Assembly (NCBI GenBank): GCA_016741915.1
Contig: JACVCS010000001.1
Location: forward strand, 2,291 to 66,290
Length of the DNA stretch: 64,000 bases
Direction of reading: 5' to 3'
Origin: Phycisphaerales bacterium
GTDB lineage: Bacteria; Planctomycetota; Phycisphaerae; Phycisphaerales; UBA1924
Of the stretch, positions 1-64,000 are shown piece by piece. Position 1 is the stretch's first letter; each line of letters begins with the position of its first letter. A model generated the notes under the pieces. That model saw only the letters and a list, made by a program, of their open reading frames with translations. It searched no databases and was not told the origin of the DNA. The translations under genes were made by a program, and so were the position numbers.

Positions 1-213
1 GTCCAGAACGCCACCCCCCCACGCGGAGCGTGGCGGTACCCGGCGTTCCCTTTGGGACGATCGGTGGCACGGGTTGTGAACGCAGGCGCTTGGCCCACGC
101 GGAGCGTGGGCTTGTCCAGAACGCCACGCGGAGCGTGGCGGTACCCGAAACTGGTTCTTGGCCCACGCGGAGCGTGGGCTTGCCCAGAACGCCACGCGGA
201 GCGTGGGGGTACC
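1..213. repeat. Cluster of five CCACGC-GGA-GCGTGG palindromes
   Basis: Five hairpins with 6-7 bp arms around GGA lie at 19-33, 94-110, 123-139, 162-178 and 192-206. Arm ends alternate between GCCACGC/GCGTGGC and CCCACGC/GCGTGGG. At 94-147 and 162-213 the two versions form a composite unit of about 53 bp: hairpin, CTTGYCCAGAAC spacer, hairpin, then GGTACCCG; a partial unit occupies 1-41. Pairing is kept where arm ends differ, so secondary structure seems to be what is conserved. The cluster lies just beyond the stop of the minus-strand gene at 231 and could act at that transcript's end. No gene is seen here. Confidence 0.8.
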
Positions 214-230
214 CGGAGCGTGGTGGCACG

Positions 231-3200
231 CTATTTTGCGACGCGGTCGACCCAGGTTTGGACGATGGGGCGGAGTTCGATGTCCTGGGCTTCGGCGGGG
301 GCGGCGGGGCCGAAGTATCGGCGTTCGAGGGTGCGGATGGCGATGGCGAGTTCTTCTTGAGCGGGCGGGGGGAGGGCGGTGCCGTTGAGGGATTGAATCT
401 TGCGGAGGGTGGCGACGGCGGTGAAGGGGGTGAGATTGCTGGGGACGCTGACGGGCGGGGCCTTGGTCGCGGCGGCCTTGGGGTTGCGGCGGATGAGGAA
501 GATCAGAACGGCGGCGGCGATCGCGGCGGAGGCGATGGCGACGAGCGCGGGCCAGAGGCGCGAGATGAGGCTCACGGGTGAGCCGACGGAGACGATGGGC
601 TTGGCGTCGACGATGTCGGCGTCGGAGAACTGCTTCAGGGTGATCTTCGGGGCGGGTTGACCCGCGGCGAGGGCGGCGGCCTTCGGGAACGCGAAGTCGA
701 TCACGCCCGCGGAAGTTGGCGAGAGGTGCAGCATCCACGAACGCTCGGCGATGGGGACGACCTCGGTTCCCGCGGCGTCGAGCTCGACGATGTTCAGGCC
801 TTTGTCTTCGACGCGGTCCAGCTTCACGCCCGTAAGTGAGGCGGTGTCGATCACGCGGTTGAGATCGGGGATGAGGCCCTTGCCCTTGGCGCGGATTTCC
901 AGACGGATCGGCGAGACGGGGAGGGGCTGGCCGGTGGCGGTGGGTTGTGTTGGTTGCAGGGTGGGTGGGATGACGCGGTCGTCGAGGATCATTTCGAGTT
1001 GAAGATCGCCGACCGGGCGTGCGGGGGGCTGAGCGCCGGCGGTGGTGCGGGCGTCGAGGAGGACTTCGGTTGAGGTGATGGGGATGATGACGGAGCCTTG
1101 CCCGTCGCTGAAGTCCATGTCGATTTTGACCTGCGGCAGGCGGTCGACAGAGACGTCTTTGGGTTTGAGGAGGAGGTAGGCGAGGGGGAACTGTTCCCAA
1201 CCCGGGCGGGCGATGCTGATGGGTTGGACGGTGGGTTTGTGGAAGGTGACGGAGAGGATTTCAAAGCGGTCGGAGAGGCGTTCGCGGAGGTGTTTTTCGA
1301 TGTCTTCTTTGTAGTTGATGGGCTGGCCGGTCATGGGGTTGTAGCCGTCGGAGGTGAGGTAGCGGGCGAAGGAGCCGCTCTCGCGGCTGATGGCGCGGGT
1401 GCACCAGATGGCGAGTTGAGCGCCGAAGGGCTGGCCTGCGGGGGTGTTGGTGGAGCCGTCGACGGTGAGGGAGAGCTGGATTTCCTTGGTCAGGTCGTCG
1501 TAGTAATCGAGCATGGCGCGGGCGTCTTTGCCTTCGGGGGCGGAGCCGATGATCTGTGAGGCGAGGCGGAGGAAGCGGACTTTGAGTTCGGGGGGGAGTG
1601 AGCGGGAGGCGGTCTGGGCTTCCTGGGCGAAGAGTGCGCGGTGCTTGGCGGCTTGATCGGGCCCGAGGGCGTCGATGGCGGCGGCGACGGCGGAGACTTG
1701 TTGTTGATCGGCGTTGTCTTGACGGGTGAGCTGGCCGAGCTCTGAGGCGCCGAGGGCGCTGTTGAACCACTGCATGAAGACGCGTGCGGAGGGCTTGGTT
1801 GCGCCGGTTTTCAGAGCGCCGCTGTAGAGTTCGGAAGCGCGGTCGTACGCGGAGAAGGCTTGAGCGCGGGTGGCGGTGTAGACGGGCATGTCGGCTTTCT
1901 GGCCGTAGAGGAACTCGGCCTTGTCGAAGAAGAGGTCGCCCAGTGCGGCGTGGGCCTCGAAGGAGTCGGGCTTGGATTGGATGCTGATGGTGGCGAGCGC
2001 GACGGCGACGTCGTAGCCGCGGAGAACCATGGCGGTGAGTTCTTTGTCGGTGCGTTTGCTGCCGGCGGCTTGCTGGATGCGGGGCTGTCGCCAGGTGGAG
2101 GCGAGGCGTTGGCGCATGTTGGCGACGAGGAGGGAGCGGACTTCGGGCTCCATGGCGGAGGGATCGCCGAAGACGGCTTGGATGTCTTCGGGCTGATAGA
2201 CCTCGGCGTCGGAGTGTGAGGCGGCGAAGGCACCGACGAGTGCGGCGGGGTTGACACCTTTCAGATCGATGGCGCGGAGCTCGCTGAGGACGTCTTTGAG
2301 TTGTGCGATGACGCGTTGCTGTTTGGCGCGGGTGAGGGGGACGCCGCCGCCGCCGGTGTCGTAGCCGTAACCGCCGTAGCCGCCGTACATTGCGTATGGG
2401 TTGTAGTAGCGTGAGCGGTTGTAGGGGTTTGCGCCGCCGGAGGAATCGCCCGGGGTGCGGCGGGCGTATGCGGGCCAGGCGGAGACGAGGGCGTTGGCGA
2501 GTTTGAGTGCGCGTTCGCGGTCGGTCTTCACGACGGGCTTGATCATGCTGAGGACGGCGGCGGTGTCGCCCGAGGCGGCGGCGGTGGAGGCGACCATGAG
2601 CTCGAGTTTGGCGGCGAGGCCTTGGTCGATGCTGCGGAGCCAGGCGGGGGTAGGGAGGGTTTCGCCGAGTTGATCGGCGGGGATGATCTGTTGGCGGTTG
2701 GCGCCGTCGTTGTTGTAGTTGTTGTAGCGGCCGGCGTAGGAGGGGTCGTCCATTCCTTCGGCGGGCGCGCCGCGGGAGCTGACGCGGCGGGAGAGTTCGG
2801 CTTCCTCGACGAAGAGGCCGGTGAGGAGGTTGAGCCCGGTGCGCCAGGAGCCGAGGGACTCTCCCGAGCCGGTGAGCATGGCGAGGCCGACACGGCGGGC
2901 GGAGAGGAGGGCCTTGACGCGTTCGTCGGCTTTGGCGTTGCGCTGGCGGAGTTGGCGTGAGCGGTTGCTGACGCTGTCGATGGCCTTCCAGCCCATGTCG
3001 GGCTCGCTGGCGAAGAGACGCTTGAGGAAGGCGTCGCCTTCGTCTTGGGGGATGTCGTTGATGAAGATGAGGGCGAGGGCGAGGGCCTTTTCGCGTTGCT
3101 CGGGCTTGGATTTTTCGAGGCTCAGCACTTCCATCGTGGTGCGCCAGCCCTGGGCGATGGCTTCTTCACGCGGGGTGCCTTGCTTGGATTTGGCGAGCGC

Positions 3201-4361
3201 GTCGAAGTAGACGGCGTAGAGGTTGAGCAGTTCGGGGTCTTTCTGTTCGCGGGCGACCTCAAGGGCGGGGAGGTATTCCTGGGCTTCGATGGGGAGGCCC
3301 GCGGCGACGAGGAGCGTGGCGGCGTTTTTGCGTTTGACGGGGTCGGAGCCGCCGAAGTGGAGGGTGCCGGCCTTGATCTGCGGCGCGACGGCGGAGGCTT
3401 GTGAGCCGCGCTGGGAGGTGTTGCTGAGGATCTGCCCGAGGCTGGTGATGAGTTTTTCGTTCAGCGCGTCGGGGGAGGCTTCGGAGAGTTCGAGGACTTC
3501 GTCGGGGACCATGGCTTGGTCGGCGCTGACGAGGGTGGTGAGGACGTGGGCGTAGATGGATTTTTTGTCTTCGCCGCCTTCCTTTTCGATGAACTCGCCG
3601 ACGGATTTCCAGTCGCCCGCGACGACGAGGAGGCGGAAGTTCTCGGCCTTGTCGGCGAGGGCTTTCTGTGCGGCTTCGCGGGCTTTGCGCTGCGCGGGGG
3701 AGATGGCGCGGGGGTTGCTCACGCGGCCTGGGGACATGCCGTCGATGCCCGGGGGCATGTCGGTTGGGCCTTCGAGCGCGGATGGGTCGGTTGGCGTGTT
3801 GGTGGGAGGAGTGAGGCTTGGGATTGCGGGGAGGGTTGGGGGTGTGGGAGTGCTGGTCGGCGGGGTTGTGCCGGGGCTTGGTGCAGGGGCGGGCGCTGCG
3901 GGTGTGGTGATGTCGGCGGGTTTGGACGCCTCGGGTTTGGTTTCGTCGGGCTTGGGTTCTTCGAGTTTGGGTTCTTCGGGCGGGCGGAGGCGCTTTTCGC
4001 GGGCCTGAGAAGCGAGCTTGGCGCGGGCGGCGACGATGGACTGGGGGTTGCGGGAGAAGTCGAGGCGTTGGATGCGCTTGCCGAGGTCGGTTTTGAACTC
4101 GATGCGGTCGTCGGCGTTGCCGCCGCCGCGGCGCATCATCATGGAGGGGTCGAAGTCTTCGCCGGGGCCGCCTTCTTCGTCGAACTCGATGCGGTCCATG
4201 CCGCCCATGGATGGGGGCATGGTGATGGAGAAGGTGCTGGGCTGTGCGAGGAGTTGGGCGGGATGGAGAGCGAGGATGGAGGTGCAGACGCCGGCGGCGG
4301 CGAGGAGTTTGAGGAGGGTGTGGGTGCGGGCGGTGGAATCGGTTGGGTGGCGGGTGGTCAT
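231..4361 (-). CDS. Large exported, membrane-anchored helical protein, last gene of the MoxR/VWA cluster
   Basis: This 1376-residue protein starts at ATG 4361, 90 bp beyond the preceding gene. An N-terminal signal sequence (about residues 10-40, ending near LLAQPS) is followed by a charged region, then a long Pro/Thr/Ala linker (about 130-220). A mostly helical, repeat-like body follows, interrupted near residue 670 by a Gly/Tyr-rich stretch (YNPYAMYGGYGGYGYDTGGGG in part). One membrane segment (about 1300-1325, WPALVAIASAAIAAAVLIFLI) precedes a short cytoplasmic tail of about 70 residues. I recognise no catalytic motif. In BatA-E type operons the last genes encode TPR or BatD-like periplasmic proteins, so a scaffold or repeat-protein role in the same complex is inferred from position only. 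The reading frame and stop are secure; the function is unknown. Confidence 0.8.
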   Translation of the reverse strand: MTTRHPTDSTARTHTLLKLLAAAGVCTSILALHPAQLLAQPSTFSITMPPSMGGMDRIEFDEEGGPGEDFDPSMMMRRGGGNADDRIEFKTDLGKRIQRLDFSRNPQSIVAARAKLASQAREKRLRPPEEPKLEEPKPDETKPEASKPADITTPAAPAPAPSPGTTPPTSTPTPPTLPAIPSLTPPTNTPTDPSALEGPTDMPPGIDGMSPGRVSNPRAISPAQRKAREAAQKALADKAENFRLLVVAGDWKSVGEFIEKEGGEDKKSIYAHVLTTLVSADQAMVPDEVLELSEASPDALNEKLITSLGQILSNTSQRGSQASAVAPQIKAGTLHFGGSDPVKRKNAATLLVAAGLPIEAQEYLPALEVAREQKDPELLNLYAVYFDALAKSKQGTPREEAIAQGWRTTMEVLSLEKSKPEQREKALALALIFINDIPQDEGDAFLKRLFASEPDMGWKAIDSVSNRSRQLRQRNAKADERVKALLSARRVGLAMLTGSGESLGSWRTGLNLLTGLFVEEAELSRRVSSRGAPAEGMDDPSYAGRYNNYNNDGANRQQIIPADQLGETLPTPAWLRSIDQGLAAKLELMVASTAAASGDTAAVLSMIKPVVKTDRERALKLANALVSAWPAYARRTPGDSSGGANPYNRSRYYNPYAMYGGYGGYGYDTGGGGVPLTRAKQQRVIAQLKDVLSELRAIDLKGVNPAALVGAFAASHSDAEVYQPEDIQAVFGDPSAMEPEVRSLLVANMRQRLASTWRQPRIQQAAGSKRTDKELTAMVLRGYDVAVALATISIQSKPDSFEAHAALGDLFFDKAEFLYGQKADMPVYTATRAQAFSAYDRASELYSGALKTGATKPSARVFMQWFNSALGASELGQLTRQDNADQQQVSAVAAAIDALGPDQAAKHRALFAQEAQTASRSLPPELKVRFLRLASQIIGSAPEGKDARAMLDYYDDLTKEIQLSLTVDGSTNTPAGQPFGAQLAIWCTRAISRESGSFARYLTSDGYNPMTGQPINYKEDIEKHLRERLSDRFEILSVTFHKPTVQPISIARPGWEQFPLAYLLLKPKDVSVDRLPQVKIDMDFSDGQGSVIIPITSTEVLLDARTTAGAQPPARPVGDLQLEMILDDRVIPPTLQPTQPTATGQPLPVSPIRLEIRAKGKGLIPDLNRVIDTASLTGVKLDRVEDKGLNIVELDAAGTEVVPIAERSWMLHLSPTSAGVIDFAFPKAAALAAGQPAPKITLKQFSDADIVDAKPIVSVGSPVSLISRLWPALVAIASAAIAAAVLIFLIRRNPKAAATKAPPVSVPSNLTPFTAVATLRKIQSLNGTALPPPAQEELAIAIRTLERRYFGPAAPAEAQDIELRPIVQTWVDRVAK

Positions 4362-4451
4362 GGGCGGGTCCGTTGATATGCTGTGCGGTTCGGTGTGAAG
4401 AGGTGAAGGGTGCGTGGGAGTGTGCGAAGGGTGATGGGTTGGCGAGGGTGG

Positions 4452-5204
4452 TTATGAGCCCTTGGGGTTGTGGCGTTCTTCGCTGGAGTTTTTGTTGATG
4501 TCGTCGCGGGCGTCTTTGGGCTGTTGCTGTTTCTGCTGGCGGCTGGCGCGCTGGTCGCGCTTTTTCTGCTTGATGTTCTTGCCGGCGTTTTTCGTGTTGC
4601 CGGGCTTATCGCACTCGGCGAGTTGCTGCTCGCTGATGTCCTGGAAGCGGATGACGGCTTCGAGGTTCTCTTTGAGTTTCTCGGCTTCGGGGCTGTTCTG
4701 TTCGATGGCGTCCTCTGCGAGCAGGCGGTACTGCTGACGGGCGATTTCGGATTCGGGGTACCACTCTTCGCGCGAGGCTTGTTCGAGGCGCATGAGCCAG
4801 GCGATGGAGTAGCTGGTGGCGGCGAGCTCGCTGCGGGCGCGGGCGAGGAGGGAGGGGTCTTTGATCGTGGTTGACGATTCGTCGGTGAGCTCGGCGACGA
4901 GGCTCTGGAAGGCTTCCTGACCCGCGACGAGATCGCCCGACCAGACGATGGCGCGGGCCTCGGCGTAGCGGACTTTCAGGGTTTCCAGCGGCGGTACGTC
5001 GGCGCTGCTGACGAGCACGCCTCGGGCTTGCGAGTAGAGCTTGGCGGCGTCGGTCCACTTGCCGTCGCGTTCGAGGGCCTCGGCCTTGCGGAGGATGTCG
5101 GCCGCTTCGTCGCGGGCGAGGAGCTTCTGACCCGGGCCCAGGTGAACGGCGAGGGCGGCGACGGGGACGAGGGCCCAGAGTGACCAGAGGATGACGCGTT
5201 TCAT
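4452..5204 (-). CDS. Membrane-anchored TPR-like helical protein (BatC-like position)
   Basis: 250 residues. The ATG at 5204 overlaps the stop of the upstream VWA gene in a 4-base ATGA, which fixes this start and argues for translational coupling; longer upstream frames only shadow the VWA gene. The N-terminus carries one membrane segment (VILWSLWALVPVAALAVHL). The next 170 residues are helical and TPR-like in look (EALERDGKWTDAAKLYSQAR). The last 45 residues are lysine-, glutamine- and asparagine-rich and probably disordered (RASRQQKQQQPKDARDDINK). Small TPR proteins (BatC/BatE) follow paired VWA proteins in aerotolerance-type operons, so a periplasmic partner of the VWA proteins is likely by position. 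The TPR assignment is by eye. Confidence 0.75.
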   Translation of the reverse strand: MKRVILWSLWALVPVAALAVHLGPGQKLLARDEAADILRKAEALERDGKWTDAAKLYSQARGVLVSSADVPPLETLKVRYAEARAIVWSGDLVAGQEAFQSLVAELTDESSTTIKDPSLLARARSELAATSYSIAWLMRLEQASREEWYPESEIARQQYRLLAEDAIEQNSPEAEKLKENLEAVIRFQDISEQQLAECDKPGNTKNAGKNIKQKKRDQRASRQQKQQQPKDARDDINKNSSEERHNPKGS

Positions 5205-6277
5205 GCCGAGCTCCCGGGGGAGAGTGCGTTGGTCGCGAAGGCCTCGCGACCGTGTGCGTTTTCGTTCATACCGCGGAGCGATGGACTGGCCGCGGCGGGT
5301 GGTGCGATCGGTGCGGGGCGGGGTTTTTCGGCGCCGAAGAAGGTCAGGAGGATGGGGAGGAGGCCGAGGATGGATGAGCCGACGCTGAGGAGGATGAGCC
5401 CGATGGTGCGGAGGCCGAGCGGTTGCTTCTCGTCGATGGCGAGCATCTTTAGAGAGCCGAGACGGAGGGATGAAACGTGGCTGGTGTTGACGTCCTGATA
5501 CTGCCCGCGGAGTTGCACGGCGAGGCGTTGGAGGGATTCGCGGTCTTGGCGGCTGGTGGTGTCGCCGACGGGTGAGGAGCGGAAGGGGTTGCCCACGCCC
5601 AGGACGATGCAATCGGCGACGGAGGGGGGCATGGGGGGGAGTTGGGCTTTGAGGGCATCGCCGCCGTCGCTGATGACGACGATGGTGGCGGAGCCCGGGG
5701 CCCAGGGTTCGGCGAGTTTGGTGGCGAGGGCGACGCCAGCGTTGAGGTCGGTGCGCGGGCCGCTGAAGGCGTAGTGCAGAGGGAGGTCGCCCACGGCGTT
5801 GGTGATGACGTTGAGGTCGAAGGTGTCGATGACGACGGGGAGGGCCTTTTCCCAGAAGGCGATCATGCTGACGCGCATGCGGGTGGTATCGAGGCGTGAG
5901 AGGAGCGATGTGACGACGTCGCGGGCGCGTTCGCGGCGGGTTTGTTTGCCGGTGGGGCCGGCGTCTTTGATCTCGAACATGCTGGGGGAGACGTCCATGA
6001 CCAGCAGGAGGTGCTTGGTGCCTGAGGTGAGTTTGGAGCGATCGGGGGAGGTGGCGGCCCGGCCGTCGGTTTGAAGGAGGGCGAGGAGACCGAAGCAGAC
6101 CATGGCGGCGGCGAGTGCGCGGAGAGGCGGGACGGCGAGGACCCAGTGGTGGGGCTGGCCTTTGCGTGGGAAGGCGAGATGGCCCAGGCGCTGGATGCGG
6201 CGGGTGTGAAGGAGCTCGGCGGCGAGCATGAGCAAGCCCGCGGCGACGGCGATCAGGATGAGGTGGTTCAGGTCCAT
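5201..6277 (-). CDS. VWA-domain membrane protein, BatB-like
   Basis: 358 residues. Two hydrophobic segments (about 5-23 and 45-68) precede a von Willebrand A domain with an intact DxSxS metal site, DVSPS at residues 95-99, and later VISDGGDA. A C-terminal membrane segment (about 290-315, TIGLILLSVGSSILGLLPILLTF) is followed by a proline-rich tail. VWA domains of BatA/BatB type bind divalent metal and assemble complexes controlled by MoxR ATPases. It follows the other VWA gene by 30 bp and overlaps the next gene by 4 bp, so it is part of one transcription unit. Confidence 0.85.
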   Translation of the reverse strand: MDLNHLILIAVAAGLLMLAAELLHTRRIQRLGHLAFPRKGQPHHWVLAVPPLRALAAAMVCFGLLALLQTDGRAATSPDRSKLTSGTKHLLLVMDVSPSMFEIKDAGPTGKQTRRERARDVVTSLLSRLDTTRMRVSMIAFWEKALPVVIDTFDLNVITNAVGDLPLHYAFSGPRTDLNAGVALATKLAEPWAPGSATIVVISDGGDALKAQLPPMPPSVADCIVLGVGNPFRSSPVGDTTSRQDRESLQRLAVQLRGQYQDVNTSHVSSLRLGSLKMLAIDEKQPLGLRTIGLILLSVGSSILGLLPILLTFFGAEKPRPAPIAPPAAASPSLRGMNENAHGREAFATNALSPGSSA

Positions 6278-6307
6278 CGAGTTCGTTTGCGAAACTGGAC
6301 TGCGTGA

Positions 6308-7234
6308 TTACCAGGGCGTGGAGCGGAGACCGAGGGAGGCGAGTTGGTGCAGGGAGAGGATGACGAGGGCGGCGATGAGGAATGGGCGGGCGAAGGCGAT
6401 TGGTTCGGGGAGGCCCGCGATGGATTTGGCGGGTTGCATTTTGTCGATGGCTTCGAAGACGCCCACGAGGGCGTCGGCGTTGGTGGCGTTATGGACAGCG
6501 CCGCCGGTGGGTGCGGCGAGGTCGCCGAGCTCGCGGGGCGGGGTGCCGCCGCCGACGTTGATGGCGTGGAGGACGATGCCGCTGGCGCTGAGGCGTTTAC
6601 CGAGGAGGCTGGCCTTGCCTGCGGCGAGGTCGGGGGATTCGCCGTCGGTGAGGACGATCATCATGCGGTCGCCCTTTTCTTGTTTGAGCAGGACGGACTC
6701 GGCGTATTCGACGGCGTGGGCGACGCGGGTGCCGCCGAGGCTTGGGGGGACGGCGCGTGGGTTGACGAAGGGTGTGGCGGCGCTGATGACGCGGAGGTCG
6801 CGGGTGAGGGGGATCCAGCGGAGGACTTCGTTGCCGAAGATGGTGAGGCCCGCGGCGTCGCCTTTGCGTTTGTCGACGAACTGCTCGATGGAGCTCATGG
6901 CGGCGGTGTAGCGGGTGGCGCCGGGGGTTGCGGAGGGGAAGGGTGCCGACATGGAGCCTGAGACGTCGAGGACGAGCTCGATGTTGGTGACTTGGCGTTT
7001 TTCGCTGGGCGGGCCGAGGACTTGCGGGCCGGCGAGGATGATGAGCGCGAGGGCGAGCAGGAGGATGGGGAGGATGGAGGAGATGCGCAAGAGCCAGGAG
7101 AGGATGGGGCGGCGCGTGCGGGTGGTGTGGTCAACGGGGAGGACGACGCGGCGTGCGGAGCGTGTGAACTGCACAACCAAAAGCACGGCGGGGATGATGA
7201 GCAGCCAGAGGAGCCAGGGGGTTGCGAAACTCAA
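6308..7234 (-). CDS. VWA-domain membrane protein, BatA-like
   Basis: 308 residues. The layout matches BatA: an N-terminal segment (TPWLLWLLIIPAVLLVV), a second segment at about 50-70, a VWA domain with DVSGS at residues 90-94 and a matching threonine region (GGTRVAHAVEYAE), and a C-terminal membrane segment. The start codon is TTG at 7234, overlapping the upstream TGA as TTGA. A GGAGGTG Shine-Dalgarno at about 7238-7245 sits a few bases upstream, which supports this start. It probably acts at the inner membrane with the neighbouring VWA protein under MoxR control. The exact process is not known for this group. Confidence 0.87.
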   Translation of the reverse strand: MSFATPWLLWLLIIPAVLLVVQFTRSARRVVLPVDHTTRTRRPILSWLLRISSILPILLLALALIILAGPQVLGPPSEKRQVTNIELVLDVSGSMSAPFPSATPGATRYTAAMSSIEQFVDKRKGDAAGLTIFGNEVLRWIPLTRDLRVISAATPFVNPRAVPPSLGGTRVAHAVEYAESVLLKQEKGDRMMIVLTDGESPDLAAGKASLLGKRLSASGIVLHAINVGGGTPPRELGDLAAPTGGAVHNATNADALVGVFEAIDKMQPAKSIAGLPEPIAFARPFLIAALVILSLHQLASLGLRSTPW

Positions 7235-8337
7235 CGGACACCTCCGCTGTGTGTTGAGGCGGCGGTGTATGGGTGGTTGGCGAACTCGTCGATGGGTGCG
7301 GCGGGGCGTGAGGGCGGGAACTCGAGTTTTGTCGGCGGTGCGGGCGGGGGCGGTTCGGGCGGTGGGATGAGGATGGAGGCGGCTTCGCTGCGGAGTGAGC
7401 CCAGATCGGCGCTGGGTGAGTGCAGCCAGCGTTCGAGGAGCGCGACGGCCTTGCCCGCGCCGGGGTGATTGCGCAGGGCGGCGATGGCGGTGCGACGGTT
7501 ACGCAGATCGACCTTGAGTTTTTTGGCCCAGGTGCCGAGGGCGAGCATTTCAAAGCGGGCACGCTCGCGGACGGAGAGTTCGCCGGTGGCGAGTTGCTTC
7601 AGCAGTGGTTCGAGCATGGCCCAGAGGTCGGGCTCGGTGGCGGGAGGCTCGGGGAGCGGAGGCTCCTGGCCGCGGAGTTTGCGGGCGATGAGGGCGATCA
7701 TCGGCACGGCCCAGAGGACGGCGACGGCGGCGACGAGGACGCGGTACCACGAACTGATGGCGAGGTTCGGGCCTTCGAACTGGTTGAGGGAGAGGTCGTG
7801 ATCTTCGGGGAGGATGGAGATGATTTTCACGAGGGCGCGTTCGCCTTCGGTGACGTCGCTGCCGTCGACGTGCTGGAGGTACTGACGGAGGTCGTACCAC
7901 CCCGGCGCGCGGGCGATGTAGCGGAGGTCGTAGAGGAAAGCGGTGCCGTTTTGCTCAGGCGTGACGGTGGCGATGCGGAGTTGGAGTTCGTCGTCGTCGC
8001 GGGCGGGGCTGCGCATGATGGAGGAAGCGCGTGGGCCTGTGGCGCGGTAGATGAGGCGGCCTTCGATGCCGATGGGGACGGGGTCGACTTTGGTGCCGGG
8101 GGGGACGAGGTCTTCGTCGGTTGTTGTGGTGGTTGCTGTTGTGGTTGGATCGGGGGCGGTGGGTGCGGTTGCGGGAGTGGTTTGAAGTGTGGAGCCGAGG
8201 GCGTGAGCGCTGGTGAAGTTGAACGTGAGCGTCAAGACGGCGATGGAGATGAGAATGGCCCGGCGCGCGGGTGTGTGTGCGCGTGGCATGATTGAGCGGC
8301 AGTGCGGCGTCGGGATGGTGCGCGGTGTGGTGGTCAT
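7231..8337 (-). CDS. Signal-anchored membrane protein of the MoxR/VWA cluster
   Basis: 368 residues from ATG 8337, which overlaps the DUF58 stop by 4 bp; an alternative ATG lies at codon 17. A signal sequence (about 25-45, AILISIAVLTLTFNFTSAHA) leads into a Thr/Pro stretch. A predicted periplasmic beta domain of about 130 residues follows. One membrane segment (about 205-225, YRVLVAAVAVLWAVPMIALI) precedes a cytoplasmic domain rich in Leu/Arg helices and a proline-rich tail. The position between DUF58 and BatA is typically held by DUF4381- or BatD-like proteins in such clusters, and the one-membrane-span layout fits. The family assignment is inferred, not read from a clear motif. Confidence 0.75.
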   Translation of the reverse strand: MTTTPRTIPTPHCRSIMPRAHTPARRAILISIAVLTLTFNFTSAHALGSTLQTTPATAPTAPDPTTTATTTTTDEDLVPPGTKVDPVPIGIEGRLIYRATGPRASSIMRSPARDDDELQLRIATVTPEQNGTAFLYDLRYIARAPGWYDLRQYLQHVDGSDVTEGERALVKIISILPEDHDLSLNQFEGPNLAISSWYRVLVAAVAVLWAVPMIALIARKLRGQEPPLPEPPATEPDLWAMLEPLLKQLATGELSVRERARFEMLALGTWAKKLKVDLRNRRTAIAALRNHPGAGKAVALLERWLHSPSADLGSLRSEAASILIPPPEPPPPAPPTKLEFPPSRPAAPIDEFANHPYTAASTHSGGVR

Positions 8338-9236
8338 CGGGCGACCCTCGCGGGTCCGCGCTTGGGGCTGAGGATGCGGGCGAGGACGGGGCCCAGAGGG
8401 CGGTCGGTCCAGAGCTCGGCGAAGTCGATCCCGGAACCAACAAAACCCGCGGTGGTGCTGTCGGTGCTCGATGATCCGTCGTCGGCGAACCAGCGGGCCC
8501 GGCCTGTGGCGATGAACTCTCCGGCGGGGTCTTCGGCTTCGCTGGCGTGAAGGAAGCCGGCGTACAGCGAGCCTTCCTCGGCGCGGTCGCGCGGGCGGAG
8601 CACGATGATATCGTGACGCTGGGCGAGGCGTTTGATGGCGTCCGGCGCACTGGGGTCGTAGAGATCACTGACCACCGCGACGATGGCGCGGTTCATCGAC
8701 AGGGCCTCGACGCTCCGCACGGCGTCGGTGAGGCGGGTGCGCTCGTTCCAGCCTTGTGTGCGGAGGGTCTCGACCCAGCGTGTGACCATGGCGCGCGAGC
8801 TGGTGGGGCGCGAGAGGATCGCGCGGTCGGAACCCGAGACGACGGCGACCGGCGAGCGGCGGTTCAGCGCGAGCTGCGCGAGGACGGCGGTTGTCCAGAC
8901 GGCGATGTCGTGCTTGCTGACGCGGGAGCTGGCGGCGGCCATGCTGGCGGAGGTGTCGACGATGATGTAGACGCCCAGGCGTTTGGAGGCTTCGTAGTCT
9001 TTGACGTGGAGGCGGCCGGTGCGGGCGGTGACGCGCCAATCGATGGAGCGGACGGAATCGCCGAGCTGCATGGGGCGGGATTGGGCGAAGTCGATCCCCG
9101 AGCCGACGAAGCGGGAGGGGTCGGTGCCGAAGGTGAGTTCGTCGGCGAGCTTGCGGGCGAGGAGGTGGAAGCGTGAGGCCGCGAGATGGGCGGGTTGGGC
9201 GAGGAGGGCCAGGTTGTCGGTGGCGGCGGAGGTCAT
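8334..9236 (-). CDS. DUF58 domain protein
   Basis: 300 residues. It carries the DUF58 signature in the middle of the first third (GDSVRSIDWRVTARTGRLHV at 59-78, then KDYE) followed by a VWA-like fold with DTSAS at 94-98. It has no membrane segment, so it is probably cytosolic. DUF58 genes sit almost always beside moxR; here moxR ends 39 bp upstream. The stop overlaps the next start as ATGA. Function at the biochemical level is unknown for the family; it is thought to act together with the MoxR ATPase and the VWA partners. Confidence 0.87.
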   Translation of the reverse strand: MTSAATDNLALLAQPAHLAASRFHLLARKLADELTFGTDPSRFVGSGIDFAQSRPMQLGDSVRSIDWRVTARTGRLHVKDYEASKRLGVYIIVDTSASMAAASSRVSKHDIAVWTTAVLAQLALNRRSPVAVVSGSDRAILSRPTSSRAMVTRWVETLRTQGWNERTRLTDAVRSVEALSMNRAIVAVVSDLYDPSAPDAIKRLAQRHDIIVLRPRDRAEEGSLYAGFLHASEAEDPAGEFIATGRARWFADDGSSSTDSTTAGFVGSGIDFAELWTDRPLGPVLARILSPKRGPARVAR

Positions 9237-9275
9237 GGGTTGATCGGTGAGATCGGTGAAGCGACGGATCGCGCG

Positions 9276-10382
9276 TCAGGCCATGACGCGGGCACCGACG
9301 GCGGGGAAGGCGACGCTGTTGCCCGAGCGTGATGGGTCGAGCAGATCGTTGAGGATCTGCTTTCCGGAACGGCCACGGGCGAGGGCGTCGTAGCTCAGGC
9401 GCAGGCGGTGGAGCATGACGCTTTCGGCGAGTGCGAAGAGATCTTCGGTCACGGCGTACGAACGCCCCATGATGTACGCACGGGCGCGGGCGGCGTTGAC
9501 GAGGGCGATGCCGGCACGCGGTGAGCAGCCGAGTTCGATCTCGGGGTGGTTGCGCGTGGCGTTGACGAGCTCGACGCAGTGGCGGATGAAGACGTCGGAG
9601 ACGTGGACCTGCTGGACTTCTTCCATGGCGCGGGTGAGGTCCGAAAGGTTCAGCTCGGCCTGGGTGGAGATCGAGTCGAAGGCGCTGCGGGGGACAGCGC
9701 CGCCAGCGGGCGTGCTGGAGCTGGCGGAGGAGTCGGTGCGCTGCAGGCCGTAGGAGAGGGAGCGGCGGAGGACTTCGGCTTCCTGATCGGAGGTTGGGTA
9801 TTCGAGGCGGTGGCAGAGCATGAAGCGGTCGAGCTGGGCTTCGGGGAGTTCGAAAGTGCCGGCTTGTTCGATGGGGTTTTGGGTGGCGATGACGAGGAAG
9901 GGGACGGGGAGGCGGAGGGTGCGGTTGCCGACGGTGACGCGGCGTTCCTGCATGGCTTCGAGCAGGGCGCTCTGCACCTTGGGCGTGGCGCGGTTGATTT
10001 CGTCGGCCAGCAGCAGGTTGGTGAAGACCGGGCCCTGGTGCAGGCGGAACTCGCGGGTTTTCTCGTCGAGGATCTCGGCGCCGACGATGTCGGCGGGGAG
10101 CAGGTCGATGGTGAACTGCACGCGGGCGAACTTCAGGTCCACGGCGCTGGCGATGGAGTGGACAAGCAAGGTCTTGGCAAGGCCCGGGACGCCTTGCAGG
10201 AGCAGGTGCCCGCCGGTGAGGAGGGCGATGAGGATCGACTCGACGACGGAGTCTTGACCGACGACGGTTTGTGCGACGCGGGCGCGGACGCGTTTGGCGA
10301 GGGCGAGGCCCGGGCCTTCGCCCGAATGGCCTTCAGCACGATGCCCGCCTGAAATGCCGTTGTCACCCGCGTTGCTCGACAT
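9276..10382 (-). CDS. moxR: MoxR family AAA+ ATPase
   Basis: 368 residues. Walker A is GVPGLAKT (64-71), Walker B LLLADE (123-128), and sensor 1 falls in VIATQNPIEQ. The downstream ELPEAQLDRFML is typical of MoxR. MoxR ATPases act as chaperones that remodel VWA-containing partner complexes, and the next five minus-strand genes supply such partners. I prefer the ATG at 10382 because a GGAG lies six bases upstream; an in-frame ATG at 10394 adds four residues. It is the first gene of the cluster, with a candidate -10 box about 50 bp upstream. Confidence 0.9.
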   Translation of the reverse strand: MSSNAGDNGISGGHRAEGHSGEGPGLALAKRVRARVAQTVVGQDSVVESILIALLTGGHLLLQGVPGLAKTLLVHSIASAVDLKFARVQFTIDLLPADIVGAEILDEKTREFRLHQGPVFTNLLLADEINRATPKVQSALLEAMQERRVTVGNRTLRLPVPFLVIATQNPIEQAGTFELPEAQLDRFMLCHRLEYPTSDQEAEVLRRSLSYGLQRTDSSASSSTPAGGAVPRSAFDSISTQAELNLSDLTRAMEEVQQVHVSDVFIRHCVELVNATRNHPEIELGCSPRAGIALVNAARARAYIMGRSYAVTEDLFALAESVMLHRLRLSYDALARGRSGKQILNDLLDPSRSGNSVAFPAVGARVMA

Positions 10383-10440
10383 GGTCGTCTCCATCGGTCG
10401 GTCGTTGTGTGGTTGTGATATCAGAACGGTCGGCGTGTGC

Positions 10441-10446
10441 AGTATA
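10441..10446 (-). promoter_or_regulatory. Candidate -10 box upstream of the MoxR operon
   Basis: On the minus strand TATACT lies about 60 bp before the moxR start and would give a leader of about 50 nt. No good TTGACA-like -35 is present at 16-18 bp, so this is a weak call. The rest of 10383-10666 holds no gene; a small CCGAT/ATCGG hairpin lies near 10475-10490. Confidence 0.35.
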
Positions 10447-10666
10447 AAGACGCCGCCGAGGGGCTGAAGTTCTCCCGATTCAGGATCGGAAGGTGATTGG
10501 CTGCAAATTTTTGATCTTTGGCGGGGCGCCGGTTGCGGTTGGGCGTGGGCGATGCAACCTGAACCCCCCCACTTTCGCTGGTGTTTTGAGTGTTGCTGAG
10601 TTCGGCGATTCTTATCGCTTTGACCTGACGCGCGGGTAAACCCGGCGGCGGGTTGGGTGCGGCGGT

Positions 10667-11461
10667 TTATGGCACGACCCAGTTGCCGCGTGGGAGGAAG
10701 GTGTAATCGGGGGTGGTGTTGACCACCCCGGTCGGCACCGTTACGGGGCCTTTGACGTGGAAGTCGAGAAAGAGGAGGTTTGCGGCGACGTCCTTCTTGC
10801 CATACCAGCCGCGCATGCCGCGGTCGCCGTTTTCTTGATAGTTGTAGATGGTGTGGGAACCGAGGACCCAGACTTTGGTGGTGTCCCAGACGTTGGGCAT
10901 TTTGCCGCCGCCGCGGGGGACGAGGGTCGAGGTGGATTCGCCGTCGAGGGTGTGGTCGTTGAGGGTGTAGCTGGAGCCGATGAGGTCGTACATGGAGCGG
11001 ACGCTGCCGACGCCCGGGATGTTCCCGCCGACGTCGCAGGGTGAACGGAAGGCTTCGACCTCGGCGACGCCCGGTTCGCTGTCGGGGGGGACTTCGCCGA
11101 TAGTCAAATAGCGGTTGAGGGGTCGGCGTTCGGCGCCGTATTCGTTGATGCCGTAGGCGGGAAGACTGCCTTTCTTGCCGCCGAAGAGGGCACCGATGAC
11201 CTGCGGCGAGCCGAAGACAGTGACTTTGACCTGCGGGAGGCAGTCTTTGGAGTCGTTGAGGTATTGGCTGATCGCAACGCCGAGCTGTTGCAGGCGGCTG
11301 AGGCAGGCGACGTTTTTGGCGGCTTGGCGTGCGCTGCCCATCGCGGGGAGGAGGATGCCCACCAAGAGCGCGATGATGGCGATGACCACGAGCAGTTCGA
11401 TGAGCGTGAAGGCACGGCGAGGGTTGGCGGTGCGCGCATTGATCTTTGCGATGCGTATCAC
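10667..11461 (-). CDS. Type II secretion/type IV pseudopilin-like protein
   Basis: 264 residues. After a short basic leader comes the prepilin cleavage and methylation motif [20 protein letters not shown], with Glu at position +5 of the mature protein and a 20-residue hydrophobic helix. The remaining 200 residues form the globular part, typical of the abundant planctomycete prepilin-like proteins. The GTG start at 11461 overlaps the stop of the phosphatase gene (GTGA), so the two are translationally coupled. It would be processed by a prepilin peptidase such as the one at 19225-20910. Confidence 0.85.
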
Positions 11462-11961
11462 TCGGCACCCCCACTATTTCCGGCGGAAAGCTCGTTCAGC
11501 AGCCCTTCGCACGCGGGGACGAGCATGTCGAAGACCGCGTCAAAGTCACGCTCGGTGCCGGTGTACGGATCGGGGACGATCGCGCCCGGCTGGCTGAGGC
11601 TCGGATCGAAGGAACGCATGAGGCGCACTTTCGACCGGTCGAAGCCGAGCTTGACTACGTCGCGGTGGTTCATTTCGTCCATGACGATGACGAGATCCCA
11701 GGCGTGCAGGTCAACGTGGGGTTTGATCTGACGCGCCACGTGCGTGATCTTCACACCCCGGCGGCGGAGCGTCTCGACCGTGCGCGGGTCGGCACCGTCG
11801 CCTTCGTGCCAGTGCCCGGTGCCGGCGCTATCGACTTCCAGACCGTCGAGCAGGCCTCGTTTGTGGGCGAGATCGATAAAGACCGCCTCGGCCATCGGCG
11901 AGCGGCAGATATTCCCCAGGCACACAAACAGCACGCGGCGCTTGCCGCCTTTGGACGTCAT
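11458..11961 (-). CDS. Low-molecular-weight protein tyrosine phosphatase family protein
   Basis: 167 residues. The phosphate-binding loop CLGNICRS is at 14-21 and the catalytic acid motif DPY lies near residue 130 (VPDPYTG), both intact, so an active phosphatase is likely; related arsenate reductases share the fold. In bacteria such enzymes often oppose tyrosine kinases that control exopolysaccharide assembly. The gene overlaps the glycosyltransferase-like gene upstream (ATGA) and the pseudopilin downstream (GTGA), making a tightly coupled three-gene unit. No tyrosine kinase is in the window. Confidence 0.9.
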
Positions 11962-13241
11962 CCGACTCCCCCCGCCATCACCGGTTCAACGTTCATCTGC
12001 GGTCCCCCGATTGAAGACTGTCCGAAGATCAACCCTCGCATCTGCTGAGCGAAGCGGGCGTTGGTCACGCCGGCGTTCACACCGTTGATCAGGCTCTGCC
12101 CCACCGATGTACGCAGGGCCGGGTCGTCCAGAAGCGCAAGCCCCGCGGCGCCAAGGCCAGGCATCGTCGACGCGCCCGAAAGGCACCACCCCGGAGCGCC
12201 GCTGAGCGTTCGCCTCGACATGCCGCCCGCAACCGTGAAGACGGGCACGCCGGCGGCACAGACCATTTTCGCGGTGACCTGCCCGCCGCCGGGCTGGCCT
12301 GATTCGACCGCGGGCCGGCGCGGGTCCAAATCCCACAGCACGATGTCCGCCGCGGGGAGTGCGAGTGCGTTGGGCCCCTCGAACTGCACCGCGTCCCACT
12401 CGCGCTTGTGCAGGTACAGGTACCGAGCGGCCCTGCGACTCTGCCCGCTTCCTCGCGGGGCGATGGCGACACACTTTCGACCGGCGATGGTCAAGACGCC
12501 GGCGATCCAGGTGAGCAGACGCATGTCGATGGACTTCACGGGCTCGGCGATCACGCCGAGAACGATCTCCTCTGGGGTGATGCGAAGCTCTTCGCGCACG
12601 CTGCGGCGGCGTTCGCTCCAGCGGTCGATCGTGGCGACGGGGCACTCGATGACCTCGACGCCGCCGACGCCCGCTTTGTTCCACGATTGGGCGATTTCTT
12701 CGTCGAAGCAGACGGGGCGGGCCCGCCCGACGCCGCTGCCGCTGACCACGCACAGATCGCTTTCGAGCCACGTTTCACGCGGGCCGGTGGTGAGCATCGC
12801 CAGCGTGCGGGTTTGCCCGTTGGTTGCCTGATGCACGGTCTGCGCCACAACGCCCGCCAGGCGTGAAGACCAGACGCACACGGCCCGCACGTCGCCCAGT
12901 TGCGTGAGCCTTCGCGTCAACAGTTCGCGGAGGGAGCGTTCACCGGCGATTGAGGCGATGCCGGTGGCGCCGAACCCGACGGTGTTGAACTCTTCGAACG
13001 AGTCCGCGACGAGGTTGACGCGGTCGCCGGTGGTCACGCCCAGATCCGCGGCTTCGATTTCACTCTGTCGCGAGCCGGCGATGATCGCGTACTGCCGCAC
13101 GTCGCTGAGCAGATCAACACAGCACTTCAGCGCGAGGGTCGCGTCATGCCCGGACCATCGCGGATCGAGCACGTGCAGGACCGTCGGGCTCGCCGTGCCG
13201 GCGGGCTGTTGACCTCGTGCTGGTTCTTCGCTCTGCATCAT
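11958..13241 (-). CDS. Glycosyltransferase-like protein of unknown specificity
   Basis: 427 residues from ATG 13241; a second ATG is at 13238, and longer frames would run into the upstream gene. The layout suggests a two-domain GT-B fold. It has an N-terminal half with TVLHVLDPRWSGHDATLALK, and a C-terminal half opening with ITPEEIVLGVIAEPVKSIDMR that includes VQFEGPNALALPAADIVLWD and a glycine-rich GAPGWCLSGASTMPGLGAAG stretch. The usual EPFG-type signature of glycosyltransferase family 1 is not clear, so I call it glycosyltransferase-like only. Coupling to a tyrosine phosphatase gene fits a role in surface polysaccharide. No strong ribosome binding site is visible. Confidence 0.6.
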   Translation of the reverse strand: MMQSEEPARGQQPAGTASPTVLHVLDPRWSGHDATLALKCCVDLLSDVRQYAIIAGSRQSEIEAADLGVTTGDRVNLVADSFEEFNTVGFGATGIASIAGERSLRELLTRRLTQLGDVRAVCVWSSRLAGVVAQTVHQATNGQTRTLAMLTTGPRETWLESDLCVVSGSGVGRARPVCFDEEIAQSWNKAGVGGVEVIECPVATIDRWSERRRSVREELRITPEEIVLGVIAEPVKSIDMRLLTWIAGVLTIAGRKCVAIAPRGSGQSRRAARYLYLHKREWDAVQFEGPNALALPAADIVLWDLDPRRPAVESGQPGGGQVTAKMVCAAGVPVFTVAGGMSRRTLSGAPGWCLSGASTMPGLGAAGLALLDDPALRTSVGQSLINGVNAGVTNARFAQQMRGLIFGQSSIGGPQMNVEPVMAGGVG

Positions 13242-13324
13242 GCGAGCATGAATGTAGCCGCCCGATCCGGGGCGGCGCGGAAAAGCGGAATCAGTTTCAA
13301 CAATGACGGCGACAACACGCGGGT

Positions 13325-14047
13325 CTATCGCCCTTCTTCGCGCCGATCGACCTGTGTCTCGGGAACCCACTCGTAGAAGACCTTTGCCAAGCGCACGCCG
13401 AGCCGTTTGGCGAAGGCGACCTCGAGCTGCGCGAGCTCACCGCGGGATTTGGTGCTGAACTCGGGCCGACCCGACTCGGTCAGTTCGATGGTCAGGCTGT
13501 CGCGGGGTGCGTCCGGGCCCGGAAAGAGCCGCTCGCCGGTCTCGGCGCTGATGACCTTGACCTCCATCGACGCGGTCGGGGAGTACGACTGACCGTCGCT
13601 GGAGAGCCCGAACCGGGTGACAAGCGCGTAGATCACGACTTTCGCGCCGAGGGCTTTGCCGACGTTGGCGATGGAGACGGGTTCGGTGCGCTTCTCGCCG
13701 CGGAGGTGCTGCAGAACCTGGCGCGACTGGATCATGTCCTTGACGTACTTCTCGTTGAGCAGTTGCTCTTCGCACGCCTGTCCGACGGCAAGGCGTGCAT
13801 CGCGAGAGGGCAGAACGCTGACCGGGTCGTCGATAAAAACCACCGTGGTCAGCTCGGGGTTCAGTGTGTACGCCGCGGGAACCTTTGCTGGCCCGCTGAC
13901 GATGTAGCTGGCAGGGCCGATGATGTTGCAGCCGCTCAGCACTCCGGCGAGCGCAAGAAGACCAAGCGTCGCCACGCCGATCATCGGCGCGGTCCGACCG
14001 ATGCGTAAAAGTCGATTCGCGGGGGCGTTCTCAATACTTCGAGTCAT
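13325..14047 (-). CDS. Lipoprotein of unknown function (paralogue of the next gene)
   Basis: 240 residues. A signal peptide ends in the lipobox LSGC with the acylated Cys at residue 40. The mature part begins NIIGPASYIVSGPAKVPAAY and contains TVVFIDDP, a helical region, KVVIYALVTRF and ending VFYEWVPETQ. It overlaps the following lipoprotein gene by 17 bp and shares its order of elements: short basic leader, lipobox, a VVF/VVV strand followed by DDP or ADR, a GKALGA/GKALGV turn, and a C-terminal aromatic VSWLFYKHE/VFYEWVPE. This looks like an old tandem duplication. No function is assigned. Confidence 0.82.
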   Translation of the reverse strand: MTRSIENAPANRLLRIGRTAPMIGVATLGLLALAGVLSGCNIIGPASYIVSGPAKVPAAYTLNPELTTVVFIDDPVSVLPSRDARLAVGQACEEQLLNEKYVKDMIQSRQVLQHLRGEKRTEPVSIANVGKALGAKVVIYALVTRFGLSSDGQSYSPTASMEVKVISAETGERLFPGPDAPRDSLTIELTESGRPEFSTKSRGELAQLEVAFAKRLGVRLAKVFYEWVPETQVDRREEGR

Positions 14048-14747
14048 ACTTCTCCTCGTGCTTATAGAAGAGCCACGAGACGCGGTCGATCATCCGACGG
14101 CTCAGTTCGGTGTTCACCAGCACGCGCTGCATGTCCTGCTGACCGTACCCGTCGTCATCCGGATAACGCACGGCCAGAGGTTTGCGAAGTCGCAGATCAT
14201 CGGGCGCGGATCCATCAATCTCCGCCACGCTCACGTTGGCGCGGGCGACACCCTTCCACAAGTACGCGTTGCCCGGGTCGTTCAGGCGATAGTCCAGCAG
14301 TTCGACGTAGACCAAACGCTCAACGCCCAGGGCCTTGCCCAGATCGCCCGCGCTCATCGAGATCCAGCGCGGGTTGTCGAACTGGTATTGGAGCATCCGC
14401 TTGCCCGGCACGTACGCCGTGGCGGTGGTCTCTTTCTTCAGCCGCTCGGCGATCTCGATGGTCAGCCGCGCGACGACCTCGGGATACTCAGCCTGGATCA
14501 CCCGATCGGCCAGCACGACCACCGCAAAGCTCTTGCCCGAGAGCCCTTCGTACTCGGCGAGCACTTCGACGGGTGTGTCGCGTTTGATGTTTTCCATGAC
14601 GCCGCCGATGGGCGCGACGAGGTTGCAGCCGCTGAGCGAGATCAGCAGCCCCGCAGCGAGCGCGGCAAGGCCGAACGCGCGGGCTCGGCGAGTCGATCGT
14701 GAAGCGTCAAGGGCGGACTGCGGAGACGTCGGATCCGGTGCGGTCAT
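14031..14747 (-). CDS. Lipoprotein of unknown function (paralogue of the previous gene)
   Basis: 238 residues from ATG 14747. The lipobox LSGC places the acylated Cys at residue 41. The mature protein contains SFAVVVLADRVIQAEYPEVV, GDLGKALGVERLVYVELLDY and a closing VSWLFYKHEEKYDSKY. The middle resembles periplasmic lipoproteins that oligomerise in the envelope, but I see no catalytic residues. It overlaps its paralogue by 17 bp downstream and the DUF2752 gene by 41 bp upstream, so all three probably form one mRNA. Confidence 0.82.
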   Translation of the reverse strand: MTAPDPTSPQSALDASRSTRRARAFGLAALAAGLLISLSGCNLVAPIGGVMENIKRDTPVEVLAEYEGLSGKSFAVVVLADRVIQAEYPEVVARLTIEIAERLKKETTATAYVPGKRMLQYQFDNPRWISMSAGDLGKALGVERLVYVELLDYRLNDPGNAYLWKGVARANVSVAEIDGSAPDDLRLRKPLAVRYPDDDGYGQQDMQRVLVNTELSRRMIDRVSWLFYKHEEKYDSKY

Positions 14748-15240
14748 GAACGGCGTTCCATTTCAGGGCGGTGTAGCCCCAACTGAGTCCCCAGAGGGCG
14801 GCGATGATCCACAAAGCCTTTGGCCGCAAGAGTTTAGCGAACGGCCGCCCGACGCGGGAACCGAAAATCAGAACGTGCAGACCCACCCAAAACCCCACCG
14901 CCGCGGCGAGGGCGATCAGCGCGCCGAAGGGCTGGGTGACGAACGAATCGATCGGGCTGCCGTGGACGGCCAGGGTGACGGCGGTGGTCATGCCGCAGGT
15001 CGGGCAGGGTTGACCCGTGGCGGCGTACCACCCGCACTTGGGCAGCCCAAGCTGGGTGTGCGTGCCATGCCCAGCGGGGTCGGGGCTCAGCCAGGCGGCG
15101 GTCAGGATGAGTGCCGCGCAAAGCACGACCACGCCCAGGGCGAAGACGCGCTCTTCGAGCGTGGCACGCTGGGGAATGAACCAGTCGGGGCTGGCTGAAC
15201 GCACCGGCGTGCTCGGGTTGATATCTGGTGAGGCTGACAC
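14707..15240 (-). CDS. DUF2752 membrane protein
   Basis: 177 residues with a GTG start at 15240. Three membrane segments are visible (about 33-50, 95-118 and 140-158), and the DUF2752 signature CPTCGMTTAV lies at about 79-88. The family is a small integral membrane group, common in planctomycetes, with a conserved Cys pair whose role is unknown. It heads the unit that continues into the two lipoproteins, with which it overlaps by 41 bp. No clear Shine-Dalgarno precedes the start. Confidence 0.82.
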   Translation of the reverse strand: MSASPDINPSTPVRSASPDWFIPQRATLEERVFALGVVVLCAALILTAAWLSPDPAGHGTHTQLGLPKCGWYAATGQPCPTCGMTTAVTLAVHGSPIDSFVTQPFGALIALAAAVGFWVGLHVLIFGSRVGRPFAKLLRPKALWIIAALWGLSWGYTALKWNAVHDRTGSDVSAVRP

Positions 15241-15317
15241 CGGGCGATGGTATCACGCTCAGAGTCTTTATCGCAGCGCGGGGCGATGGGCAACGGGCAT
15301 CAGATTACTTGAATCAC

Positions 15318-15349
15318 ATGATTGACATCCACGGCGCCCGTGCTACACT
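15318..15349 (+). promoter_or_regulatory. Sigma70-type promoter of the TetR gene, giving a leaderless mRNA
   Basis: The -35 TTGACA (15322-15327) matches consensus. A 16-bp spacer leads to -10 TACACT (15344-15349) preceded by TG at 15341-15342 (extended -10). The expected transcription start, about 7 bp after the -10, falls on the A of the ATG at 15356. The inverted repeat AATCA-CA-TGATT (15312-15323) overlaps the -35, and AATCAT recurs at 15352-15357, making a plausible operator for autorepression. Confidence 0.7.
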
Positions 15350-15355
15350 GTAATC

Positions 15356-16120
15356 ATGGGTTTAAAGTCCAAGCGTGTCACACGCAGGCCTTCCGCCGCA
15401 CGCGCCGACGGGCAGCAGCGGCAAAGTTCCATCCTCGCCGCCGCCTCGCTGCTCTTTGCCGAGCACGGCTTCGACGCCGTCACCACTCGCCAGATCGCCC
15501 GCAAGGCCCGCTGCAACATCGCCTCCATCAAGTACTACTTCGGCGATAAGGCCGGCCTCTTCACCCGCGTGATGGAGCAGTCCATCGCGAAGGTTCTCGA
15601 AGGCGGCACGCACTTCATGCCCGATCCCGCCGCCGATCCGCGCGACGCACTGAAATCGTGGATCGTCTGGGTCCTCCGCACCGCACGCCGAAGTACCTCG
15701 CAGGGACAGGCCCACCCAAAGCTGATGATGCAGGCCCTGCTCTCGGGCGACGCCCTCGCCGCCCGGCTGGCCCAGCACCTCGGCGCGCCCGTCCGTCAGG
15801 GCATCCTCGCCCTCATCGATCGCCTCTTCGATCACCGCCTGCACCCGGATCTGCGTGAGCACGCCTTCGTCTTCGTCTTTGCGCTCTGCTCGCGCTTCGC
15901 TCACGCCGATCCCATCCACGCGCGGATGGGCATCGCCGTGCCCGATGACGACCGCGAGTTGGAAGTCCTCGCCGAGCGTTTGACCAACTTCGTCATCGGC
16001 GGCTTGCACAGTCTCTCCGAACTCAGCCCCACGCGCCCCACAACCTCTTCCAGCGCCGCGCACGCCCCCCCCACCACCATCGACGACCCCGCCGCCCACA
16101 ACACAAAGGCCCGACCATGA
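15356..16120 (+). CDS. TetR/AcrR family transcriptional regulator (CecR-like)
   Basis: 254 residues. The N-terminal helix-turn-helix (about 20-70, with AAASLLFAEHGFDAVTTRQI and IASIKYYFGDKAGLF) is a canonical TetR DNA-binding domain. The C-terminal ligand domain begins with the DPRDALKSWI region seen in CecR/DUF1956 members, and a Pro/Thr/Ala tail ends the protein. No ribosome binding site precedes the ATG, which fits a leaderless transcript. It overlaps the permease gene by 4 bp (ATGA), so it probably controls that gene and itself. The ligand is unknown. Confidence 0.88.
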   Translation: MGLKSKRVTRRPSAARADGQQRQSSILAAASLLFAEHGFDAVTTRQIARKARCNIASIKYYFGDKAGLFTRVMEQSIAKVLEGGTHFMPDPAADPRDALKSWIVWVLRTARRSTSQGQAHPKLMMQALLSGDALAARLAQHLGAPVRQGILALIDRLFDHRLHPDLREHAFVFVFALCSRFAHADPIHARMGIAVPDDDRELEVLAERLTNFVIGGLHSLSELSPTRPTTSSSAAHAPPTTIDDPAAHNTKARP

Positions 16121-17304
16121 TCCGCGTGGCCATCAGCATGCTCGTCGGCGATGGGCCCAAGTACGCCGGCGTGGTCTTCGGCATCGCCATCACCACCTTC
16201 CTCACCACGCTTTTCCTCTCCATGTTCGCCGGCATGCTCTCGCGCACGCCCGCGCTCGTCAACGACGTCCCCTGGGCAGACATCTGGGTGATGGACCCCG
16301 CCTGCCAAGCCGTTACGCAAACCAACAACGTCCCCGAAACCGTCATCGACCGCGTCCGCGGCGTGCCGGGCGTTCGCTCAACCGCCCGCCTCGCCGTTGG
16401 CTCCGCACCCGCACGCCTTCCCCACGGCCGCTTCCTCACCGTCGACGTCATCGGCGTCGACGACGCCACGCTCATCGGCCTCCCCGCCAGCGTGCCCAAC
16501 GAGCTCGCCCTCACACTCCGCGCGCCACAGGCCGTGCTCGCCGATCACGCCGGCACGCACAATCAACTGGTCATCCCGGTCGATCAATCCGACGCGTGGG
16601 GCCCCGGCTCTCCGCGCCTCTCCGCTGAAGTGCGCAGCATCGCCGCGGGCGATGAGATCCTCGTGAACAACAACGCCGTGCGCGTGCAAGGCGTCGTCGC
16701 GGGCTCGCCGCGCTTCAATCCGCAGCCCGTGCTCTATACCACCTACGCGAACGCCGCACGCATCTTGCCTCCCCTGCGGCACCGCCTGACGTTCATCCTC
16801 GCCTCGGTCGAGCCCAACCAATCCGCAAGCGAGATCGCCCGGCGGATCGAAAACGCCACAGGCTACCGCGCCCGAACGCGCGAAGAGTTCAAGACCGACA
16901 CCGTCGGCTGGTTCCTCCGCAACGCCGAGTTCGTCTCGCACGTTGGGATCATGGCCTTCTTCGCGTTTGTTGTGGGGCTCGCGATCGCGGGGCTGATGCT
17001 CTTCATGTTCACGCGTGAGCACGCACGGATCTACGCGACGTTCAAAGCCGTGGGCGCGAGCGACGGCTTGATCACCAAAATGGTGATCACCCAAGCCCTC
17101 TTCGCCGGCGTGCTGGGCTATGGCCTTGGCGTCGGCACCTGCAGCCTCGTGGGCACCGCGCTGGCGACAACCGGCTTCCCCTTCCGCTTCCTTTCCATCA
17201 CCGTGATCTTCGTGGGCATCCTGGCGATGACCACCGCGATACTTGCGGGCATGGGCAGCATCCGCAGCGTGCTTCGTGTGAACCCGGCGCTGGTGTTCAA
17301 GTGA
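16117..17304 (+). CDS. FtsX/DevC-type ABC transporter permease
   Basis: 395 residues. One N-terminal membrane segment (about 18-40), a periplasmic domain of about 220 residues, then three segments at about 275-295, 320-345 and 355-380 give the four-span MacB/FtsX permease layout. It ends with the typical RSVLRVNPALVFK tail. Such permeases need a LolD/MacB-type ATPase and often a membrane fusion protein. Neither is next to it here, so the partners must be encoded elsewhere or the unit is reduced. Coupling to the TetR gene suggests regulated export or stress response. Confidence 0.82.
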   Translation: MIRVAISMLVGDGPKYAGVVFGIAITTFLTTLFLSMFAGMLSRTPALVNDVPWADIWVMDPACQAVTQTNNVPETVIDRVRGVPGVRSTARLAVGSAPARLPHGRFLTVDVIGVDDATLIGLPASVPNELALTLRAPQAVLADHAGTHNQLVIPVDQSDAWGPGSPRLSAEVRSIAAGDEILVNNNAVRVQGVVAGSPRFNPQPVLYTTYANAARILPPLRHRLTFILASVEPNQSASEIARRIENATGYRARTREEFKTDTVGWFLRNAEFVSHVGIMAFFAFVVGLAIAGLMLFMFTREHARIYATFKAVGASDGLITKMVITQALFAGVLGYGLGVGTCSLVGTALATTGFPFRFLSITVIFVGILAMTTAILAGMGSIRSVLRVNPALVFK

Positions 17305-17421
17305 GCAATACATGCTATCAACCACCGCCGCACGCATCTCGCCGCGCGAACACGGTGCTCAGTCGGCGATCACCAACACGATGATTCATGCCCCGCTCGA
17401 CTCTTACTCGCCGACCTCAAC

Positions 17422-17739
17422 TCACCCACAGTCATTGAACTGCCGACGATTGACCCGCGCCCTCTCCGCTGCATCGCCGACATGCTCGCCGCATTCCGGA
17501 CAGCGGGTCACCGAGGGCAACCCGCGCATATCAAAGTCACACCGCGGGCACCAATCGCGTTCGCCCCGATCAATCTGCTCGGTCATCCTGCGTCGGTCAC
17601 GAGTCGAGCACACGCCCGCGGCAACAAACAGCACAACCGCCGCGCCGAGCAACGGAAAAAGCCAAGGGCCGCGGCTGTAAAAACCCGCCGCGAGGACAGC
17701 CGCGTACGCCAAGATCGAGAGATACCAAGCAGCCTTCAA
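17422..17739 (-). CDS. Small membrane protein with C-terminal zinc ribbon
   Basis: 105 residues with a TTG start at 17739. Two hydrophobic segments (about 5-20 and 25-43) precede a four-cysteine ribbon, CPRC and CPEC, separated by DFDMRGLPSVTR. This 'CPxCxxxxRGLP...CPEC' form is typical of planctomycete membrane proteins. Metal binding is likely but function is unknown. It lies downstream of tRNA-Val on the same strand and has a counterpart at 61297-61740. Confidence 0.65.
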   Translation of the reverse strand: MKAAWYLSILAYAAVLAAGFYSRGPWLFPLLGAAVVLFVAAGVCSTRDRRRMTEQIDRGERDWCPRCDFDMRGLPSVTRCPECGEHVGDAAERARVNRRQFNDCG

Positions 17740-17831
17740 AGCGAATCTCGCTGAGAGAAGATTCGACCAACAGCAAGATCAACAATCACCCACCCAAGCA
17801 TCGGCGTGACGATGGTCAACAGCCGGGAAAG

Positions 17832-17905
17832 TGGGCGATACTGGACTCGAACCAGTGACCTCTTCCATGTCAAGGAAGCGCGCTAGCCAACTGCGCTAAT
17901 CGCCC
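17832..17905 (-). tRNA. tRNA-Val (GAC)
   Basis: The minus strand gives a complete 74-nt cloverleaf. The acceptor stem is GGGCGAT/ATCGCCC, the D arm GCGC/GCGC with loop AGTTGGCTA, and the anticodon stem CTTCC/GGAAG with loop TTGACAT (anticodon GAC). The variable loop is AGGTC, the T arm ACTGG/CCAGT with loop TTCGAGT, and the discriminator A. CCA is not encoded. It decodes GUC/GUU. Confidence 0.96.
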
Positions 17906-18308
17906 GGGTTGTCGCCCTCGGACTCGTCTCCGAAGGCCTGGTCAAGAGTATACGCGCACACCCCCGGCAAGAAAAGCCCGCTCGCCACGTTGACGCACCT
18001 TCCCCCGGCCTTGTCAACCTCGGCCACACCCTCACGCTCAACCTCGCCCGCAAACTCGCCCGCAAACTCGTCCTCAACCTCGCTTTCAATCTCACCACCA
18101 TCTTTGCCCTCACCGGTGCCGCTCCCGTGCTCCCGTGCCCCTCCCATGCCTCTGCAGCGCCCCTGCCGCCTTGGTGATCCTTCGTCCGCCTCTTGGTCAA
18201 CCTCACAATCGGGTTGGCACTTCCGATAACCGCCGCGGAGCGTTTGCCTTCGCCACGCCGCTGTGAACTCGGCTTGATCTCTCTCGCGGCTTGGCAACTT
18301 GCCCCGAC
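17906..18308. other. Intergenic stretch without a convincing gene
   Basis: About 400 bp between tRNA-Val and the OmpA terminator. Open frames exist in several directions but none has a clear start signal or family likeness. A 12-bp unit (CTCGCCCGCAAA) is repeated in tandem near 18043-18067. On the minus strand the area would encode an acidic Glu/Gly-rich peptide. I treat it as non-coding, possibly carrying the tRNA promoter. Confidence 0.5.
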
Positions 18309-18313
18309 CCAAG

Positions 18314-18350
18314 GGCAAAAGCAAACAGGCCGAGGGTTGTGCCCTCGGCC
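18314..18350 (-). terminator. Rho-independent terminator of the OmpA-like gene
   Basis: On the minus strand a 9-bp stem GGCCGAGGG/CCCTCGGCC (18328-18336 with 18342-18350, five-base loop) is followed by a U-rich run (TGTTTGCTTTTG). It lies about 70 bp after the stop of the gene at 18421. Confidence 0.8.
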
Positions 18351-18420
18351 TGCGTTGATGACTTTTTTGCACGAAACGAACCTTCGTGACCAATCCGAAT
18401 CGTCGACCGATTCGCCGGGC

Positions 18421-19074
18421 TCAGTTGCCCAGAATCACGATCTCGACCCGGCGGCTGGCGGCCTTGGTCGACTTGGGCTTCGCCGAGCCCATGCCCACCG
18501 ACTCCATCGAGCTGCCCGAGATGCCCTTGCTCTGCAGGTACTTCTCAACCGCCGCCGCACGCGCGGCGCTCAAAGCTTCGTTCGTGGGGAACTTGTTCTT
18601 CGCTTTGACGATCGGGTCGCTGTCGGTGTACCCCTCGATGCGGATGCGATGACCGCTGTACTTGCTCTTGATCGTCCGCGCGATCCCGTCGAGTTCCTTG
18701 CGACCCGCGGCCGACAGCGTCGCCGAACCCGGCGCGAAGGCCACGTCACCGGCAACCGACAGAACCACATTCGCCTCGCGGGCGGGGCCCTTGCGACCGC
18801 CGGTGCCGCCGACACCCGTGCCTGCGTCAACGTTGATCGGCTGCATCGCAGTTGAGGCCTTGTTGATGGCCGCGTCGCGCTCGCTCTCGGCCTGCGCACG
18901 CCGGGCCTCGCTCGCCGCGAGCTGGTCCGTCAGCGCCTTGTTGTCCTCACGCAGCTTGATGCTCTCCGCCTCAAGCTCCTTCTCCTTGCCGCTGCACCCG
19001 CCCAGAACCACCGCGGCCACGGCCGCCAGCGCGATCAAACCACCACGAATCATCATGCTGTTCCGCCCGATCAT
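18421..19074 (-). CDS. OmpA/Pal-type peptidoglycan-binding lipoprotein
   Basis: 217 residues. The ATG at 19074 is preceded by GGAGG five bases upstream, which decides the start over the longer frame. The signal peptide ends in LGGC (Cys27). A short coiled coil (KEKELEAESIKLREDNKALT and on) leads into a C-terminal OmpA domain: DVAFAPGSATLSAAG, then IRIEGYTDSDP and NEALSAARAAAVEKYL, which carry the usual diaminopimelate-contact Asp and Arg. The role is to tether the outer membrane or envelope to peptidoglycan. A TACACT box 140 bp upstream and a strong terminator suggest a single-gene unit. Confidence 0.9.
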   Translation of the reverse strand: MIGRNSMMIRGGLIALAAVAAVVLGGCSGKEKELEAESIKLREDNKALTDQLAASEARRAQAESERDAAINKASTAMQPINVDAGTGVGGTGGRKGPAREANVVLSVAGDVAFAPGSATLSAAGRKELDGIARTIKSKYSGHRIRIEGYTDSDPIVKAKNKFPTNEALSAARAAAVEKYLQSKGISGSSMESVGMGSAKPKSTKAASRRVEIVILGN

Positions 19075-19213
19075 GTGAACCTCCATGCTCGTTGTTCGAC
19101 CCGCACCAGAAACTCGCCGGCGACAGGCCGGGACTCTTCGCGGTTGACTGACGCACCGGCTCGCCTCTCGCACCCTGCGCGACGCACGCCGATCCGCCGT
19201 TGATTTTGGGCCA

Positions 19214-19219
19214 AGTGTA
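19214..19219 (-). promoter_or_regulatory. Candidate -10 box for the OmpA-like gene
   Basis: GCTACACT on the minus strand is the same hexamer and flank as in the TetR promoter (GCTACACT). It would give a leader of about 130 nt. No matching -35 is visible, so support is weak. Confidence 0.3.
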
Positions 19220-19224
19220 GCGTG

Positions 19225-20910
19225 CTAAGGCAAGAGAATCGGCCCGTGCCCCGGGAGCAGTTGAGAAAGCACCCGCTCAATCACACGCCCGCCCAGCAAG
19301 ACCAGCACCGTCGCCACCGCCAGGAACGGGCCATAGGGCATCGCGCTCGCCGCCCCGCCGCGACGCACGACGCTCCAGAGCGTCCAGACCAGCCCAACAA
19401 ACGCCGCGACAAAGAACGCAACCGTCGTGTTGATCCACCCCACGCACACCCCAACCCCCGCCATCAGATGCACGTCGCCCATCCCCATCGCCTCGCGTCC
19501 GAAGAGCAGCGAGCCGAAGATCCGAACCAACCACACCACCCCCCCGCCGACGAGATACCCCAAGACGCACCCCGCCAGCACGTGCACCGTCAGCGGCACA
19601 GCATCGAGATTTGCCGCCCCGGAGGCTCCGTTTCCGATGCGATCGGCAACAAAGCCCCCCAGCCAACCCAGCATGGCGATCGGGCCGAGGAAGGCCAGTT
19701 CCTTGACCATCTCTCGCCGGGCGTGGGGGTATTCCGTCCATTCCTCCGCTTGGTTCGTCGGGGTCAACGCTTGGACCGTGGTTCGCTTGAAATCCAGCCC
19801 CCGCAGAACGCCCGCGCCGACAAAGAGCCCGGCGAAAAGACCGATCACCCCGCCCAGCCAACGGGGTTGGTTCAGGCTTTGAGCGACCAGAACGCCGACC
19901 GTCGCGGCTGAGACCGCGGCGACGAGGACCACCACCAGATCGCGCAAAATCGGCGGGTTCGATGCCTGAGGTTCCGGAACAGGGCCGGGCTGCGCCCGTG
20001 AGTTATCCACTGCAACCGACAATGCACCGTTCGATTGGTCGGGCAACGGCTTCGAACTGCCCGGCGTCGTTTCTTCGGACTTCTCCGTGCGCTCGGCTTG
20101 CTCAGCCTTTAATCGGCGCTCGTCGTCCCAGGTTTCGAAATCTTCGAAACTCCGGCTCAAGAGGCCCAATCTGAGCATGAGCAGGCTGACGAGCACACCG
20201 ACGCCGCCGCCGAGGGACGCGCCGAGCCACCACCAGCTTGTCGGCGTGGGAATGGCCCACACCCAGCCTTCCGCGACGTTGGTCAGGGCTTTGGCACCGG
20301 GGCGGGCGACGAACTCGAAGTATGCCGCGAAGGCGGTATGGGCGAAGAGCCCGTAGTACGCGGGGGTGAGCGACATGCCCATCGGGATGGTGAAGGTCTT
20401 CGCATCGACGATCGTCATCGCGATCAGGCAGCTCAAAAGGCACAGCAGGATTGTGAACAGAGGCCAGGTCAGTGCCCCGGCGCCGTAGCCACGGGCCCAG
20501 GTGGGCTTGATCGTGCCGACGGGCAGGTCGAGCCACACGGCTTTATCGGGGATGACGTAGACCACCACGAACGCCGCGACGAAGACGAGCGCGATGAAGA
20601 GTTCCACAAGCGGGTACTCGGGGCTGATTTTGGATTTGCAGAATCGGCACCGGCCACGCAACAAGAGCCAGCCGAAGATCGGGATGTTCTCGCGCCAGGT
20701 CAGTTGCGTCTCGCACGCGGGGCATCGGCTGGGTGGCGTGACAACGCTCAGGCCCAGCGGCATGCGGTAGACCAGCACGTTCGTCAGCGAGCCGACGCAG
20801 GCACCGAAAGCGAAGAGGAAGAGCGCGGGCATGATGACCTGCGCGATGAAGATCATCGCATCAGGGGAAAGCCCGAGGCCCAAGGTCAGGATCGTGGAAA
20901 AGCTCAGCAC
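19225..20910 (-). CDS. Type IV prepilin peptidase with large central insertion
   Basis: 561 residues from GTG 20910, about twice the usual 250-290. The N-terminal domain has the expected two Cys pairs (C63, C66, C88, C91), likely zinc-binding. The catalytic aspartates are D169 in IVDAKTFTIP and D479 in GMGDVHLMAG, so both are present but 310 residues apart instead of about 60. The insertion contains a membrane segment (about 228-250), a charged disordered stretch (255-320) and two further segments. It would cleave and methylate pseudopilins such as the one at 10667. The start is uncertain; an ATG at codon 19 is possible. Confidence 0.85.
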   Translation of the reverse strand: MLSFSTILTLGLGLSPDAMIFIAQVIMPALFLFAFGACVGSLTNVLVYRMPLGLSVVTPPSRCPACETQLTWRENIPIFGWLLLRGRCRFCKSKISPEYPLVELFIALVFVAAFVVVYVIPDKAVWLDLPVGTIKPTWARGYGAGALTWPLFTILLCLLSCLIAMTIVDAKTFTIPMGMSLTPAYYGLFAHTAFAAYFEFVARPGAKALTNVAEGWVWAIPTPTSWWWLGASLGGGVGVLVSLLMLRLGLLSRSFEDFETWDDERRLKAEQAERTEKSEETTPGSSKPLPDQSNGALSVAVDNSRAQPGPVPEPQASNPPILRDLVVVLVAAVSAATVGVLVAQSLNQPRWLGGVIGLFAGLFVGAGVLRGLDFKRTTVQALTPTNQAEEWTEYPHARREMVKELAFLGPIAMLGWLGGFVADRIGNGASGAANLDAVPLTVHVLAGCVLGYLVGGGVVWLVRIFGSLLFGREAMGMGDVHLMAGVGVCVGWINTTVAFFVAAFVGLVWTLWSVVRRGGAASAMPYGPFLAVATVLVLLGGRVIERVLSQLLPGHGPILLP

Positions 20911-20979
20911 GGGGAGAAGGTATCGGCCCGAAAGGCCCGGGGGATCGAAACGCGGGCAAAGAAGTGCGAACGCACGCGA

Positions 20980-21231
20980 TCAGCTGGGCTTCTTCGTCTC
21001 GGCCTGCATCTGCTGGGTCAGGTCGGTGAAGCGTTGTTCGACCTGCTCCTGGATCGCCTTGCAGTGCTGGTAGAGGGCAACCCCGCGTTCGTACTGGGCG
21101 ATGGATTGCTCGAGGCCGATCTGGCCGGACTCGATGCGTTCGATGATCTGCTGGAGTTCCTGCCGGGCATCTTCGTAGGAGAGGTCGGCGGGGAGGGCGG
21201 TTTTGCTGGTGCTGGCGGGTTTGCTGGACAT
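20980..21231 (-). CDS. xseB: Exodeoxyribonuclease VII small subunit
   Basis: 83 residues, normal length for XseB. The family core is clear: LSYEDARQELQQIIERIESG followed by LEQSIAQYERGVALYQHCK, two long helices that pack on the large subunit. It lies 32 bp after xseA in the same direction. Exonuclease VII degrades single-stranded DNA from both ends into acid-soluble oligonucleotides, and the small subunit is needed for activity and stability. Confidence 0.93.
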   Translation of the reverse strand: MSSKPASTSKTALPADLSYEDARQELQQIIERIESGQIGLEQSIAQYERGVALYQHCKAIQEQVEQRFTDLTQQMQAETKKPS

Positions 21232-21263
21232 GGTCGTGCTCGAAATGAGGCGTGGAACAGGTT

Positions 21264-23015
21264 CTAGAAGAGTCCGAGCTGGCCCTCAAGGTCGTCCGGG
21301 CCCGGCGTGAAGGATTGTTGCGGGGTGTTCGATGCGGATCGCGACGACTTCTTGCGCGTTGGGTTGGCCTGGGCGATCGGGCGCGGGACCGAGTTTGACG
21401 GCGGTGAGATTTCAGAATCTTGCACCGGGGCGGCCGACGCTGAATATGGGGCGGTTTCAGGGGTGGGGCTGGGCGGCGGGCCGACGGTGCCCGCGACTTT
21501 GAGTTTGGCGGGGGGGAGGTTGGCCGACTCCCCCACCACCGAGGCGAACGAGCCGTCGGCGACGCGGGTGGTGATCTGCTGACCCGGGCGGACGTCGCTG
21601 ACCCGGCGGACGACCTGCCCGAGCTGATCGACGGTCATGGAATACCCGCGGGAAAGGACGGAGTTGGGCCCGACAAGTTCAAGCTGGCGGCGGGCAATGG
21701 TCAGGTCGTCACGCTTGGCGGCCAGGGCACGGGCGAAGACTTCTGAAAGACTGCGCGAGGCGACGTCGAGGTCGAGTTGGTTCAAGGCTGAACGAAGGGC
21801 CAGTTCTGCGCGCCCGCGGAGGGCCTGCAGCTCCATCGAGCGCTGGTGCAGGATCGCGGTGGGTTTGCAGCGTTCGAGGCGGGTGACGATGACCGCGAGT
21901 TTGCGCGCGTCGGCGTCCAGACGCGCACGCAGGATCGGCAGCAGGTGGCGGCGGTCGGAGGCGAGTGATTCGCTTTCCTGACGCGTGCGGCGTTTTGCAG
22001 CGGTGCTCAGGCGTGCGGAGAGCTGCGACAACTGCTCGGCGAGTTCTTCGCGGTCGGGGGTCAGGCGCATCGCGGCCTGGGTCGGCGTGGCGCAGCGTTC
22101 GTCCGCGACGAGTTCCGCGACGGTGGTGTCGGTTTCGTGCCCGATGGCGGCGACGACGGGGATGGGGCAGCGGTAGATGGCCTCGGCGACGATGCGTTCG
22201 TTGAAGGCCCAGAGGTCTTCGATGGAGCCGCCGCCGCGGGTGACGAGGAGGGCGTCGATATTGAGGCGCTCGTGGTTGAGCCCCGCCCAAGTGATGGCGC
22301 GGGCGACGTCGGGGGCGGCTTGTTTGCCCTGCACCAGCACGTCGATGAGCAGGGGCTGCACCGCGGGGCAGCGGCGCTTCATGGTGTTCAGGACGTCTTG
22401 AAGGGCCGCTCCGGAGCGGGAGGTGATGATGGCGACGCGGCGCGGGAAGCTCGGCAGCGGGCGCTTGCGGTCCGGATCGAGGTAGCCCTGGGCCTTGAGC
22501 TCGGCGATGAGCTGACGCAGGGCGAGCTCGAGCACGCCGGCGCCGACGGGCTCGATTTTCTCGACGTAGAAACTCACCTTGCCCTGGGGCTTGTAGTACT
22601 CCACGCGCCCGGTGACGACGACCTGCTGACCCTCGGCGGGTTGAAAGCCCACGGAGCGCGTGCGCCCGGCGAACATCACGCAGTTGATCACGGCGCCGCC
22701 GACCTGGCCTTCTTTCAGTGAGAAGTACCAGTGGGTGCGGAGGGTGAAGTTGCTGACCTCGCCCACGACGCGGACGGACTGGGGGAGATGATCGCGGAGG
22801 GTCGCGTCGATGAGGGCGGAGAGCTGCGCGACGGTGATCGGCGGCGGGGTTGATGGCGAAGCGGGCGGAGTGGACGCGGCGGGGTTGGCCGCGGGCTCGG
22901 GAGAAGTAGCGGCGGCGGGTGGTGGTGAGTTTGTCGAAGGTGCGCCGAAGAGTGAGGCGTCGGGTAGGGGCGCCTGCGGGGCCATGCGTGATGGGTCGAA
23001 GCGTGGGCGGTTCAT
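21264..23015 (-). CDS. xseA: Exodeoxyribonuclease VII large subunit
   Basis: 583 residues, longer than the usual 400-460. A Pro/Ala/Ser-rich N-terminal extension of about 58 residues precedes the OB domain (ITVAQLSALIDATLRDHLPQ, VRVVGEVSNF, HWYFSLKE). The catalytic domain follows, with ITSRSGAALQDVLNTMKRR, VTRGGGSIEDLWAFNE and AIGHETDTTVAELVAD. A coiled-coil region and a 90-residue disordered tail end in QLGLF, which resembles a sliding-clamp-binding pentapeptide. It overlaps the upstream gene by 4 bp and precedes xseB. Confidence 0.93.
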   Translation of the reverse strand: MNRPRFDPSRMAPQAPLPDASLFGAPSTNSPPPAAATSPEPAANPAASTPPASPSTPPPITVAQLSALIDATLRDHLPQSVRVVGEVSNFTLRTHWYFSLKEGQVGGAVINCVMFAGRTRSVGFQPAEGQQVVVTGRVEYYKPQGKVSFYVEKIEPVGAGVLELALRQLIAELKAQGYLDPDRKRPLPSFPRRVAIITSRSGAALQDVLNTMKRRCPAVQPLLIDVLVQGKQAAPDVARAITWAGLNHERLNIDALLVTRGGGSIEDLWAFNERIVAEAIYRCPIPVVAAIGHETDTTVAELVADERCATPTQAAMRLTPDREELAEQLSQLSARLSTAAKRRTRQESESLASDRRHLLPILRARLDADARKLAVIVTRLERCKPTAILHQRSMELQALRGRAELALRSALNQLDLDVASRSLSEVFARALAAKRDDLTIARRQLELVGPNSVLSRGYSMTVDQLGQVVRRVSDVRPGQQITTRVADGSFASVVGESANLPPAKLKVAGTVGPPPSPTPETAPYSASAAPVQDSEISPPSNSVPRPIAQANPTRKKSSRSASNTPQQSFTPGPDDLEGQLGLF

Positions 23016-24256
23016 GAGGCACCGCCTGCGGTGTTGGTTGGTGGGGAGAGGGGCGTGGGGGCGAAGCCGCGGAGTTCGTTGTTGGCGTCGGCGATCTGGG
23101 CGTAGGCCTTCACGACGGATTGCGGGTGGAGGTAACTGCGGCAGCGGCGTGCGGTGTAGTCGTGCGCGGTGGCGAGGCGTTTGGCGAGTGATTCGTCGGG
23201 CTTGGCGACGGCGAGGATGTGCGTGAACCAGGCGTCGGGGGCGGTGGAGTTGACGGTGAGCACGCCGGTGGATTCGCTGATGGCGTCGACGAGCGGATCG
23301 GCGCGGGCAATGACGGGCATCTCGGCGGCCATGGCGTCGAGGACGAAGCTGCGGTGCTCGCCCAGGGCTTGGGGGATCAGCAGCACGTCGGCTTGAACGA
23401 GCAGGTCGCGGCGTGCTTCGAGGGCGGGGATGACGGTGAGGCTCGGGGCGAGGTTGAGTTCCTGGGCCCAGCGCATGAGGGGGAGGGTTCGGGCCGCGGC
23501 GGCGTCGACGAAGAGGATGAGTTCGTTGGCGAAGCCCGGGGCGATGGGCGGGGCGTCGACGAAGGCGCGGAGACCTTGCAGGGCCTGGCGGACGTGGTCG
23601 CGGGTGGTTTCGTTGGTGGAGGCGAGGGGGTCGGTGCTGGCGATGAGGACGGCGGCGAGGGGGCGATCGGGCTGGCGGGGTTTGCGGTGGCCTTCACCGG
23701 AGCGGACGCCCCAGGGTGCGGCGGCGACGCGGCGCGGGCCGAGGATTTGCTGGGCGTGGGCGAGGAGTTGTTCGTCAGGGGCGAGGGCGAGGGCGCGGCC
23801 GCCGAGCCCGCTGCGGCGGATGGCCTTGGAGGCGGATTGGACGTGGGCCTTGGACCAGAGTTCGATGATGGCGGAGGCGCCGCAGCCGCGGGCGAGGGCG
23901 AGCCCGAAGCGCATGGAGGCTTCGCCGAAGCAGTGGACGACGTCGACGGCGCGGGCGGAGGTGGCGGCGATAGCCGATTTGCCGCCTTCTTCGTCGTTGA
24001 CGCGTTCGAGGGCGCGGATCATGGCGGCGGCGCGGAGGGAGAGGGTCAGGGGCAGGCCGTCGTCGGGGTAGGTGACGCTGGTGGAGTAGAGGACTTGCTG
24101 TTGATCGGTGCTGGTGCCGGCGGCGACGGGATCGAGGCTGCGCGGGAGGGCGTGAATGACGCGGACGCCCTCGTCGGCGAGGCCGATCTCCAGGCGTGAG
24201 AGCAGCGAGCGCTCGCGCGAGAGGAAGTCGGCATCGGGGAGGATGAGTGTTCGCAC
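23012..24256 (-). CDS. Glycosyltransferase-like protein
   Basis: 414 residues from the GTG at 24256 (VRTLILPDADFLSRERSLLS). The frame opens 29 codons earlier, but those codons lie on a palindromic repeat (24319-24340), so the earlier GTG is unlikely. A GT-B type layout is suggested by the N-terminal part with SLLSRLEIGLADEGVRVIHA, the middle VVHCFGEASMRFGLALARG, and the C-terminal half with LTVIPALEARRDLLVQADVL, QALGEHRSFVLDAMAAEMPV and STGVLTVNS. This last part follows the donor-binding pattern of glycosyltransferase family 1. The stop overlaps xseA (ATGA). Specificity is unknown. Confidence 0.7.
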   Translation of the reverse strand: MRTLILPDADFLSRERSLLSRLEIGLADEGVRVIHALPRSLDPVAAGTSTDQQQVLYSTSVTYPDDGLPLTLSLRAAAMIRALERVNDEEGGKSAIAATSARAVDVVHCFGEASMRFGLALARGCGASAIIELWSKAHVQSASKAIRRSGLGGRALALAPDEQLLAHAQQILGPRRVAAAPWGVRSGEGHRKPRQPDRPLAAVLIASTDPLASTNETTRDHVRQALQGLRAFVDAPPIAPGFANELILFVDAAAARTLPLMRWAQELNLAPSLTVIPALEARRDLLVQADVLLIPQALGEHRSFVLDAMAAEMPVIARADPLVDAISESTGVLTVNSTAPDAWFTHILAVAKPDESLAKRLATAHDYTARRCRSYLHPQSVVKAYAQIADANNELRGFAPTPLSPPTNTAGGAS

Positions 24257-24316
24257 GCGTTTGAAGTGTGATGTGGGTTGAGGGCGATGGCCGGGGGATT
24301 TCGGAAGGGATGGGTG

Positions 24317-24343
24317 ATGCACGGCTCTGGAGAGGCGTGCCAC
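24317..24343. repeat. GCACGGCTCT palindrome copy
   Basis: GCACGGCTCTGGAGAG-GCGTGC at 24319-24340 is a near-perfect palindrome (one mismatch) of the same family as 44117-44138, in the opposite orientation. It lies between divergent genes. Confidence 0.7.
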
Positions 24344-24375
24344 CGTGAGGCTACGGTAGCAAAGGCGGGGCGAGG

Positions 24376-25425
24376 GTGTTGCTTTGGAGGTTTTCCGCGT
24401 TGGACTTCGTTGGCTTGGGCATCACGTTGGGCGCTGGGCTGGGGCTGGCGTGGGGGCTGGGCGTGGTGCACACGGCGGTGGTGCTGCGGAACCCGCCCAG
24501 GCGTGGGGCAACGTGGGCGCTGGCGAAGAACGCGCCGGAAGATCCGATGCAGGCGAGCGCGGGGCGGGCAAAGTTTGAAACCTGGCGGTTTGCGTACGGC
24601 GGCGGGGCGGGCGGCGAGCGCGGCGGTGAGTGTGAGGTGTGGGAGATCGCCGGTCAGCGGGCGGATGGGCCTGTGGTCATCTTTTCGCACGGCTGGGGGG
24701 AGTCGAAGGTCACGTCGCTGAATCGGCTTTGGTGGCTTCGGCGGATCGGCGCGCGGGTGATCATGTGGGACCTTGCGGGGCATGGGGACGTGCCTTCGCG
24801 GGGTGATGGGCGCGGTGCGAAGCGCGTGGCGGCGGGATCACAGTCGTCGCTGGGCACGCGTGAGGTGGATGATCTGGTGGCGTTGGTGAAGCAGGTCGTG
24901 CGTGAGGGGGAGCGTGTGGTGCTGGCGGGGTTCTCGCTCGGTGCGGGGGTGTCGATCGCGGCGGCGGCGGATGAGCGGCTGCGCGGGATCGTGCGGATGG
25001 TGGTGGCGGAAGCGCCGTATGGGCTGCCACAGACGCCGGCGGAGCGGGTGATGAGGCTGCGCGGGGTGGTGAGGTGGCGCGGGAGTGTGCTGTCGGCGGT
25101 GTGGCTGGCGGGGGTGATGGGGCGCGTGCGCGGGGCGATGGGCGGCGGGTGGATGAAAGCCGGGGGGTCGTTTGATCGGGCTGAACATGCCAAGCGGCTG
25201 CGGTGCCCGTTGGTGGTGCTGCACAGCGAGGACGATGAGGTTTGCCCGATTGCGGATGGGCGGGCGATTGCGCACGCGGCTGGTGCTTGGGCGACGCTGC
25301 ACGAGGTGCGCGGGTGCTCGCACGCGGGGTTCTGGGACGATCAGTTGCGCGGCGAGGCGGCGGTGAAGGTGATTGAGTCGGTGCTTGCTGGTGCGGACAT
25401 ACGCGGAGCGGGTGCGAAGGGTTAA
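24376..25425 (+). CDS. Alpha/beta hydrolase fold protein, membrane-anchored
   Basis: 349 residues from GTG 24376; a TTG at 24400 with GGAGG nine bases upstream is an alternative start. One N-terminal membrane segment (about 12-35) anchors the protein. The hydrolase domain starts with VVIFSHGWGESK (oxyanion loop HGWG), the nucleophile elbow is GFSLGA, the acid lies in VLHSEDDEVCP and the His in GCSHAGFW, so the Ser-Asp-His triad is complete. It resembles the serine aminopeptidase/BAAT group. The substrate is unknown. The stop is 3 bp from the stop of the convergent CHAD-Ppx gene. Confidence 0.85.
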   Translation: MLLWRFSALDFVGLGITLGAGLGLAWGLGVVHTAVVLRNPPRRGATWALAKNAPEDPMQASAGRAKFETWRFAYGGGAGGERGGECEVWEIAGQRADGPVVIFSHGWGESKVTSLNRLWWLRRIGARVIMWDLAGHGDVPSRGDGRGAKRVAAGSQSSLGTREVDDLVALVKQVVREGERVVLAGFSLGAGVSIAAAADERLRGIVRMVVAEAPYGLPQTPAERVMRLRGVVRWRGSVLSAVWLAGVMGRVRGAMGGGWMKAGGSFDRAEHAKRLRCPLVVLHSEDDEVCPIADGRAIAHAAGAWATLHEVRGCSHAGFWDDQLRGEAAVKVIESVLAGADIRGAGAKG

Positions 25426-25428
25426 GTG

Positions 25429-28278
25429 TTACCGCGCGGGTTTGGCTTCGATGGCGGTGTGGGGAACTGGGGGTGTGTGCCGGCCGTTGAGTTTGGGGGA
25501 CTTGGTGATGACGATGGCGGGCTTGGGCTCGGGGTTCGCGGCGGGCGCGTGCGGGTGGAGCGGGGCCTGCGCGGCGGCCTGGATGAACGTCACCGGGAGT
25601 TTCAGGATCGACGAGAAGACGACGCTCTTGCGCTGTGCGCCCCAGAGGTCGACGGCGGGGTCGGTGCCGGGCTCGCAATCGACAAGCACGCGGAGCTGAT
25701 CGGCGCTGGGGACCAAACGCACGGCGTTGATGCTCTGGGTGTGCGAGCGATCAAGGCCCACCGCGACGCGGACGATCGATGAGAGCACGCGCACGACAGC
25801 GCGCTGGTGCTTGGTCAGATCGCGCAGCAGCGGGTGGCGCTTGCGCGGGGCGGCGCCGCGGTGGAAGCGGGCGACGAGGGCGATCAGGCGGGTCTGCTCG
25901 CTGGTGAGGCCGGGCATATCGGCGTGGAGGATGAGGTTGGCGGAATGGACGTGGTGCTTGTCGTAGTTGACGACATAGCCGATATCGAGCAAGAGAGCGG
26001 AGGCGTAGAGGAGGAGGCGCGAGTCGCTGGAGAAGATCTCGGTGGCGTTGGCCTGTGAGAGTGATCGGACGCGGAGCGTGCCGGCGGAGATGGCGGAGGC
26101 GAGCTGATCGAAGATTGACAGGGCGAGCTTCGCGGCGTGGGCGGCGTGGGCGGCGTCGTAGCGGCAGCTCTCGGCGAATCGGCGGACGGAGTTGATGATC
26201 GCGCCGGCGCGCCCGGCGGTGTTGGCGTGTTGAAGGTTGGGCGCTGAGGGAAAGATCTTCGCGGAAATCTCGAGCAGGACCCCGTCGCGGATGCCGCCGT
26301 CGTGGACGCGGAGGCGTTTGACCTTCAGGGCCTTGCAAAGGCGGTGGAGGATGGTCAGGCCCGGAACGATGATGTCGGCGCGGTCGGCGGCGAGGCCCGG
26401 ATATCGGGCGCGTTGATCGAGGGGGAGTTTGCGCAGTTCGCGGATGATTGAGGAGAGTTCGTCGAGCTTGACTTCGTAGCCGCGGAGAGCGCCGATGGGG
26501 GCGGGCGGGGCTTTTTCGTCGCGTTTTCGCGCGGCGCGCTGGATGGCCATCGCGGCGAGGGAGGTGAAGGTGCCGCCGGTGCCGATGATGAGTTGCGGGC
26601 GGACGGGCGCGGGCTTGAGTTTGCTCGCGATGAACTTGTCGAGGAACTTTCGCAGTTCATCGAAGCGTGCGCCTGCGGCGGCCTCGGGTCCGCCGAAGCG
26701 CTCGGTGAGTTTGACGGCGCCGATGGGCAGGAGGTCGACCTGTTCAACGAGCCCGCCGCTGGCGGTGACGATCTCGGTGCTGCCGCCGCCGATGTCGATG
26801 GTCGCGACGGTCATGGCGGAGAGGTCGAAGGCGGCGGAGACGGAGCGGAAGCAGAGGGCGGCTTCTTCCTGAGCGGTGATGACGTCGATGGGGAGCCCGG
26901 CGAGTTGTTGGGCGCGTTTCTGGAAGTCGCGGCCGTTGGTGGCTTCACGGACGGCACTGGTGGCGACGGCGCGGATGACGCGGGCGTTGTAGCCGCGGGC
27001 GATGCGGGCCATGTTGGCGATGGTGGCGCAGCCGTGGGCCATGGCGTTATCGTCGAGTTTGCCCGTGGAATCGAGGCCCTTGCCCAGGCGGACGATTTCT
27101 TTTTCATCGTCGAGAACGCGGTAGCGCCCGTTGGGGGAGGCCTCGGCGACGATGAGGCGGATGGAGTTGGTGCCGATGTCGATCGCGGCGATGCGCTGCG
27201 GCTTGGTCGGATCGATCGCGGATTGGTCTAGCGCGGGCGTAGCGGTCGGCTGATCCTCGATCGGTAGCGGATGGAATGAAGGTGACGAAGATGATGGCGA
27301 GGGCGATGCCAGGGCGAGCGTGCGCTCGTGGTGCGAGACGGCGTCGAGGAGTTTTCTCAGTGCAGCCCGGCCGGCGGTGTTCCAGGAAGAGCGGGCGTCG
27401 GCGGCGCTCGAGCGGATCAGTTTCTGCTCGCGCGTGATGAACGCGCTCAGGCTCGTTCGGAGATTCACCTTCGAGGTCTTGGCCTTGCTCAGTCGGCGCT
27501 GCGCGAGCTTCAGCAGAACGCAGGCGTCGTTGAGTTGACCCAGGGCCTGCTGCAGGTTGGTCAGCTCGGACAGAACTTCACGCAGTTCTTTGGAGGAGAG
27601 CCCGGGCTCGCACAGTTCCGCGGCGTATCGCACGCGTTTCAGGGCTACACGCAGCTCGTGCAGGCGTTCGACGCTCGCGAGCAGATCTGCGGCGGAAGGT
27701 GCTTTCCGGGTGGCTTTGGAGGCGGGACGCTTTGCCGCGTTGACGGTGGATTCGTTCTCGCCGAGTGCCTGCGCGGCTTTGATCAGCGACGCCAAACCCT
27801 CTCGCCAGACAGCCGGGGCTTCGCTGAGGCTGTTCGTAGCGAGGGCTTTGCGCACACGCCGGTCGAACTGCTGCACGTCGTTGTGGGCGTCGGGCAGGCG
27901 CTTGGCGAGGCGACGCAGGCCTGAGCGTTCGTGCGAACGGAGGCGTGCCCGTAGGTGCTCGATGGCCGGTTCGAGCGTCTTCGCGACGGTGAGTTTCGAC
28001 AACGCCTGGCTCATCACGTGCGCGTTGCGGACGCGACCGGCCGCGGTGCGAAGGGTGTTCACCGCGGCGGCGGCTTTGATCAGCCGCCTGTCGTTCGCGT
28101 CGGCGAGGAGATCGGTGATGGCCAGGGCACGCCGGGCGCAGACGCGGAGGCGGTGCACGGCGGCGGAGGTCGGGTTCGATCGACGCTTGACCTTTTCGAT
28201 CGCTTCGAGCAGATCAGCCACACGTCCGGCGGCTTGCGTACTCAGCCACGGTCCGTGTTGGTCTGTCGGTGGCGTCAT
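25429..28278 (-). CDS. CHAD domain fused to exopolyphosphatase/GppA phosphatase
   Basis: 949 residues from ATG 28278; a longer frame upstream lacks protein-like sequence. The first 310 residues form a CHAD domain with the basic helix motifs VHRLRVCARRALAI and HELRVALKRVRYAAELC. A Ser/Pro linker (about 315-350) follows. Then comes the Ppx/GppA ATPase-fold domain with AAIDIGTNSIRLIVAE, AVATSAVREATNG, the catalytic Glu region ITAQEEA, TIDIGGGSTEI and IIGTGGTFTSLA. The C-terminal 250 residues look like the HD-type domain of long Ppx enzymes. CHAD domains bind polyphosphate, so the fusion probably places a polyphosphate-binding module on a polyphosphate or pppGpp hydrolase. Confidence 0.9.
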   Translation of the reverse strand: MTPPTDQHGPWLSTQAAGRVADLLEAIEKVKRRSNPTSAAVHRLRVCARRALAITDLLADANDRRLIKAAAAVNTLRTAAGRVRNAHVMSQALSKLTVAKTLEPAIEHLRARLRSHERSGLRRLAKRLPDAHNDVQQFDRRVRKALATNSLSEAPAVWREGLASLIKAAQALGENESTVNAAKRPASKATRKAPSAADLLASVERLHELRVALKRVRYAAELCEPGLSSKELREVLSELTNLQQALGQLNDACVLLKLAQRRLSKAKTSKVNLRTSLSAFITREQKLIRSSAADARSSWNTAGRAALRKLLDAVSHHERTLALASPSPSSSSPSFHPLPIEDQPTATPALDQSAIDPTKPQRIAAIDIGTNSIRLIVAEASPNGRYRVLDDEKEIVRLGKGLDSTGKLDDNAMAHGCATIANMARIARGYNARVIRAVATSAVREATNGRDFQKRAQQLAGLPIDVITAQEEAALCFRSVSAAFDLSAMTVATIDIGGGSTEIVTASGGLVEQVDLLPIGAVKLTERFGGPEAAAGARFDELRKFLDKFIASKLKPAPVRPQLIIGTGGTFTSLAAMAIQRAARKRDEKAPPAPIGALRGYEVKLDELSSIIRELRKLPLDQRARYPGLAADRADIIVPGLTILHRLCKALKVKRLRVHDGGIRDGVLLEISAKIFPSAPNLQHANTAGRAGAIINSVRRFAESCRYDAAHAAHAAKLALSIFDQLASAISAGTLRVRSLSQANATEIFSSDSRLLLYASALLLDIGYVVNYDKHHVHSANLILHADMPGLTSEQTRLIALVARFHRGAAPRKRHPLLRDLTKHQRAVVRVLSSIVRVAVGLDRSHTQSINAVRLVPSADQLRVLVDCEPGTDPAVDLWGAQRKSVVFSSILKLPVTFIQAAAQAPLHPHAPAANPEPKPAIVITKSPKLNGRHTPPVPHTAIEAKPAR

Positions 28279-28449
28279 GACGAGTGCCTGTGGGCTGTCG
28301 AGATATCTTCTCAGACTTCTCCGCCGGAAAGGCCGACGAATGAGAAGAACTTCGCCGCGAGGCCATGCTAGAAACCCCTGAGCGTTGAACGAGCAGGCTC
28401 GGAGGCAAGAAGGAGCGATTTCGTAGAATGGTTGGTATTTGGCTGGAAC

Positions 28450-28478
28450 TTGACGCACTCAAAGGATTCTGTTAGGTT
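28450..28478 (+). promoter_or_regulatory. Candidate promoter of the subtilase gene
   Basis: TTGACG (28450-28455) and TAGGTT (28473-28478) are separated by 17 bp. The -35 is good, the -10 poor. The rest of 28279-28618, between divergent genes, holds no other feature I can support. Confidence 0.4.
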
Positions 28479-28618
28479 ACGCGCGTCGGAAGTTCTTTCG
28501 GTGATGAGGAAACCTCGTGCGTGAATCTGGCGAAAGTTGGCGCGTGTGACAGACTAGAAGCGTGTCGGAGGCGTGTCGGCATCCCTCGGTTGGTTCTCTC
28601 CATCCGTCTGGGAAGTGC

Positions 28619-30826
28619 ATGAGTCGAAAGACAGGGCAACACGTGCGGGTTTGGGCGCTGGCGTTGTGTGCCGGCTCGGGGCTGTCTTGCCTGCACGCTG
28701 GTTGGGCGTCGACGGCGGACGCTCGCTTGCACGCCGTATCCAAAGTTGAGCAGGCCCACGAATCCACCAGCGGTCAGCAGCGCGGCGTGGGCGAGTCGAC
28801 TTCGCTGACTTCGCCGACGCCTTTGGTTGCAGGAAACAGCGGACCAACTCGCGGCAGCGGACCGGGCAACCCGCAGGTGCGTCACCCCGATGATCTGGTC
28901 AATCGACCGGGCGAGTTGGAGTTCAGCGGGCAGGTCATCGTGCTGCCGAGGACGATCGAGCAGATCGCCGCAGCGCATGGCGTTGATCATGCGCAGGCGC
29001 AGGGGCTGCTCGACGAAGCCGTGGCGGCGTTCGAAGCGCGGGTGGTTCAGCGTGTGGAATCCACCGGCGAGATGATCGTGCGCGTCCCCGCGGGGATCGA
29101 CGACGCGGCGTATTGCCTGAGTCTCCGCGAGACTGGGCTCTTCGCGTTCGTGACGCCCGACTGGCTGTGCTACCCGGTGTCGGGTGTCGATGACCCGCTG
29201 TTCCCGAATCAATGGCAGCACAGGGCGCTGCAGAGCGACAGAGTGTGGGACATCACCCAAGGCTCCGACGATGTCATCCTCGCGATTGTCGACACGGGCG
29301 TTGACGCGTTTCACCCCGACTTGAACTCGGTGCTGGTCTTGCCAGGACATAACAGCGTGGGCAAGTCGGCCTTTGCGCCGGTGGGCGGCGCGTTCAACGA
29401 CGTTTCGCTGATCGGGCACGGCACGCGCTGCGCCGGGCTGGCCGCCGCGAGCGCGAACAACGGGCAGGGCGTCTCGGGGCTGGCCCCGGGCGTTCGTGTG
29501 CTGGCTGTGCGGTGCACGAATCAACCCTCCGGGGCGGCGTTGCTGTCGGACATGCTCAACGGCGCGGAATGGGCTTCGCGGAGCGGCGCACAGATCGTCA
29601 GCCTTTCGTTTTCAGGGGTCACCAGCCCAAGCGTGGGGATCCGCGGCAGCGTGCTGAAGTCGCTCGGATCGCTCATGTTCTTCGCCGCGGGGAATAGCGG
29701 TGCGGAGCTTTCCGCCGCGGCGGATTGGTCGGACGTGGTGATCGTCAGCGCGGTGGACTTCAGCGATGCTCGGTACACCGATTCGAACTTCGGGCAGCCG
29801 GTGGACGTCGCCGCCCCGGGCGTGGCGGTCCTGACCACGCTGCCGCAGAACCGGTACGTCAGCGCCACGGGCACGAGCTTTGCAGCGCCGCAGGCTGCGG
29901 CGGCGGCGGCGTTGCTCTGGTCGATCTCGCCGGCAATTTCACCCGACGACGTACAGAGTCTGCTCGTGTCGTCAGCCATCGATATCTTCGAGCCCGGACG
30001 CGACGTGTTCAGCGGCGGCGGACGCCTCTCCCCGTTGCGGGCGGCTCAACAGCTGCTCAGCCTCTCGGGTGAGTACCTCGCGCCGAGCGCTCTGGCATTC
30101 CCAACGCCCGGACTGCGGGCGACGTTCTACGACCTGACGAACGCGCAGATCCCCGTCGCGAGCGATCAGAGCGGCTCGGGCGATGACAGTCTGAAGTTCA
30201 TGCCCGTGCTGTCGCAGCTTTCAGCCGAGTCGGTGGTGATCTCGCCGGATATCAACTATGCGCCGGGGGCGTTGGTCTTCCCCCAGAACGGCGGGCCGAA
30301 CCGAGGTGTCGGCGTGACCTTCGACGGCTTTGTTCAGATCGATTCAACCGGGCTGAAGACCTTCGCGTTGTCGAACATCGATTCGGCCCGGCTAACCATC
30401 GACGGGCTGCTGGTAATCAACAACGACGGGCGCCACGACCTGCAGGAACGCACCGGGAGCCTTCGCCTTCAGGCAGGGTACCACTCGATTCGCGTGGAGT
30501 ATTACTCGCACAATGAGAACACCGCCGTGGTGCTTTCCACCGTCAACCAGGCGGGTGTTCGCACGCCCATCCCGGCGTCGAAGTTTGTGCGGGTGATCAC
30601 ATCTCTCGATGTGGCGGACATCGCGGACTGGAGCGGCGAGCCCGGGCGCAACGGGCACATCGACGAGGGCGACTACAACCTGTTCTTCACGTCGTTCTTC
30701 TTCCCGAACTACGGGGGCCAGTTGTACGCCGACGTCGCCGACGACGCGGGGAACCCGGGGCCGAACGGCGTGGTGAACGAGGGCGACTACAACGCCTTTT
30801 TCTTCTGGTACTTCGCGGGGCTGTGA
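28619..30826 (+). CDS. Secreted subtilisin-like serine protease with PA14 and dockerin-like tail
   Basis: 735 residues from ATG 28619, which yields a good signal peptide; a GTG 57 bp upstream is less likely. An inhibitor-like propeptide region (about 95-190) is followed by the S8 domain with Asp225 (AIVDTGVDAF), His267 (GHGTRCAG), the oxyanion AAGNSG and Ser420 (SATGTSFAAP), all intact. A PA14-like carbohydrate-binding region follows (about 505-660, TIDGLLVINNDG, GYHSIRVEYY). The last 75 residues carry two DEGDYNxFF / NEGDYNAFF calcium-loop-like repeats resembling the GC-type dockerin of Phycisphaerae. It is probably secreted and anchored at the cell surface. Confidence 0.9.
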   Translation: MSRKTGQHVRVWALALCAGSGLSCLHAGWASTADARLHAVSKVEQAHESTSGQQRGVGESTSLTSPTPLVAGNSGPTRGSGPGNPQVRHPDDLVNRPGELEFSGQVIVLPRTIEQIAAAHGVDHAQAQGLLDEAVAAFEARVVQRVESTGEMIVRVPAGIDDAAYCLSLRETGLFAFVTPDWLCYPVSGVDDPLFPNQWQHRALQSDRVWDITQGSDDVILAIVDTGVDAFHPDLNSVLVLPGHNSVGKSAFAPVGGAFNDVSLIGHGTRCAGLAAASANNGQGVSGLAPGVRVLAVRCTNQPSGAALLSDMLNGAEWASRSGAQIVSLSFSGVTSPSVGIRGSVLKSLGSLMFFAAGNSGAELSAAADWSDVVIVSAVDFSDARYTDSNFGQPVDVAAPGVAVLTTLPQNRYVSATGTSFAAPQAAAAAALLWSISPAISPDDVQSLLVSSAIDIFEPGRDVFSGGGRLSPLRAAQQLLSLSGEYLAPSALAFPTPGLRATFYDLTNAQIPVASDQSGSGDDSLKFMPVLSQLSAESVVISPDINYAPGALVFPQNGGPNRGVGVTFDGFVQIDSTGLKTFALSNIDSARLTIDGLLVINNDGRHDLQERTGSLRLQAGYHSIRVEYYSHNENTAVVLSTVNQAGVRTPIPASKFVRVITSLDVADIADWSGEPGRNGHIDEGDYNLFFTSFFFPNYGGQLYADVADDAGNPGPNGVVNEGDYNAFFFWYFAGL

Positions 30827-30892
30827 GCCCGGGTGGCGGATCGCGTCATCAGATCGGTTTCATCGCGGCCCACCGAATCATTCGCCGCTCGA

Positions 30893-32941
30893 TTACTTCT
30901 CTGCGCCTGCGTTGCCGATGTCCGCGAAATCCTTCGCCGTGTGCAACTGTACCTGGAGCATCGCGAAGTAATCGCCCTTGCGTTCGAGCAGCTCCTCGTG
31001 CGTGCCCATCTCCACGATGCGTCCGCCACGGAGGACGACGATCAGCCCGGCGTCGCGGATGGTGCTCAGGCGGTGGGCGATGACGAAACTCGTGCGTCCG
31101 CGCATGAGTTCCGAGAGCGAGGCCTGGATGAGCCGCTCGCTCTGCGTGTCAAGGTTGCTGGTGGCTTCGTCGAGGATGAGCTGTTTCGGATCAGCAAGCA
31201 GTGCTCGGGCGATGGCGACGCGTTGCTTCTGCCCGCCGCTGAGGCGCACGCCGCGCTCGCCGATGATGGTGTCATAGCCCTTGTCGAGCTTCTGGATGAA
31301 CTCGTGCGCGTTGGCGGCCTCCGCCGCGGCGATGATGCGGTCCATCGACGCGTCGCGATCGGCGAAGGCGATGTTGTCCGCGACGGTCCCGTCGAAGAGG
31401 AAGACGTCCTGCTCGACGATCCCCAGCAATCGGCGGAAACTGCCAACATCGATGGAGCGGAGGTCGACGCCGTCGAGCTCGATCGCACCTTCGCTCGGAT
31501 CGAAGAAGCGTGCGACGAGGTTGCAGAGGGTCGTCTTGCCGCTGCCGCTGGCACCGACGAGCGCAACGGTGGTGCCCGCGGGGATGTGCAGGTTGATGCC
31601 GCTGAGGACAGGCTCTTTGCCCGCGGGGTAGGTGAAGCTGACGTCGGTGAAACGAACCTCGCCGCGGACGTGCGCTTTCTGCAGAACCACCGGCGGCGAT
31701 ACGACGCTCTGTGCGCCGGCGGTGAGTTCGGGCTTCTCTTCGAGAATGTCGAGGCAGCGGTCCCAGCCCGCGAGCCCGTTCTGAAGCTGGCTGGCTGTGC
31801 CCACGAGCAGTTCCATGGGCCCGAGGATCATGCCCAAATAGGTCAGGAACGCGCCGATATCGCCGACGGTGAGCTTGCCCTCGATGACGCGCGAGCCGCC
31901 GTAGGCCAGGGCGATGGCGGTGCAGGCGGGGATGATGAGCATCCAGATCATCTCGATGATGCGCGACCACCACCAGACGAGCATTTCCTGCCGAGCCATG
32001 AAGTGGTTGTTCTTCGCGAAGCGCACGGCCTCGCCGCGCCTGCGATCAAACGCGCGCACGATCCGCATCCCCGCGAATGCCTCGGTCGCTTGCGCATCGG
32101 TGTTCGTGCGGGCAGCCTTTACAGCGCTGTAAACCGGGCGGATGCGCGCGATCCACGTACGGTGCGTGATCCACACCGCCGGCAGCAGCACGAGTCCGCC
32201 CAGCAACATCCGCCAATCGAGGATCGCCATCGCCGCCAGCCCGCCGACGAGCGTCGCGAGCGCACGCAGCGGGTTGTAGAGCACCGAGAAGAGCATCTCG
32301 CCAACGATCCCCGCGTCGTCGCGAAGGATGCTCGACACGCCGCCGGATTTCAGGGCGCTGAGCTTGTGCAGGGGCAGGGTGGAGAGATGCTCAAAGACCT
32401 TCGCCCGCACGTCGCTCTGCACGAGCTTGTTCAAGCGGGTGAGCTGGTAGCGTCCGATCGTCGCCACCGCAACTGAGATGCCCACGACGATCAATGTCGC
32501 CAGCGCCACCCACCAGGCCAGCTCGACACGCCGCTGACTCCACCCCCACTCTTCAAGCGTTCGCAGATGCTCCGGCGTCGGCGCGATGACATAGTCGAGC
32601 GTGATCTTCGCGCCGATGGGCGTGATCAGCCCGATCCCCGTGGCGATCAGCACCGTCGTCACCGCGATGAGCACCTTGCCCCGATGCCCGTCGAGCAATC
32701 GCAGAAACTCACGAAGCAGAACCGAGAACGGGCGGCTGGCCTTCCGCTTGCCCGGCTTCTCCGGCGCCTGTGTCCAGTCACGCTTGGGTTTGTCGGCCTT
32801 GGCTTTCTCATCGCCCGACGCGTTCGCAGAACCACCCTTGGACCCCTCGCCCTTCTGGGCACGGGCGTCCTTCAGATCCTTCAAACGCTCGGCGAGATAC
32901 TGCAGGTACCGGTTCTTACTCGAAGGCAGCGGCTTGGGCAC
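30893..32941 (-). CDS. ABC exporter, fused membrane and ATPase domains
   Basis: 682 residues from the GTG at 32941, chosen because AGGA lies six bases upstream and because the longer frame (to 33091) would overlap the divergent carboxypeptidase start. A charged 65-residue N-terminus precedes six membrane segments (about 75-380). The ATPase has Walker A GASGSGKTT, signature LSGGQKQR, Walker B LILDEATSNLD and switch His in IAHRLST. This is the MsbA/multidrug half-transporter layout, acting as a homodimer or heterodimer. Lipid, peptide or drug export are all possible. Confidence 0.87.
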   Translation of the reverse strand: MPKPLPSSKNRYLQYLAERLKDLKDARAQKGEGSKGGSANASGDEKAKADKPKRDWTQAPEKPGKRKASRPFSVLLREFLRLLDGHRGKVLIAVTTVLIATGIGLITPIGAKITLDYVIAPTPEHLRTLEEWGWSQRRVELAWWVALATLIVVGISVAVATIGRYQLTRLNKLVQSDVRAKVFEHLSTLPLHKLSALKSGGVSSILRDDAGIVGEMLFSVLYNPLRALATLVGGLAAMAILDWRMLLGGLVLLPAVWITHRTWIARIRPVYSAVKAARTNTDAQATEAFAGMRIVRAFDRRRGEAVRFAKNNHFMARQEMLVWWWSRIIEMIWMLIIPACTAIALAYGGSRVIEGKLTVGDIGAFLTYLGMILGPMELLVGTASQLQNGLAGWDRCLDILEEKPELTAGAQSVVSPPVVLQKAHVRGEVRFTDVSFTYPAGKEPVLSGINLHIPAGTTVALVGASGSGKTTLCNLVARFFDPSEGAIELDGVDLRSIDVGSFRRLLGIVEQDVFLFDGTVADNIAFADRDASMDRIIAAAEAANAHEFIQKLDKGYDTIIGERGVRLSGGQKQRVAIARALLADPKQLILDEATSNLDTQSERLIQASLSELMRGRTSFVIAHRLSTIRDAGLIVVLRGGRIVEMGTHEELLERKGDYFAMLQVQLHTAKDFADIGNAGAEK

Positions 32942-33065
32942 AAACGATCCTACGCGTGCCACCGGGCCTTGGGGCTTGCGTATCCTCCTCCCCCAACTCA
33001 CCACCACCCCCCTTGCCACGATACCGATCGGCACGCTGGTGAAACACCTCAACGGAGCACAAACC

Positions 33066-34592
33066 ATGGCCAAATCCCGCGCTCTGCCCAACCACTATCA
33101 GGACCTCTGCAAACTGCTCCGCGACGCCGCCACGCTCGGCTCCGTCGACGCGCTGCTGAACTGGGATCAGGAAACCTACATGCCCCCGGCCGGCGGCGCC
33201 GCCCGCGCCGATCAGCAAGCCATCATCTCCGCCCTGACGCACGAGAAGCGCACCAGCGCCCGCATCGGCGACCTGCTCCGCACCTGCGAGAGCGACGCGG
33301 AGCTCAAAAGCGACGAGGCCATCGCCGCGAACCTGCGCCTGATTCGGCGCGATTACGACCGCGCCACCAAGCTGCCCACCGACCTCGTCGCGGAGATCGC
33401 CCGCACCCAGAGCCTCTCGCAAGAAGCCTGGAAGCACGCACGCTCCAACGACGACTTCAAGGCCTTCCGCCCCTGGCTCGAAAAGATCATCGCCCTCATG
33501 CGCAAAAAGGCCCAGGCCTATGGCACCCCCACCTCGGGCGAGCTCTACGACAACCTCCTCGACGAATACGAGCCCGGCATGACGGCCGCCCAGATCAGCG
33601 CCATCTTCGACCCGCTGCGTCCGCGCCTCAGCGCGCTCGTCAGCGACCTGACCGGCTCTAAGGCCAAGGTCTCCTCAAAGGTCACCGAGATCAAAGCCCC
33701 CAAAGACGCACAGCAAGCCTTTGGCGTAGCGGTGCTCAAGGCCATGGGCTTCGATCTCGACGCAGGGCGACTCGATGTCACCACGCACCCGTTCTGCTCG
33801 GGCATGGCCCCGGGCGACACGCGCCTGACCACACGCTACAACTCCCCAAGCTTCCTCGAACCGCTCAGCGGCACCATGCACGAAGCCGGTCACGGCCTCT
33901 ACGAGCAGGGCCTGCCCAAAGTCACGCACTTCGGCCAGCCGCTGAGCGAAGCCGTGAGTCTGGGCATCCACGAGAGCCAGTCGCGCATGTGGGAGAACTT
34001 CGTCGGGCGCAGCAAGGCCTTCTGGTCATGGTGCACGCCCGTGGCGAAGAAGCACTTCGGCAAGTCGTTCAAGGGCGACGTCGAAAGCATGTACCGCGCA
34101 TCGAACGTTGTGAAGCGTTCGTTCATCCGTGTTGAGGCCGACGAAGCCACGTACAACCTGCATGTGATGCTCCGCTTCGAGATCGAGCGGGCCCTGGTCA
34201 GCGGCGACTTGCCCGCGAAGGACCTTCCAAAGTTCTGGAACGCACGCTTCAATGAGTATCTGGGGCTGAAGGTCCCCAGCGACAAGATCGGCTGCCTGCA
34301 GGACGTGCACTGGTCCTTCGGCCTGGTGGGCTACTTCCCCACCTACACGCTGGGCAATCTCTACGCCGCACAGTTCTGGGAAAAGATCAACCGCGACCAG
34401 CCCGACCTGGAGAAGAAGATGGCCCGCGGCGACTTCACCGACCTGCTGGGCTGGCTGCGCCGCAACATCCACCGTCACGGGCGCCGCTACGAAGCCGCGG
34501 AACTCTGCCGGAAGGTCACGGGCAAGGACCTCTCGCCCGAGCCGCTGATGCGCCACCTCGAAGGCAAGCTGCGTCCGCTGTACAAGGTCTGA
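33066..34592 (+). CDS. Carboxypeptidase M32 (Taq-type)
   Basis: 508 residues, the usual M32 length. The zinc site HEAGH lies in the middle (SGTMHEAGHGLYEQGLP), followed by GIHESQSRMWEN and the C-terminal substrate region DVHWSFGLVGYFPTYTLGNL. It is a cytosolic metallocarboxypeptidase with broad C-terminal specificity. CGGAG lies nine bases before the ATG. It diverges from the ABC exporter and is followed after about 48 bp by a U-tailed hairpin. Confidence 0.93.
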   Translation: MAKSRALPNHYQDLCKLLRDAATLGSVDALLNWDQETYMPPAGGAARADQQAIISALTHEKRTSARIGDLLRTCESDAELKSDEAIAANLRLIRRDYDRATKLPTDLVAEIARTQSLSQEAWKHARSNDDFKAFRPWLEKIIALMRKKAQAYGTPTSGELYDNLLDEYEPGMTAAQISAIFDPLRPRLSALVSDLTGSKAKVSSKVTEIKAPKDAQQAFGVAVLKAMGFDLDAGRLDVTTHPFCSGMAPGDTRLTTRYNSPSFLEPLSGTMHEAGHGLYEQGLPKVTHFGQPLSEAVSLGIHESQSRMWENFVGRSKAFWSWCTPVAKKHFGKSFKGDVESMYRASNVVKRSFIRVEADEATYNLHVMLRFEIERALVSGDLPAKDLPKFWNARFNEYLGLKVPSDKIGCLQDVHWSFGLVGYFPTYTLGNLYAAQFWEKINRDQPDLEKKMARGDFTDLLGWLRRNIHRHGRRYEAAELCRKVTGKDLSPEPLMRHLEGKLRPLYKV

Positions 34593-34639
34593 TGCACAAG
34601 AGCTGAAGACGAACGAGAATGTCGAAGTGACACACATCA

Positions 34640-34680
34640 GAGCCCATGACTTCAGTCATGGGCTCTTTGCTTTTCTTCCC
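34640..34680 (+). terminator. Terminator-like copy of the GACTTCAGTC hairpin family
   Basis: An 11-bp perfect stem GAGCCCATGAC/GTCATGGGCTC with loop TTCA (34640-34665) is followed by TTTGCTTTTCTTCCC. It lies between the convergent M32 and MATE genes and fits a Rho-independent terminator for the plus strand. Loop and tail match the copies at 40732-40830, while the stem differs with compensating changes. Confidence 0.75.
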
Positions 34681-34719
34681 TTTCATCACCGATCGCGCCC
34701 GGTAAACAAACCCAACCAC

Positions 34720-36525
34720 TCAAACCCGCGCCCGCAACCACGCACCGCTGCTGAAGCGCCAGCCGTAGATCAAGCACCGCAGCACGATCTCCACGCACAG
34801 CCCGATCCAAAGGCCCTTCAACCCGTAATCAAACGGGAAGGGGTTGTTCAGCACCACGCCCTCTTTGCCAGCGATGAACGCCGGGATCGGCAGGTCAACC
34901 CCGCTGAAGACGTACGCCAGCGGCAAACGCATCCCCCACTGTGTAATCCACGTCATGACCATCACCGCCCGCACGTCGCCCGCGCCGTGCATCGCTGAGC
35001 GGTACACAATCGCCAGCGCGAAGGGGATCTGCGTCAGCCCCGTGATGAACAAAAGCTGCGGCGTGTACAGGCGGTGCGCTTCCTGCGGGCTCAGCATCGC
35101 CACCAGCGACGCGCCGAAGAAGATGAAAACCAGCCCCATCAGCCCCATCATCCCCGCCGCCACCGTCGCACACCGCACCGCGGCCCTTCGCGCCAGATTC
35201 GGAAACCCCGCGCCGAGATACTGACCCGCCAGCGCCGACGCCGCCAGACCCATAGAGAACCCAGGCAGGAAACTGAACGCCTCGATGCGGATCGCCAGCA
35301 TGTGCGCACCGAGCAACCCGCCGGCGACTTCGCCCGTCGCGCCTGCCGCGGCATGACCCGCACCCGTCGCCGAGGCACTCATGAACCCCACCATGAGCAC
35401 CACGATCATGTTCGCAACCCACATCCCGAAACTCTCGAAGAAGTTGGGCAACCCAAGCCTCAGCAACCGCGAGATCGTCACCGCGTGCGGCTTCATCCAC
35501 CGCGCGCTGAGCGCCACGCCCGTCGCACCCCGCACATGGAACCGCAGAATGATCATGCACCCAACCAGGTGCGCAATCGCCGTCCCCGCGCCGATCCCCG
35601 TCACGCCCAGATTCAAACCCCAGGGCATCGCCAGCGTGAGCGCCGCGGCGAGATTCACCACATTCACCACCACCATCGTCATCAACGGACGCAGCGTGTC
35701 CCCAGCGCCGCGGGCGCACGCCGTGCACGCGAACATCACCGTCGAGAAGGGCACCCCGGCGCTGTACGCGTACAGATAGAGCTTCACATCGCGCGCGGCC
35801 TCACCCTGAAGGCTCAGCATCTGCGCAATCAGCCCGGCGCAGAGCGCCAGCGCAACCGCCACCACCACCCCGCCGATCGCCGCCAGAGTGACAGCCTGTC
35901 CCAGCGCCGCCCTTGCCACGGCTTTCTTCCCCGCACCGATCGACCGCGCAATCAACGCCGTCGCACCTACGCCGATGGCCATCGTGATCAGCCCGATGAA
36001 CCACGCGTAATATGCCGCACCGCTGATGGCGTCCGCCGCCGAGACCGACAGCTTCGCCGCGATCGTCGTATCCACAAGCCCGACGGTGGAGTTCAGCACC
36101 GACTCGCTGAGCACAGGCCAGGCCATCGCCCAGATCGCCCCGTTCATCGTCAGCCCCGCCAGCCGCCCGCTCTTGAGCACACCCGCGGCATCGCAGCTCG
36201 GGCGCTGCGCCGTTCCACGCAATCTTCGCGAGAGTCCCGAGAGCCCGGGCACGGCGCCCACGCCATCAAGCACGCCGTGTTTCAGCCCCGTCACCACGCC
36301 GCGCACTTCCGCCGCAGCGCCACCGATGCGCCCGCTCACCGCGCCGCTGGCGAGTTCGACCTCGCTCGCGGCCGCCCGATCAACGATCTGCGTCGGCGGA
36401 CATTCTTCGGTCGGGTCGACCGCCTCCGGATCGACCACCGCGGAGACCTCGCGCACCGTCCGCACCACCCCGCCCGGCGCGGGTGAAGCGTTCTCAGCAC
36501 TGGATGTGTTCGTCTCAGGCTTCAA
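34720..36525 (-). CDS. MATE family efflux transporter with N-terminal extension
   Basis: 601 residues from TTG 36525. About 125 hydrophilic residues without recognisable motif precede a standard MATE core of twelve membrane segments (from MNGAIWAMAWPVLSESVLNS onward), with ACARGAGDTLRPLM and SAMHGAGDVRAVMV at the two-fold related positions. MATE proteins export cationic compounds or lipid-linked intermediates by Na+ or H+ antiport. The extension is rich in Val/Glu/Ala, and its start lacks a ribosome binding site, so the true start may lie closer to residue 90-125. Confidence 0.85.
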   Translation of the reverse strand: MKPETNTSSAENASPAPGGVVRTVREVSAVVDPEAVDPTEECPPTQIVDRAAASEVELASGAVSGRIGGAAAEVRGVVTGLKHGVLDGVGAVPGLSGLSRRLRGTAQRPSCDAAGVLKSGRLAGLTMNGAIWAMAWPVLSESVLNSTVGLVDTTIAAKLSVSAADAISGAAYYAWFIGLITMAIGVGATALIARSIGAGKKAVARAALGQAVTLAAIGGVVVAVALALCAGLIAQMLSLQGEAARDVKLYLYAYSAGVPFSTVMFACTACARGAGDTLRPLMTMVVVNVVNLAAALTLAMPWGLNLGVTGIGAGTAIAHLVGCMIILRFHVRGATGVALSARWMKPHAVTISRLLRLGLPNFFESFGMWVANMIVVLMVGFMSASATGAGHAAAGATGEVAGGLLGAHMLAIRIEAFSFLPGFSMGLAASALAGQYLGAGFPNLARRAAVRCATVAAGMMGLMGLVFIFFGASLVAMLSPQEAHRLYTPQLLFITGLTQIPFALAIVYRSAMHGAGDVRAVMVMTWITQWGMRLPLAYVFSGVDLPIPAFIAGKEGVVLNNPFPFDYGLKGLWIGLCVEIVLRCLIYGWRFSSGAWLRARV

Positions 36526-36697
36526 CCGTGTGGTCCACCGTCACCGTCGGCGCGGCGGGTCGATGGTTCGTTCGACCGCCCGCGGCGTGACAAGCGGAAA
36601 CTCTAGACCACCGCCGGCCTCTGAAACACCAACGCCGAAAGATCAACCGTGAGAAACTTGCATTTCAGGGTCAGGGGCACCAGACCCCACCAAGGGG

Positions 36698-37798
36698 TCA
36701 CTCGTTCCACGCCACACGTTCCCCCAACGAACGCTGCCAGACAGGCCTGAACTTACCCAAAATGTTGGCCTTGCTCAGTTCAGGCCAGGGGATCGGCCCA
36801 CCACCGGGCAGCAGCGCCCGCACGCACATCCCCACAAACCGCAGTTGAACCGCCAACGCTTCGAGGAACGACTGCTTGGCGATCGTGCGATTGATCCGCA
36901 CAACCAGCACGGTCGTGTCGTCGTCGATGCCGTGCTTGCTGTTCTTCCCGCTGTGATCGACGGCACTCGCGCACGCGTTCTCAACCGCTTCGACCAGCCG
37001 CCTCGTCAAGGTCGCCGCGTTCACTTCACCGGTGCGCGAGGCCATGCGTTCCTCCCGCGTGATCGAATCCAAAAGCTCCAGCAACCCCGCCTCACCCAGC
37101 AGCATCGCCCCGCCCTGCGCCGTCGTGCCGGTTCGGGCCTCGACCAGCGAGTCGGTGTAGAAGATCACCACATCACCCGGGCTCATTCGCAGCGGCGCAA
37201 CCGCGTATTCCGCATCTTCCAACACACCCAGCGGCGTATTCGCCGGCTCGCTTCCCTTGCCCTTCGATGCCCCGTGCGCGGGCGAGGGCAGATCGTTCTT
37301 GCCATCGCCATAGAACCGCCACCGCCGCGTCCGCGTGGAATACACCAGCGGCCGCGGATGCCCGGCACTCGAAATCGTCATCACCCCCGAAGGCTCGAAA
37401 TACGTACACAGCACCGCGGTGGCAAACTTCCCCAGTGTCGCCCGCGCGTGAAACTCGTTGTTCAATCGCGTCAGCAGCACGCCGTGGTCGATCGAGTTGA
37501 CAAACCGCCGCACGAGCCCGCGCAGCACACCGCCGAGTTCCGCCACCTTCGCCCCGTGCCCCGAAACATCCGCCAGGATTACCCGGCTGATCCGCCCCGT
37601 GCCGCACGATGAGCACACGTGCAGATCCCCTCCCTCAACCGCGCCGTCGTGCGGGCGCGAGAGCACCCAGATATCCAGCCCCGGCATCGTCGCCGAGTCC
37701 TCGACGATGCCCAGACTCCCCCACACCTCCATGCACTGCATGGTGTGGGCCGGGCCGGTCGTTGCATGTTCCTCGGCCTCGTCAACCGTCCCGGGCAT
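36698..37798 (-). CDS. PP2C/SpoIIE-type serine phosphatase
   Basis: 366 residues. The SpoIIE fold is visible: ILADVSGHGAKVAELGGVLR (metal Asp), FATAVLCTYFEPSG, TISSAGHPRPLVY, VVIFYTDSLVEART (metal Asp) and DDDTTVLVVRI. Unlike many relatives it has no sensor (PAS, GAF or response-regulator) domain; the first 45 residues are short and the C-terminal 60 residues are an unassigned helical extension (LEALAVQLRFVGMCVRALLP). It probably dephosphorylates an anti-sigma-antagonist type protein. It diverges from the VOC gene with only 43 bp between starts. Confidence 0.85.
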   Translation of the reverse strand: MPGTVDEAEEHATTGPAHTMQCMEVWGSLGIVEDSATMPGLDIWVLSRPHDGAVEGGDLHVCSSCGTGRISRVILADVSGHGAKVAELGGVLRGLVRRFVNSIDHGVLLTRLNNEFHARATLGKFATAVLCTYFEPSGVMTISSAGHPRPLVYSTRTRRWRFYGDGKNDLPSPAHGASKGKGSEPANTPLGVLEDAEYAVAPLRMSPGDVVIFYTDSLVEARTGTTAQGGAMLLGEAGLLELLDSITREERMASRTGEVNAATLTRRLVEAVENACASAVDHSGKNSKHGIDDDTTVLVVRINRTIAKQSFLEALAVQLRFVGMCVRALLPGGGPIPWPELSKANILGKFRPVWQRSLGERVAWNE

Positions 37799-37841
37799 CA
37801 GGTGTACTCCAAAGCGGGCGCACAGACGCTAGGATGCCTCC

Positions 37842-38285
37842 ATGGCCTCATCAGATACCCAAGCCGCTGCGTCCGCCGCCGCCGTCCGTCCGATCCCCTC
37901 CGACGCGACCTTCGCCGTGGCGCTCGATTGCACCAGCCTTTCCGCCACGGCGGCGTTCTATAACACCGCCTTAGGCTTCGCACCCATCGGAAAGCTCCGT
38001 GAAGGGCTCATTTTCCAGGAAGTTCACCTCGAATCCCCGCAGGTTCGCGGCGTCAGGATCATCCTGCGCGAAGCCTTCGGCAAACGCCCCATCGGCACCC
38101 AGCCCGGGTCAGTATTGCGGCTGGCCTTTCAAGTGCCATCTATGAAGGCCGTGATCGATCGGTTCGGCGCTCACGTGATCTTCGCGGGAAACCCCCCCGC
38201 TCCGGACGCGACCTCGACCCGCTTGCTCGATCCGGACGGCTACATCGTGGAAATCTATCAGGACGCGCCCGGTTCCGGGTTCTAA
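37842..38285 (+). CDS. VOC (glyoxalase/bleomycin resistance) family protein
   Basis: 147 residues. A 20-residue Ala-rich lead is followed by one VOC unit of paired beta-alpha-beta-beta-beta motifs: ATFAVALDCTSLSATAAFYN, then LGFAPIG, and a second half closing with STRLLDPDGYIVEIYQ, where Glu is the usual metal ligand. Members include glyoxalase I and dioxygenases. No pathway neighbour helps, so the substrate is unknown. AGGA lies nine bases before the ATG. Confidence 0.85.
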   Translation: MASSDTQAAASAAAVRPIPSDATFAVALDCTSLSATAAFYNTALGFAPIGKLREGLIFQEVHLESPQVRGVRIILREAFGKRPIGTQPGSVLRLAFQVPSMKAVIDRFGAHVIFAGNPPAPDATSTRLLDPDGYIVEIYQDAPGSGF

Positions 38286-38970
38286 GGGTTTTCACTCAAC
38301 TCACCCGCGATTGACTCCGCAACTGGCTTCTCCAGCCAGCCCAGCACCGCTACCCCTCCTCGGGGGGTGGCTACCGCTCGGCGCGAGAATTTGGGGATTC
38401 TTGATTGTTCTCGTCGATGACGCTTCAATAGCACCGGCCCGGCGTTTGTCCGGGCCGAGTTCGTGCCGCCCCTCACCTTGGGGGGTCGGTCGTTTCAGGT
38501 CTCCGGATTTTGCCTGATCTTCTTTCGCAGAACGTCTGACCAAGCGTGGCCGGACATCGGAAGCAAGGCAGTGCAAAGACGGACCCAGCCGCGTGAAGTT
38601 CGGCGGCTGATAGATCAGGTTGCTCAAAGGCTCGGTTGGTTGATTCGCAGGAACGTGTGTGATGACGACGGTTCGGCATGTTCATATCCATGATGGTTCG
38701 GTGCGGGGATCTTCGCCCCGTGCCTTTCCAAGGCTTGACAGGCTGGTTTTTCGGCCTCGTGAAGCCCTCATCGAACCGGCGCCGGTTTGCCTCGTGCCTT
38801 TGAGCGCTTTGTGCACCTGATCGGAAACCCTGGCGTCCATGCACCCTGGGTCTTTGCCCGGGGCTGAGGACGCGACCGGCCTTTTCATTGCGAGCGGATT
38901 CGCGGGCGAACGCGCTGCACCTTTGGCTCGGCGGTTTTCGCCGCGCCGTCTCGGATGGAAAGGTTCGCCC
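38286..38970. other. Long intergenic region with several hairpins, no convincing gene
   Basis: 685 bp between the VOC and rny genes. Hairpins include CTGGCT/AGCCAG (about 38324-38341), ACCCCTCCTCGGGGGGT (about 38352-38368), GGCCCGG/CCGGGCC with loop CGTTTGT (about 38438-38458) and GGTGCGGGGATCTTCGCCCC (about 38699-38719). A TTGACA at 38735-38740 lacks a -10. Open frames exist on both strands but show low third-position GC and no family likeness. It may hold a structured RNA or the rny leader. Confidence 0.5.
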
Positions 38971-40695
38971 ATGGTTGGTTTCAATCATTTCGTCGGTGCG
39001 GTTCTTCGTGTGGGTGTGCGGGCATCGGCCCTACTCGCGGCGGCCTTGTGCACTTCGGCAACGTTCGGAGCTCCCGGGGGAACCCCTGCGCCGGCCTCAA
39101 GGCTCGGCGTGCCGCTGGTCCTCGGGGCGGAACTGGAATGGGCCCAGATCGCGGTGGGCGTTCTGGCGGGCGTGCTGGTCGGCGGGCCGATCGGGATGCT
39201 CGTCTGGCGCATGCTGACCGGGCAGACGGTGGTGAAGGCCCGCGAAGAGGCGGCGTCGATCACCAAGCGGGCGGAAGAGGACGCCAAGGCGGCCGTGCAG
39301 CGGGCGGAGATCGAGGCGGACAAAAAGCAGCTCGAACGCAAGGAAAAGTTCGAGGCCGATCTTTCGCGGCGGATGGAAGAGGTCCGCGAGACCGAGCGCC
39401 GGATCGCCAAGCGTGAGGACGTGCTGGACAAGAAGCTCGAAGCGCTGACCAGCAAGGAAGAGCAGCTCACCCGCCAGATTGACAGCAACAAGGCGCGTGA
39501 GGCGTCGCTGACAACCAAGGAGCGAGAGCTGACCGAGACGCTCACGCAGCAACGCGAGAAGCTGATCCAGATCACCGGAATGTCGCTCGACGAGGCCCGC
39601 GCCACGCTCTTGCAGCGTGTCGAGGACGAAAGTCGGCACGAGATGGCGAAGGTGCAGCGGAAGATCATCGAAGAGGCGGAAGGGCACGCGAAGGAGAAGG
39701 CCCGCGAGATCACGCTCATGGCGGTGCAGCGCTACGCCACCGAGCACACCGCGGAGAGCACGGTGCGTGCGGTGCCCATCCCCAGCGACGACATGAAGGG
39801 ACGGATCATCGGCCGCGAGGGTCGGAACATCCGCGCCATCGAGAAGGTCACGGGCGTGGACATCATCGTCGACGACACGCCGGGCGTGATCATCGTCTCG
39901 TGCTTCGACAAGGTGCGGCAGGCCATCGCGGTCGAGTCGCTCAACAGGCTCATCGCCGACGGGCGCATGCACCCCTCGCGCATCGAAGAGGTCGTCGAGA
40001 AGGTCAAGAGCGAGACCGAAGAAAAGATCATCAAGATCGGCAAAGAGGCGTGCCTGGAGGTCAACCTCCGCGGCGTGCACCCGAAGGTCAGCGAGGCGAT
40101 GGGCAAGCTCGCCTACCGCACCAGCTACGGGCAGAACGTGCTGCGCCACTCGGTGGAGGTCGCGTTCCTCTGCCAGATGATCGCGGATCAGTTGGGGCTC
40201 GACGGCACCGTCGCACGGCGCTGCGGCTTCCTGCACGACATCGGCAAGGCGATGGACCACGAGCAGGAAGGCACGCACCCGCAGATCGGCTTCGACTTCG
40301 CCAAGCAGTTCGGCGAGCGCGACCCGGTGCTCAACGCCATCGCGGGTCACCACGGCGACGTGCCCAGCACGAGCTTCTACACCCCGATCGTGATGGCCGC
40401 GGACGCGATCAGCAGCGCCCGCCCCGGCGCCCGGCGTGAATCGATGGAGAAGTACATCCAGCGGCTGGAAGAGCTCCAGAACATCGCGCGTGCCCACTCG
40501 GGCGTGACCGAGGCGTACGCGATCCAAGCCGGGCGCGAGGTGCGCGTGATGGTCGACGCGCGGAAGGTCAACGACGACGAGGCGTATTCGATTGCGCAGA
40601 GCATCGCCAAGCGCGTCAGCGAAGAGATGACCTTCCCCGGCGAAATCCGCGTGACGGTGCTGCGTGAGACACGGGCGATTGAGATCGCGCGGTGA
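38971..40695 (+). CDS. rny: Ribonuclease Y
   Basis: 574 residues from ATG 38971, with AGG seven bases upstream; the frame runs on upstream but is not protein-like. A first hydrophobic segment (about 5-30) looks like a signal anchor and is followed by a second (about 58-80), whereas most RNase Y proteins have one. A coiled coil (85-265) then leads to the KH domain (277-320, GRIIGREGRNIRAIE) and HD domain with RHSVE (H393) and LHDIGK (H422/D423). It is a membrane-associated endonuclease that starts mRNA decay. Confidence 0.93.
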   Translation: MVGFNHFVGAVLRVGVRASALLAAALCTSATFGAPGGTPAPASRLGVPLVLGAELEWAQIAVGVLAGVLVGGPIGMLVWRMLTGQTVVKAREEAASITKRAEEDAKAAVQRAEIEADKKQLERKEKFEADLSRRMEEVRETERRIAKREDVLDKKLEALTSKEEQLTRQIDSNKAREASLTTKERELTETLTQQREKLIQITGMSLDEARATLLQRVEDESRHEMAKVQRKIIEEAEGHAKEKAREITLMAVQRYATEHTAESTVRAVPIPSDDMKGRIIGREGRNIRAIEKVTGVDIIVDDTPGVIIVSCFDKVRQAIAVESLNRLIADGRMHPSRIEEVVEKVKSETEEKIIKIGKEACLEVNLRGVHPKVSEAMGKLAYRTSYGQNVLRHSVEVAFLCQMIADQLGLDGTVARRCGFLHDIGKAMDHEQEGTHPQIGFDFAKQFGERDPVLNAIAGHHGDVPSTSFYTPIVMAADAISSARPGARRESMEKYIQRLEELQNIARAHSGVTEAYAIQAGREVRVMVDARKVNDDEAYSIAQSIAKRVSEEMTFPGEIRVTVLRETRAIEIAR

Positions 40696-40700
40696 AGTTC

Positions 40701-40721
40701 AGTGCTGAGTGCTGAGTGGTG
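40701..40721. repeat. 7-bp tandem repeat after rny
   Basis: Three copies, AGTGCTG, AGTGCTG, AGTGGTG, starting five bases after the rny stop codon. See the similar heptamer tracts after eno (58488-58536) and phoU (61145-61171). Confidence 0.8.
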
Positions 40722-40731
40722 AGCTTTTTGG

Positions 40732-40830
40732 AGCCGTCGACTTCAGTCGACGGTGTCTTTCTGCTTCGATTTTTCAGTTCAACGAGGGATAAAGAAAAGA
40801 ACCGACGACTGAAGTCGTCGGCTCTGAGGT
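40732..40830. terminator. Inverted pair of GACTTCAGTC hairpins between convergent rny and sppA
   Basis: Hairpin A, CCGTCGAC-TTCA-GTCGACGG (40734-40753), is followed on the plus strand by TGTCTTTCTGCTTC. Hairpin B, CCGACGAC-TGAA-GTCGTCGG (40802-40821), is the same element reversed and is followed on the minus strand by TTCTTTTCTTTATCCC. Each hairpin thus carries a U-rich tail in the direction of the gene it follows, rny for A and sppA for B. Confidence 0.75.
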
Positions 40831-40869
40831 GTTTGCGTGTGGTTCGTGCTTCTTCCCTGATCGTCGGAA

Positions 40870-42768
40870 TCACCAGCCCCAGATCAGCACGCGCGGCGTC
40901 GCGAGGATCACCGGCTCGTTCCGCAGCGTCATGATCGCTTCGAGCGACGTGCTCAGCGAGCGTGCCGCGGCGGGGTTGATCATCTTCGCGCCCGCGAGGG
41001 TGATCTGACCGATGAGGTTCTCACCCGTGATCACGCCCTGCGGCGCGGTGGCGCTGGCGCCGAAGCGGCCGAAGGCTTCCTCGAGCATCTCTTGCAGGCT
41101 CTTCGGTGCGGGGTAGTCCATCACGTCGTACGCGCCGTCGCGCAGGCCCGAGGTGCTGGCGAGGTCGGTCACGGCGTCCTTCAGCGAGCCCACCGCGTCA
41201 GCCATGCCGAGTTGCACGGCCTTTTCGCCCATGAACAACCGGCCCTCGGCGGTTTTGCTCAGGTCGATGCCCTTGCGACCCGCGGTGACGCGCGAGGTGA
41301 AGAGGTCGTAGGTCTCGGTCATCTTCTTACGGACGACGGCCTTGTCCTGCTCACTCCAGGGGGACATGCTGCTGAACATCGCGGCGCGTGGGCCGCGGGC
41401 GCGCCCGACGGTGTTGACGTGGAGCTTTTCCATCAGACCACCCAGGGCCATCTTGCCACCCACGACGCCGATGGACCCGACGATGGAGGTGGGGTTGACG
41501 TAGACCTTTGACCCGGCGACAAGGCAGTAGTATCCGCCGCTGGCGGCCATGGACCCGACGGAGATGAAGACGGGCTTGCCCTTGCCGCCGCTGCCCGGCG
41601 CGCCGCCCTCGGCGACGCGGCGGATGCCCTGCCAGATCATCTCGCTGGCGATGGCGCTGCCGCCGGGGGAGTCGATGCGGACGACGAGGCCCTTGATCTT
41701 GTCGTTCTCTTCGATGTCCTTCAGTGCCCGGCGGAGCGTGCGCGAGCCGACGGAGGCCTCGCCGCCGAAGAGCCCGCCGCCCTGGCTTTCGCCGTCGATG
41801 ATGGCGCCGTCGATGTGCAGCACGGCGATGGTGTCGCGTTTGGGCTCATAGCTGGGCTTCTGCATGAGCATCGAGAACATGGCGAAGGGGTTGTTCATCA
41901 TCTGGGCCATGTCCTGCTGATCGGAGGGGAGCAGTTCATCGTCCCAGGAAATCTCTTGCCCGTAGGCTTTTTTCAGGTGCGCGTCGAGTTCGGGCAGGTC
42001 GATGATGCTGTCGATCAGGCCGACCTTTTTCGCGTCGGTGTCGCTGGCCATCCAGGCGGTTTCGAGGGCCTTATCGATCCCGGCGTCGTCGAGCTTGCGC
42101 CCGGCCTTCAGCTCGGAACGCATGTTGGCGTACATCTGATCGAGCAGGCCGTTGATGTTCTCGTCCCAGGCCTTGCTGGGCTTGCTGTTGGCCATCATCT
42201 CCATCGCGCCCTTGTAATCGCCGACCTGGACGAAATCGGGCGTGATGCCGACCCACTTCAGCGCGTCGGCGAGGAACATCTCTTCCATGTAGACGCCGGG
42301 GAGCATGACGCCGCCGCCGGATTGGATGATGACCTCGTCGGCCTTACAGCCCAGCATGATCTCGGCGGGCCCGTAGTTCTCGGCGAAGACGTGGATCTTC
42401 TTGCCCTTGGCGCGGAAGGCCTGCATGGCCTTGCCGAGTTCGTCGATGTTCGAGCGGGAGAGCTCGGCATCGACCACGCGGACGACCAGGCCCTTGATCT
42501 CCGGGTCCTTGGCGGCTTTGTCGAGGGCCTTGATCAGTTCGGGCATGTGCATGTGACCCTTCGAGCCGCCCATGAGGGGGCTGGGGTTCTTGGCGCGGTC
42601 GGTGATTTTGCCGTCGATTTCGAGCAGCCCGATGACCGCGTCGGCCATGACGGGCGCGGAGAGGGTGGAGATGCACAGACCGGCCGCGAGGGCCGTCAGC
42701 GTTGTGCGCGGGGCGCTGAAGGAACGAAGGCGACGCGCGATCGAATCACAGACGGCGAGCTGGAACAT
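40870..42768 (-). CDS. sppA: Signal peptide peptidase SppA (long form)
   Basis: 632 residues from ATG 42768, with AGGAG eight bases upstream; the longer frame is not used. A signal sequence (about 20-42) is followed by two tandem S49 domains, as in E. coli SppA. The catalytic Lys is in GDYKGAMEMM (about K186) and the Ser in SMAASGGYY (about S410). It degrades cleaved signal peptides in the membrane. It ends convergently with rny, separated by a pair of hairpins. Confidence 0.92.
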   Translation of the reverse strand: MFQLAVCDSIARRLRSFSAPRTTLTALAAGLCISTLSAPVMADAVIGLLEIDGKITDRAKNPSPLMGGSKGHMHMPELIKALDKAAKDPEIKGLVVRVVDAELSRSNIDELGKAMQAFRAKGKKIHVFAENYGPAEIMLGCKADEVIIQSGGGVMLPGVYMEEMFLADALKWVGITPDFVQVGDYKGAMEMMANSKPSKAWDENINGLLDQMYANMRSELKAGRKLDDAGIDKALETAWMASDTDAKKVGLIDSIIDLPELDAHLKKAYGQEISWDDELLPSDQQDMAQMMNNPFAMFSMLMQKPSYEPKRDTIAVLHIDGAIIDGESQGGGLFGGEASVGSRTLRRALKDIEENDKIKGLVVRIDSPGGSAIASEMIWQGIRRVAEGGAPGSGGKGKPVFISVGSMAASGGYYCLVAGSKVYVNPTSIVGSIGVVGGKMALGGLMEKLHVNTVGRARGPRAAMFSSMSPWSEQDKAVVRKKMTETYDLFTSRVTAGRKGIDLSKTAEGRLFMGEKAVQLGMADAVGSLKDAVTDLASTSGLRDGAYDVMDYPAPKSLQEMLEEAFGRFGASATAPQGVITGENLIGQITLAGAKMINPAAARSLSTSLEAIMTLRNEPVILATPRVLIWGW

Positions 42769-42998
42769 GCCTGAAACTCCTGTTGAACGGACGACGACCT
42801 GCGAGCGGAACCCGGAAACGCCGGGAGAACCGATCACCACGAGGGTACCCAAGCGGCGGCGCACCCGGCTTGATGTTTGTATCCCGGAAGGTGATGTCGG
42901 TTGCACCCGCATCAACCCCACGCGGATCATCGCAGAAGCGGTGTTCACCAGCCGAACACAACCCGCCTTGCTCGACGGATGGTCCTAGCCTTGCCCCC

Positions 42999-44102
42999 AT
43001 GGCTGAGGTCGGCGGGCAATCCGAAGCAGGCATCTTGGCGGCGATGCCCGCGCGGGTGCGTGAGGCGAAGCGGGTGCTGATCATCCGGCCGAGTGCGCTG
43101 GGGGATGTGTGCCGGAGTGTGCCGCTGGCGGTGAGCGTGAAGCGTGCGCTGCCCGGTGCGCGGGTGGATTGGCTGGTGCAGGACACCTTCGCCGACGCGG
43201 TGCGTGCGCACCCGTGCGTGGACGGCGTGGTGATTTTCCCGCGCGCTCGGCTGGAAGACTTCCACACCCCGCGCGGAGCGTTGCGATTGATGCGGTTCGT
43301 GCGGTCGCTGCGAGCGGCTCGGTACGACGTGGTGATCGACGCGCAGGGGCTCTTTCGCAGCGGGTTCTTCATGCTCGCCAGCGGCGCGCCGGTGCGGGTT
43401 GGGTACGCCAACGCACAGGAGGGTGCGTCGCTGGCGTGCACACACCGAGCGCAGGCACCGATGGAGATGCACGCGGTCGAACGTATGCTCTCGCTGGTGG
43501 AGTGCGTGGGCATTCAGCCGGTGCGTGATCTTCGCCTCGCATCGCCGACGGGCGCGTTCGAGTCGGTTTCGCGTTCGCTTGGTTTGTCGAGCGGCGCGTG
43601 CGCGGTGATCGCGCCCACGAGCCGGTGGGCCGCGAAGCGCTGGCCCGACGATCGGTTCGCTTCCGCGACGGAGAAGTTGCTTGATCGCGGGCTGATCGAG
43701 CGGGCGGTGGTTGTCGGCTCGGGCTCAGAGCGTGCCCAGTGCCCCAGCGTGCTGTCGCTGTGCGCTCGCGACAGCCGCGTGATCGACGCGATGGGCAAGA
43801 CCAGCGTCGCGCAGCTCATGGCCCTCATCGAGCATGCACAGCTCGTCATCGCCAACGACTCGGCGGCTTTGCACATGGCGGTGGGCTTCGATCGCCCAAC
43901 GGTCGCACTCTTCGGCCCCACCGACATCAACAAGGTCGGGCCCTACAAACGTGAGCACGAGGTGATTCAGCATCTTCAACCGGGCGACACGCTGAACCAC
44001 AAAGACCCCGCGCGGGTCGAGATGATGGCCCGCATCAGCGTTGACGAGGTTGTCGAAAAAGCAACGCGGGCGCTGAACGAAGCCGCTCAGCGCCCGGCGT
44101 AG
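42999..44102 (+). CDS. Glycosyltransferase family 9 (heptosyltransferase-like)
   Basis: 367 residues from ATG 42999; the frame is open upstream but overlaps sppA's promoter region. The GT9 pattern is clear: KRVLIIRPSALGDVCRSVPLA at the start, DVVIDAQGLFRSGF, VIAPTSRWAAKRWPDDRFA, LMALIEHAQLVIANDSAALH and TVALFGPTDINKVGPY. Relatives transfer ADP-heptose to lipopolysaccharide inner core. Whether heptose is the donor here cannot be read from sequence. Confidence 0.9.
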   Translation: MAEVGGQSEAGILAAMPARVREAKRVLIIRPSALGDVCRSVPLAVSVKRALPGARVDWLVQDTFADAVRAHPCVDGVVIFPRARLEDFHTPRGALRLMRFVRSLRAARYDVVIDAQGLFRSGFFMLASGAPVRVGYANAQEGASLACTHRAQAPMEMHAVERMLSLVECVGIQPVRDLRLASPTGAFESVSRSLGLSSGACAVIAPTSRWAAKRWPDDRFASATEKLLDRGLIERAVVVGSGSERAQCPSVLSLCARDSRVIDAMGKTSVAQLMALIEHAQLVIANDSAALHMAVGFDRPTVALFGPTDINKVGPYKREHEVIQHLQPGDTLNHKDPARVEMMARISVDEVVEKATRALNEAAQRPA

Positions 44103-44116
44103 TTTTCGTATTGGTG

Positions 44117-44138
44117 GCACGGCTCTCCAGAGCCGTGC
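44117..44138. repeat. GCACGGCTCT palindrome between convergent genes
   Basis: GCACGGCTCT-CC-AGAGCCGTGC is a perfect 10-bp inverted repeat between GT9 and the GH31 gene. A copy with one mismatch lies at 24319-24340. No U-run follows, so termination is uncertain. Confidence 0.75.
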
Positions 44139-44165
44139 GGACTCCGCCGAACCGCTGAGATCGTT

Positions 44166-46382
44166 CTACCGCACCTGCACCACGATCGGCTGGCCGGCCT
44201 CGCCCGACGCTTCGGCGATCTTGCCGTCGTCACGCAGCACCTGCACCACGACCTTCCGGCTCGGGCGTGCCATCTGGCCCTCGGCCTTACTGATGCTCAC
44301 CGTCACCTTGTCGCCCTCCTGCTTCGCCTGCCAGGTCGTCAAGAGGTACTGGCCCTTCTGATACTCAAAGCCGTCGCCCGCGTCCTCGTACAGCGTGCCC
44401 GTCGCCTGACCACGCGTGTCAAGGCTCACCAGCAGCGTCAGCGGGTCCAGCGGCTTCTCGTCGTGATACTGCACGATCGGGCCCAGCGGCACGATCGCGC
44501 CCTCGCGGATCCGCAGTTCGGGCAGGTCCGGGTGGTTGTTCTCGTTGACGATCTCGACCTTCCGCCACACGCCCCGCGGCAGCACAGGCGTCCGTGTGCC
44601 GTCGGGCATCAACTGCGGCACAACCAGCACGTCGCTGCCGATCAGGAAGCAGTCGTCCTCCGACCGCAGCGCCATGTCCTTCGGATCGGCAAAGAAGACC
44701 GGTCGAACAACGGGCAAACCCTTCACGCTCGCTTCGCGGAAGAGCGTGTAGAAATACGGCAGCAAGCGGTACCGACGCTCCAACGCTAGCCGACACGCTT
44801 TCTCCACCTCAGGCCCGAAGGCCCACGGCTCTTTATCGATGTTGCCTTTGCCCGTGTGTCCGCGGCTGAAGGGGAGCAGCGCACCGACGCCCATCCAGCG
44901 GGCGAAGTGCTTGCCGCGGGATTCGAAGTTGCCCGGGCCATTGCCGTTGAACCCGCCGATATCGGGGCCCGCAAAGGGCTGACCCGACAGACCGAGGTTG
45001 ATCGCCATGGGGATCGAAGTTTCAAGATCGAACCAGCTGGCGCTGTTGTCGCCCGTCCACGTCGCGGCGTAGCGGTGTGAACCAAGATACCCCGCGCGGG
45101 TCAGCACGAAGGGCCGCTTGGTGGGGTTGGTGGTCATGATCCCTTCGTACGTCCCCTGGGCCATAAGCATGCCGTAGACGTTGTGGAAGCGCGCGTGCGG
45201 ACCCGGGGTGACGATCTGCGGCTGAATCCCCGGTCCCGACGAGTACGTCCCGCCGCGGTGCTGGTTGTCCTCGGGCATCGTCTTGCTTGCAACCGCGAAG
45301 ACGGCCGGCTCGTTCATGTCGTTCCACACGCCGTCGATCCCGGTGGCCATGAAGTCCTTGTACAGACCGGCCCACCAGCCGCGGACTTTCTCCGAGGTGT
45401 AATCGGGGAAGATGCAGTTGCCCGGCCAGACCGCGCCGACGAACGTTTCGCCCTTGGCGTTCTTGACGTCGTAGCCCTTCTCCACCATCTGATCGCTGAC
45501 GAAGTAGCCCTTCTCGTACTTCACGCCCGGGTCGATCATCCAGATGTTGCTGAAGCCCATCTTGCCCAGGTCGGCGTTGAGCTTCGGCACATCAGGGAAC
45601 GAGTTCTTATCGAACGTGAAGACGCGGTACCCGTCCATGTAGTCGATGTCGAACCAGATCACGTCGCACGGGATCCTCCGCGTGCGGAACTCATTGGCGA
45701 TCTCGCGGACCCGCGCTTCGGGATAGTACGAGTAGCGGCACTGGTGATACCCGATCGCCCAGCGCGGCGGCAGGGGCATCGGGCCCGTCAGCTCCATCAG
45801 TGCCGTGCAGACTTCCTGAGGCGTGGCGCGATCGACGATGTAGAGCGGGAAGGCGTTGCCCTCCGCGGTGATGGTGATGGCACCGTTGAGATCGATCACC
45901 GTGCGCCAGGTGGTATCGGCGAGGATGCCGAAGGCGGTGCCGTCGGGGCGCACGCCGAAGATCCACGGGTGCGACTGGTAGAGCGAGGCGTTGGTGGGGT
46001 CATAGCCGTAGGCGTCGGTGTTCCAGAGCGTGGTCGTTCGGCCGTTGCGCAGCAGCGGACCGGAGACCTCGCCCGTGCCGTAGAGCGAGGTGCCCGGGGC
46101 GACCTCGATGCGGACGCGGTGCTTGCCGTCGACCTTCTCGAACATCGGCTTGATGGGGTAATCGCTGGGCAGTTCGGTTGACTTGTTCAGGGGCTTCTTC
46201 AGCGCGAAGCTCGCCACGGCGTCGCTGGGCTGCCAGTACGGTGCGTAAAACCGCGCCACGGGCTGGGTGGTTCCCTCGACCAGTTCGCCCTTGCCGGGCT
46301 GGAGTCGAGCGAGAGACTGCGAACTGCCCGCGACAAGAACGATCATGGTGGAGACAGCCAGCAGGAACGGATTGGTCGCCAT
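44166..46382 (-). CDS. Secreted GH31 alpha-glucosidase
   Basis: 738 residues from ATG 46382; a GTG four codons upstream is possible. A signal peptide (about 5-25) is followed by the N-terminal beta domain, the (beta/alpha)8 barrel with IPCDVIWFDIDYMDGYRVF, nucleophile Asp in GVWNDMNEP (about 355), acid/base Asp in TWTGDNSASW, and the C-terminal beta domains (EDAGDGFEY). Family members cleave terminal alpha-glucosidic or xylosidic links. The strong likeness to alpha-glucosidase (HWIFGVRPDGTAFGI-type region, FARWMGVGALLPFSRGH) favours alpha-glucosidase. It would act outside the cytoplasm. Confidence 0.92.
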   Translation of the reverse strand: MATNPFLLAVSTMIVLVAGSSQSLARLQPGKGELVEGTTQPVARFYAPYWQPSDAVASFALKKPLNKSTELPSDYPIKPMFEKVDGKHRVRIEVAPGTSLYGTGEVSGPLLRNGRTTTLWNTDAYGYDPTNASLYQSHPWIFGVRPDGTAFGILADTTWRTVIDLNGAITITAEGNAFPLYIVDRATPQEVCTALMELTGPMPLPPRWAIGYHQCRYSYYPEARVREIANEFRTRRIPCDVIWFDIDYMDGYRVFTFDKNSFPDVPKLNADLGKMGFSNIWMIDPGVKYEKGYFVSDQMVEKGYDVKNAKGETFVGAVWPGNCIFPDYTSEKVRGWWAGLYKDFMATGIDGVWNDMNEPAVFAVASKTMPEDNQHRGGTYSSGPGIQPQIVTPGPHARFHNVYGMLMAQGTYEGIMTTNPTKRPFVLTRAGYLGSHRYAATWTGDNSASWFDLETSIPMAINLGLSGQPFAGPDIGGFNGNGPGNFESRGKHFARWMGVGALLPFSRGHTGKGNIDKEPWAFGPEVEKACRLALERRYRLLPYFYTLFREASVKGLPVVRPVFFADPKDMALRSEDDCFLIGSDVLVVPQLMPDGTRTPVLPRGVWRKVEIVNENNHPDLPELRIREGAIVPLGPIVQYHDEKPLDPLTLLVSLDTRGQATGTLYEDAGDGFEYQKGQYLLTTWQAKQEGDKVTVSISKAEGQMARPSRKVVVQVLRDDGKIAEASGEAGQPIVVQVR

Positions 46383-46696
46383 GTGTGTGCTCACAAACGA
46401 AAAGTGGCCTTCGTGAACTCAGCGCCCGGAAACTCCGGTGCATCAACACACGCACCGCTTTCGGGGGAGGGGAGTGTACGCGATTTCATCCCCCGGCACC
46501 GAGGCACCGCGGGCCGGCGTGGGATTCGCACCCGCCCGAAACGGGATGCACAGATCCCCGCAACAACGGATAAGCAGGCGAAATCGAGCCGCTCAAACAG
46601 CCGTTCGAGTCGCCGGTCGTAGACCGATTGAACTCCTCCGGAACCCCAAAGATGGGATGACGAAACGCCCACGCAAAATCCCGCGCAATCGTCCGA
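46383..46696. other. Intergenic region upstream of the GH31 gene
   Basis: 314 bp. TACACT on the minus strand (46473-46478) would give a leader of about 85 nt for GH31, but no -35 is seen. A GC-rich stretch (46495-46545) contains GGTGCGAATCCC on the minus strand, reminiscent of tRNA T-arms or B12 riboswitch cores, but the rest of neither is present. No gene is supported. Confidence 0.45.
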
Positions 46697-47674
46697 TCAA
46701 TAGTTCGGCGTCGGAGCGCGGAACTGCGTGATGTCGATCGAGCGGAGGTACTCGATGGTCTTCTTCAGCCCCTCGTCGAGCTTGATCGTCGGCTGCCAGC
46801 CCAGCTTGCTCTTCGCCAGGGTGATATCAGGCTGACGCTGCGTGGGGTCGTCCGCGGGCATGGGCTTGTAAACCAGCCGGCTCTTGCTGCCGGTCAGGGC
46901 GATGACCTTCTGCGCCAGTTCGAGCATGGTGAACTCGTCGGGGTTGCCGAGGTTGACCGGGCCGATGAAGTCATCGGGACCGTTCATCATGCGGACGATC
47001 CCTTCGATCAGATCGCTGACGTAGCAGAAGGAGCGCGACTGCTTGCCCTCGCCGAAGATGGTGATGTCTTCGTTGTGCAGGGCCTGGCGGATGAAGTTGC
47101 TCACCACGCGTCCGTCGTACGGGTGCATACGCGGGCCGAAGGTGTTGAAGATGCGTACCACGCGGATGTTCACGCGGTTGGATCGCTGGTAATCAAAGAA
47201 GAGCGTCTCGGCCGCCCGCTTGCCCTCGTCATAGCACGCGCGCGGGCCGATGGGGTTCACGTTGCCGCGATAGCTTTCGGGCTGCGGGTGGACGGTCGGG
47301 TCGCCGTAAACCTCGCTGGTGGAGAACTGCAGGATCTTCGCCTTGCAGCGTTTGGCCATGCCCAGCACGTTGATCGCGCCCAACACGCTGGTCTTCATCG
47401 TCTTGATGGGGTTGTACTGGTAGTGCCCGGGTGCCGCGGGGCACGCGGCGTTGTAGATCTCATCGACCTCAAGCCACAGCGGGTGCGTCACGTCGTGGCG
47501 GATGAACTCGAAGTTGGGCTTGCCCAGCAGGTGGGCGATGTTGCTCTTCTGGCTGGTGAAGAGGTTGTCAACGCAGATGACGTCGTGCCCCTGCGTGACC
47601 AACCGATCGCAGAGGTGCGAACCAAGGAACCCGGCGCCGCCGGTGACCAGAATCCGCTTGCATGTGCTGGGCAA
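46697..47674 (-). CDS. UDP-glucuronate decarboxylase (UDP-xylose synthase) family protein
   Basis: 325 residues with a TTG start at 47674; GGAGG six bases upstream supports it. NAD-binding [10 protein letters not shown] (12-21), the Ser region [10 protein letters not shown] and YxxxK as YDEGK are all intact. Further on are [20 protein letters not shown] and [11 protein letters not shown], which fit UDP-xylose synthase closely. It would convert UDP-glucuronate to UDP-xylose for surface glycans. Confidence 0.92.
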
Positions 47675-47789
47675 AGCTCGCCTCCGATTGCTTCGATGAG
47701 CCGGAGGATACGCCGAGCGGACCGAAGCCGCCCGGCTGCCGTTGTTTCTGGTGATGAATCAGCGAGGCCCGGGATCGATCGTTACGCGA

Positions 47790-48584
47790 TTACTCGGGAA
47801 TCGTCAGCTCGATCCCGGGTTTGACCTTTGCCGGGTCGGGGAGGACCGAGCGGTTCGCGTCGGCGATCTTTTTCCACTGAGAAGCCTTGCCGTAGAACTG
47901 CTTGGAGATCGACGAGAGCGTGTCGCCCGACTTGGTGACGTACGTCCGCCCGCTTGCGGGTTTCTCCGTCGGTTCGGTCTTCTTGCTCGTCTGATTCGCC
48001 CCGCCCGCGTTGCTGCCGGCCGCGACCTCCACCACCTTGCCCTGCGTGTTCGTCGGGTCTTCCGGGATCCGCAGCACCGTGCGACCGACGACGAGCTTGT
48101 TGGGCGTGACGAACGGGTTCGCCCGGCTGATGGCCGACGCGAAACGACGATCGCCGTAGACACGCTGTGCGATGACCTCGAAACTCACGTCGCCCTTCGC
48201 GACCGTGTACTCGCGGAACTTGGGCGGGATCACCACCGTGCGCGACTTGCCGGGCGCGGCGGGTGCGGGCGCCTTCGGCGCGACACTCAGTTCACCCTGG
48301 TTCCCGATCACCAACGACGGCGGCAGCGAACCGCCACCAACCTGATTCGCCGAAACCTCACCACGCCCCGCGGGGACGAGCATCGGGTCCGTCGGCGTGG
48401 TCTCCAGCGGCTCGATCGCCGCGAGAGCCGGGCCCTTGAGATCCTCAAACCCCGGCGCACGCCCCATCGTGATCGGCGTGCCCGCAAGGTTCACCTCGCC
48501 CGGGCGGTACATCCAAAAAACCAGCGCCCATACCCCAAGGAGCACCGCAAGAATCGCAACAACCTTCGATGGTGACGTTGGCAT
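47790..48584 (-). CDS. LysM-domain membrane protein
   Basis: 264 residues from ATG 48584, with AGG nine bases upstream; the longer frame is non-coding in look. One membrane segment (about 8-28) anchors a periplasmic part. A Pro/Ala linker is followed by a LysM-like unit (REYTVAKGDVSFEVIAQRVY, about 128-180), a Thr/Lys linker, and a clear C-terminal LysM (RTYVTKSGDTLSSISKQFYG to the end). LysM binds N-acetylglucosamine-containing glycans such as peptidoglycan. Confidence 0.87.
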   Translation of the reverse strand: MPTSPSKVVAILAVLLGVWALVFWMYRPGEVNLAGTPITMGRAPGFEDLKGPALAAIEPLETTPTDPMLVPAGRGEVSANQVGGGSLPPSLVIGNQGELSVAPKAPAPAAPGKSRTVVIPPKFREYTVAKGDVSFEVIAQRVYGDRRFASAISRANPFVTPNKLVVGRTVLRIPEDPTNTQGKVVEVAAGSNAGGANQTSKKTEPTEKPASGRTYVTKSGDTLSSISKQFYGKASQWKKIADANRSVLPDPAKVKPGIELTIPE

Positions 48585-48884
48585 GAGGACAACCTGACCA
48601 GAACAGTGGGCAAACTCCGCGGGCACTTTCCGGGCCCCGACCCGGACGCCCGCGACACGTGAAGTGTACGAAGGAGAATCGGAATCCGACGAGCCGAACT
48701 GCAAAGTCTCCGCAGGATCCGACAACTTCCGCACATCCACCCGCCGCGTACGCCCACCCGCCACGTCCTCTGCCACCCCCACCACCCCGCATACCCCTCA
48801 CCCCTCTCAACCCCCACACCGCCCTTATCACCAGCACAATCGCTACGAACCACCGACGAGGGGTTCTCGCTCGTGATCCGCCGC
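48585..48884. other. Intergenic region without a gene
   Basis: 300 bp between the LysM gene start and the secDF terminator. TACACT on the minus strand (48663-48668) is a candidate -10 for the LysM gene, without a good -35. The rest is C-rich (CCACC runs) and open frames there show no protein-like signal. Confidence 0.4.
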
Positions 48885-48918
48885 CAAAGAAAACACCCGC
48901 GCAAGGTTTGCGCGGGTG
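48885..48918 (-). terminator. Rho-independent terminator of the tgt-yajC-secDF unit
   Basis: Minus-strand stem CACCCGCGCAA/TTGCGCGGGTG (11 bp, loop ACC; 48894-48918) followed by TTTTCTTT. It lies about 100 bp after the secDF stop. Confidence 0.88.
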
Positions 48919-49015
48919 ATTGGGGGGTCATCGATCAGATCGAATCTGAACTTCCCGAAAAGAGCTTCTCAAACCGACCCGTTGCTTCAGGGACGATTCG
49001 AAGATACCAGCCGAC

Positions 49016-52000
49016 TCAGGCCGGCTTGGCCGCGAGCGCGCCACCGGCGACCTCGTCGCGACGGGCCGTGGGGTCGTCCTTCTTGCTCCAGACGATCGGG
49101 GCCGCAACCGCGATGGACGAATAGGTCCCCACGACGACACCGATGAGGAAGCAGTACGCGAAGGCCCGCAGGGCCTCGCCGCCGATGACGTACAGCACGC
49201 CCGAGGCGATGAAGACCGTGGTGCCGGTCATGATCGTCCGGCTGATGGTCTGGTTCACCGAGTCGTTGATGAGCCGGCGCGTGGCGTACGGCAGCTTGCC
49301 GCGGTTCTCGCGGATGCGGTCCATGATGACGATCTTGTCGTTCAGCGAATAACCAAGGATCGTCAGCACCGCCGCAATGACGTTCAGGTCGATCTTGAAC
49401 GGCAGGATGCCCAGCGAACTGCTCAGCCCGAAGAAGTGTTTGTACAGAATCTCGGCAACCGCGATGGCGCCCAGCGCGATGATGCAGTCGTGCAGCGTCG
49501 CGATGATCGCCGCCAGAGAGTACCGCAGCGAGTTGAACCGCACCCACACGAAGACGATGATCGCCACCGTCGACAGAATCACCGCCGCCACGGCCTGACC
49601 CGCGAACGTGTTCGCGATCGACGGGTCGAAGGTCTCAACCCCCGCGAACGTCGTCGCACGCTTCATCGCCTCGGTAACGAGCTGCCATTCCTGAGTCTTC
49701 AGATCCTGTGACCAGCGACGCTGGCCCTCGCTGTCCTTCAGGTAGTTGATCACGTCATCACGCACCAGCACCACCGCGCTCTCGACCGCCTGCGGCGTGC
49801 CCTTCGTCACGACAAACTTGTGCATCCGCCCCAGCGTGTCGCCGAATCGCGCGTCGCTGCGCATCTGCCGCAGACGATCCTCAAGGCTCGCCAGCGTCGG
49901 CTTCACGGGCCCGAGGTTGTCCAGCCTCACCACCGCGCCGCCCATGAACTCCGTCACGTCCATCCGCAGGCCTGGGATCCGCAGAACATCGCCCAGATCC
50001 GGCGCAAGCACCGGGACGATCGGCGCGGTTTCGGCCGTGGCGTTGTCGCCGTCGAAGGTCAGCGCGACCTGCTGATCGAGCAGCCCCTGGAAGGCCTTCG
50101 CCAGCGATTCTTCAACCAGCGCCTTGTTCGTAATGGTCGTCTGAACGATGAACCGTCCGGAGGTGTTGTCCGCCCGCGGCTCGATCACAAGGATCTGCGG
50201 GTCGGCCAGGTCGCGAAGCTGCCCGGTCTTGTCCTCCGCCACCACCGATTTGATGCGCTTCTGCATCTCGTCGCGCGAGGTGGTGACCTGCTGTCCGTTC
50301 TCGGTTTTCAGCTGGACGGTCACGCGTGTACCGCCGCGGAAGACGGTATCGAGCAGCGACTCGCCGCGGGCGATGACCGCGAAGATCGAGCCGACAACCG
50401 CCAGCGTCGAGATCGTGTAGAAGATGGGCCGCAGACGCATCCAGTCCACCTGCAGGGTCAGCGCCCGCTGCAGGCCCGGCCAGACGATCGGCAGCATGCT
50501 GACCTTCTTCAGCTTCACCACGTCAACGAGCCAGAAGTAGATCACACGCGTGATGTAGAGCTGACAGATCAGCGTCGTCACCACGCCGATGGACATGGTG
50601 ATGGCGAAGCCGCGGATTTCGGGCGTGCCCGTAAAGCCGAGCACGATACAGGTGATCAGGTGGGTGAGGTTGCCGTCAAGGATCGGCGCCAGCGCCCGGC
50701 TATAGGCCATCCGCACCGCCACGCGCAGAGGCTCGCCCTTGGTGATTTCCTCGCGCAGACGCTCGTAGATCAGCACGTTCGCGTCAACCGCCATACCGAA
50801 GGCCAGGATGACGCCAGCGATACCGGGCAAAGAGAACGCCGCGGAGTTGATCGCCATGAGCGCCAGCAAGAACAACAGGTTGATCGCCAGCGCCACCGTC
50901 GCGATGATGCCGCCGGAGAAGTAGTACACGATCATGAACCCGCTGATAAGCACGAAGCTCACCACGCCCGCCAGCAGACCGCGCGTGAGGTTGTCGGCGC
51001 CGAGTTCAGGACCAACCGACGATTCGCTGATCGGCTCAGGGGAGAGCTTCGCCGCCATCGAGCCGGCCGACAACACGCGCACGATGTAGTTGATTTCCGT
51101 CTGCGAGAACGAGCCGGAGATCTGCCCGCTGGCACCGATGCGTGAGTTGATGTTCGGCGCGGTATAGACCTCGTCGTCGAGCAGCACCGCCATGGGCATG
51201 CCCACGTTCGCGCCCGTCAGTTTGCCCATCTCGATCCCGCCCACCGCGTCCATCTGGAACGCGATCGACGGCCGCCCCAACTCGTCCACCGAAGGCCGAG
51301 CCCCCGCCAGACCCCACGAGCCCTCGGCCCGCGTCAGCCGCTTGCCGAACTCGTCGAAGCACAGGATGTAGATCGAGCCGTCCGGGCCCTTGTCACCGAC
51401 AATGCGGTAGCGGGCCTCGAAGTACTGCGCCGTGTTGTTCAGAAGCTGCTCGGCATCCCCGGGCGAGTCGATCCAACTATCTTCTTTGTTGATCTTGAAC
51501 CAACGAACGTTGCTGGCCTGCACCGCCTTGGGCCCGCCTGAGCGAAGCTCCTGACGCAGGCGGGGCATGTCCGCCATGGGCGTGTCCGTCCGCACCGCGA
51601 TGCGGAACGTCAGCACACCCGCGCCACGCAGAATCCGCTTCAGGTCCGCCGGGTCGTCGAGCGTCGAACGCTGCGACTGGTACGTCTCCCACGCCTTCAC
51701 CACCCGATCAAGCTGGTCCTTCGCGCCCGGGTTCGCGGCATAGATCGCGTCCAACGCACGCTGCCGGGCCGAGGGGATCGACACCTTCTGCTTCGTCGCG
51801 GGGTCGGTCATCACACGCCCGCGGCTGGAAAGCTCCAGCGCCCGGCGCACCTGCGTGGGCGAAGCACCCGCCGCACCGATCGCCCCGATCGCCTTCGTGT
51901 ACGCGATGTCCGCGTCCGCAAGCTCGCCCGCACGCTTGATCAGCTCACGCCGGGCCTCTTCGAACTTCGCGTTCGCGGCCTGCTTTGCCTCTTCACTGCC

Positions 52001-52549
52001 AGCAGCCGCCACCGCGGCCTGCGCCTGCTCGACCAACTTTTCGCTCTCGTCATACGGGAGCTTCAGCGCAACCTTGCGGTCGAACGCCGCCGCCGCCGCT
52101 TCAAGGTCCGCCTTCCGCTTCGCGTCGCTGCCCGCCAGCTTCACGATCTCCGCCGCTCGCTGATCCGCGGGCAAGGGCAGGATCGCTTCCAGCTTGCCCA
52201 CCGAGCTCGGCGCGTCGGCGAGCTTCTGCAGTTCTTCCTCGAACGCGGACTTCAGCTTCTTCACACGCTCGTTGGGCAGGGGCATCGTGATTTCGATGCG
52301 GTCCTTGCCCAGCGGCACCATCGAAACCTCGAGCAACCCGTCCGGGTCGACACGCTTGCGCAGCAAGTCGATCATCCGGTCCATCGTGTCGGGCGGGTCC
52401 GAGGGCTTCAGTTCGACCTGGTAGACCAGCGTCGCGCCGCCGTTGAGGTCCTTGCCCTTCCGCAGCCGAACGTCCAGGGGCAGAATCGCCCAGAACGAAA
52501 GGGCGATGAGCACGAGAATGAAAATGAAGTGTCGCAGCAGGTGTTGCAT
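49016..52549 (-). CDS. secDF: Fused SecD-SecF protein translocase subunit
   Basis: 1177 residues from ATG 52549, longer than the usual fused SecDF. SecD half: segment 1 (HFIFILVLIALSFWAILPL), DLNGGATLVYQVEL, a periplasmic region enlarged by an Ala/Lys/Glu coiled-coil stretch (about 120-270), then IAGVILAFGMAVDANVLIYE and EEI in the membrane domain. SecF half from about residue 690, with FRGGTRVTVQL, later ILGYSLNDKIVIMDRIREN and SRTIMTGTTVFIASGVLYV. It uses the ion gradient to complete protein export. It is third in the E. coli-like order tgt-yajC-secDF. Confidence 0.94.
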   Translation of the reverse strand: MQHLLRHFIFILVLIALSFWAILPLDVRLRKGKDLNGGATLVYQVELKPSDPPDTMDRMIDLLRKRVDPDGLLEVSMVPLGKDRIEITMPLPNERVKKLKSAFEEELQKLADAPSSVGKLEAILPLPADQRAAEIVKLAGSDAKRKADLEAAAAAFDRKVALKLPYDESEKLVEQAQAAVAAAGSEEAKQAANAKFEEARRELIKRAGELADADIAYTKAIGAIGAAGASPTQVRRALELSSRGRVMTDPATKQKVSIPSARQRALDAIYAANPGAKDQLDRVVKAWETYQSQRSTLDDPADLKRILRGAGVLTFRIAVRTDTPMADMPRLRQELRSGGPKAVQASNVRWFKINKEDSWIDSPGDAEQLLNNTAQYFEARYRIVGDKGPDGSIYILCFDEFGKRLTRAEGSWGLAGARPSVDELGRPSIAFQMDAVGGIEMGKLTGANVGMPMAVLLDDEVYTAPNINSRIGASGQISGSFSQTEINYIVRVLSAGSMAAKLSPEPISESSVGPELGADNLTRGLLAGVVSFVLISGFMIVYYFSGGIIATVALAINLLFLLALMAINSAAFSLPGIAGVILAFGMAVDANVLIYERLREEITKGEPLRVAVRMAYSRALAPILDGNLTHLITCIVLGFTGTPEIRGFAITMSIGVVTTLICQLYITRVIYFWLVDVVKLKKVSMLPIVWPGLQRALTLQVDWMRLRPIFYTISTLAVVGSIFAVIARGESLLDTVFRGGTRVTVQLKTENGQQVTTSRDEMQKRIKSVVAEDKTGQLRDLADPQILVIEPRADNTSGRFIVQTTITNKALVEESLAKAFQGLLDQQVALTFDGDNATAETAPIVPVLAPDLGDVLRIPGLRMDVTEFMGGAVVRLDNLGPVKPTLASLEDRLRQMRSDARFGDTLGRMHKFVVTKGTPQAVESAVVLVRDDVINYLKDSEGQRRWSQDLKTQEWQLVTEAMKRATTFAGVETFDPSIANTFAGQAVAAVILSTVAIIVFVWVRFNSLRYSLAAIIATLHDCIIALGAIAVAEILYKHFFGLSSSLGILPFKIDLNVIAAVLTILGYSLNDKIVIMDRIRENRGKLPYATRRLINDSVNQTISRTIMTGTTVFIASGVLYVIGGEALRAFAYCFLIGVVVGTYSSIAVAAPIVWSKKDDPTARRDEVAGGALAAKPA

Positions 52550-52675
52550 TGAAAAGGCCCGAAAGTACCGATCGGCCCGGGCGTCGTGCCCCAAGTCCGA
52601 GGAATCATCTCACCATCACCCCCGCCACCACGATCACCCCACCGCCGTTACGCTCGTTCGATCATCGCACGATGA

Positions 52676-53203
52676 TCACGCCGTGGTCTTCGCGCCGGGC
52701 TTGATCTCCGCGGTCGAGCCGTTGCTCCCCCCGCGCCCGCGTGAAAGCACCATCGCGATCGCGGCCTTGTTGAACCGGATCCGCGTGCGCGTCTGCTCGT
52801 CGACCGTCAGCACCACCTCATCATCGCGGATCTCCGAAACCGTCCCGATGATCCCGCCGGTGGTCTGCACCTTGTCGTGGTTACCGATCGAGGCGATCAG
52901 TTCCGCGCGCTTCTTCGCTTCCTTCTTCTGCGCCCGGCTGGAGAGCCAGATCATCACCACCAGCAGCAACGCCGGCAGCAGAATGATCGTCATGCCGAAA
53001 GGATTCTGAGCCTGACCACCGCCACCCAGCGGCTGCGCACCGGCGGGCTGCACCGTCCCGGTCACCGGGGCATTGGTTGCCGTGCTCGGAGCACCCGGCG
53101 TCGACGTCGCGCCGGGGATCCCCTGCGCACCGACGTTCTCCACCGTCCCGCCGCCGGCCTGACCGATCACCACGGAAATCATCATCGAAGATTCGTTCGA
53201 CAT
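52676..53203 (-). CDS. yajC: Preprotein translocase subunit YajC
   Basis: 175 residues from ATG 53203. The YajC core is in the second half: membrane segment MTIILLPALLLVVMIWLSSR then AQKKEAKKRAELIASIGNHD, KVQTTGGIIGTVSEIRDDEV and VVLTVDEQTRTRIRFNKAAI. Ahead of it is an unusual 65-residue Ala/Thr/Gly/Pro stretch, whereas standard YajC is about 110 residues. It associates with SecDF, which follows after 126 bp. Confidence 0.92.
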   Translation of the reverse strand: MSNESSMMISVVIGQAGGGTVENVGAQGIPGATSTPGAPSTATNAPVTGTVQPAGAQPLGGGGQAQNPFGMTIILLPALLLVVMIWLSSRAQKKEAKKRAELIASIGNHDKVQTTGGIIGTVSEIRDDEVVLTVDEQTRTRIRFNKAAIAMVLSRGRGGSNGSTAEIKPGAKTTA

Positions 53204-53331
53204 AGGGCTCAACTTCTTTCCACGAGGACCACGCAAGGCCTCGAACCATCGGGGGCACCAACATCGGGCAAAACCGCCCGGATGCACGAAAACCCGCCGG
53301 TGCACGGTGCGCCGTCAGGCGAGCCCCAACA

Positions 53332-54624
53332 TTAGGCGACCTCAACCGCCCGAAGCCCCTCCGCCGCCACGGGCCACCTCCGCACAAAGCCCGACCAATC
53401 ATCGGTCAGGATCGTCGCCCGGATGTCGCTCATGAACCGCTGGAAGTGCCGAAGGTTGTGCAGCGTCACCAAAATCGGCCCCAGCATTTCCTCGGCCATG
53501 AACAGGTGCCGAAGGTACCCGCGACTAAAGGGCCGCCTTTCCCCATCGCGATCCGCCCACCCCGCACACGCCACGCAATCGCACCCTTCCCAGATCGGCG
53601 CGTGATCTTCCGCGTACTTCGCGTTGCGGAGCCTGATCTGCCCCGTGGGCGTGAAGGCGTTGGCGTTGCGCCCGTTGCGCGTGGGCAGGACGCAGTCGAA
53701 CATATCCACGCCGCAGAGCACCGCCGCGAGCAGGTCACGCTCGTAGCCCACGCCCATGAGGTACCGGGGCTTGTCCTTGGGCAGCAGCGGCGCGGTGTGC
53801 CGAACGACCGCGAGAATCTCGTTGAAGCGCTCACCGACCGCCACGCCACCGATGGCGTAGCCGGGTAGGTCGATATTGGTGATGTGCTCCGCCGACCACG
53901 ATCGGGCGCGCAAATCCGTCCCACCCTGCACGATCCCGAAAAGGGCCTGATCGTGCGCGCGGGCGTGGGCCTTTTTGCACCGCTCCAGCCAGCGCACCGT
54001 CCGCTCGTTGGCGATGGTCAGGCGCTCCTGATGGTCGTAGGTCTTGCGTTTCTTGCTGTCGCGCCGGATCGCGCGGGTCAGGCGCGGATCAACCCGCTCG
54101 CTGTCGTTCTGGGCTGATTCCGTCGTCGAAATCGCGGGGGCGTCGTCCACTCCCGCGGCATTTGGATCACTGGGCGGGCAGTCATCAAAGGCCATGATGA
54201 TGTCGGCCCCGAGCTCGTTCTGCACCTGCGTGGCGCGTTCGGGGGTCAGGCGGACCTTTGAGCCGTCGATGATGCTCTTGAACTCGACGCCTTCGTCGTC
54301 GACGCTGTTGAGATCCGCCATCGAAAAGGCCTGATACCCCCCCGAGTCGGTGAGGATCGGGCGGTTCCAGTTCATGAAGCGGTGCAGGCCCCCCATCTTG
54401 CTGATCAGGGGCGAACCGGGGCGGAGCATCAGGTGGTAGGTGTTTCCCAGGCAGATCTCCGCACCGGTTCCTGAGAGCAGTTCGGGGAGAATGCCCTTGA
54501 CGCTGCCGCGGGTGCCCACGGGCATGAAGGCGGGGGTGTGAAAATGACCGTGGGGCGTGATGACCCGCCCCGTGCGCGCGCCGGTGGTCTTCGACTCTTT
54601 CAGAATCTCAAGCTTGACGGCCAT
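53332..54624 (-). CDS. tgt: Queuine tRNA-ribosyltransferase
   Basis: 430 residues (usual about 375). TDSGGYQAFSMA with catalytic D93, GIVQGG, YAIGGVAVGE, RYLMGVGYERD and the nucleophile region GVDMFDCVLPTRNGRNANAF are intact. The zinc ligands are CDCVAC plus His in LHNLRH. An insertion of about 45 residues (152-200, acidic then basic) lies between FDDCPPSD and the TVRWLERC helix. It exchanges guanine for preQ1 at position 34 of tRNAs with GUN anticodons. yajC and secDF follow. Confidence 0.94.
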   Translation of the reverse strand: MAVKLEILKESKTTGARTGRVITPHGHFHTPAFMPVGTRGSVKGILPELLSGTGAEICLGNTYHLMLRPGSPLISKMGGLHRFMNWNRPILTDSGGYQAFSMADLNSVDDEGVEFKSIIDGSKVRLTPERATQVQNELGADIIMAFDDCPPSDPNAAGVDDAPAISTTESAQNDSERVDPRLTRAIRRDSKKRKTYDHQERLTIANERTVRWLERCKKAHARAHDQALFGIVQGGTDLRARSWSAEHITNIDLPGYAIGGVAVGERFNEILAVVRHTAPLLPKDKPRYLMGVGYERDLLAAVLCGVDMFDCVLPTRNGRNANAFTPTGQIRLRNAKYAEDHAPIWEGCDCVACAGWADRDGERRPFSRGYLRHLFMAEEMLGPILVTLHNLRHFQRFMSDIRATILTDDWSGFVRRWPVAAEGLRAVEVA

Positions 54625-54668
54625 AGGTTCTCAACTGCTCACCCGCGCGACTCCGGCGTGTGAAGGCT

Positions 54669-55823
54669 TTACGCCGAGGGTGGCGGGGGTTCGGTTGGCT
54701 TCGGCTGCTGGGGGTTCTCAGTACGGGCCTGGCGTGAGTTGCGTGCAAGGACCATCTTTTCTTCGCGTGTGAGACTGGCGAGGCCCTTGTCGCTGATCTT
54801 CTGCAAGATCTCGTCGACACGCCTGGGGTCGTCCTTCTTGCGGAAGAACCCGAAGAACCCCCCGCCGGCGGATTGGGGCGGGCTGGGCGGATCGTTGGGT
54901 GAGCGGGAATCGCCGAAGACGTCGAAGAAGTCGCGCAGCAGGTGCATGCGCCGGATGAAGAAATAGCCCGCGATGGCCCCGCCGATGTGGGCGGCTTCTC
55001 CGCCCTTGTTCTGCTCGCCAAACAGGAGGCTGATCAGGGCGATGATGGTGAAGCCGTACGCGGCGGTGCGGAGCTTCATGGGGATGATCCCCAGGACGTA
55101 GACGCGGTCATCGGGTGCGATGAACGCCGCGGCGATGAGCAGACCGAAGATGCCGGCGCTCGCGCCGACCAGCGGCGTGTAGACGCTGTCGAAGAGCAGC
55201 GGGTTGAGCACCGCGTTCTGCTGCACGTTGAACTGGTGGGCGAGGATGTTGCCCGAGAGGTTCAGCAGCAGGTACATGAGCGAGCCAAAGATGCCGCAGG
55301 TGAGGTAGAAGGCGAGGAATCGTCGCTTGCCCAGGTACCCCTCAACGAGGTACCCCGCGAACCAGAGCCCGAGCATGTTGAAGCCCAGGTGGGTGATGTT
55401 CGCGTGGAGGAACTGGAAGGTGATGAAACGCCAGACCTCCAGCCCGAAGAAGGCCCGCGCGGTGGAGAAGTGTCCCCAGGCTTCGAGCCAGGGCTGGAAC
55501 ATGACCAGTTTGGTGCCGATGGGGACGAGGACCGGACGACCGGCGGGGTCGACGACGATTCGGCCGGCGGCGTCGCGCTGCTGGCCGTAGATCGGATAGC
55601 CGTAGATCCCGGGTCGGTTCTTGAACGCGACGGCTTGCTCGTTGGTGTTTACCACGGCTTCGCGTTGCTGCTGGAGTGTGACGTTCTGGGCGTAGGCCTC
55701 GCCGTAGGGCACCTCGACGGGCTTGCGGAAGACCAGCAGTGTGATCGCGAAGATCGCGATGTTGATGATGATGAGCCAGGTGGTGATGGCGGGTTTGCCG
55801 CTGCTTTCAGTGGCGGCGTACAT
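54669..55823 (-). CDS. Rhomboid family intramembrane serine protease
   Basis: 384 residues from ATG 55823. A first membrane segment is followed by a periplasmic insertion of about 80 residues, then the six-span core. Features are WRFITFQFLHANITHLGFNM, the catalytic Ser in GASAGIFG, and the catalytic His in AAHIGGAIAG. The C-terminus has a short domain, EILQKISDKGLASLTREEKM, known from rhomboids as DUF6576, and a Pro-rich tail. It ends 44 bp before tgt. The same motif ends the M50 protease encoded upstream. Confidence 0.9.
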   Translation of the reverse strand: MYAATESSGKPAITTWLIIINIAIFAITLLVFRKPVEVPYGEAYAQNVTLQQQREAVVNTNEQAVAFKNRPGIYGYPIYGQQRDAAGRIVVDPAGRPVLVPIGTKLVMFQPWLEAWGHFSTARAFFGLEVWRFITFQFLHANITHLGFNMLGLWFAGYLVEGYLGKRRFLAFYLTCGIFGSLMYLLLNLSGNILAHQFNVQQNAVLNPLLFDSVYTPLVGASAGIFGLLIAAAFIAPDDRVYVLGIIPMKLRTAAYGFTIIALISLLFGEQNKGGEAAHIGGAIAGYFFIRRMHLLRDFFDVFGDSRSPNDPPSPPQSAGGGFFGFFRKKDDPRRVDEILQKISDKGLASLTREEKMVLARNSRQARTENPQQPKPTEPPPPSA

Positions 55824-55957
55824 CGTCCCCACCCCCCCAACGCCCGGCCGCTTGGTGCGTCGGTGCGAGGCGTTGCCATCCCTGGCGTAATCGCGATCGG
55901 CCAATCCCATAGGGTGGAGGCTAGGTGGCGTGTTGGGTGTTGGCTATGGCTTGAGGC

Positions 55958-57046
55958 TCAGCGGGCCTGTCGGCGGCGGGTGGTGTCCTGCTCGAGGAAC
56001 CGCTTTTCGGAGCGCGTCAACGCGCCCATCCCTTGGGTCGAAATCTTCGCGAGGATGCGGTCGAGCTCCTGCTGGTGGCGCTGCTCTTCCTCTTGACGGC
56101 GCTGGGCTTCCTTGCGCTTGCGTTCCAGCATCGCGTCGGTGTCTTCGCTCTCGCGGTCGGGCCTCAGCGATGCGGCGAAGGGGGATTCCTCTTCTTCGGA
56201 TTCAACCCCGGCGCGTTCGGCAAACTGCACGCGTTGAAGCTCATGGAAACAGGTAAAGCCCGAGAAGACCGCGATAAGCAGCAGCGTTGATTCGCTGCGG
56301 ACCAGACCGTACATGCCCACGAGGCTCGCGACGACGATGCCGACCGTCGCGGCGATCTTCATCGACCGGCGGTAACCCACGCGCGACCAAAGGATCTCCT
56401 GCAGCACACGCCCGGCGTCCATGGGGAACATCACCAGGAGCATGTTGAACAGCAGCAGGCCCAGGTTGGCGTAGTACATCCACCAGACGATGGTCCAGAG
56501 CGTGGTGGCGAGGTCGGAACTGGCGACGGACGAGCCGCCGATGGCGCTCTGAAAATCGCTCATCGCACGGATCGGTGTGAACGGATTGAAGAGCACCGCC
56601 TCGCGCCCGCCGCCCGCGGCGAGGATCGCCAGCCCCGTCGGGAGCATCAACAGCACGTTCACCAGCGGACCACCCAATGTGGTGATCAGGCTCGCCTGCC
56701 ACGTGTGCGGCGGGCGGCACATCGCCAACCCGCCCAGGGGCCAGAGCAGGATTTCGTCGGCTTCGCCGCCGACCAATCGGCAGGCGGTGACGTGCCCGAA
56801 CTCGTGCAGGAGCACGGAGAGCCAGAGGCAACCAACGCTCATGAGCAGGTAGTTGAAGGAGACGCCCTGTTTGCTCGCCAGCAGCGGGCCCAGCAGCGTG
56901 TAGGCGATGAAGAGGAGGAACAAGACGTGCAACCGGACCGAAACCCCCGCGATGCGTATGAACGGGACGGACCACGAAAGCGAATCCCGCGTCCAATAGG
57001 TCGGCGCGGGTCGGCGTGATCTGGGCTTGTCGGGATCGAAGAACAT
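55958..57046 (-). CDS. M50 family site-2-type membrane metalloprotease
   Basis: 362 residues from ATG 57046. The zinc site HEFGH lies in a membrane segment (LSVLLHEFGHVTACRLVGGE) and the third ligand in FNMLLVMFPMDAGRVLQ. About six membrane segments are visible. A charged C-terminal helix (EEESPFAA, KRKEAQRRQEEEQRHQQE) ends in DRILAKISTQGMGALTRSEK, matching the rhomboid's C-terminal motif. Relatives cut transmembrane regulators or process membrane proteins. It precedes the rhomboid by 134 bp. Confidence 0.9.
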   Translation of the reverse strand: MFFDPDKPRSRRPAPTYWTRDSLSWSVPFIRIAGVSVRLHVLFLLFIAYTLLGPLLASKQGVSFNYLLMSVGCLWLSVLLHEFGHVTACRLVGGEADEILLWPLGGLAMCRPPHTWQASLITTLGGPLVNVLLMLPTGLAILAAGGGREAVLFNPFTPIRAMSDFQSAIGGSSVASSDLATTLWTIVWWMYYANLGLLLFNMLLVMFPMDAGRVLQEILWSRVGYRRSMKIAATVGIVVASLVGMYGLVRSESTLLLIAVFSGFTCFHELQRVQFAERAGVESEEEESPFAASLRPDRESEDTDAMLERKRKEAQRRQEEEQRHQQELDRILAKISTQGMGALTRSEKRFLEQDTTRRRQAR

Positions 57047-57227
57047 CGTTTCAGCGAGGAAAAACAGTCCGGGAGTCTGGCACGGCAACGACCTCGCTGC
57101 GCGTGCGGACGACGGGTCCACCCTTCTTTTTCGTTTATCGGTCGGTTTGGGTTGAGCCTTCGGGGGTGAGATTGTGGAAATTGATCAAGTTCCCACGAGA
57201 TGGCCCGCTTTGGGCGCGCAAAGGTGG

Positions 57228-57857
57228 TCAGACCTTCGATGTGCTTTTGGCGGAAAGACGCCCCTGGCGATGGGCCAGGAGGATCGCGAGCATGCTCTTG
57301 GCGTCGACGATCTGGCCTTCGTCGATCATGCGCAGCACGCGGTCGGGCTCGATGGCTTCCACGAGGATGTGCTCGTCCTCCTCGAGTTTCTGCCCGACGT
57401 GTTTCAGGTCGGTAGCGAGGAAGGCGTGCATGAGTTCGTCGGTCAGGCCCGGGGTTGTGAGGTAGGTGCGGATGGGCACAAGATGGCCGGCCTGATAGCC
57501 CGTTTCTTCGATGAGTTCGCGGGCGGCGCAGAGGGCGGGGTCCTCACCTTCGAGGAAGGTGCCCTGGGGTGTGGAGGGGCGCTCGATGGTGCCGGCGCAG
57601 CACTCGTACAGCCAGCGTTGGACGGTCAGGCGGTAGACCTTGATGAGGACGATTCGGCCGTCGGGAAGGATCGGAACGATGACGACCGCGCCGGGGTGGC
57701 GGACGACTTCTTTGGTGGTGTCTCGGCCGAGCTTTGAGCGGACGCTCAGGCGGACATAGTGGTATTTTTTGCCCAGGGCGATGGGGGTTGAGGCGGTGAC
57801 GGTGGGGACGGCGACGGCTGGGTCGACTATGCTGGGAATGGAGAAGGGGTTGGTCAT
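57228..57857 (-). CDS. NUDIX hydrolase, ADP-ribose pyrophosphatase-like
   Basis: 209 residues. The Nudix box runs GTFLEG-E-x7-RELIEETGY, complete with the metal-binding glutamates. The N-terminal strands (VVRHPGAVVIVPILPDGRIV, LIKVYRLTVQRWLYECCAGT) fit ADP-ribose or nucleotide-sugar pyrophosphatases, in which 'E-x-CAGTIE' replaces the usual 'E-xPAGxxE'. It is cytosolic and stands alone, divergent from the small gene at 58070. Confidence 0.88.
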   Translation of the reverse strand: MTNPFSIPSIVDPAVAVPTVTASTPIALGKKYHYVRLSVRSKLGRDTTKEVVRHPGAVVIVPILPDGRIVLIKVYRLTVQRWLYECCAGTIERPSTPQGTFLEGEDPALCAARELIEETGYQAGHLVPIRTYLTTPGLTDELMHAFLATDLKHVGQKLEEDEHILVEAIEPDRVLRMIDEGQIVDAKSMLAILLAHRQGRLSAKSTSKV

Positions 57858-58069
57858 ATGTCGGTTGATGTGGAAAAGTGGAGTTGGCGAGGCTGGTGAA
57901 ACTGGGAAAGGTGAACGTGGTGGAAAAGCGGGGCGAAGTCCAAGAATAGCGGCATTTGGGCGTGCTTTTGGACGGTACCGGGGTTAAACTGTGCTCGGAG
58001 TGTTGTGTCAGCGCCCCCTCTCTCAAGGGGGTAAGCCGACAGTTGTTGATGTAAAGTGGGAGGTTCCAA

Positions 58070-58240
58070 ATGGTCAGCATGACGCTGGGTTTTGTGGGCG
58101 AAGTCATCGGGCCGGTGGTTATTGGCTCGGCGGCGGTGATTGTCGGCGGCTTGAGCGGGCTGGCTTTGGTCGGCCGGCGACGCTGGCGGACGCGGGGTGA
58201 GTTGAATCAGACGAGCTTGTCGTGGCTGAGCGGGGAGTAA
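58070..58240 (+). CDS. Small membrane peptide, 56 residues
   Basis: ATG at 58070 with GGGAGG about six bases upstream, a better ribosome binding site than most genes here. The product has one hydrophobic segment (about 14-34, VVIGSAAVIVGGLSGLALV) directly followed by GRRRWRTR and a polar tail ending SWLSGE. A small CCCCCT/AGGGGG hairpin (58014-58031) lies in the leader and a strong terminator about 155 bp downstream. The hydrophobic-then-arginine pattern recalls sorting-type tails or single-span regulators, but I recognise no family. Support is from signals, not homology. Confidence 0.55.
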   Translation: MVSMTLGFVGEVIGPVVIGSAAVIVGGLSGLALVGRRRWRTRGELNQTSLSWLSGE

Positions 58241-58394
58241 TCTCCGGATCGCTGGGCGGTGGTTGTCTGCGTGACGACCGCGGCGCGGCCGGGAGAGATG
58301 ATGTCTGAACCCGACAAGGTCGGGGCGGATGCGTAAGTCGAGGAAGTAGAAAAAAACTTCGGGAACTGCGAGGAATCGCGGGGCTCGAAGATGG

Positions 58395-58427
58395 AAAACC
58401 CCGCGGAGCCAAGCCGCGGGGTTTTTT
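58395..58427. terminator. Bidirectional Rho-independent terminator
   Basis: CCCCGCGG/CCGCGGGG stem (58399-58406 with 58414-58421, loop AGCCAAG), preceded by AAAA and followed by TTTTTT. It can stop the transcript of the small gene at 58070 and, from the other strand, that of enolase. Confidence 0.88.
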
Positions 58428-58487
58428 CGTTTTGGCGTCGAGTGGTCAACGAAGGGAGGGAAGAAATGGAAGGGGGCTGGAGCCGGA

Positions 58488-58536
58488 TGCCCAGTGCCCA
58501 ATGCCTCGTGCCTAATGCCCAGTGCCCAGTGCCTCT
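58488..58536. repeat. 7-bp tandem repeat after eno
   Basis: Seven copies at exact 7-bp spacing (TGCC at 58488, 58495, 58502, 58509, 58516, 58523, 58530), consensus TGCCCAG with variants TGCCCAA, TGCCTCG, TGCCTAA and TGCCTCT. The tract begins four bases after the enolase stop on the minus strand. Confidence 0.88.
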
Positions 58537-58540
58537 GGCT

Positions 58541-60185
<1,645 letters not shown>

Positions 60186-60411
60186 TGACGTGGGCATGGC
60201 GCGGGTGCCTGCCGGGGCTTTGGTGAAAACGCGGTGGGTGTGGTTTCCGGGCGTCGTGGGTGCGGGTTCGGGCGTAGTGTTGTGCCGGGTGGACGGTGAG
60301 GGGAAGGGTGGGGGGTGCGCACGGGTTGGAGATGGGCGGTCGCCGACCTTTGCGGGCAGTGTGGAACGGACGGGAGCTGGATTGCCCTGGACAATCGGTG
60401 AGCAGGAAGCC

Positions 60412-61128
60412 ATGCCGCTGTCTTCTGAGAGTTTTTCGAGCCGGGTTGAATCGCTGAAGGCGGACCTTGTCAAACAGGGTCGGCGAGTTCAGGCGATGGT
60501 GGAGACGTCGTTCGACGCGATCTTCGCGGGGGACAGTTCGTCGGCGAAGAAGGTGGAAGTGCTCGACGAAGAGATCGACGCGGTGGACGTGGCGCTGGAG
60601 AAGGCGGCGGTTGCGCTGCTGACCGACGCGTGTCAGCAGGGTGCGAACCTTGAGCCGAACCAGGTCCGGATGGTTCTGACCATCGTGAAGGTGAACAACG
60701 AGCTGGAGCGGATCGCGGATATCGGGGTGGCGATCGCGGAAGAGATCGCGATCTTTCGGCAGTGTGCGCAGGGAGCCGGGGCGGAACCGCCGATGACGTT
60801 CCGGGTTCTGGCGAACAGTTCGATCGGGGTGCTTCGCGACAGCGTGGGGAGCCTGGACCGGATGGACGCGAAGCTGGCGAAGACGGTGCTCATGAGCGAG
60901 ACGGCGGTGGGCGCGTTCAAGGCGGCGCTGGTGAAGGACATTCAGCAGCAGGTGCACGCGCGGACGATGCCGCTGGACCTGGCGAGCGCGCTGCACGATA
61001 CGGCGATGTTCTGCGTGCACATCGCGGACCACTGTACGAATATCGCCGAGCAGGTGATGTACGTGAGCACGGGGACGATCGTTCGGCACATGCAGGGGCG
61101 GTGGGAAGAGATCAAGCTGCCCGGATGA
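60412..61128 (+). CDS. phoU: PhoU family protein, not next to a pst operon
   Basis: 238 residues from ATG 60412 (AGGA four bases upstream). The frame is open 144 codons further upstream through the repeat array, but those residues do not resemble PhoU. Two three-helix bundles are visible, with EVLDEEIDAVDVALEKAAVA, MVLTIVKVNNELERIADIGV and, in the second, LHDTAMFCVHIADHCTNIAE, the usual metal-contacting helix. PhoU tunes phosphate transport and signalling through Pst and PhoR, neither of which is in the window. Confidence 0.88.
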   Translation: MPLSSESFSSRVESLKADLVKQGRRVQAMVETSFDAIFAGDSSSAKKVEVLDEEIDAVDVALEKAAVALLTDACQQGANLEPNQVRMVLTIVKVNNELERIADIGVAIAEEIAIFRQCAQGAGAEPPMTFRVLANSSIGVLRDSVGSLDRMDAKLAKTVLMSETAVGAFKAALVKDIQQQVHARTMPLDLASALHDTAMFCVHIADHCTNIAEQVMYVSTGTIVRHMQGRWEEIKLPG

Positions 61129-61144
61129 GAGATCCGGTAAAGAG

Positions 61145-61171
61145 CAAATGGCAAATGGCCAAATCGCAAAT
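61145..61171. repeat. CAAAT short-period repeat after phoU
   Basis: CAAAT at 61145, 61152, 61160 and 61167 (spacing 7, 8, 7), starting 17 bases after the phoU stop. It shares a 14-bp exact match with 59875-59888. Confidence 0.75.
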
Positions 61172-61296
61172 AAGTAAGAGCGTTGGGAGCGCTGGGTGCG
61201 CTGGGTGCTTTCGGTGGGTTGGGGTCCTTGCTCGTTGATGGTTGAGGGGGCCGCGGTGTTTGGAGTGTGGGGTTGCGGATTCGTGCGAAATCGATC

Positions 61297-61740
61297 ATGG
61301 TCACGGCGGAAGCCTGGCGATTGACGCCCGGGCTGGCGTGGGTGACGAGTCTTGTGCATGTGGCCGTGGGTTTGTTTGGGTTGGCGGTGGGTGTGTTTTT
61401 GATCGCGACGCTTGGGATCTCGGGCGGGATTGCCAGCCCGATTGGGTACGTGCTGGGCTTGCTGGCGATTCTCGCGGCTTCGCAGTATCTGCTCGCGGGC
61501 GTGAAGTCGATCTTCGCGCAGCGGCCCATCGGCTTGGCGGCGCGGAAGCGAGCGTGCGATACGTGCGCACAGTGCGGGTACGAACTCAGCGGCATGCCGG
61601 AAGATCAGGGGACGTGCCCGGAGTGCGGGGCGCGGTATGTGAAGCTGGTTGAGCCGTGGTCTCGATTGCAGCGGCGTGTGCAGGGGCATATGGCGGCGCG
61701 GGAACGCGAGCGGACGCTCGGTCAGGGAAGCAAAGACTGA
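61297..61740 (+). CDS. Membrane protein with C-terminal zinc ribbon
   Basis: 147 residues from ATG 61297; a GTG ten codons upstream (61267) is an alternative. Two membrane segments (about 14-37 and 45-65) are followed by a four-cysteine ribbon, CAQC and CPEC, with GYELSGMPEDQGT between, the same type as the protein at 17422-17739. The tail is basic. Function is unknown. Confidence 0.72.
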   Translation: MVTAEAWRLTPGLAWVTSLVHVAVGLFGLAVGVFLIATLGISGGIASPIGYVLGLLAILAASQYLLAGVKSIFAQRPIGLAARKRACDTCAQCGYELSGMPEDQGTCPECGARYVKLVEPWSRLQRRVQGHMAARERERTLGQGSKD

Positions 61741-61878
61741 AACGTCGCAAGTACTTTCGCGAGATGCCCGCCCCGTTCCTCCCCCCCACCACCCGCACCA
61801 CCAGCCACTACCCAACGGCCATCACTTTGCACTCCCATTCGCGCCGGATGTCCTTCTCGTCCGGCGCTGGGTGTTCGG

Positions 61879-62484
61879 TCAAGTTGGTGTTGAATCCATG
61901 GCGGGCTTCGCTTTGCGGCTGAATGCCCGCTCGAGTGCGAGCAGCGCGAGGATGGTCAGTGCGCCGGCGGAGATGCTGCCGTGGATCCATGCCGAGAGGT
62001 ATGAACCGATGACTTGCGGGAACTGCAGCGTCGGACGGCTGGTCAGGACGAAACCGGGGCGAGCGATCGGCGTGTTCACGTGCACGATCAACTCGGCGGG
62101 GTTCGCGTTTCCAACGGCGACCCTTCTGTCCAGTTGCAGATGCGGCTCGTCGTCATTGATCGGCACGAACTCATCGCCTCGCCATGACGAAGGGAGCGAG
62201 AATCTGATCTCGCTGGCGGCGACGAGTGCCTCGGCTTCTTGCTTCGTCACACCTTGCGGCGGCACGTATCCCAGCGCTTCGAAGTCTGAGTGGTGGTACG
62301 GGCGGTCGATGTAAACGGTGTACTTGCCCGCGGCGGAGAGGTCGTAGTTGCCGCGGATCGACGAGACACTCCGCTCTTTGTCGGTGAGCGAGGAATAACG
62401 GGAGTAGCCGAGGATGAGCATCGGCAACGAGATCGCGAGGACCAGCACGCAGACCAACACCGTGATCAGGCGTGCGGTTCCCAT
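61879..62484 (-). CDS. Membrane protein of unknown function
   Basis: 201 residues from ATG 62484. A first membrane segment (about 7-27, VLVCVLVLAISLPMLILGYS) and a second near the C-terminus (about 165-185) enclose an extracytoplasmic part with YTVYIDRPYHHSDFEALGYV and a Ser/Arg/Glu-rich middle. The layout resembles small planctomycete two-span proteins. I see no motif that gives function. It is 32 bp from gcvT's stop in the same direction. Confidence 0.68.
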   Translation of the reverse strand: MGTARLITVLVCVLVLAISLPMLILGYSRYSSLTDKERSVSSIRGNYDLSAAGKYTVYIDRPYHHSDFEALGYVPPQGVTKQEAEALVAASEIRFSLPSSWRGDEFVPINDDEPHLQLDRRVAVGNANPAELIVHVNTPIARPGFVLTSRPTLQFPQVIGSYLSAWIHGSISAGALTILALLALERAFSRKAKPAMDSTPT

Positions 62485-62515
62485 GATGCTCGATACGCAG
62501 CGGGGGCTTAACGGT

Positions 62516-63664
62516 TCAGGCCTTCTTCGGGGCTTTGTAGAAGGGCATTTTGCAGACTTCGGCGGGGATGCGTTCGCGGCCGGTGTCGATTTCGACCTTG
62601 GTGCCCTCGGCGAGGTGTTCGCGGTCGAGATAGCCCATGGCGATGCAGTAGCCGAGGGTGGGGCTGGGGCAGCCGCTGGTGATGGTCCCGGCGGGCTTGT
62701 CGCTCACGAGGATGGTCATGCCCTGGCGTGCGGAGCGTTTGCCCTCGAGCTTGAAGCCGGCGAGCTTTTGCTTGGTGCCGCCTTCGGCTTGGGTCTTCTT
62801 CAGGGCTTCGAGGCCGATGAAGGGTTCGGGGCGGTCGCCCTGGTCTTTGTCGAGGGCGATGGCGAAATCGAGCCCGGTGCTGAGGGCGTTGGTTTCTTCG
62901 GAGAGTTCGTGCCCGTAGAGGGGCATGGCGGCTTCCATGCGGAGTGTGTCGCGGGCGCCGAGGCCGCAGGGTTTGATGAGGGCGTTGGGGTCCTTCGGAT
63001 CGACATCCTTGAGGATCATCTTCATGGCCATGCCGACCATTGCGCCGGGGAGGATGACTTCGACGCCGTCTTCGCCGGTGTAGCCGGTGCGGGAGACGTA
63101 GAGCTTGACCACGAGGAGGTTCTTGACGGTGAAGGAATAGCGCTTGAGGGTGGGGATCTCTCGGCTGAACTTGCCGATGAACTCAACGACCTTCGGGCCT
63201 TGGACGGCGACCATCGCGGTGGAGAGGGTGGTGTCGTCGAGCTTGACCTTTTTGCCCTCGGCGGCGATGACGTTCTTGAAGTGGTTGACGATCTTCTCGC
63301 GGTTGGAGGCGTTGACGACCATCATGAAGTCGTCGTCGTCGAGGCGGTAGACGATGACGTCGTCCATGATGCCACCGCGCTCGTTGCAGACGAGGGAGTA
63401 GCGGCACTGGCCGTTCTTCATGTCGCGGATTCGGCGTGTGCAGACGCGTTCGAGGAACCCGGCGGCGTGGAGGCCGGTGATTTTCAAGCGGCCCATGTGG
63501 GAGACATCGAAGAGCCCGCCGGAGGTGCGGACCTGGTGGTGCTCGTTCTGGAGGCCCGACTCGCCGACGGCGCGGGTGTAGGTGATGGGGAGTTGCCAAC
63601 CGGCGAAGTCGACCATTTTGCCGCCGTTGTCGAGATGGAACTGGTAGAGGGGAGTTTTCTGCAC
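62516..63664 (-). CDS. gcvT: Glycine cleavage system T protein (aminomethyltransferase)
   Basis: 382 residues with a GTG start at 63664, AGGG upstream. The folate-binding T-protein pattern is clear: FAGWQLPITY, FDVSHMGRLKITG, GIMDDVIVYRL, NASNREKIVNHF, YVSRTGYTGEDGVEVI, GLGARDTLRMEAAMPLYGHE and GYLDREHL. It transfers the methylene group from the H-protein aminomethyl arm to tetrahydrofolate. gcvH and gcvP are not in the window. Confidence 0.95.
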   Translation of the reverse strand: MQKTPLYQFHLDNGGKMVDFAGWQLPITYTRAVGESGLQNEHHQVRTSGGLFDVSHMGRLKITGLHAAGFLERVCTRRIRDMKNGQCRYSLVCNERGGIMDDVIVYRLDDDDFMMVVNASNREKIVNHFKNVIAAEGKKVKLDDTTLSTAMVAVQGPKVVEFIGKFSREIPTLKRYSFTVKNLLVVKLYVSRTGYTGEDGVEVILPGAMVGMAMKMILKDVDPKDPNALIKPCGLGARDTLRMEAAMPLYGHELSEETNALSTGLDFAIALDKDQGDRPEPFIGLEALKKTQAEGGTKQKLAGFKLEGKRSARQGMTILVSDKPAGTITSGCPSPTLGYCIAMGYLDREHLAEGTKVEIDTGRERIPAEVCKMPFYKAPKKA

Positions 63665-63778
63665 GGTGGATGCCCTTTATCGAACCGAGTCTCATTGAGA
63701 AAACAGAGTCGCCGACCGCAGGATACGCATGATATCCGCGGGCTGAGTGGCGGCGGCGAGTGCTTGCGTTGGAGCGAG

Positions 63779-64000
63779 TCAGGTACGCAAGCATTCACGC
63801 CGGGCTTTGCGGAGTGGACCCAAGAGCCAGTTGAACCCTCGTTTGAATCGAAACCACGGTCGCTCGTTGAACCCGTTTCCGATCGCTTGGAAGTGAGGCT
63901 TGGCGAGAGAGAACTGCCCGCAGCGCCAGAGGCCGTAGGCAAGGAACTGTCGGATATAGGTGCCGTGGGTGCCTTCAAGAGGCAGGCTCCGGCAGGTTTC
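63779..64000 (-). CDS. C-terminal end of a gene cut by the window edge
   Basis: On the minus strand an open frame enters at 64000 and ends at TGA 63779-63781, giving 73 residues with protein-like composition (THGTYIRQFLAYGLWRCGQF, SLAKPHFQAIGNGFNERPWF, then RFKRGFNWLLGPLRKARREC). Aromatic and basic residues and the GT-like 'GTYIRQFLAYGLW' region would suit the tail of a glycosyltransferase or a membrane-associated enzyme, but no family can be named. It points toward gcvT with a 114-bp gap. Confidence 0.6.
   Translation of the reverse strand, partial: ETCRSLPLEGTHGTYIRQFLAYGLWRCGQFSLAKPHFQAIGNGFNERPWFRFKRGFNWLLGPLRKARRECLRT

Follow-up and report, generated by a model that had tools for sequence, protein, structure and literature searches.

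About half of the annotated CHAD proteins are reported to carry an N-terminal TTM domain (PMC6537752), and CYTH-CHAD fusions are well known. In ygiF of E. coli, which represents this type, the CHAD domain stimulated the tripolyphosphatase (PMC6537752). According to Iyer and Aravind (2002), cited in PMC8233210, CYTH domains also occur fused to an exopolyphosphatase, an HD hydrolase or a nucleotidyl kinase, and a shared neighbourhood of CHAD and PPX genes was described for biomining archaea (PMC10892726). With CYTH-exopolyphosphatase fusions and CHAD-PPX neighbourhoods both published, the design is already familiar. We found no description of CHAD and Ppx in one protein in the open-licence literature.

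The window, i.e. the whole stretch of 64,000 nucleotides analysed from a Phycisphaerales bacterium, encodes such a protein on the reverse strand, in an open frame of 1009 codons (25429-28458) without an internal stop. Three Pfam domains, CHAD, Ppx-GppA and Ppx-GppA_III, were detected in this single frame, each above the Pfam cut-off, which bears out the joining of CHAD to an exopolyphosphatase/GppA enzyme proposed in the preliminary description. As in the ygiF type, a phosphatase and CHAD share a single protein; however, the hydrolase there is the N-terminal TTM/CYTH domain, whereas here it is Ppx/GppA with domain III, located C-terminal to CHAD. No CYTH match was found in the fusion protein at E values up to 1 in the Pfam search. 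The reported CYTH-exopolyphosphatase fusions likewise combine Ppx with another polyphosphate-related domain, and their partner set (CHAD, HD, kinase) recurs here, although the partner of Ppx is CYTH there and CHAD here. The biomining archaea link the same two functions in the genome, but as separate genes. The long-form Ppx of E. coli and D. radiodurans (8JGO) shares the catalytic residues, the ASKHA core and domain III with the window protein, DrPPX matching its residues 420-924, but has no CHAD. Stand-alone CHAD phosins (CtCHAD, 6QVA, and Streptomyces PptA, 6RN5) share the fold and the central polyphosphate-binding residues; they are unlinked to Ppx, and the outer front pair of CtCHAD appears not to be kept in the window protein.

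The gene probably starts at the ATG of codon 61 of the open frame, giving a 949 aa product (25429..28278, reverse strand), because the third-codon-position GC was 0.50 upstream of ATG61 and 0.78 across codons 61-330. The residues upstream of this codon also lacked conservation among the ten fused proteins compared, and the end at 28278 given in the preliminary description is this same ATG. A Shine-Dalgarno-like string was absent at all five candidate starts examined, including ATG61 and GTG331, and therefore this criterion cannot discriminate between the starts. The GTG of codon 331 (27466..27468, reverse strand) is the sole ATG, GTG or TTG from codon 276 to 473. It was rejected as a separate start of Ppx; the sequence surrounding it is conserved across the fused proteins, and codon 473, the next possible start, is already within the Ppx core. 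The third-position GC was 0.80 up to codon 390 and 0.66 in codons 391-419. Since GTG331 is the only possible start in this region, it appears that Ppx would not be made separately by any obvious route.

The CHAD domain (ORF residues 77-319; 27502..28230, reverse strand) was identified by Pfam, the alignment with CtCHAD, residue counts and structural matches of the model. Its match to PF05235 had an E value of 1.6e-23 and 84.3 bits, against a gathering score of 25.6. Mutation of the central CtCHAD positions H253, R256, R260, R296, R418 and Y419 reduced polyphosphate binding (PMC6537752); they align with H102, R105, R109, R144, R277 and Y278, with all six kept. These residues were kept in 35, 36, 36, 36, 36 and 34, respectively, of 36 fused CHADs, counting the window's own and leaving out rows that cover less than 60% of the domain profile (G441, among the fused CHADs). 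The window CHAD deviates from the others at N145 (D in 28 of the 36) and H147 (D in 35), and its half of the protein has a net charge of +28 over 330 residues. In the front patch of CtCHAD, mutation of R438 and K441 lowered the binding about 2- to 10-fold (PMC6537752). This pair aligns with S297 and T300, and the back-patch residues R385, K386, K389 and K390 with N, A, R and P, only one of them basic, both as read by hand from a weak alignment. As the front pair and three of the four back residues are non-basic in this alignment, long-chain binding by this CHAD may be weaker.

The Ppx/GppA catalytic core with its ASKHA fold (ORF residues 422-731; 26266..27195, reverse strand) was defined by Pfam, alignment, residue counts and structure match. 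PF02541 matched residues 444-731 (E value of 7e-55, 186.9 bits, gathering score 27). The key residues reported for DrPPX, D7, T10, N11, S12, T82, R86, E114, D136, S141 and E143 (PMC11234463), align with D427, T430, N431, S432, T500, R504, E532, D555, S560 and E562. The catalytic set D427, R504, E532, D555 and E562 (D7, R86, E114, D136 and E143 in DrPPX) is kept, and so are T500 and S560. Thus, the earlier statement that both halves keep their key motifs holds for the six central CHAD positions and for the catalytic residues of Ppx, but apparently not for the outer front pair of CHAD.

In the structure prediction put forward in the preliminary description, most of the Ppx half was modelled with pLDDT >90. 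Its VIA match to H. pylori PPX/GppA had a Z of 38.2 and an rmsd of 2.5 over 480 aligned residues. Together with Pfam, the structure match assigned the ASKHA fold and domain III to this half. The CHAD half had a mean pLDDT of 62 when modelled alone, and its blocks ranged from 33 to 79 in the full model. CHAD structures took ranks 1, 2, 4 and 5 for this half with 224-234 residues aligned, among them 6qv5 (Z 12.4, rmsd 5.2 over 228) and 6qva, CtCHAD with polyphosphate (Z 11.5, rmsd 4.8 over 234), with Z values of 10.8-12.4 that are modest and in a range that helical bundles can reach by chance. The best Foldseek E value was 3.8e-3 (probability 1.00). The CHAD half is thus predicted, with a modest match, to adopt the fold of two four-helix bundles. 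The PDB yielded 22 matching sequences, and not one of them spans both halves.

Between the halves lies a probably flexible linker (ORF residues 384-406; 27241..27309, reverse strand), modelled with pLDDT <50. The further C-terminal HD-like region noted earlier is present; however, it is not an extra domain but domain III of Ppx/GppA (ORF residues 757-915; 25714..26190, reverse strand; Pfam Ppx-GppA_III, E value of 6.1e-22), in which the HD motif is lost. Codon 824 (25987..25989, reverse strand) encodes Leu in place of the His of the HD pair, and codon 900 (25759..25761, reverse strand) encodes Val in place of the Asp; the His and the Asp were each present in 32 of 35 fused proteins, the window's own counted. 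We take these positions to be metal ligands of the HD motif. The same replacements were found in the relatives G001, G374, G019 and G033. As the HD motif of an active HD phosphohydrolase is absent from domain III here, we infer that in the window's subclade the domain would serve solely in structure or binding. The protein ends in a proline-rich tail with a net positive charge (ORF residues 946-1009; 25432..25623, reverse strand), with low model confidence past about residue 972. Stand-alone gene pairs of CHAD and domain III occur in sister genomes.

CHAD and Ppx were found in one open frame in 37 of the 163 family genomes, so the architecture that the preliminary description proposed to look for elsewhere exists in 36 genomes besides our own. 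Since the congener G001 (47% identity, same gene neighbourhood) and these other genomes carry it, the fusion is real and not due to chance. It is also not required: both proteins are encoded in 63 genomes, and 26 of these lack a single frame for them (adjacent genes in 10, non-adjacent genes in 13, and both halves located at the ends of contigs in 3). Nine of the 10 adjacent pairs overlap by 4 nt, stop to start, which suggests that they are translationally coupled. In the relative G023, PPK1, CHAD and Ppx are consecutive on one strand. The fused state required 10 changes, by gain or loss, on a Ppx tree of 98 of the 102 rows, some of them from other families or named records (G520, G000b, G050 and G047 left out, 5 'cut' rows uncounted). 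A quicker tree that included all 102 rows differed in weak branches.

A phylum-wide profile search covered 392 genomes. Among the matches listed, CHAD frames of at least 800 aa came from four genomes of the window's family, each carrying the fusion, and from G207 and G420, where no Ppx was found. Among the listed CHAD frames of 650-799 aa, those of G158, G196, G094, G219 and G173 had no Ppx, and those of G181, G096, G297, G269, G103 and G084 were outside the Ppx check. A contig scan of at least 80 Ppx loci from many phyla detected no CHAD-Ppx fusion, and CHAD within the flank of 5 loci. Matches were obtained in 94 plasmid records, but no record reached a coverage of 80% of the query. The fusion was therefore seen only in the window's family among the genomes searched, with other phyla covered non-exhaustively.

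Polyphosphate, the phosphate reserve of the cell, is favoured over pppGpp as the substrate, since PPK1 and PPK2 are present in the genome and no RelA_SpoT match was detected in it by profile search (the genome is 92% complete, so the absence is not certain). PPK1 was present in all 37 fused genomes vs 104 of the 126 others (Fisher p 0.0045, kinship ignored). In 20 listed of the 22 genomes without PPK1, CHAD was found in 5 and Ppx in 8; all those listed with CHAD or Ppx have PPK2, except G448.

On this basis, the protein is likely a tethered exopolyphosphatase, with the CHAD arm holding a polyphosphate chain or granule; we infer binding, docking and processivity. The N-terminal CHAD, a basic helical bundle, would bind polyphosphate chains or the granule surface, and the flexible linker would connect it to a hydrolase of the long Ppx/GppA type (domains I-III), which would strip terminal phosphates from polyphosphate. 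Through the tether, the local concentration of substrate would rise, long chains would be preferred and the hydrolysis would become more processive; that CHAD renders fused polyphosphate enzymes processive was suggested previously (PMC6537752). In a granule preparation from P. aeruginosa, the granule pellet was reported to contain one of two CHAD proteins, whereas the ordinary Ppx was detected only in the lysate (PMC9239181), and so a CHAD arm could carry Ppx to granules. The fusion may have arisen when an overlapping CHAD/ppx pair was joined by a small frame-restoring change.

A more elaborate form of this reading is doubtful: a self-docking, processive exopolyphosphatase derived from a coupled CHAD-ppx pair, possibly with more than one origin, whose domain III retains the HD motif in most of the family, where it is perhaps a second hydrolase acting on CHAD-delivered material, and is off in the window's subclade. 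It is unlikely that the protein is instead a granule-bound transfer or sensing protein, whose Ppx half passes the terminal phosphate to ADP or reports the polyphosphate state. The Ppx of P. aeruginosa is reported to act as a polyP:ADP phosphotransferase as well (PMC4631893), and a second, stand-alone Ppx of 373 aa in the same genome could serve as the bulk hydrolase; however, the hydrolytic catalytic set is complete, and PPK2 could already transfer phosphate.

Negative regulation, with CHAD on granules slowing or gating the enzyme and the fusion restraining polyphosphate turnover, seems improbable given the stimulation of the fused phosphatase by CHAD in the one ygiF precedent, although PMC6537752 and PMC6973038 cite Tumlirsch and Jendrossek (2017) for the presence of CHAD proteins on granules, and the stretch after the Ppx core is five residues longer than in DrPPX by alignment; longer alpha-linkers are reported to accompany lower activity (PMC11234463).

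We regard a pppGpp hydrolase of the GppA type, localised by its CHAD arm, as very improbable. The sequence models did not separate Ppx (155.1 bits) from GppA (142.7 bits), both NCBIfam scores being far below the cut-off and that of exo_poly_only likewise unreached, and the best structural matches were those to H. pylori PPX/GppA, tied with others. However, besides our own genome, RelA_SpoT matches were missing from the fused genomes in general (33 of the 37 in all, the exceptions being G016, G443, G458 and G510), whereas the same search was positive in 11 of 14 control genomes, and an RSH survey reported zero for its one planctomycete (PMC3153485).

Finally, an artefact in which two genes were taken as one and Ppx started inside the frame is hardly credible and was largely refuted: the halves are indeed separate in some relatives, as the preliminary description had envisaged, and a GTG exists at codon 331, but a start near residue 340 is unlikely, no stop and no further start precede codon 473, the third-position GC remains high as far as codon 390, and the single frame recurs in the other fused genomes.

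CHAD as a source of processivity in polyphosphate enzymes is an open suggestion in the literature (PMC6537752), and the fused, overlapping and separate versions of one enzyme pair offer a natural comparison for testing the benefit of a CHAD arm. The tethered CHAD-Ppx protein would mark a polyphosphate-degrading form in Phycisphaerales-like planctomycetes, in which only 8 of the 163 family genomes had a detected RelA_SpoT synthetase.

The CHAD-Ppx open frame (25429-28458, minus strand) spans 1009 codons, by which residues are numbered here (minus 60 for the 949-aa protein), and it has three domains above the Pfam cut-off, CHAD at residues 77-319, Ppx-GppA at 444-731 and Ppx-GppA_III at 757-915, which bears out the preliminary description that CHAD is joined to Ppx/GppA in one protein. 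Judged by sequence, the fusion is a member of both the CHAD and the Ppx/GppA families. Its start is likely the ATG of codon 61 (position 28278), giving 949 aa, since third-position GC rises there (0.78 for codons 61-330 vs 0.50 upstream of codon 61) and the preceding residues showed no conservation in an alignment of ten fused proteins. The Shine-Dalgarno criterion was silent on this choice, as all five candidates inspected, including ATG61, lack such a string upstream. A separate Ppx start had been named as what would make the fusion an artefact; some relatives do encode the halves separately, but between codons 276 and 473 the sole possible start is GTG331, which sits inside a stretch conserved across fused proteins. 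ATG473 itself lies beyond the first phosphate-binding loop (D427) of the Ppx core. Both halves are most simply read as a single protein.

The same architecture was sought, as had been proposed, in 163 related genomes including its own (the family), of which 84 had CHAD, 89 had Ppx and 63 had both. CHAD and Ppx occupied one open frame in 37 genomes, the own one counted (same contig, strand and frame length), and all 37 frames were confirmed by domain profiles on the fetched DNA; domain III was present in 35 of them (G014 and G441 lack it). The two genes were adjacent on one strand in 10 family genomes and non-adjacent in 13, six of which (G024, G093, G469, G471, G473 and G474) have them on one contig, approximately 11-20 kb apart, on opposite strands. 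Contig ends cut off both halves in G019, G033 and G508, where a fusion may therefore be present; the G033 CHAD piece adjoins the same divergent protease as the fusion does in the window.

A 4-base overlap, in which the Ppx start codon runs into the TGA stop of CHAD, was detected in 9 of the 10 adjacent family pairs and in 11/15 same-strand pairs when other families and named records were included. An overlapping pair is also found in a Phycisphaerales bacterium MAG (L074), the best-scoring named record among the matches listed. Since the two overlapping frames differ by one, they could be fused by a short insertion or deletion close to the overlap. In a 98-row Ppx tree, 10 changes are required to explain the fused state, vs a shuffled mean of 29.3, and starred branches alone force 2; unless weak branches mislead, it appears to have been gained or lost several times. 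Outside the family, no CHAD-Ppx fusion was found among the matches listed from phylum-wide genomes, a genome-contig scan and plasmids.

The preliminary description also held that key motifs are kept, which is so for the CHAD central six and the mapped Ppx residues but not for the CHAD front-patch pair. Mutating H253, R256, R260, R296 and R418/Y419 in the centre of the reference structure CtCHAD (6QVA) cuts polyphosphate (polyP) binding (PMC6537752, in part), and all six align to identical residues here (H102, R105, R109, R144, R277 and Y278). These were kept in 35, 36, 36, 36, 36 and 34, respectively, of the 36 fused CHADs with good coverage of the domain, the window's included, and in 27, 30, 29, 30, 28 and 29 of 30 separate CHADs. 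Front-patch R438 and K441, which contribute approximately 2- to 10-fold in affinity according to the same paper, correspond to S297 and T300, and back-patch R385, K386, K389 and K390 to N, A, R and P, both read by hand where the alignment is weak. The window's CHAD has N145 and H147 at positions that are D in most CHADs.

In the Ppx core, ten mapped residues among those tested in the D. radiodurans exopolyphosphatase DrPPX (8JGO; PMC11234463, in part), D7, T10, N11, S12, T82, R86, E114, D136, S141 and E143, align to D427, T430, N431, S432, T500, R504, E532, D555, S560 and E562, all present, with DrPPX H14 replaced by R434. E532 is E in 37/37 fused and 65/65 other Ppx rows. The further C-terminal HD-like region previously described as an extra is Ppx domain III, as long Ppx structures match through it. 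Here H824 and D900 are both present in 32/35 fused proteins having domain III; L and V replace them in the remaining three, which are the window protein, its congener G001 and G374. Among 58 separate rows, position 824 is H in 50, R in 6 and L in 2, and position 900 is D in 50, V in 5 and E in 3. G019 and G033 also carry the L/V pair, and as all five proteins form one starred group on the Ppx tree, the simplest reading is that H824/D900 were lost once in the window's subclade. Single losses within the pair occur elsewhere too, e.g. G023 with V900 alone.

The 949-aa model had a mean pLDDT of 77.9, with the Ppx half mostly above 90, CHAD-half blocks between 33 and 79, and residues 324-346 in 949-aa numbering below 50. 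The top structural match of the whole model, level with other Ppx entries, was H. pylori PPX/GppA (Z 38.2, rmsd 2.5 over 480). When the CHAD half was modelled alone from a five-row alignment (mean pLDDT 62), CHADs ranked 1, 2, 4 and 5 (Z 12.4-10.8, rmsd 4.0-5.2, 224-234 residues), the non-CHAD rows shown aligned over 100-166 residues, and the Foldseek top match was CtCHAD (E 3.8e-3). For helical bundles a Z of around 12 does not settle the fold; the CHAD assignment rests on the sequence match.

Gene order around the fusion is kept in G001 (exonuclease VII large subunit, a weakly glycosyltransferase-like protein, alpha/beta hydrolase, fusion, S8 protease, ABC transporter), with no known polyP gene among these conserved neighbours. 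The divergent S8 protease with a PA14 domain (28562-30826, plus strand; Pfam) ends, on visual inspection, in two Asp/Gly-rich dockerin-like repeats at the C-terminus, and open frames resembling it occur close to the CHAD or fusion gene in G001, G374, G033 and G441. Farther off in the window, a 1376-codon open frame (231-4361, minus strand) of coding-type base composition had no Pfam match at E up to 1e-5.

PPK1 and PPK2 are both encoded in the own genome, away from the fusion, together with a single CHAD and a second Ppx of 373 aa without domain III. PPK1 was found in 37/37 fused genomes vs 104/126 others (Fisher p 0.0045, relatedness not corrected). Where PPK1 was missing (20 listed genomes), CHAD was present in 5 and Ppx in 8, and all of these CHAD- or Ppx-bearing genomes except G448 had PPK2. 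pppGpp is disfavoured as the fusion's main substrate, because RelA_SpoT was not found in the own genome (92% complete, which calls for caution), is rare in the family (8/163, 4 of them among the 37 fused) and, in an RSH survey (PMC3153485, in part), RSH stands at zero for its single planctomycete. Seven of the 8 RelA_SpoT domains belong to 238-486 aa open frames, which hints at small, scattered alarmone synthetases.

Other arrangements were also observed. In G023 (L039:2463-8508), PPK1, CHAD and Ppx follow one another on one strand as a compact polyP gene cluster, with a 4 nt CHAD/Ppx overlap. Stand-alone Ppx proteins of 789-790 aa occur in G446 (L205:4360-6732, plus strand), G449 (L209) and G445 (L217), genomes in which PPK1 was not found; from its C-terminal thymidylate-kinase-like domain (Pfam E 1.4e-18 in the scan of L205, which L209 and L217 equal in length), the L205 protein is a putative Ppx fusion of a different kind. 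In genomes of a sister family, the gene after CHAD encodes a free-standing Ppx domain III with an HD motif and without the Ppx core (L065:6348-8232 in G044, L070:5126-6869 in G056 and L069:1426-3335 in G048; Pfam for G044 and G056), the core being encoded elsewhere in these genomes.

In the most probable mode of action, CHAD would grip polyP while the Ppx core would free phosphate from chain ends, and the tether would hold the enzyme to granules or long chains. In ygiF, the tripolyphosphatase was stimulated by its fused CHAD, and the same authors suggested that CHAD may render fused enzymes processive (PMC6537752). One of two P. aeruginosa CHAD proteins was detected with granules, while Ppx was absent from them and turned up in the lysate (PMC9239181, in part), so that a CHAD arm would offer Ppx a route to granules. 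Such working would resemble that of CYTH/TTM-CHAD enzymes, to which the fusion does not belong, as it had no Pfam match to CYTH. Recorded fusion partners of CYTH include exopolyphosphatase, HD hydrolase, nucleotidyl kinase and CHAD (Iyer and Aravind 2002, cited by PMC8233210, in part), and biomining archaea have their CHAD and PPX genes in one neighbourhood (PMC10892726, in part); no description of CHAD fused to Ppx was found in the literature searched. The fusion is real and coherent, a variant of a design that is itself known.
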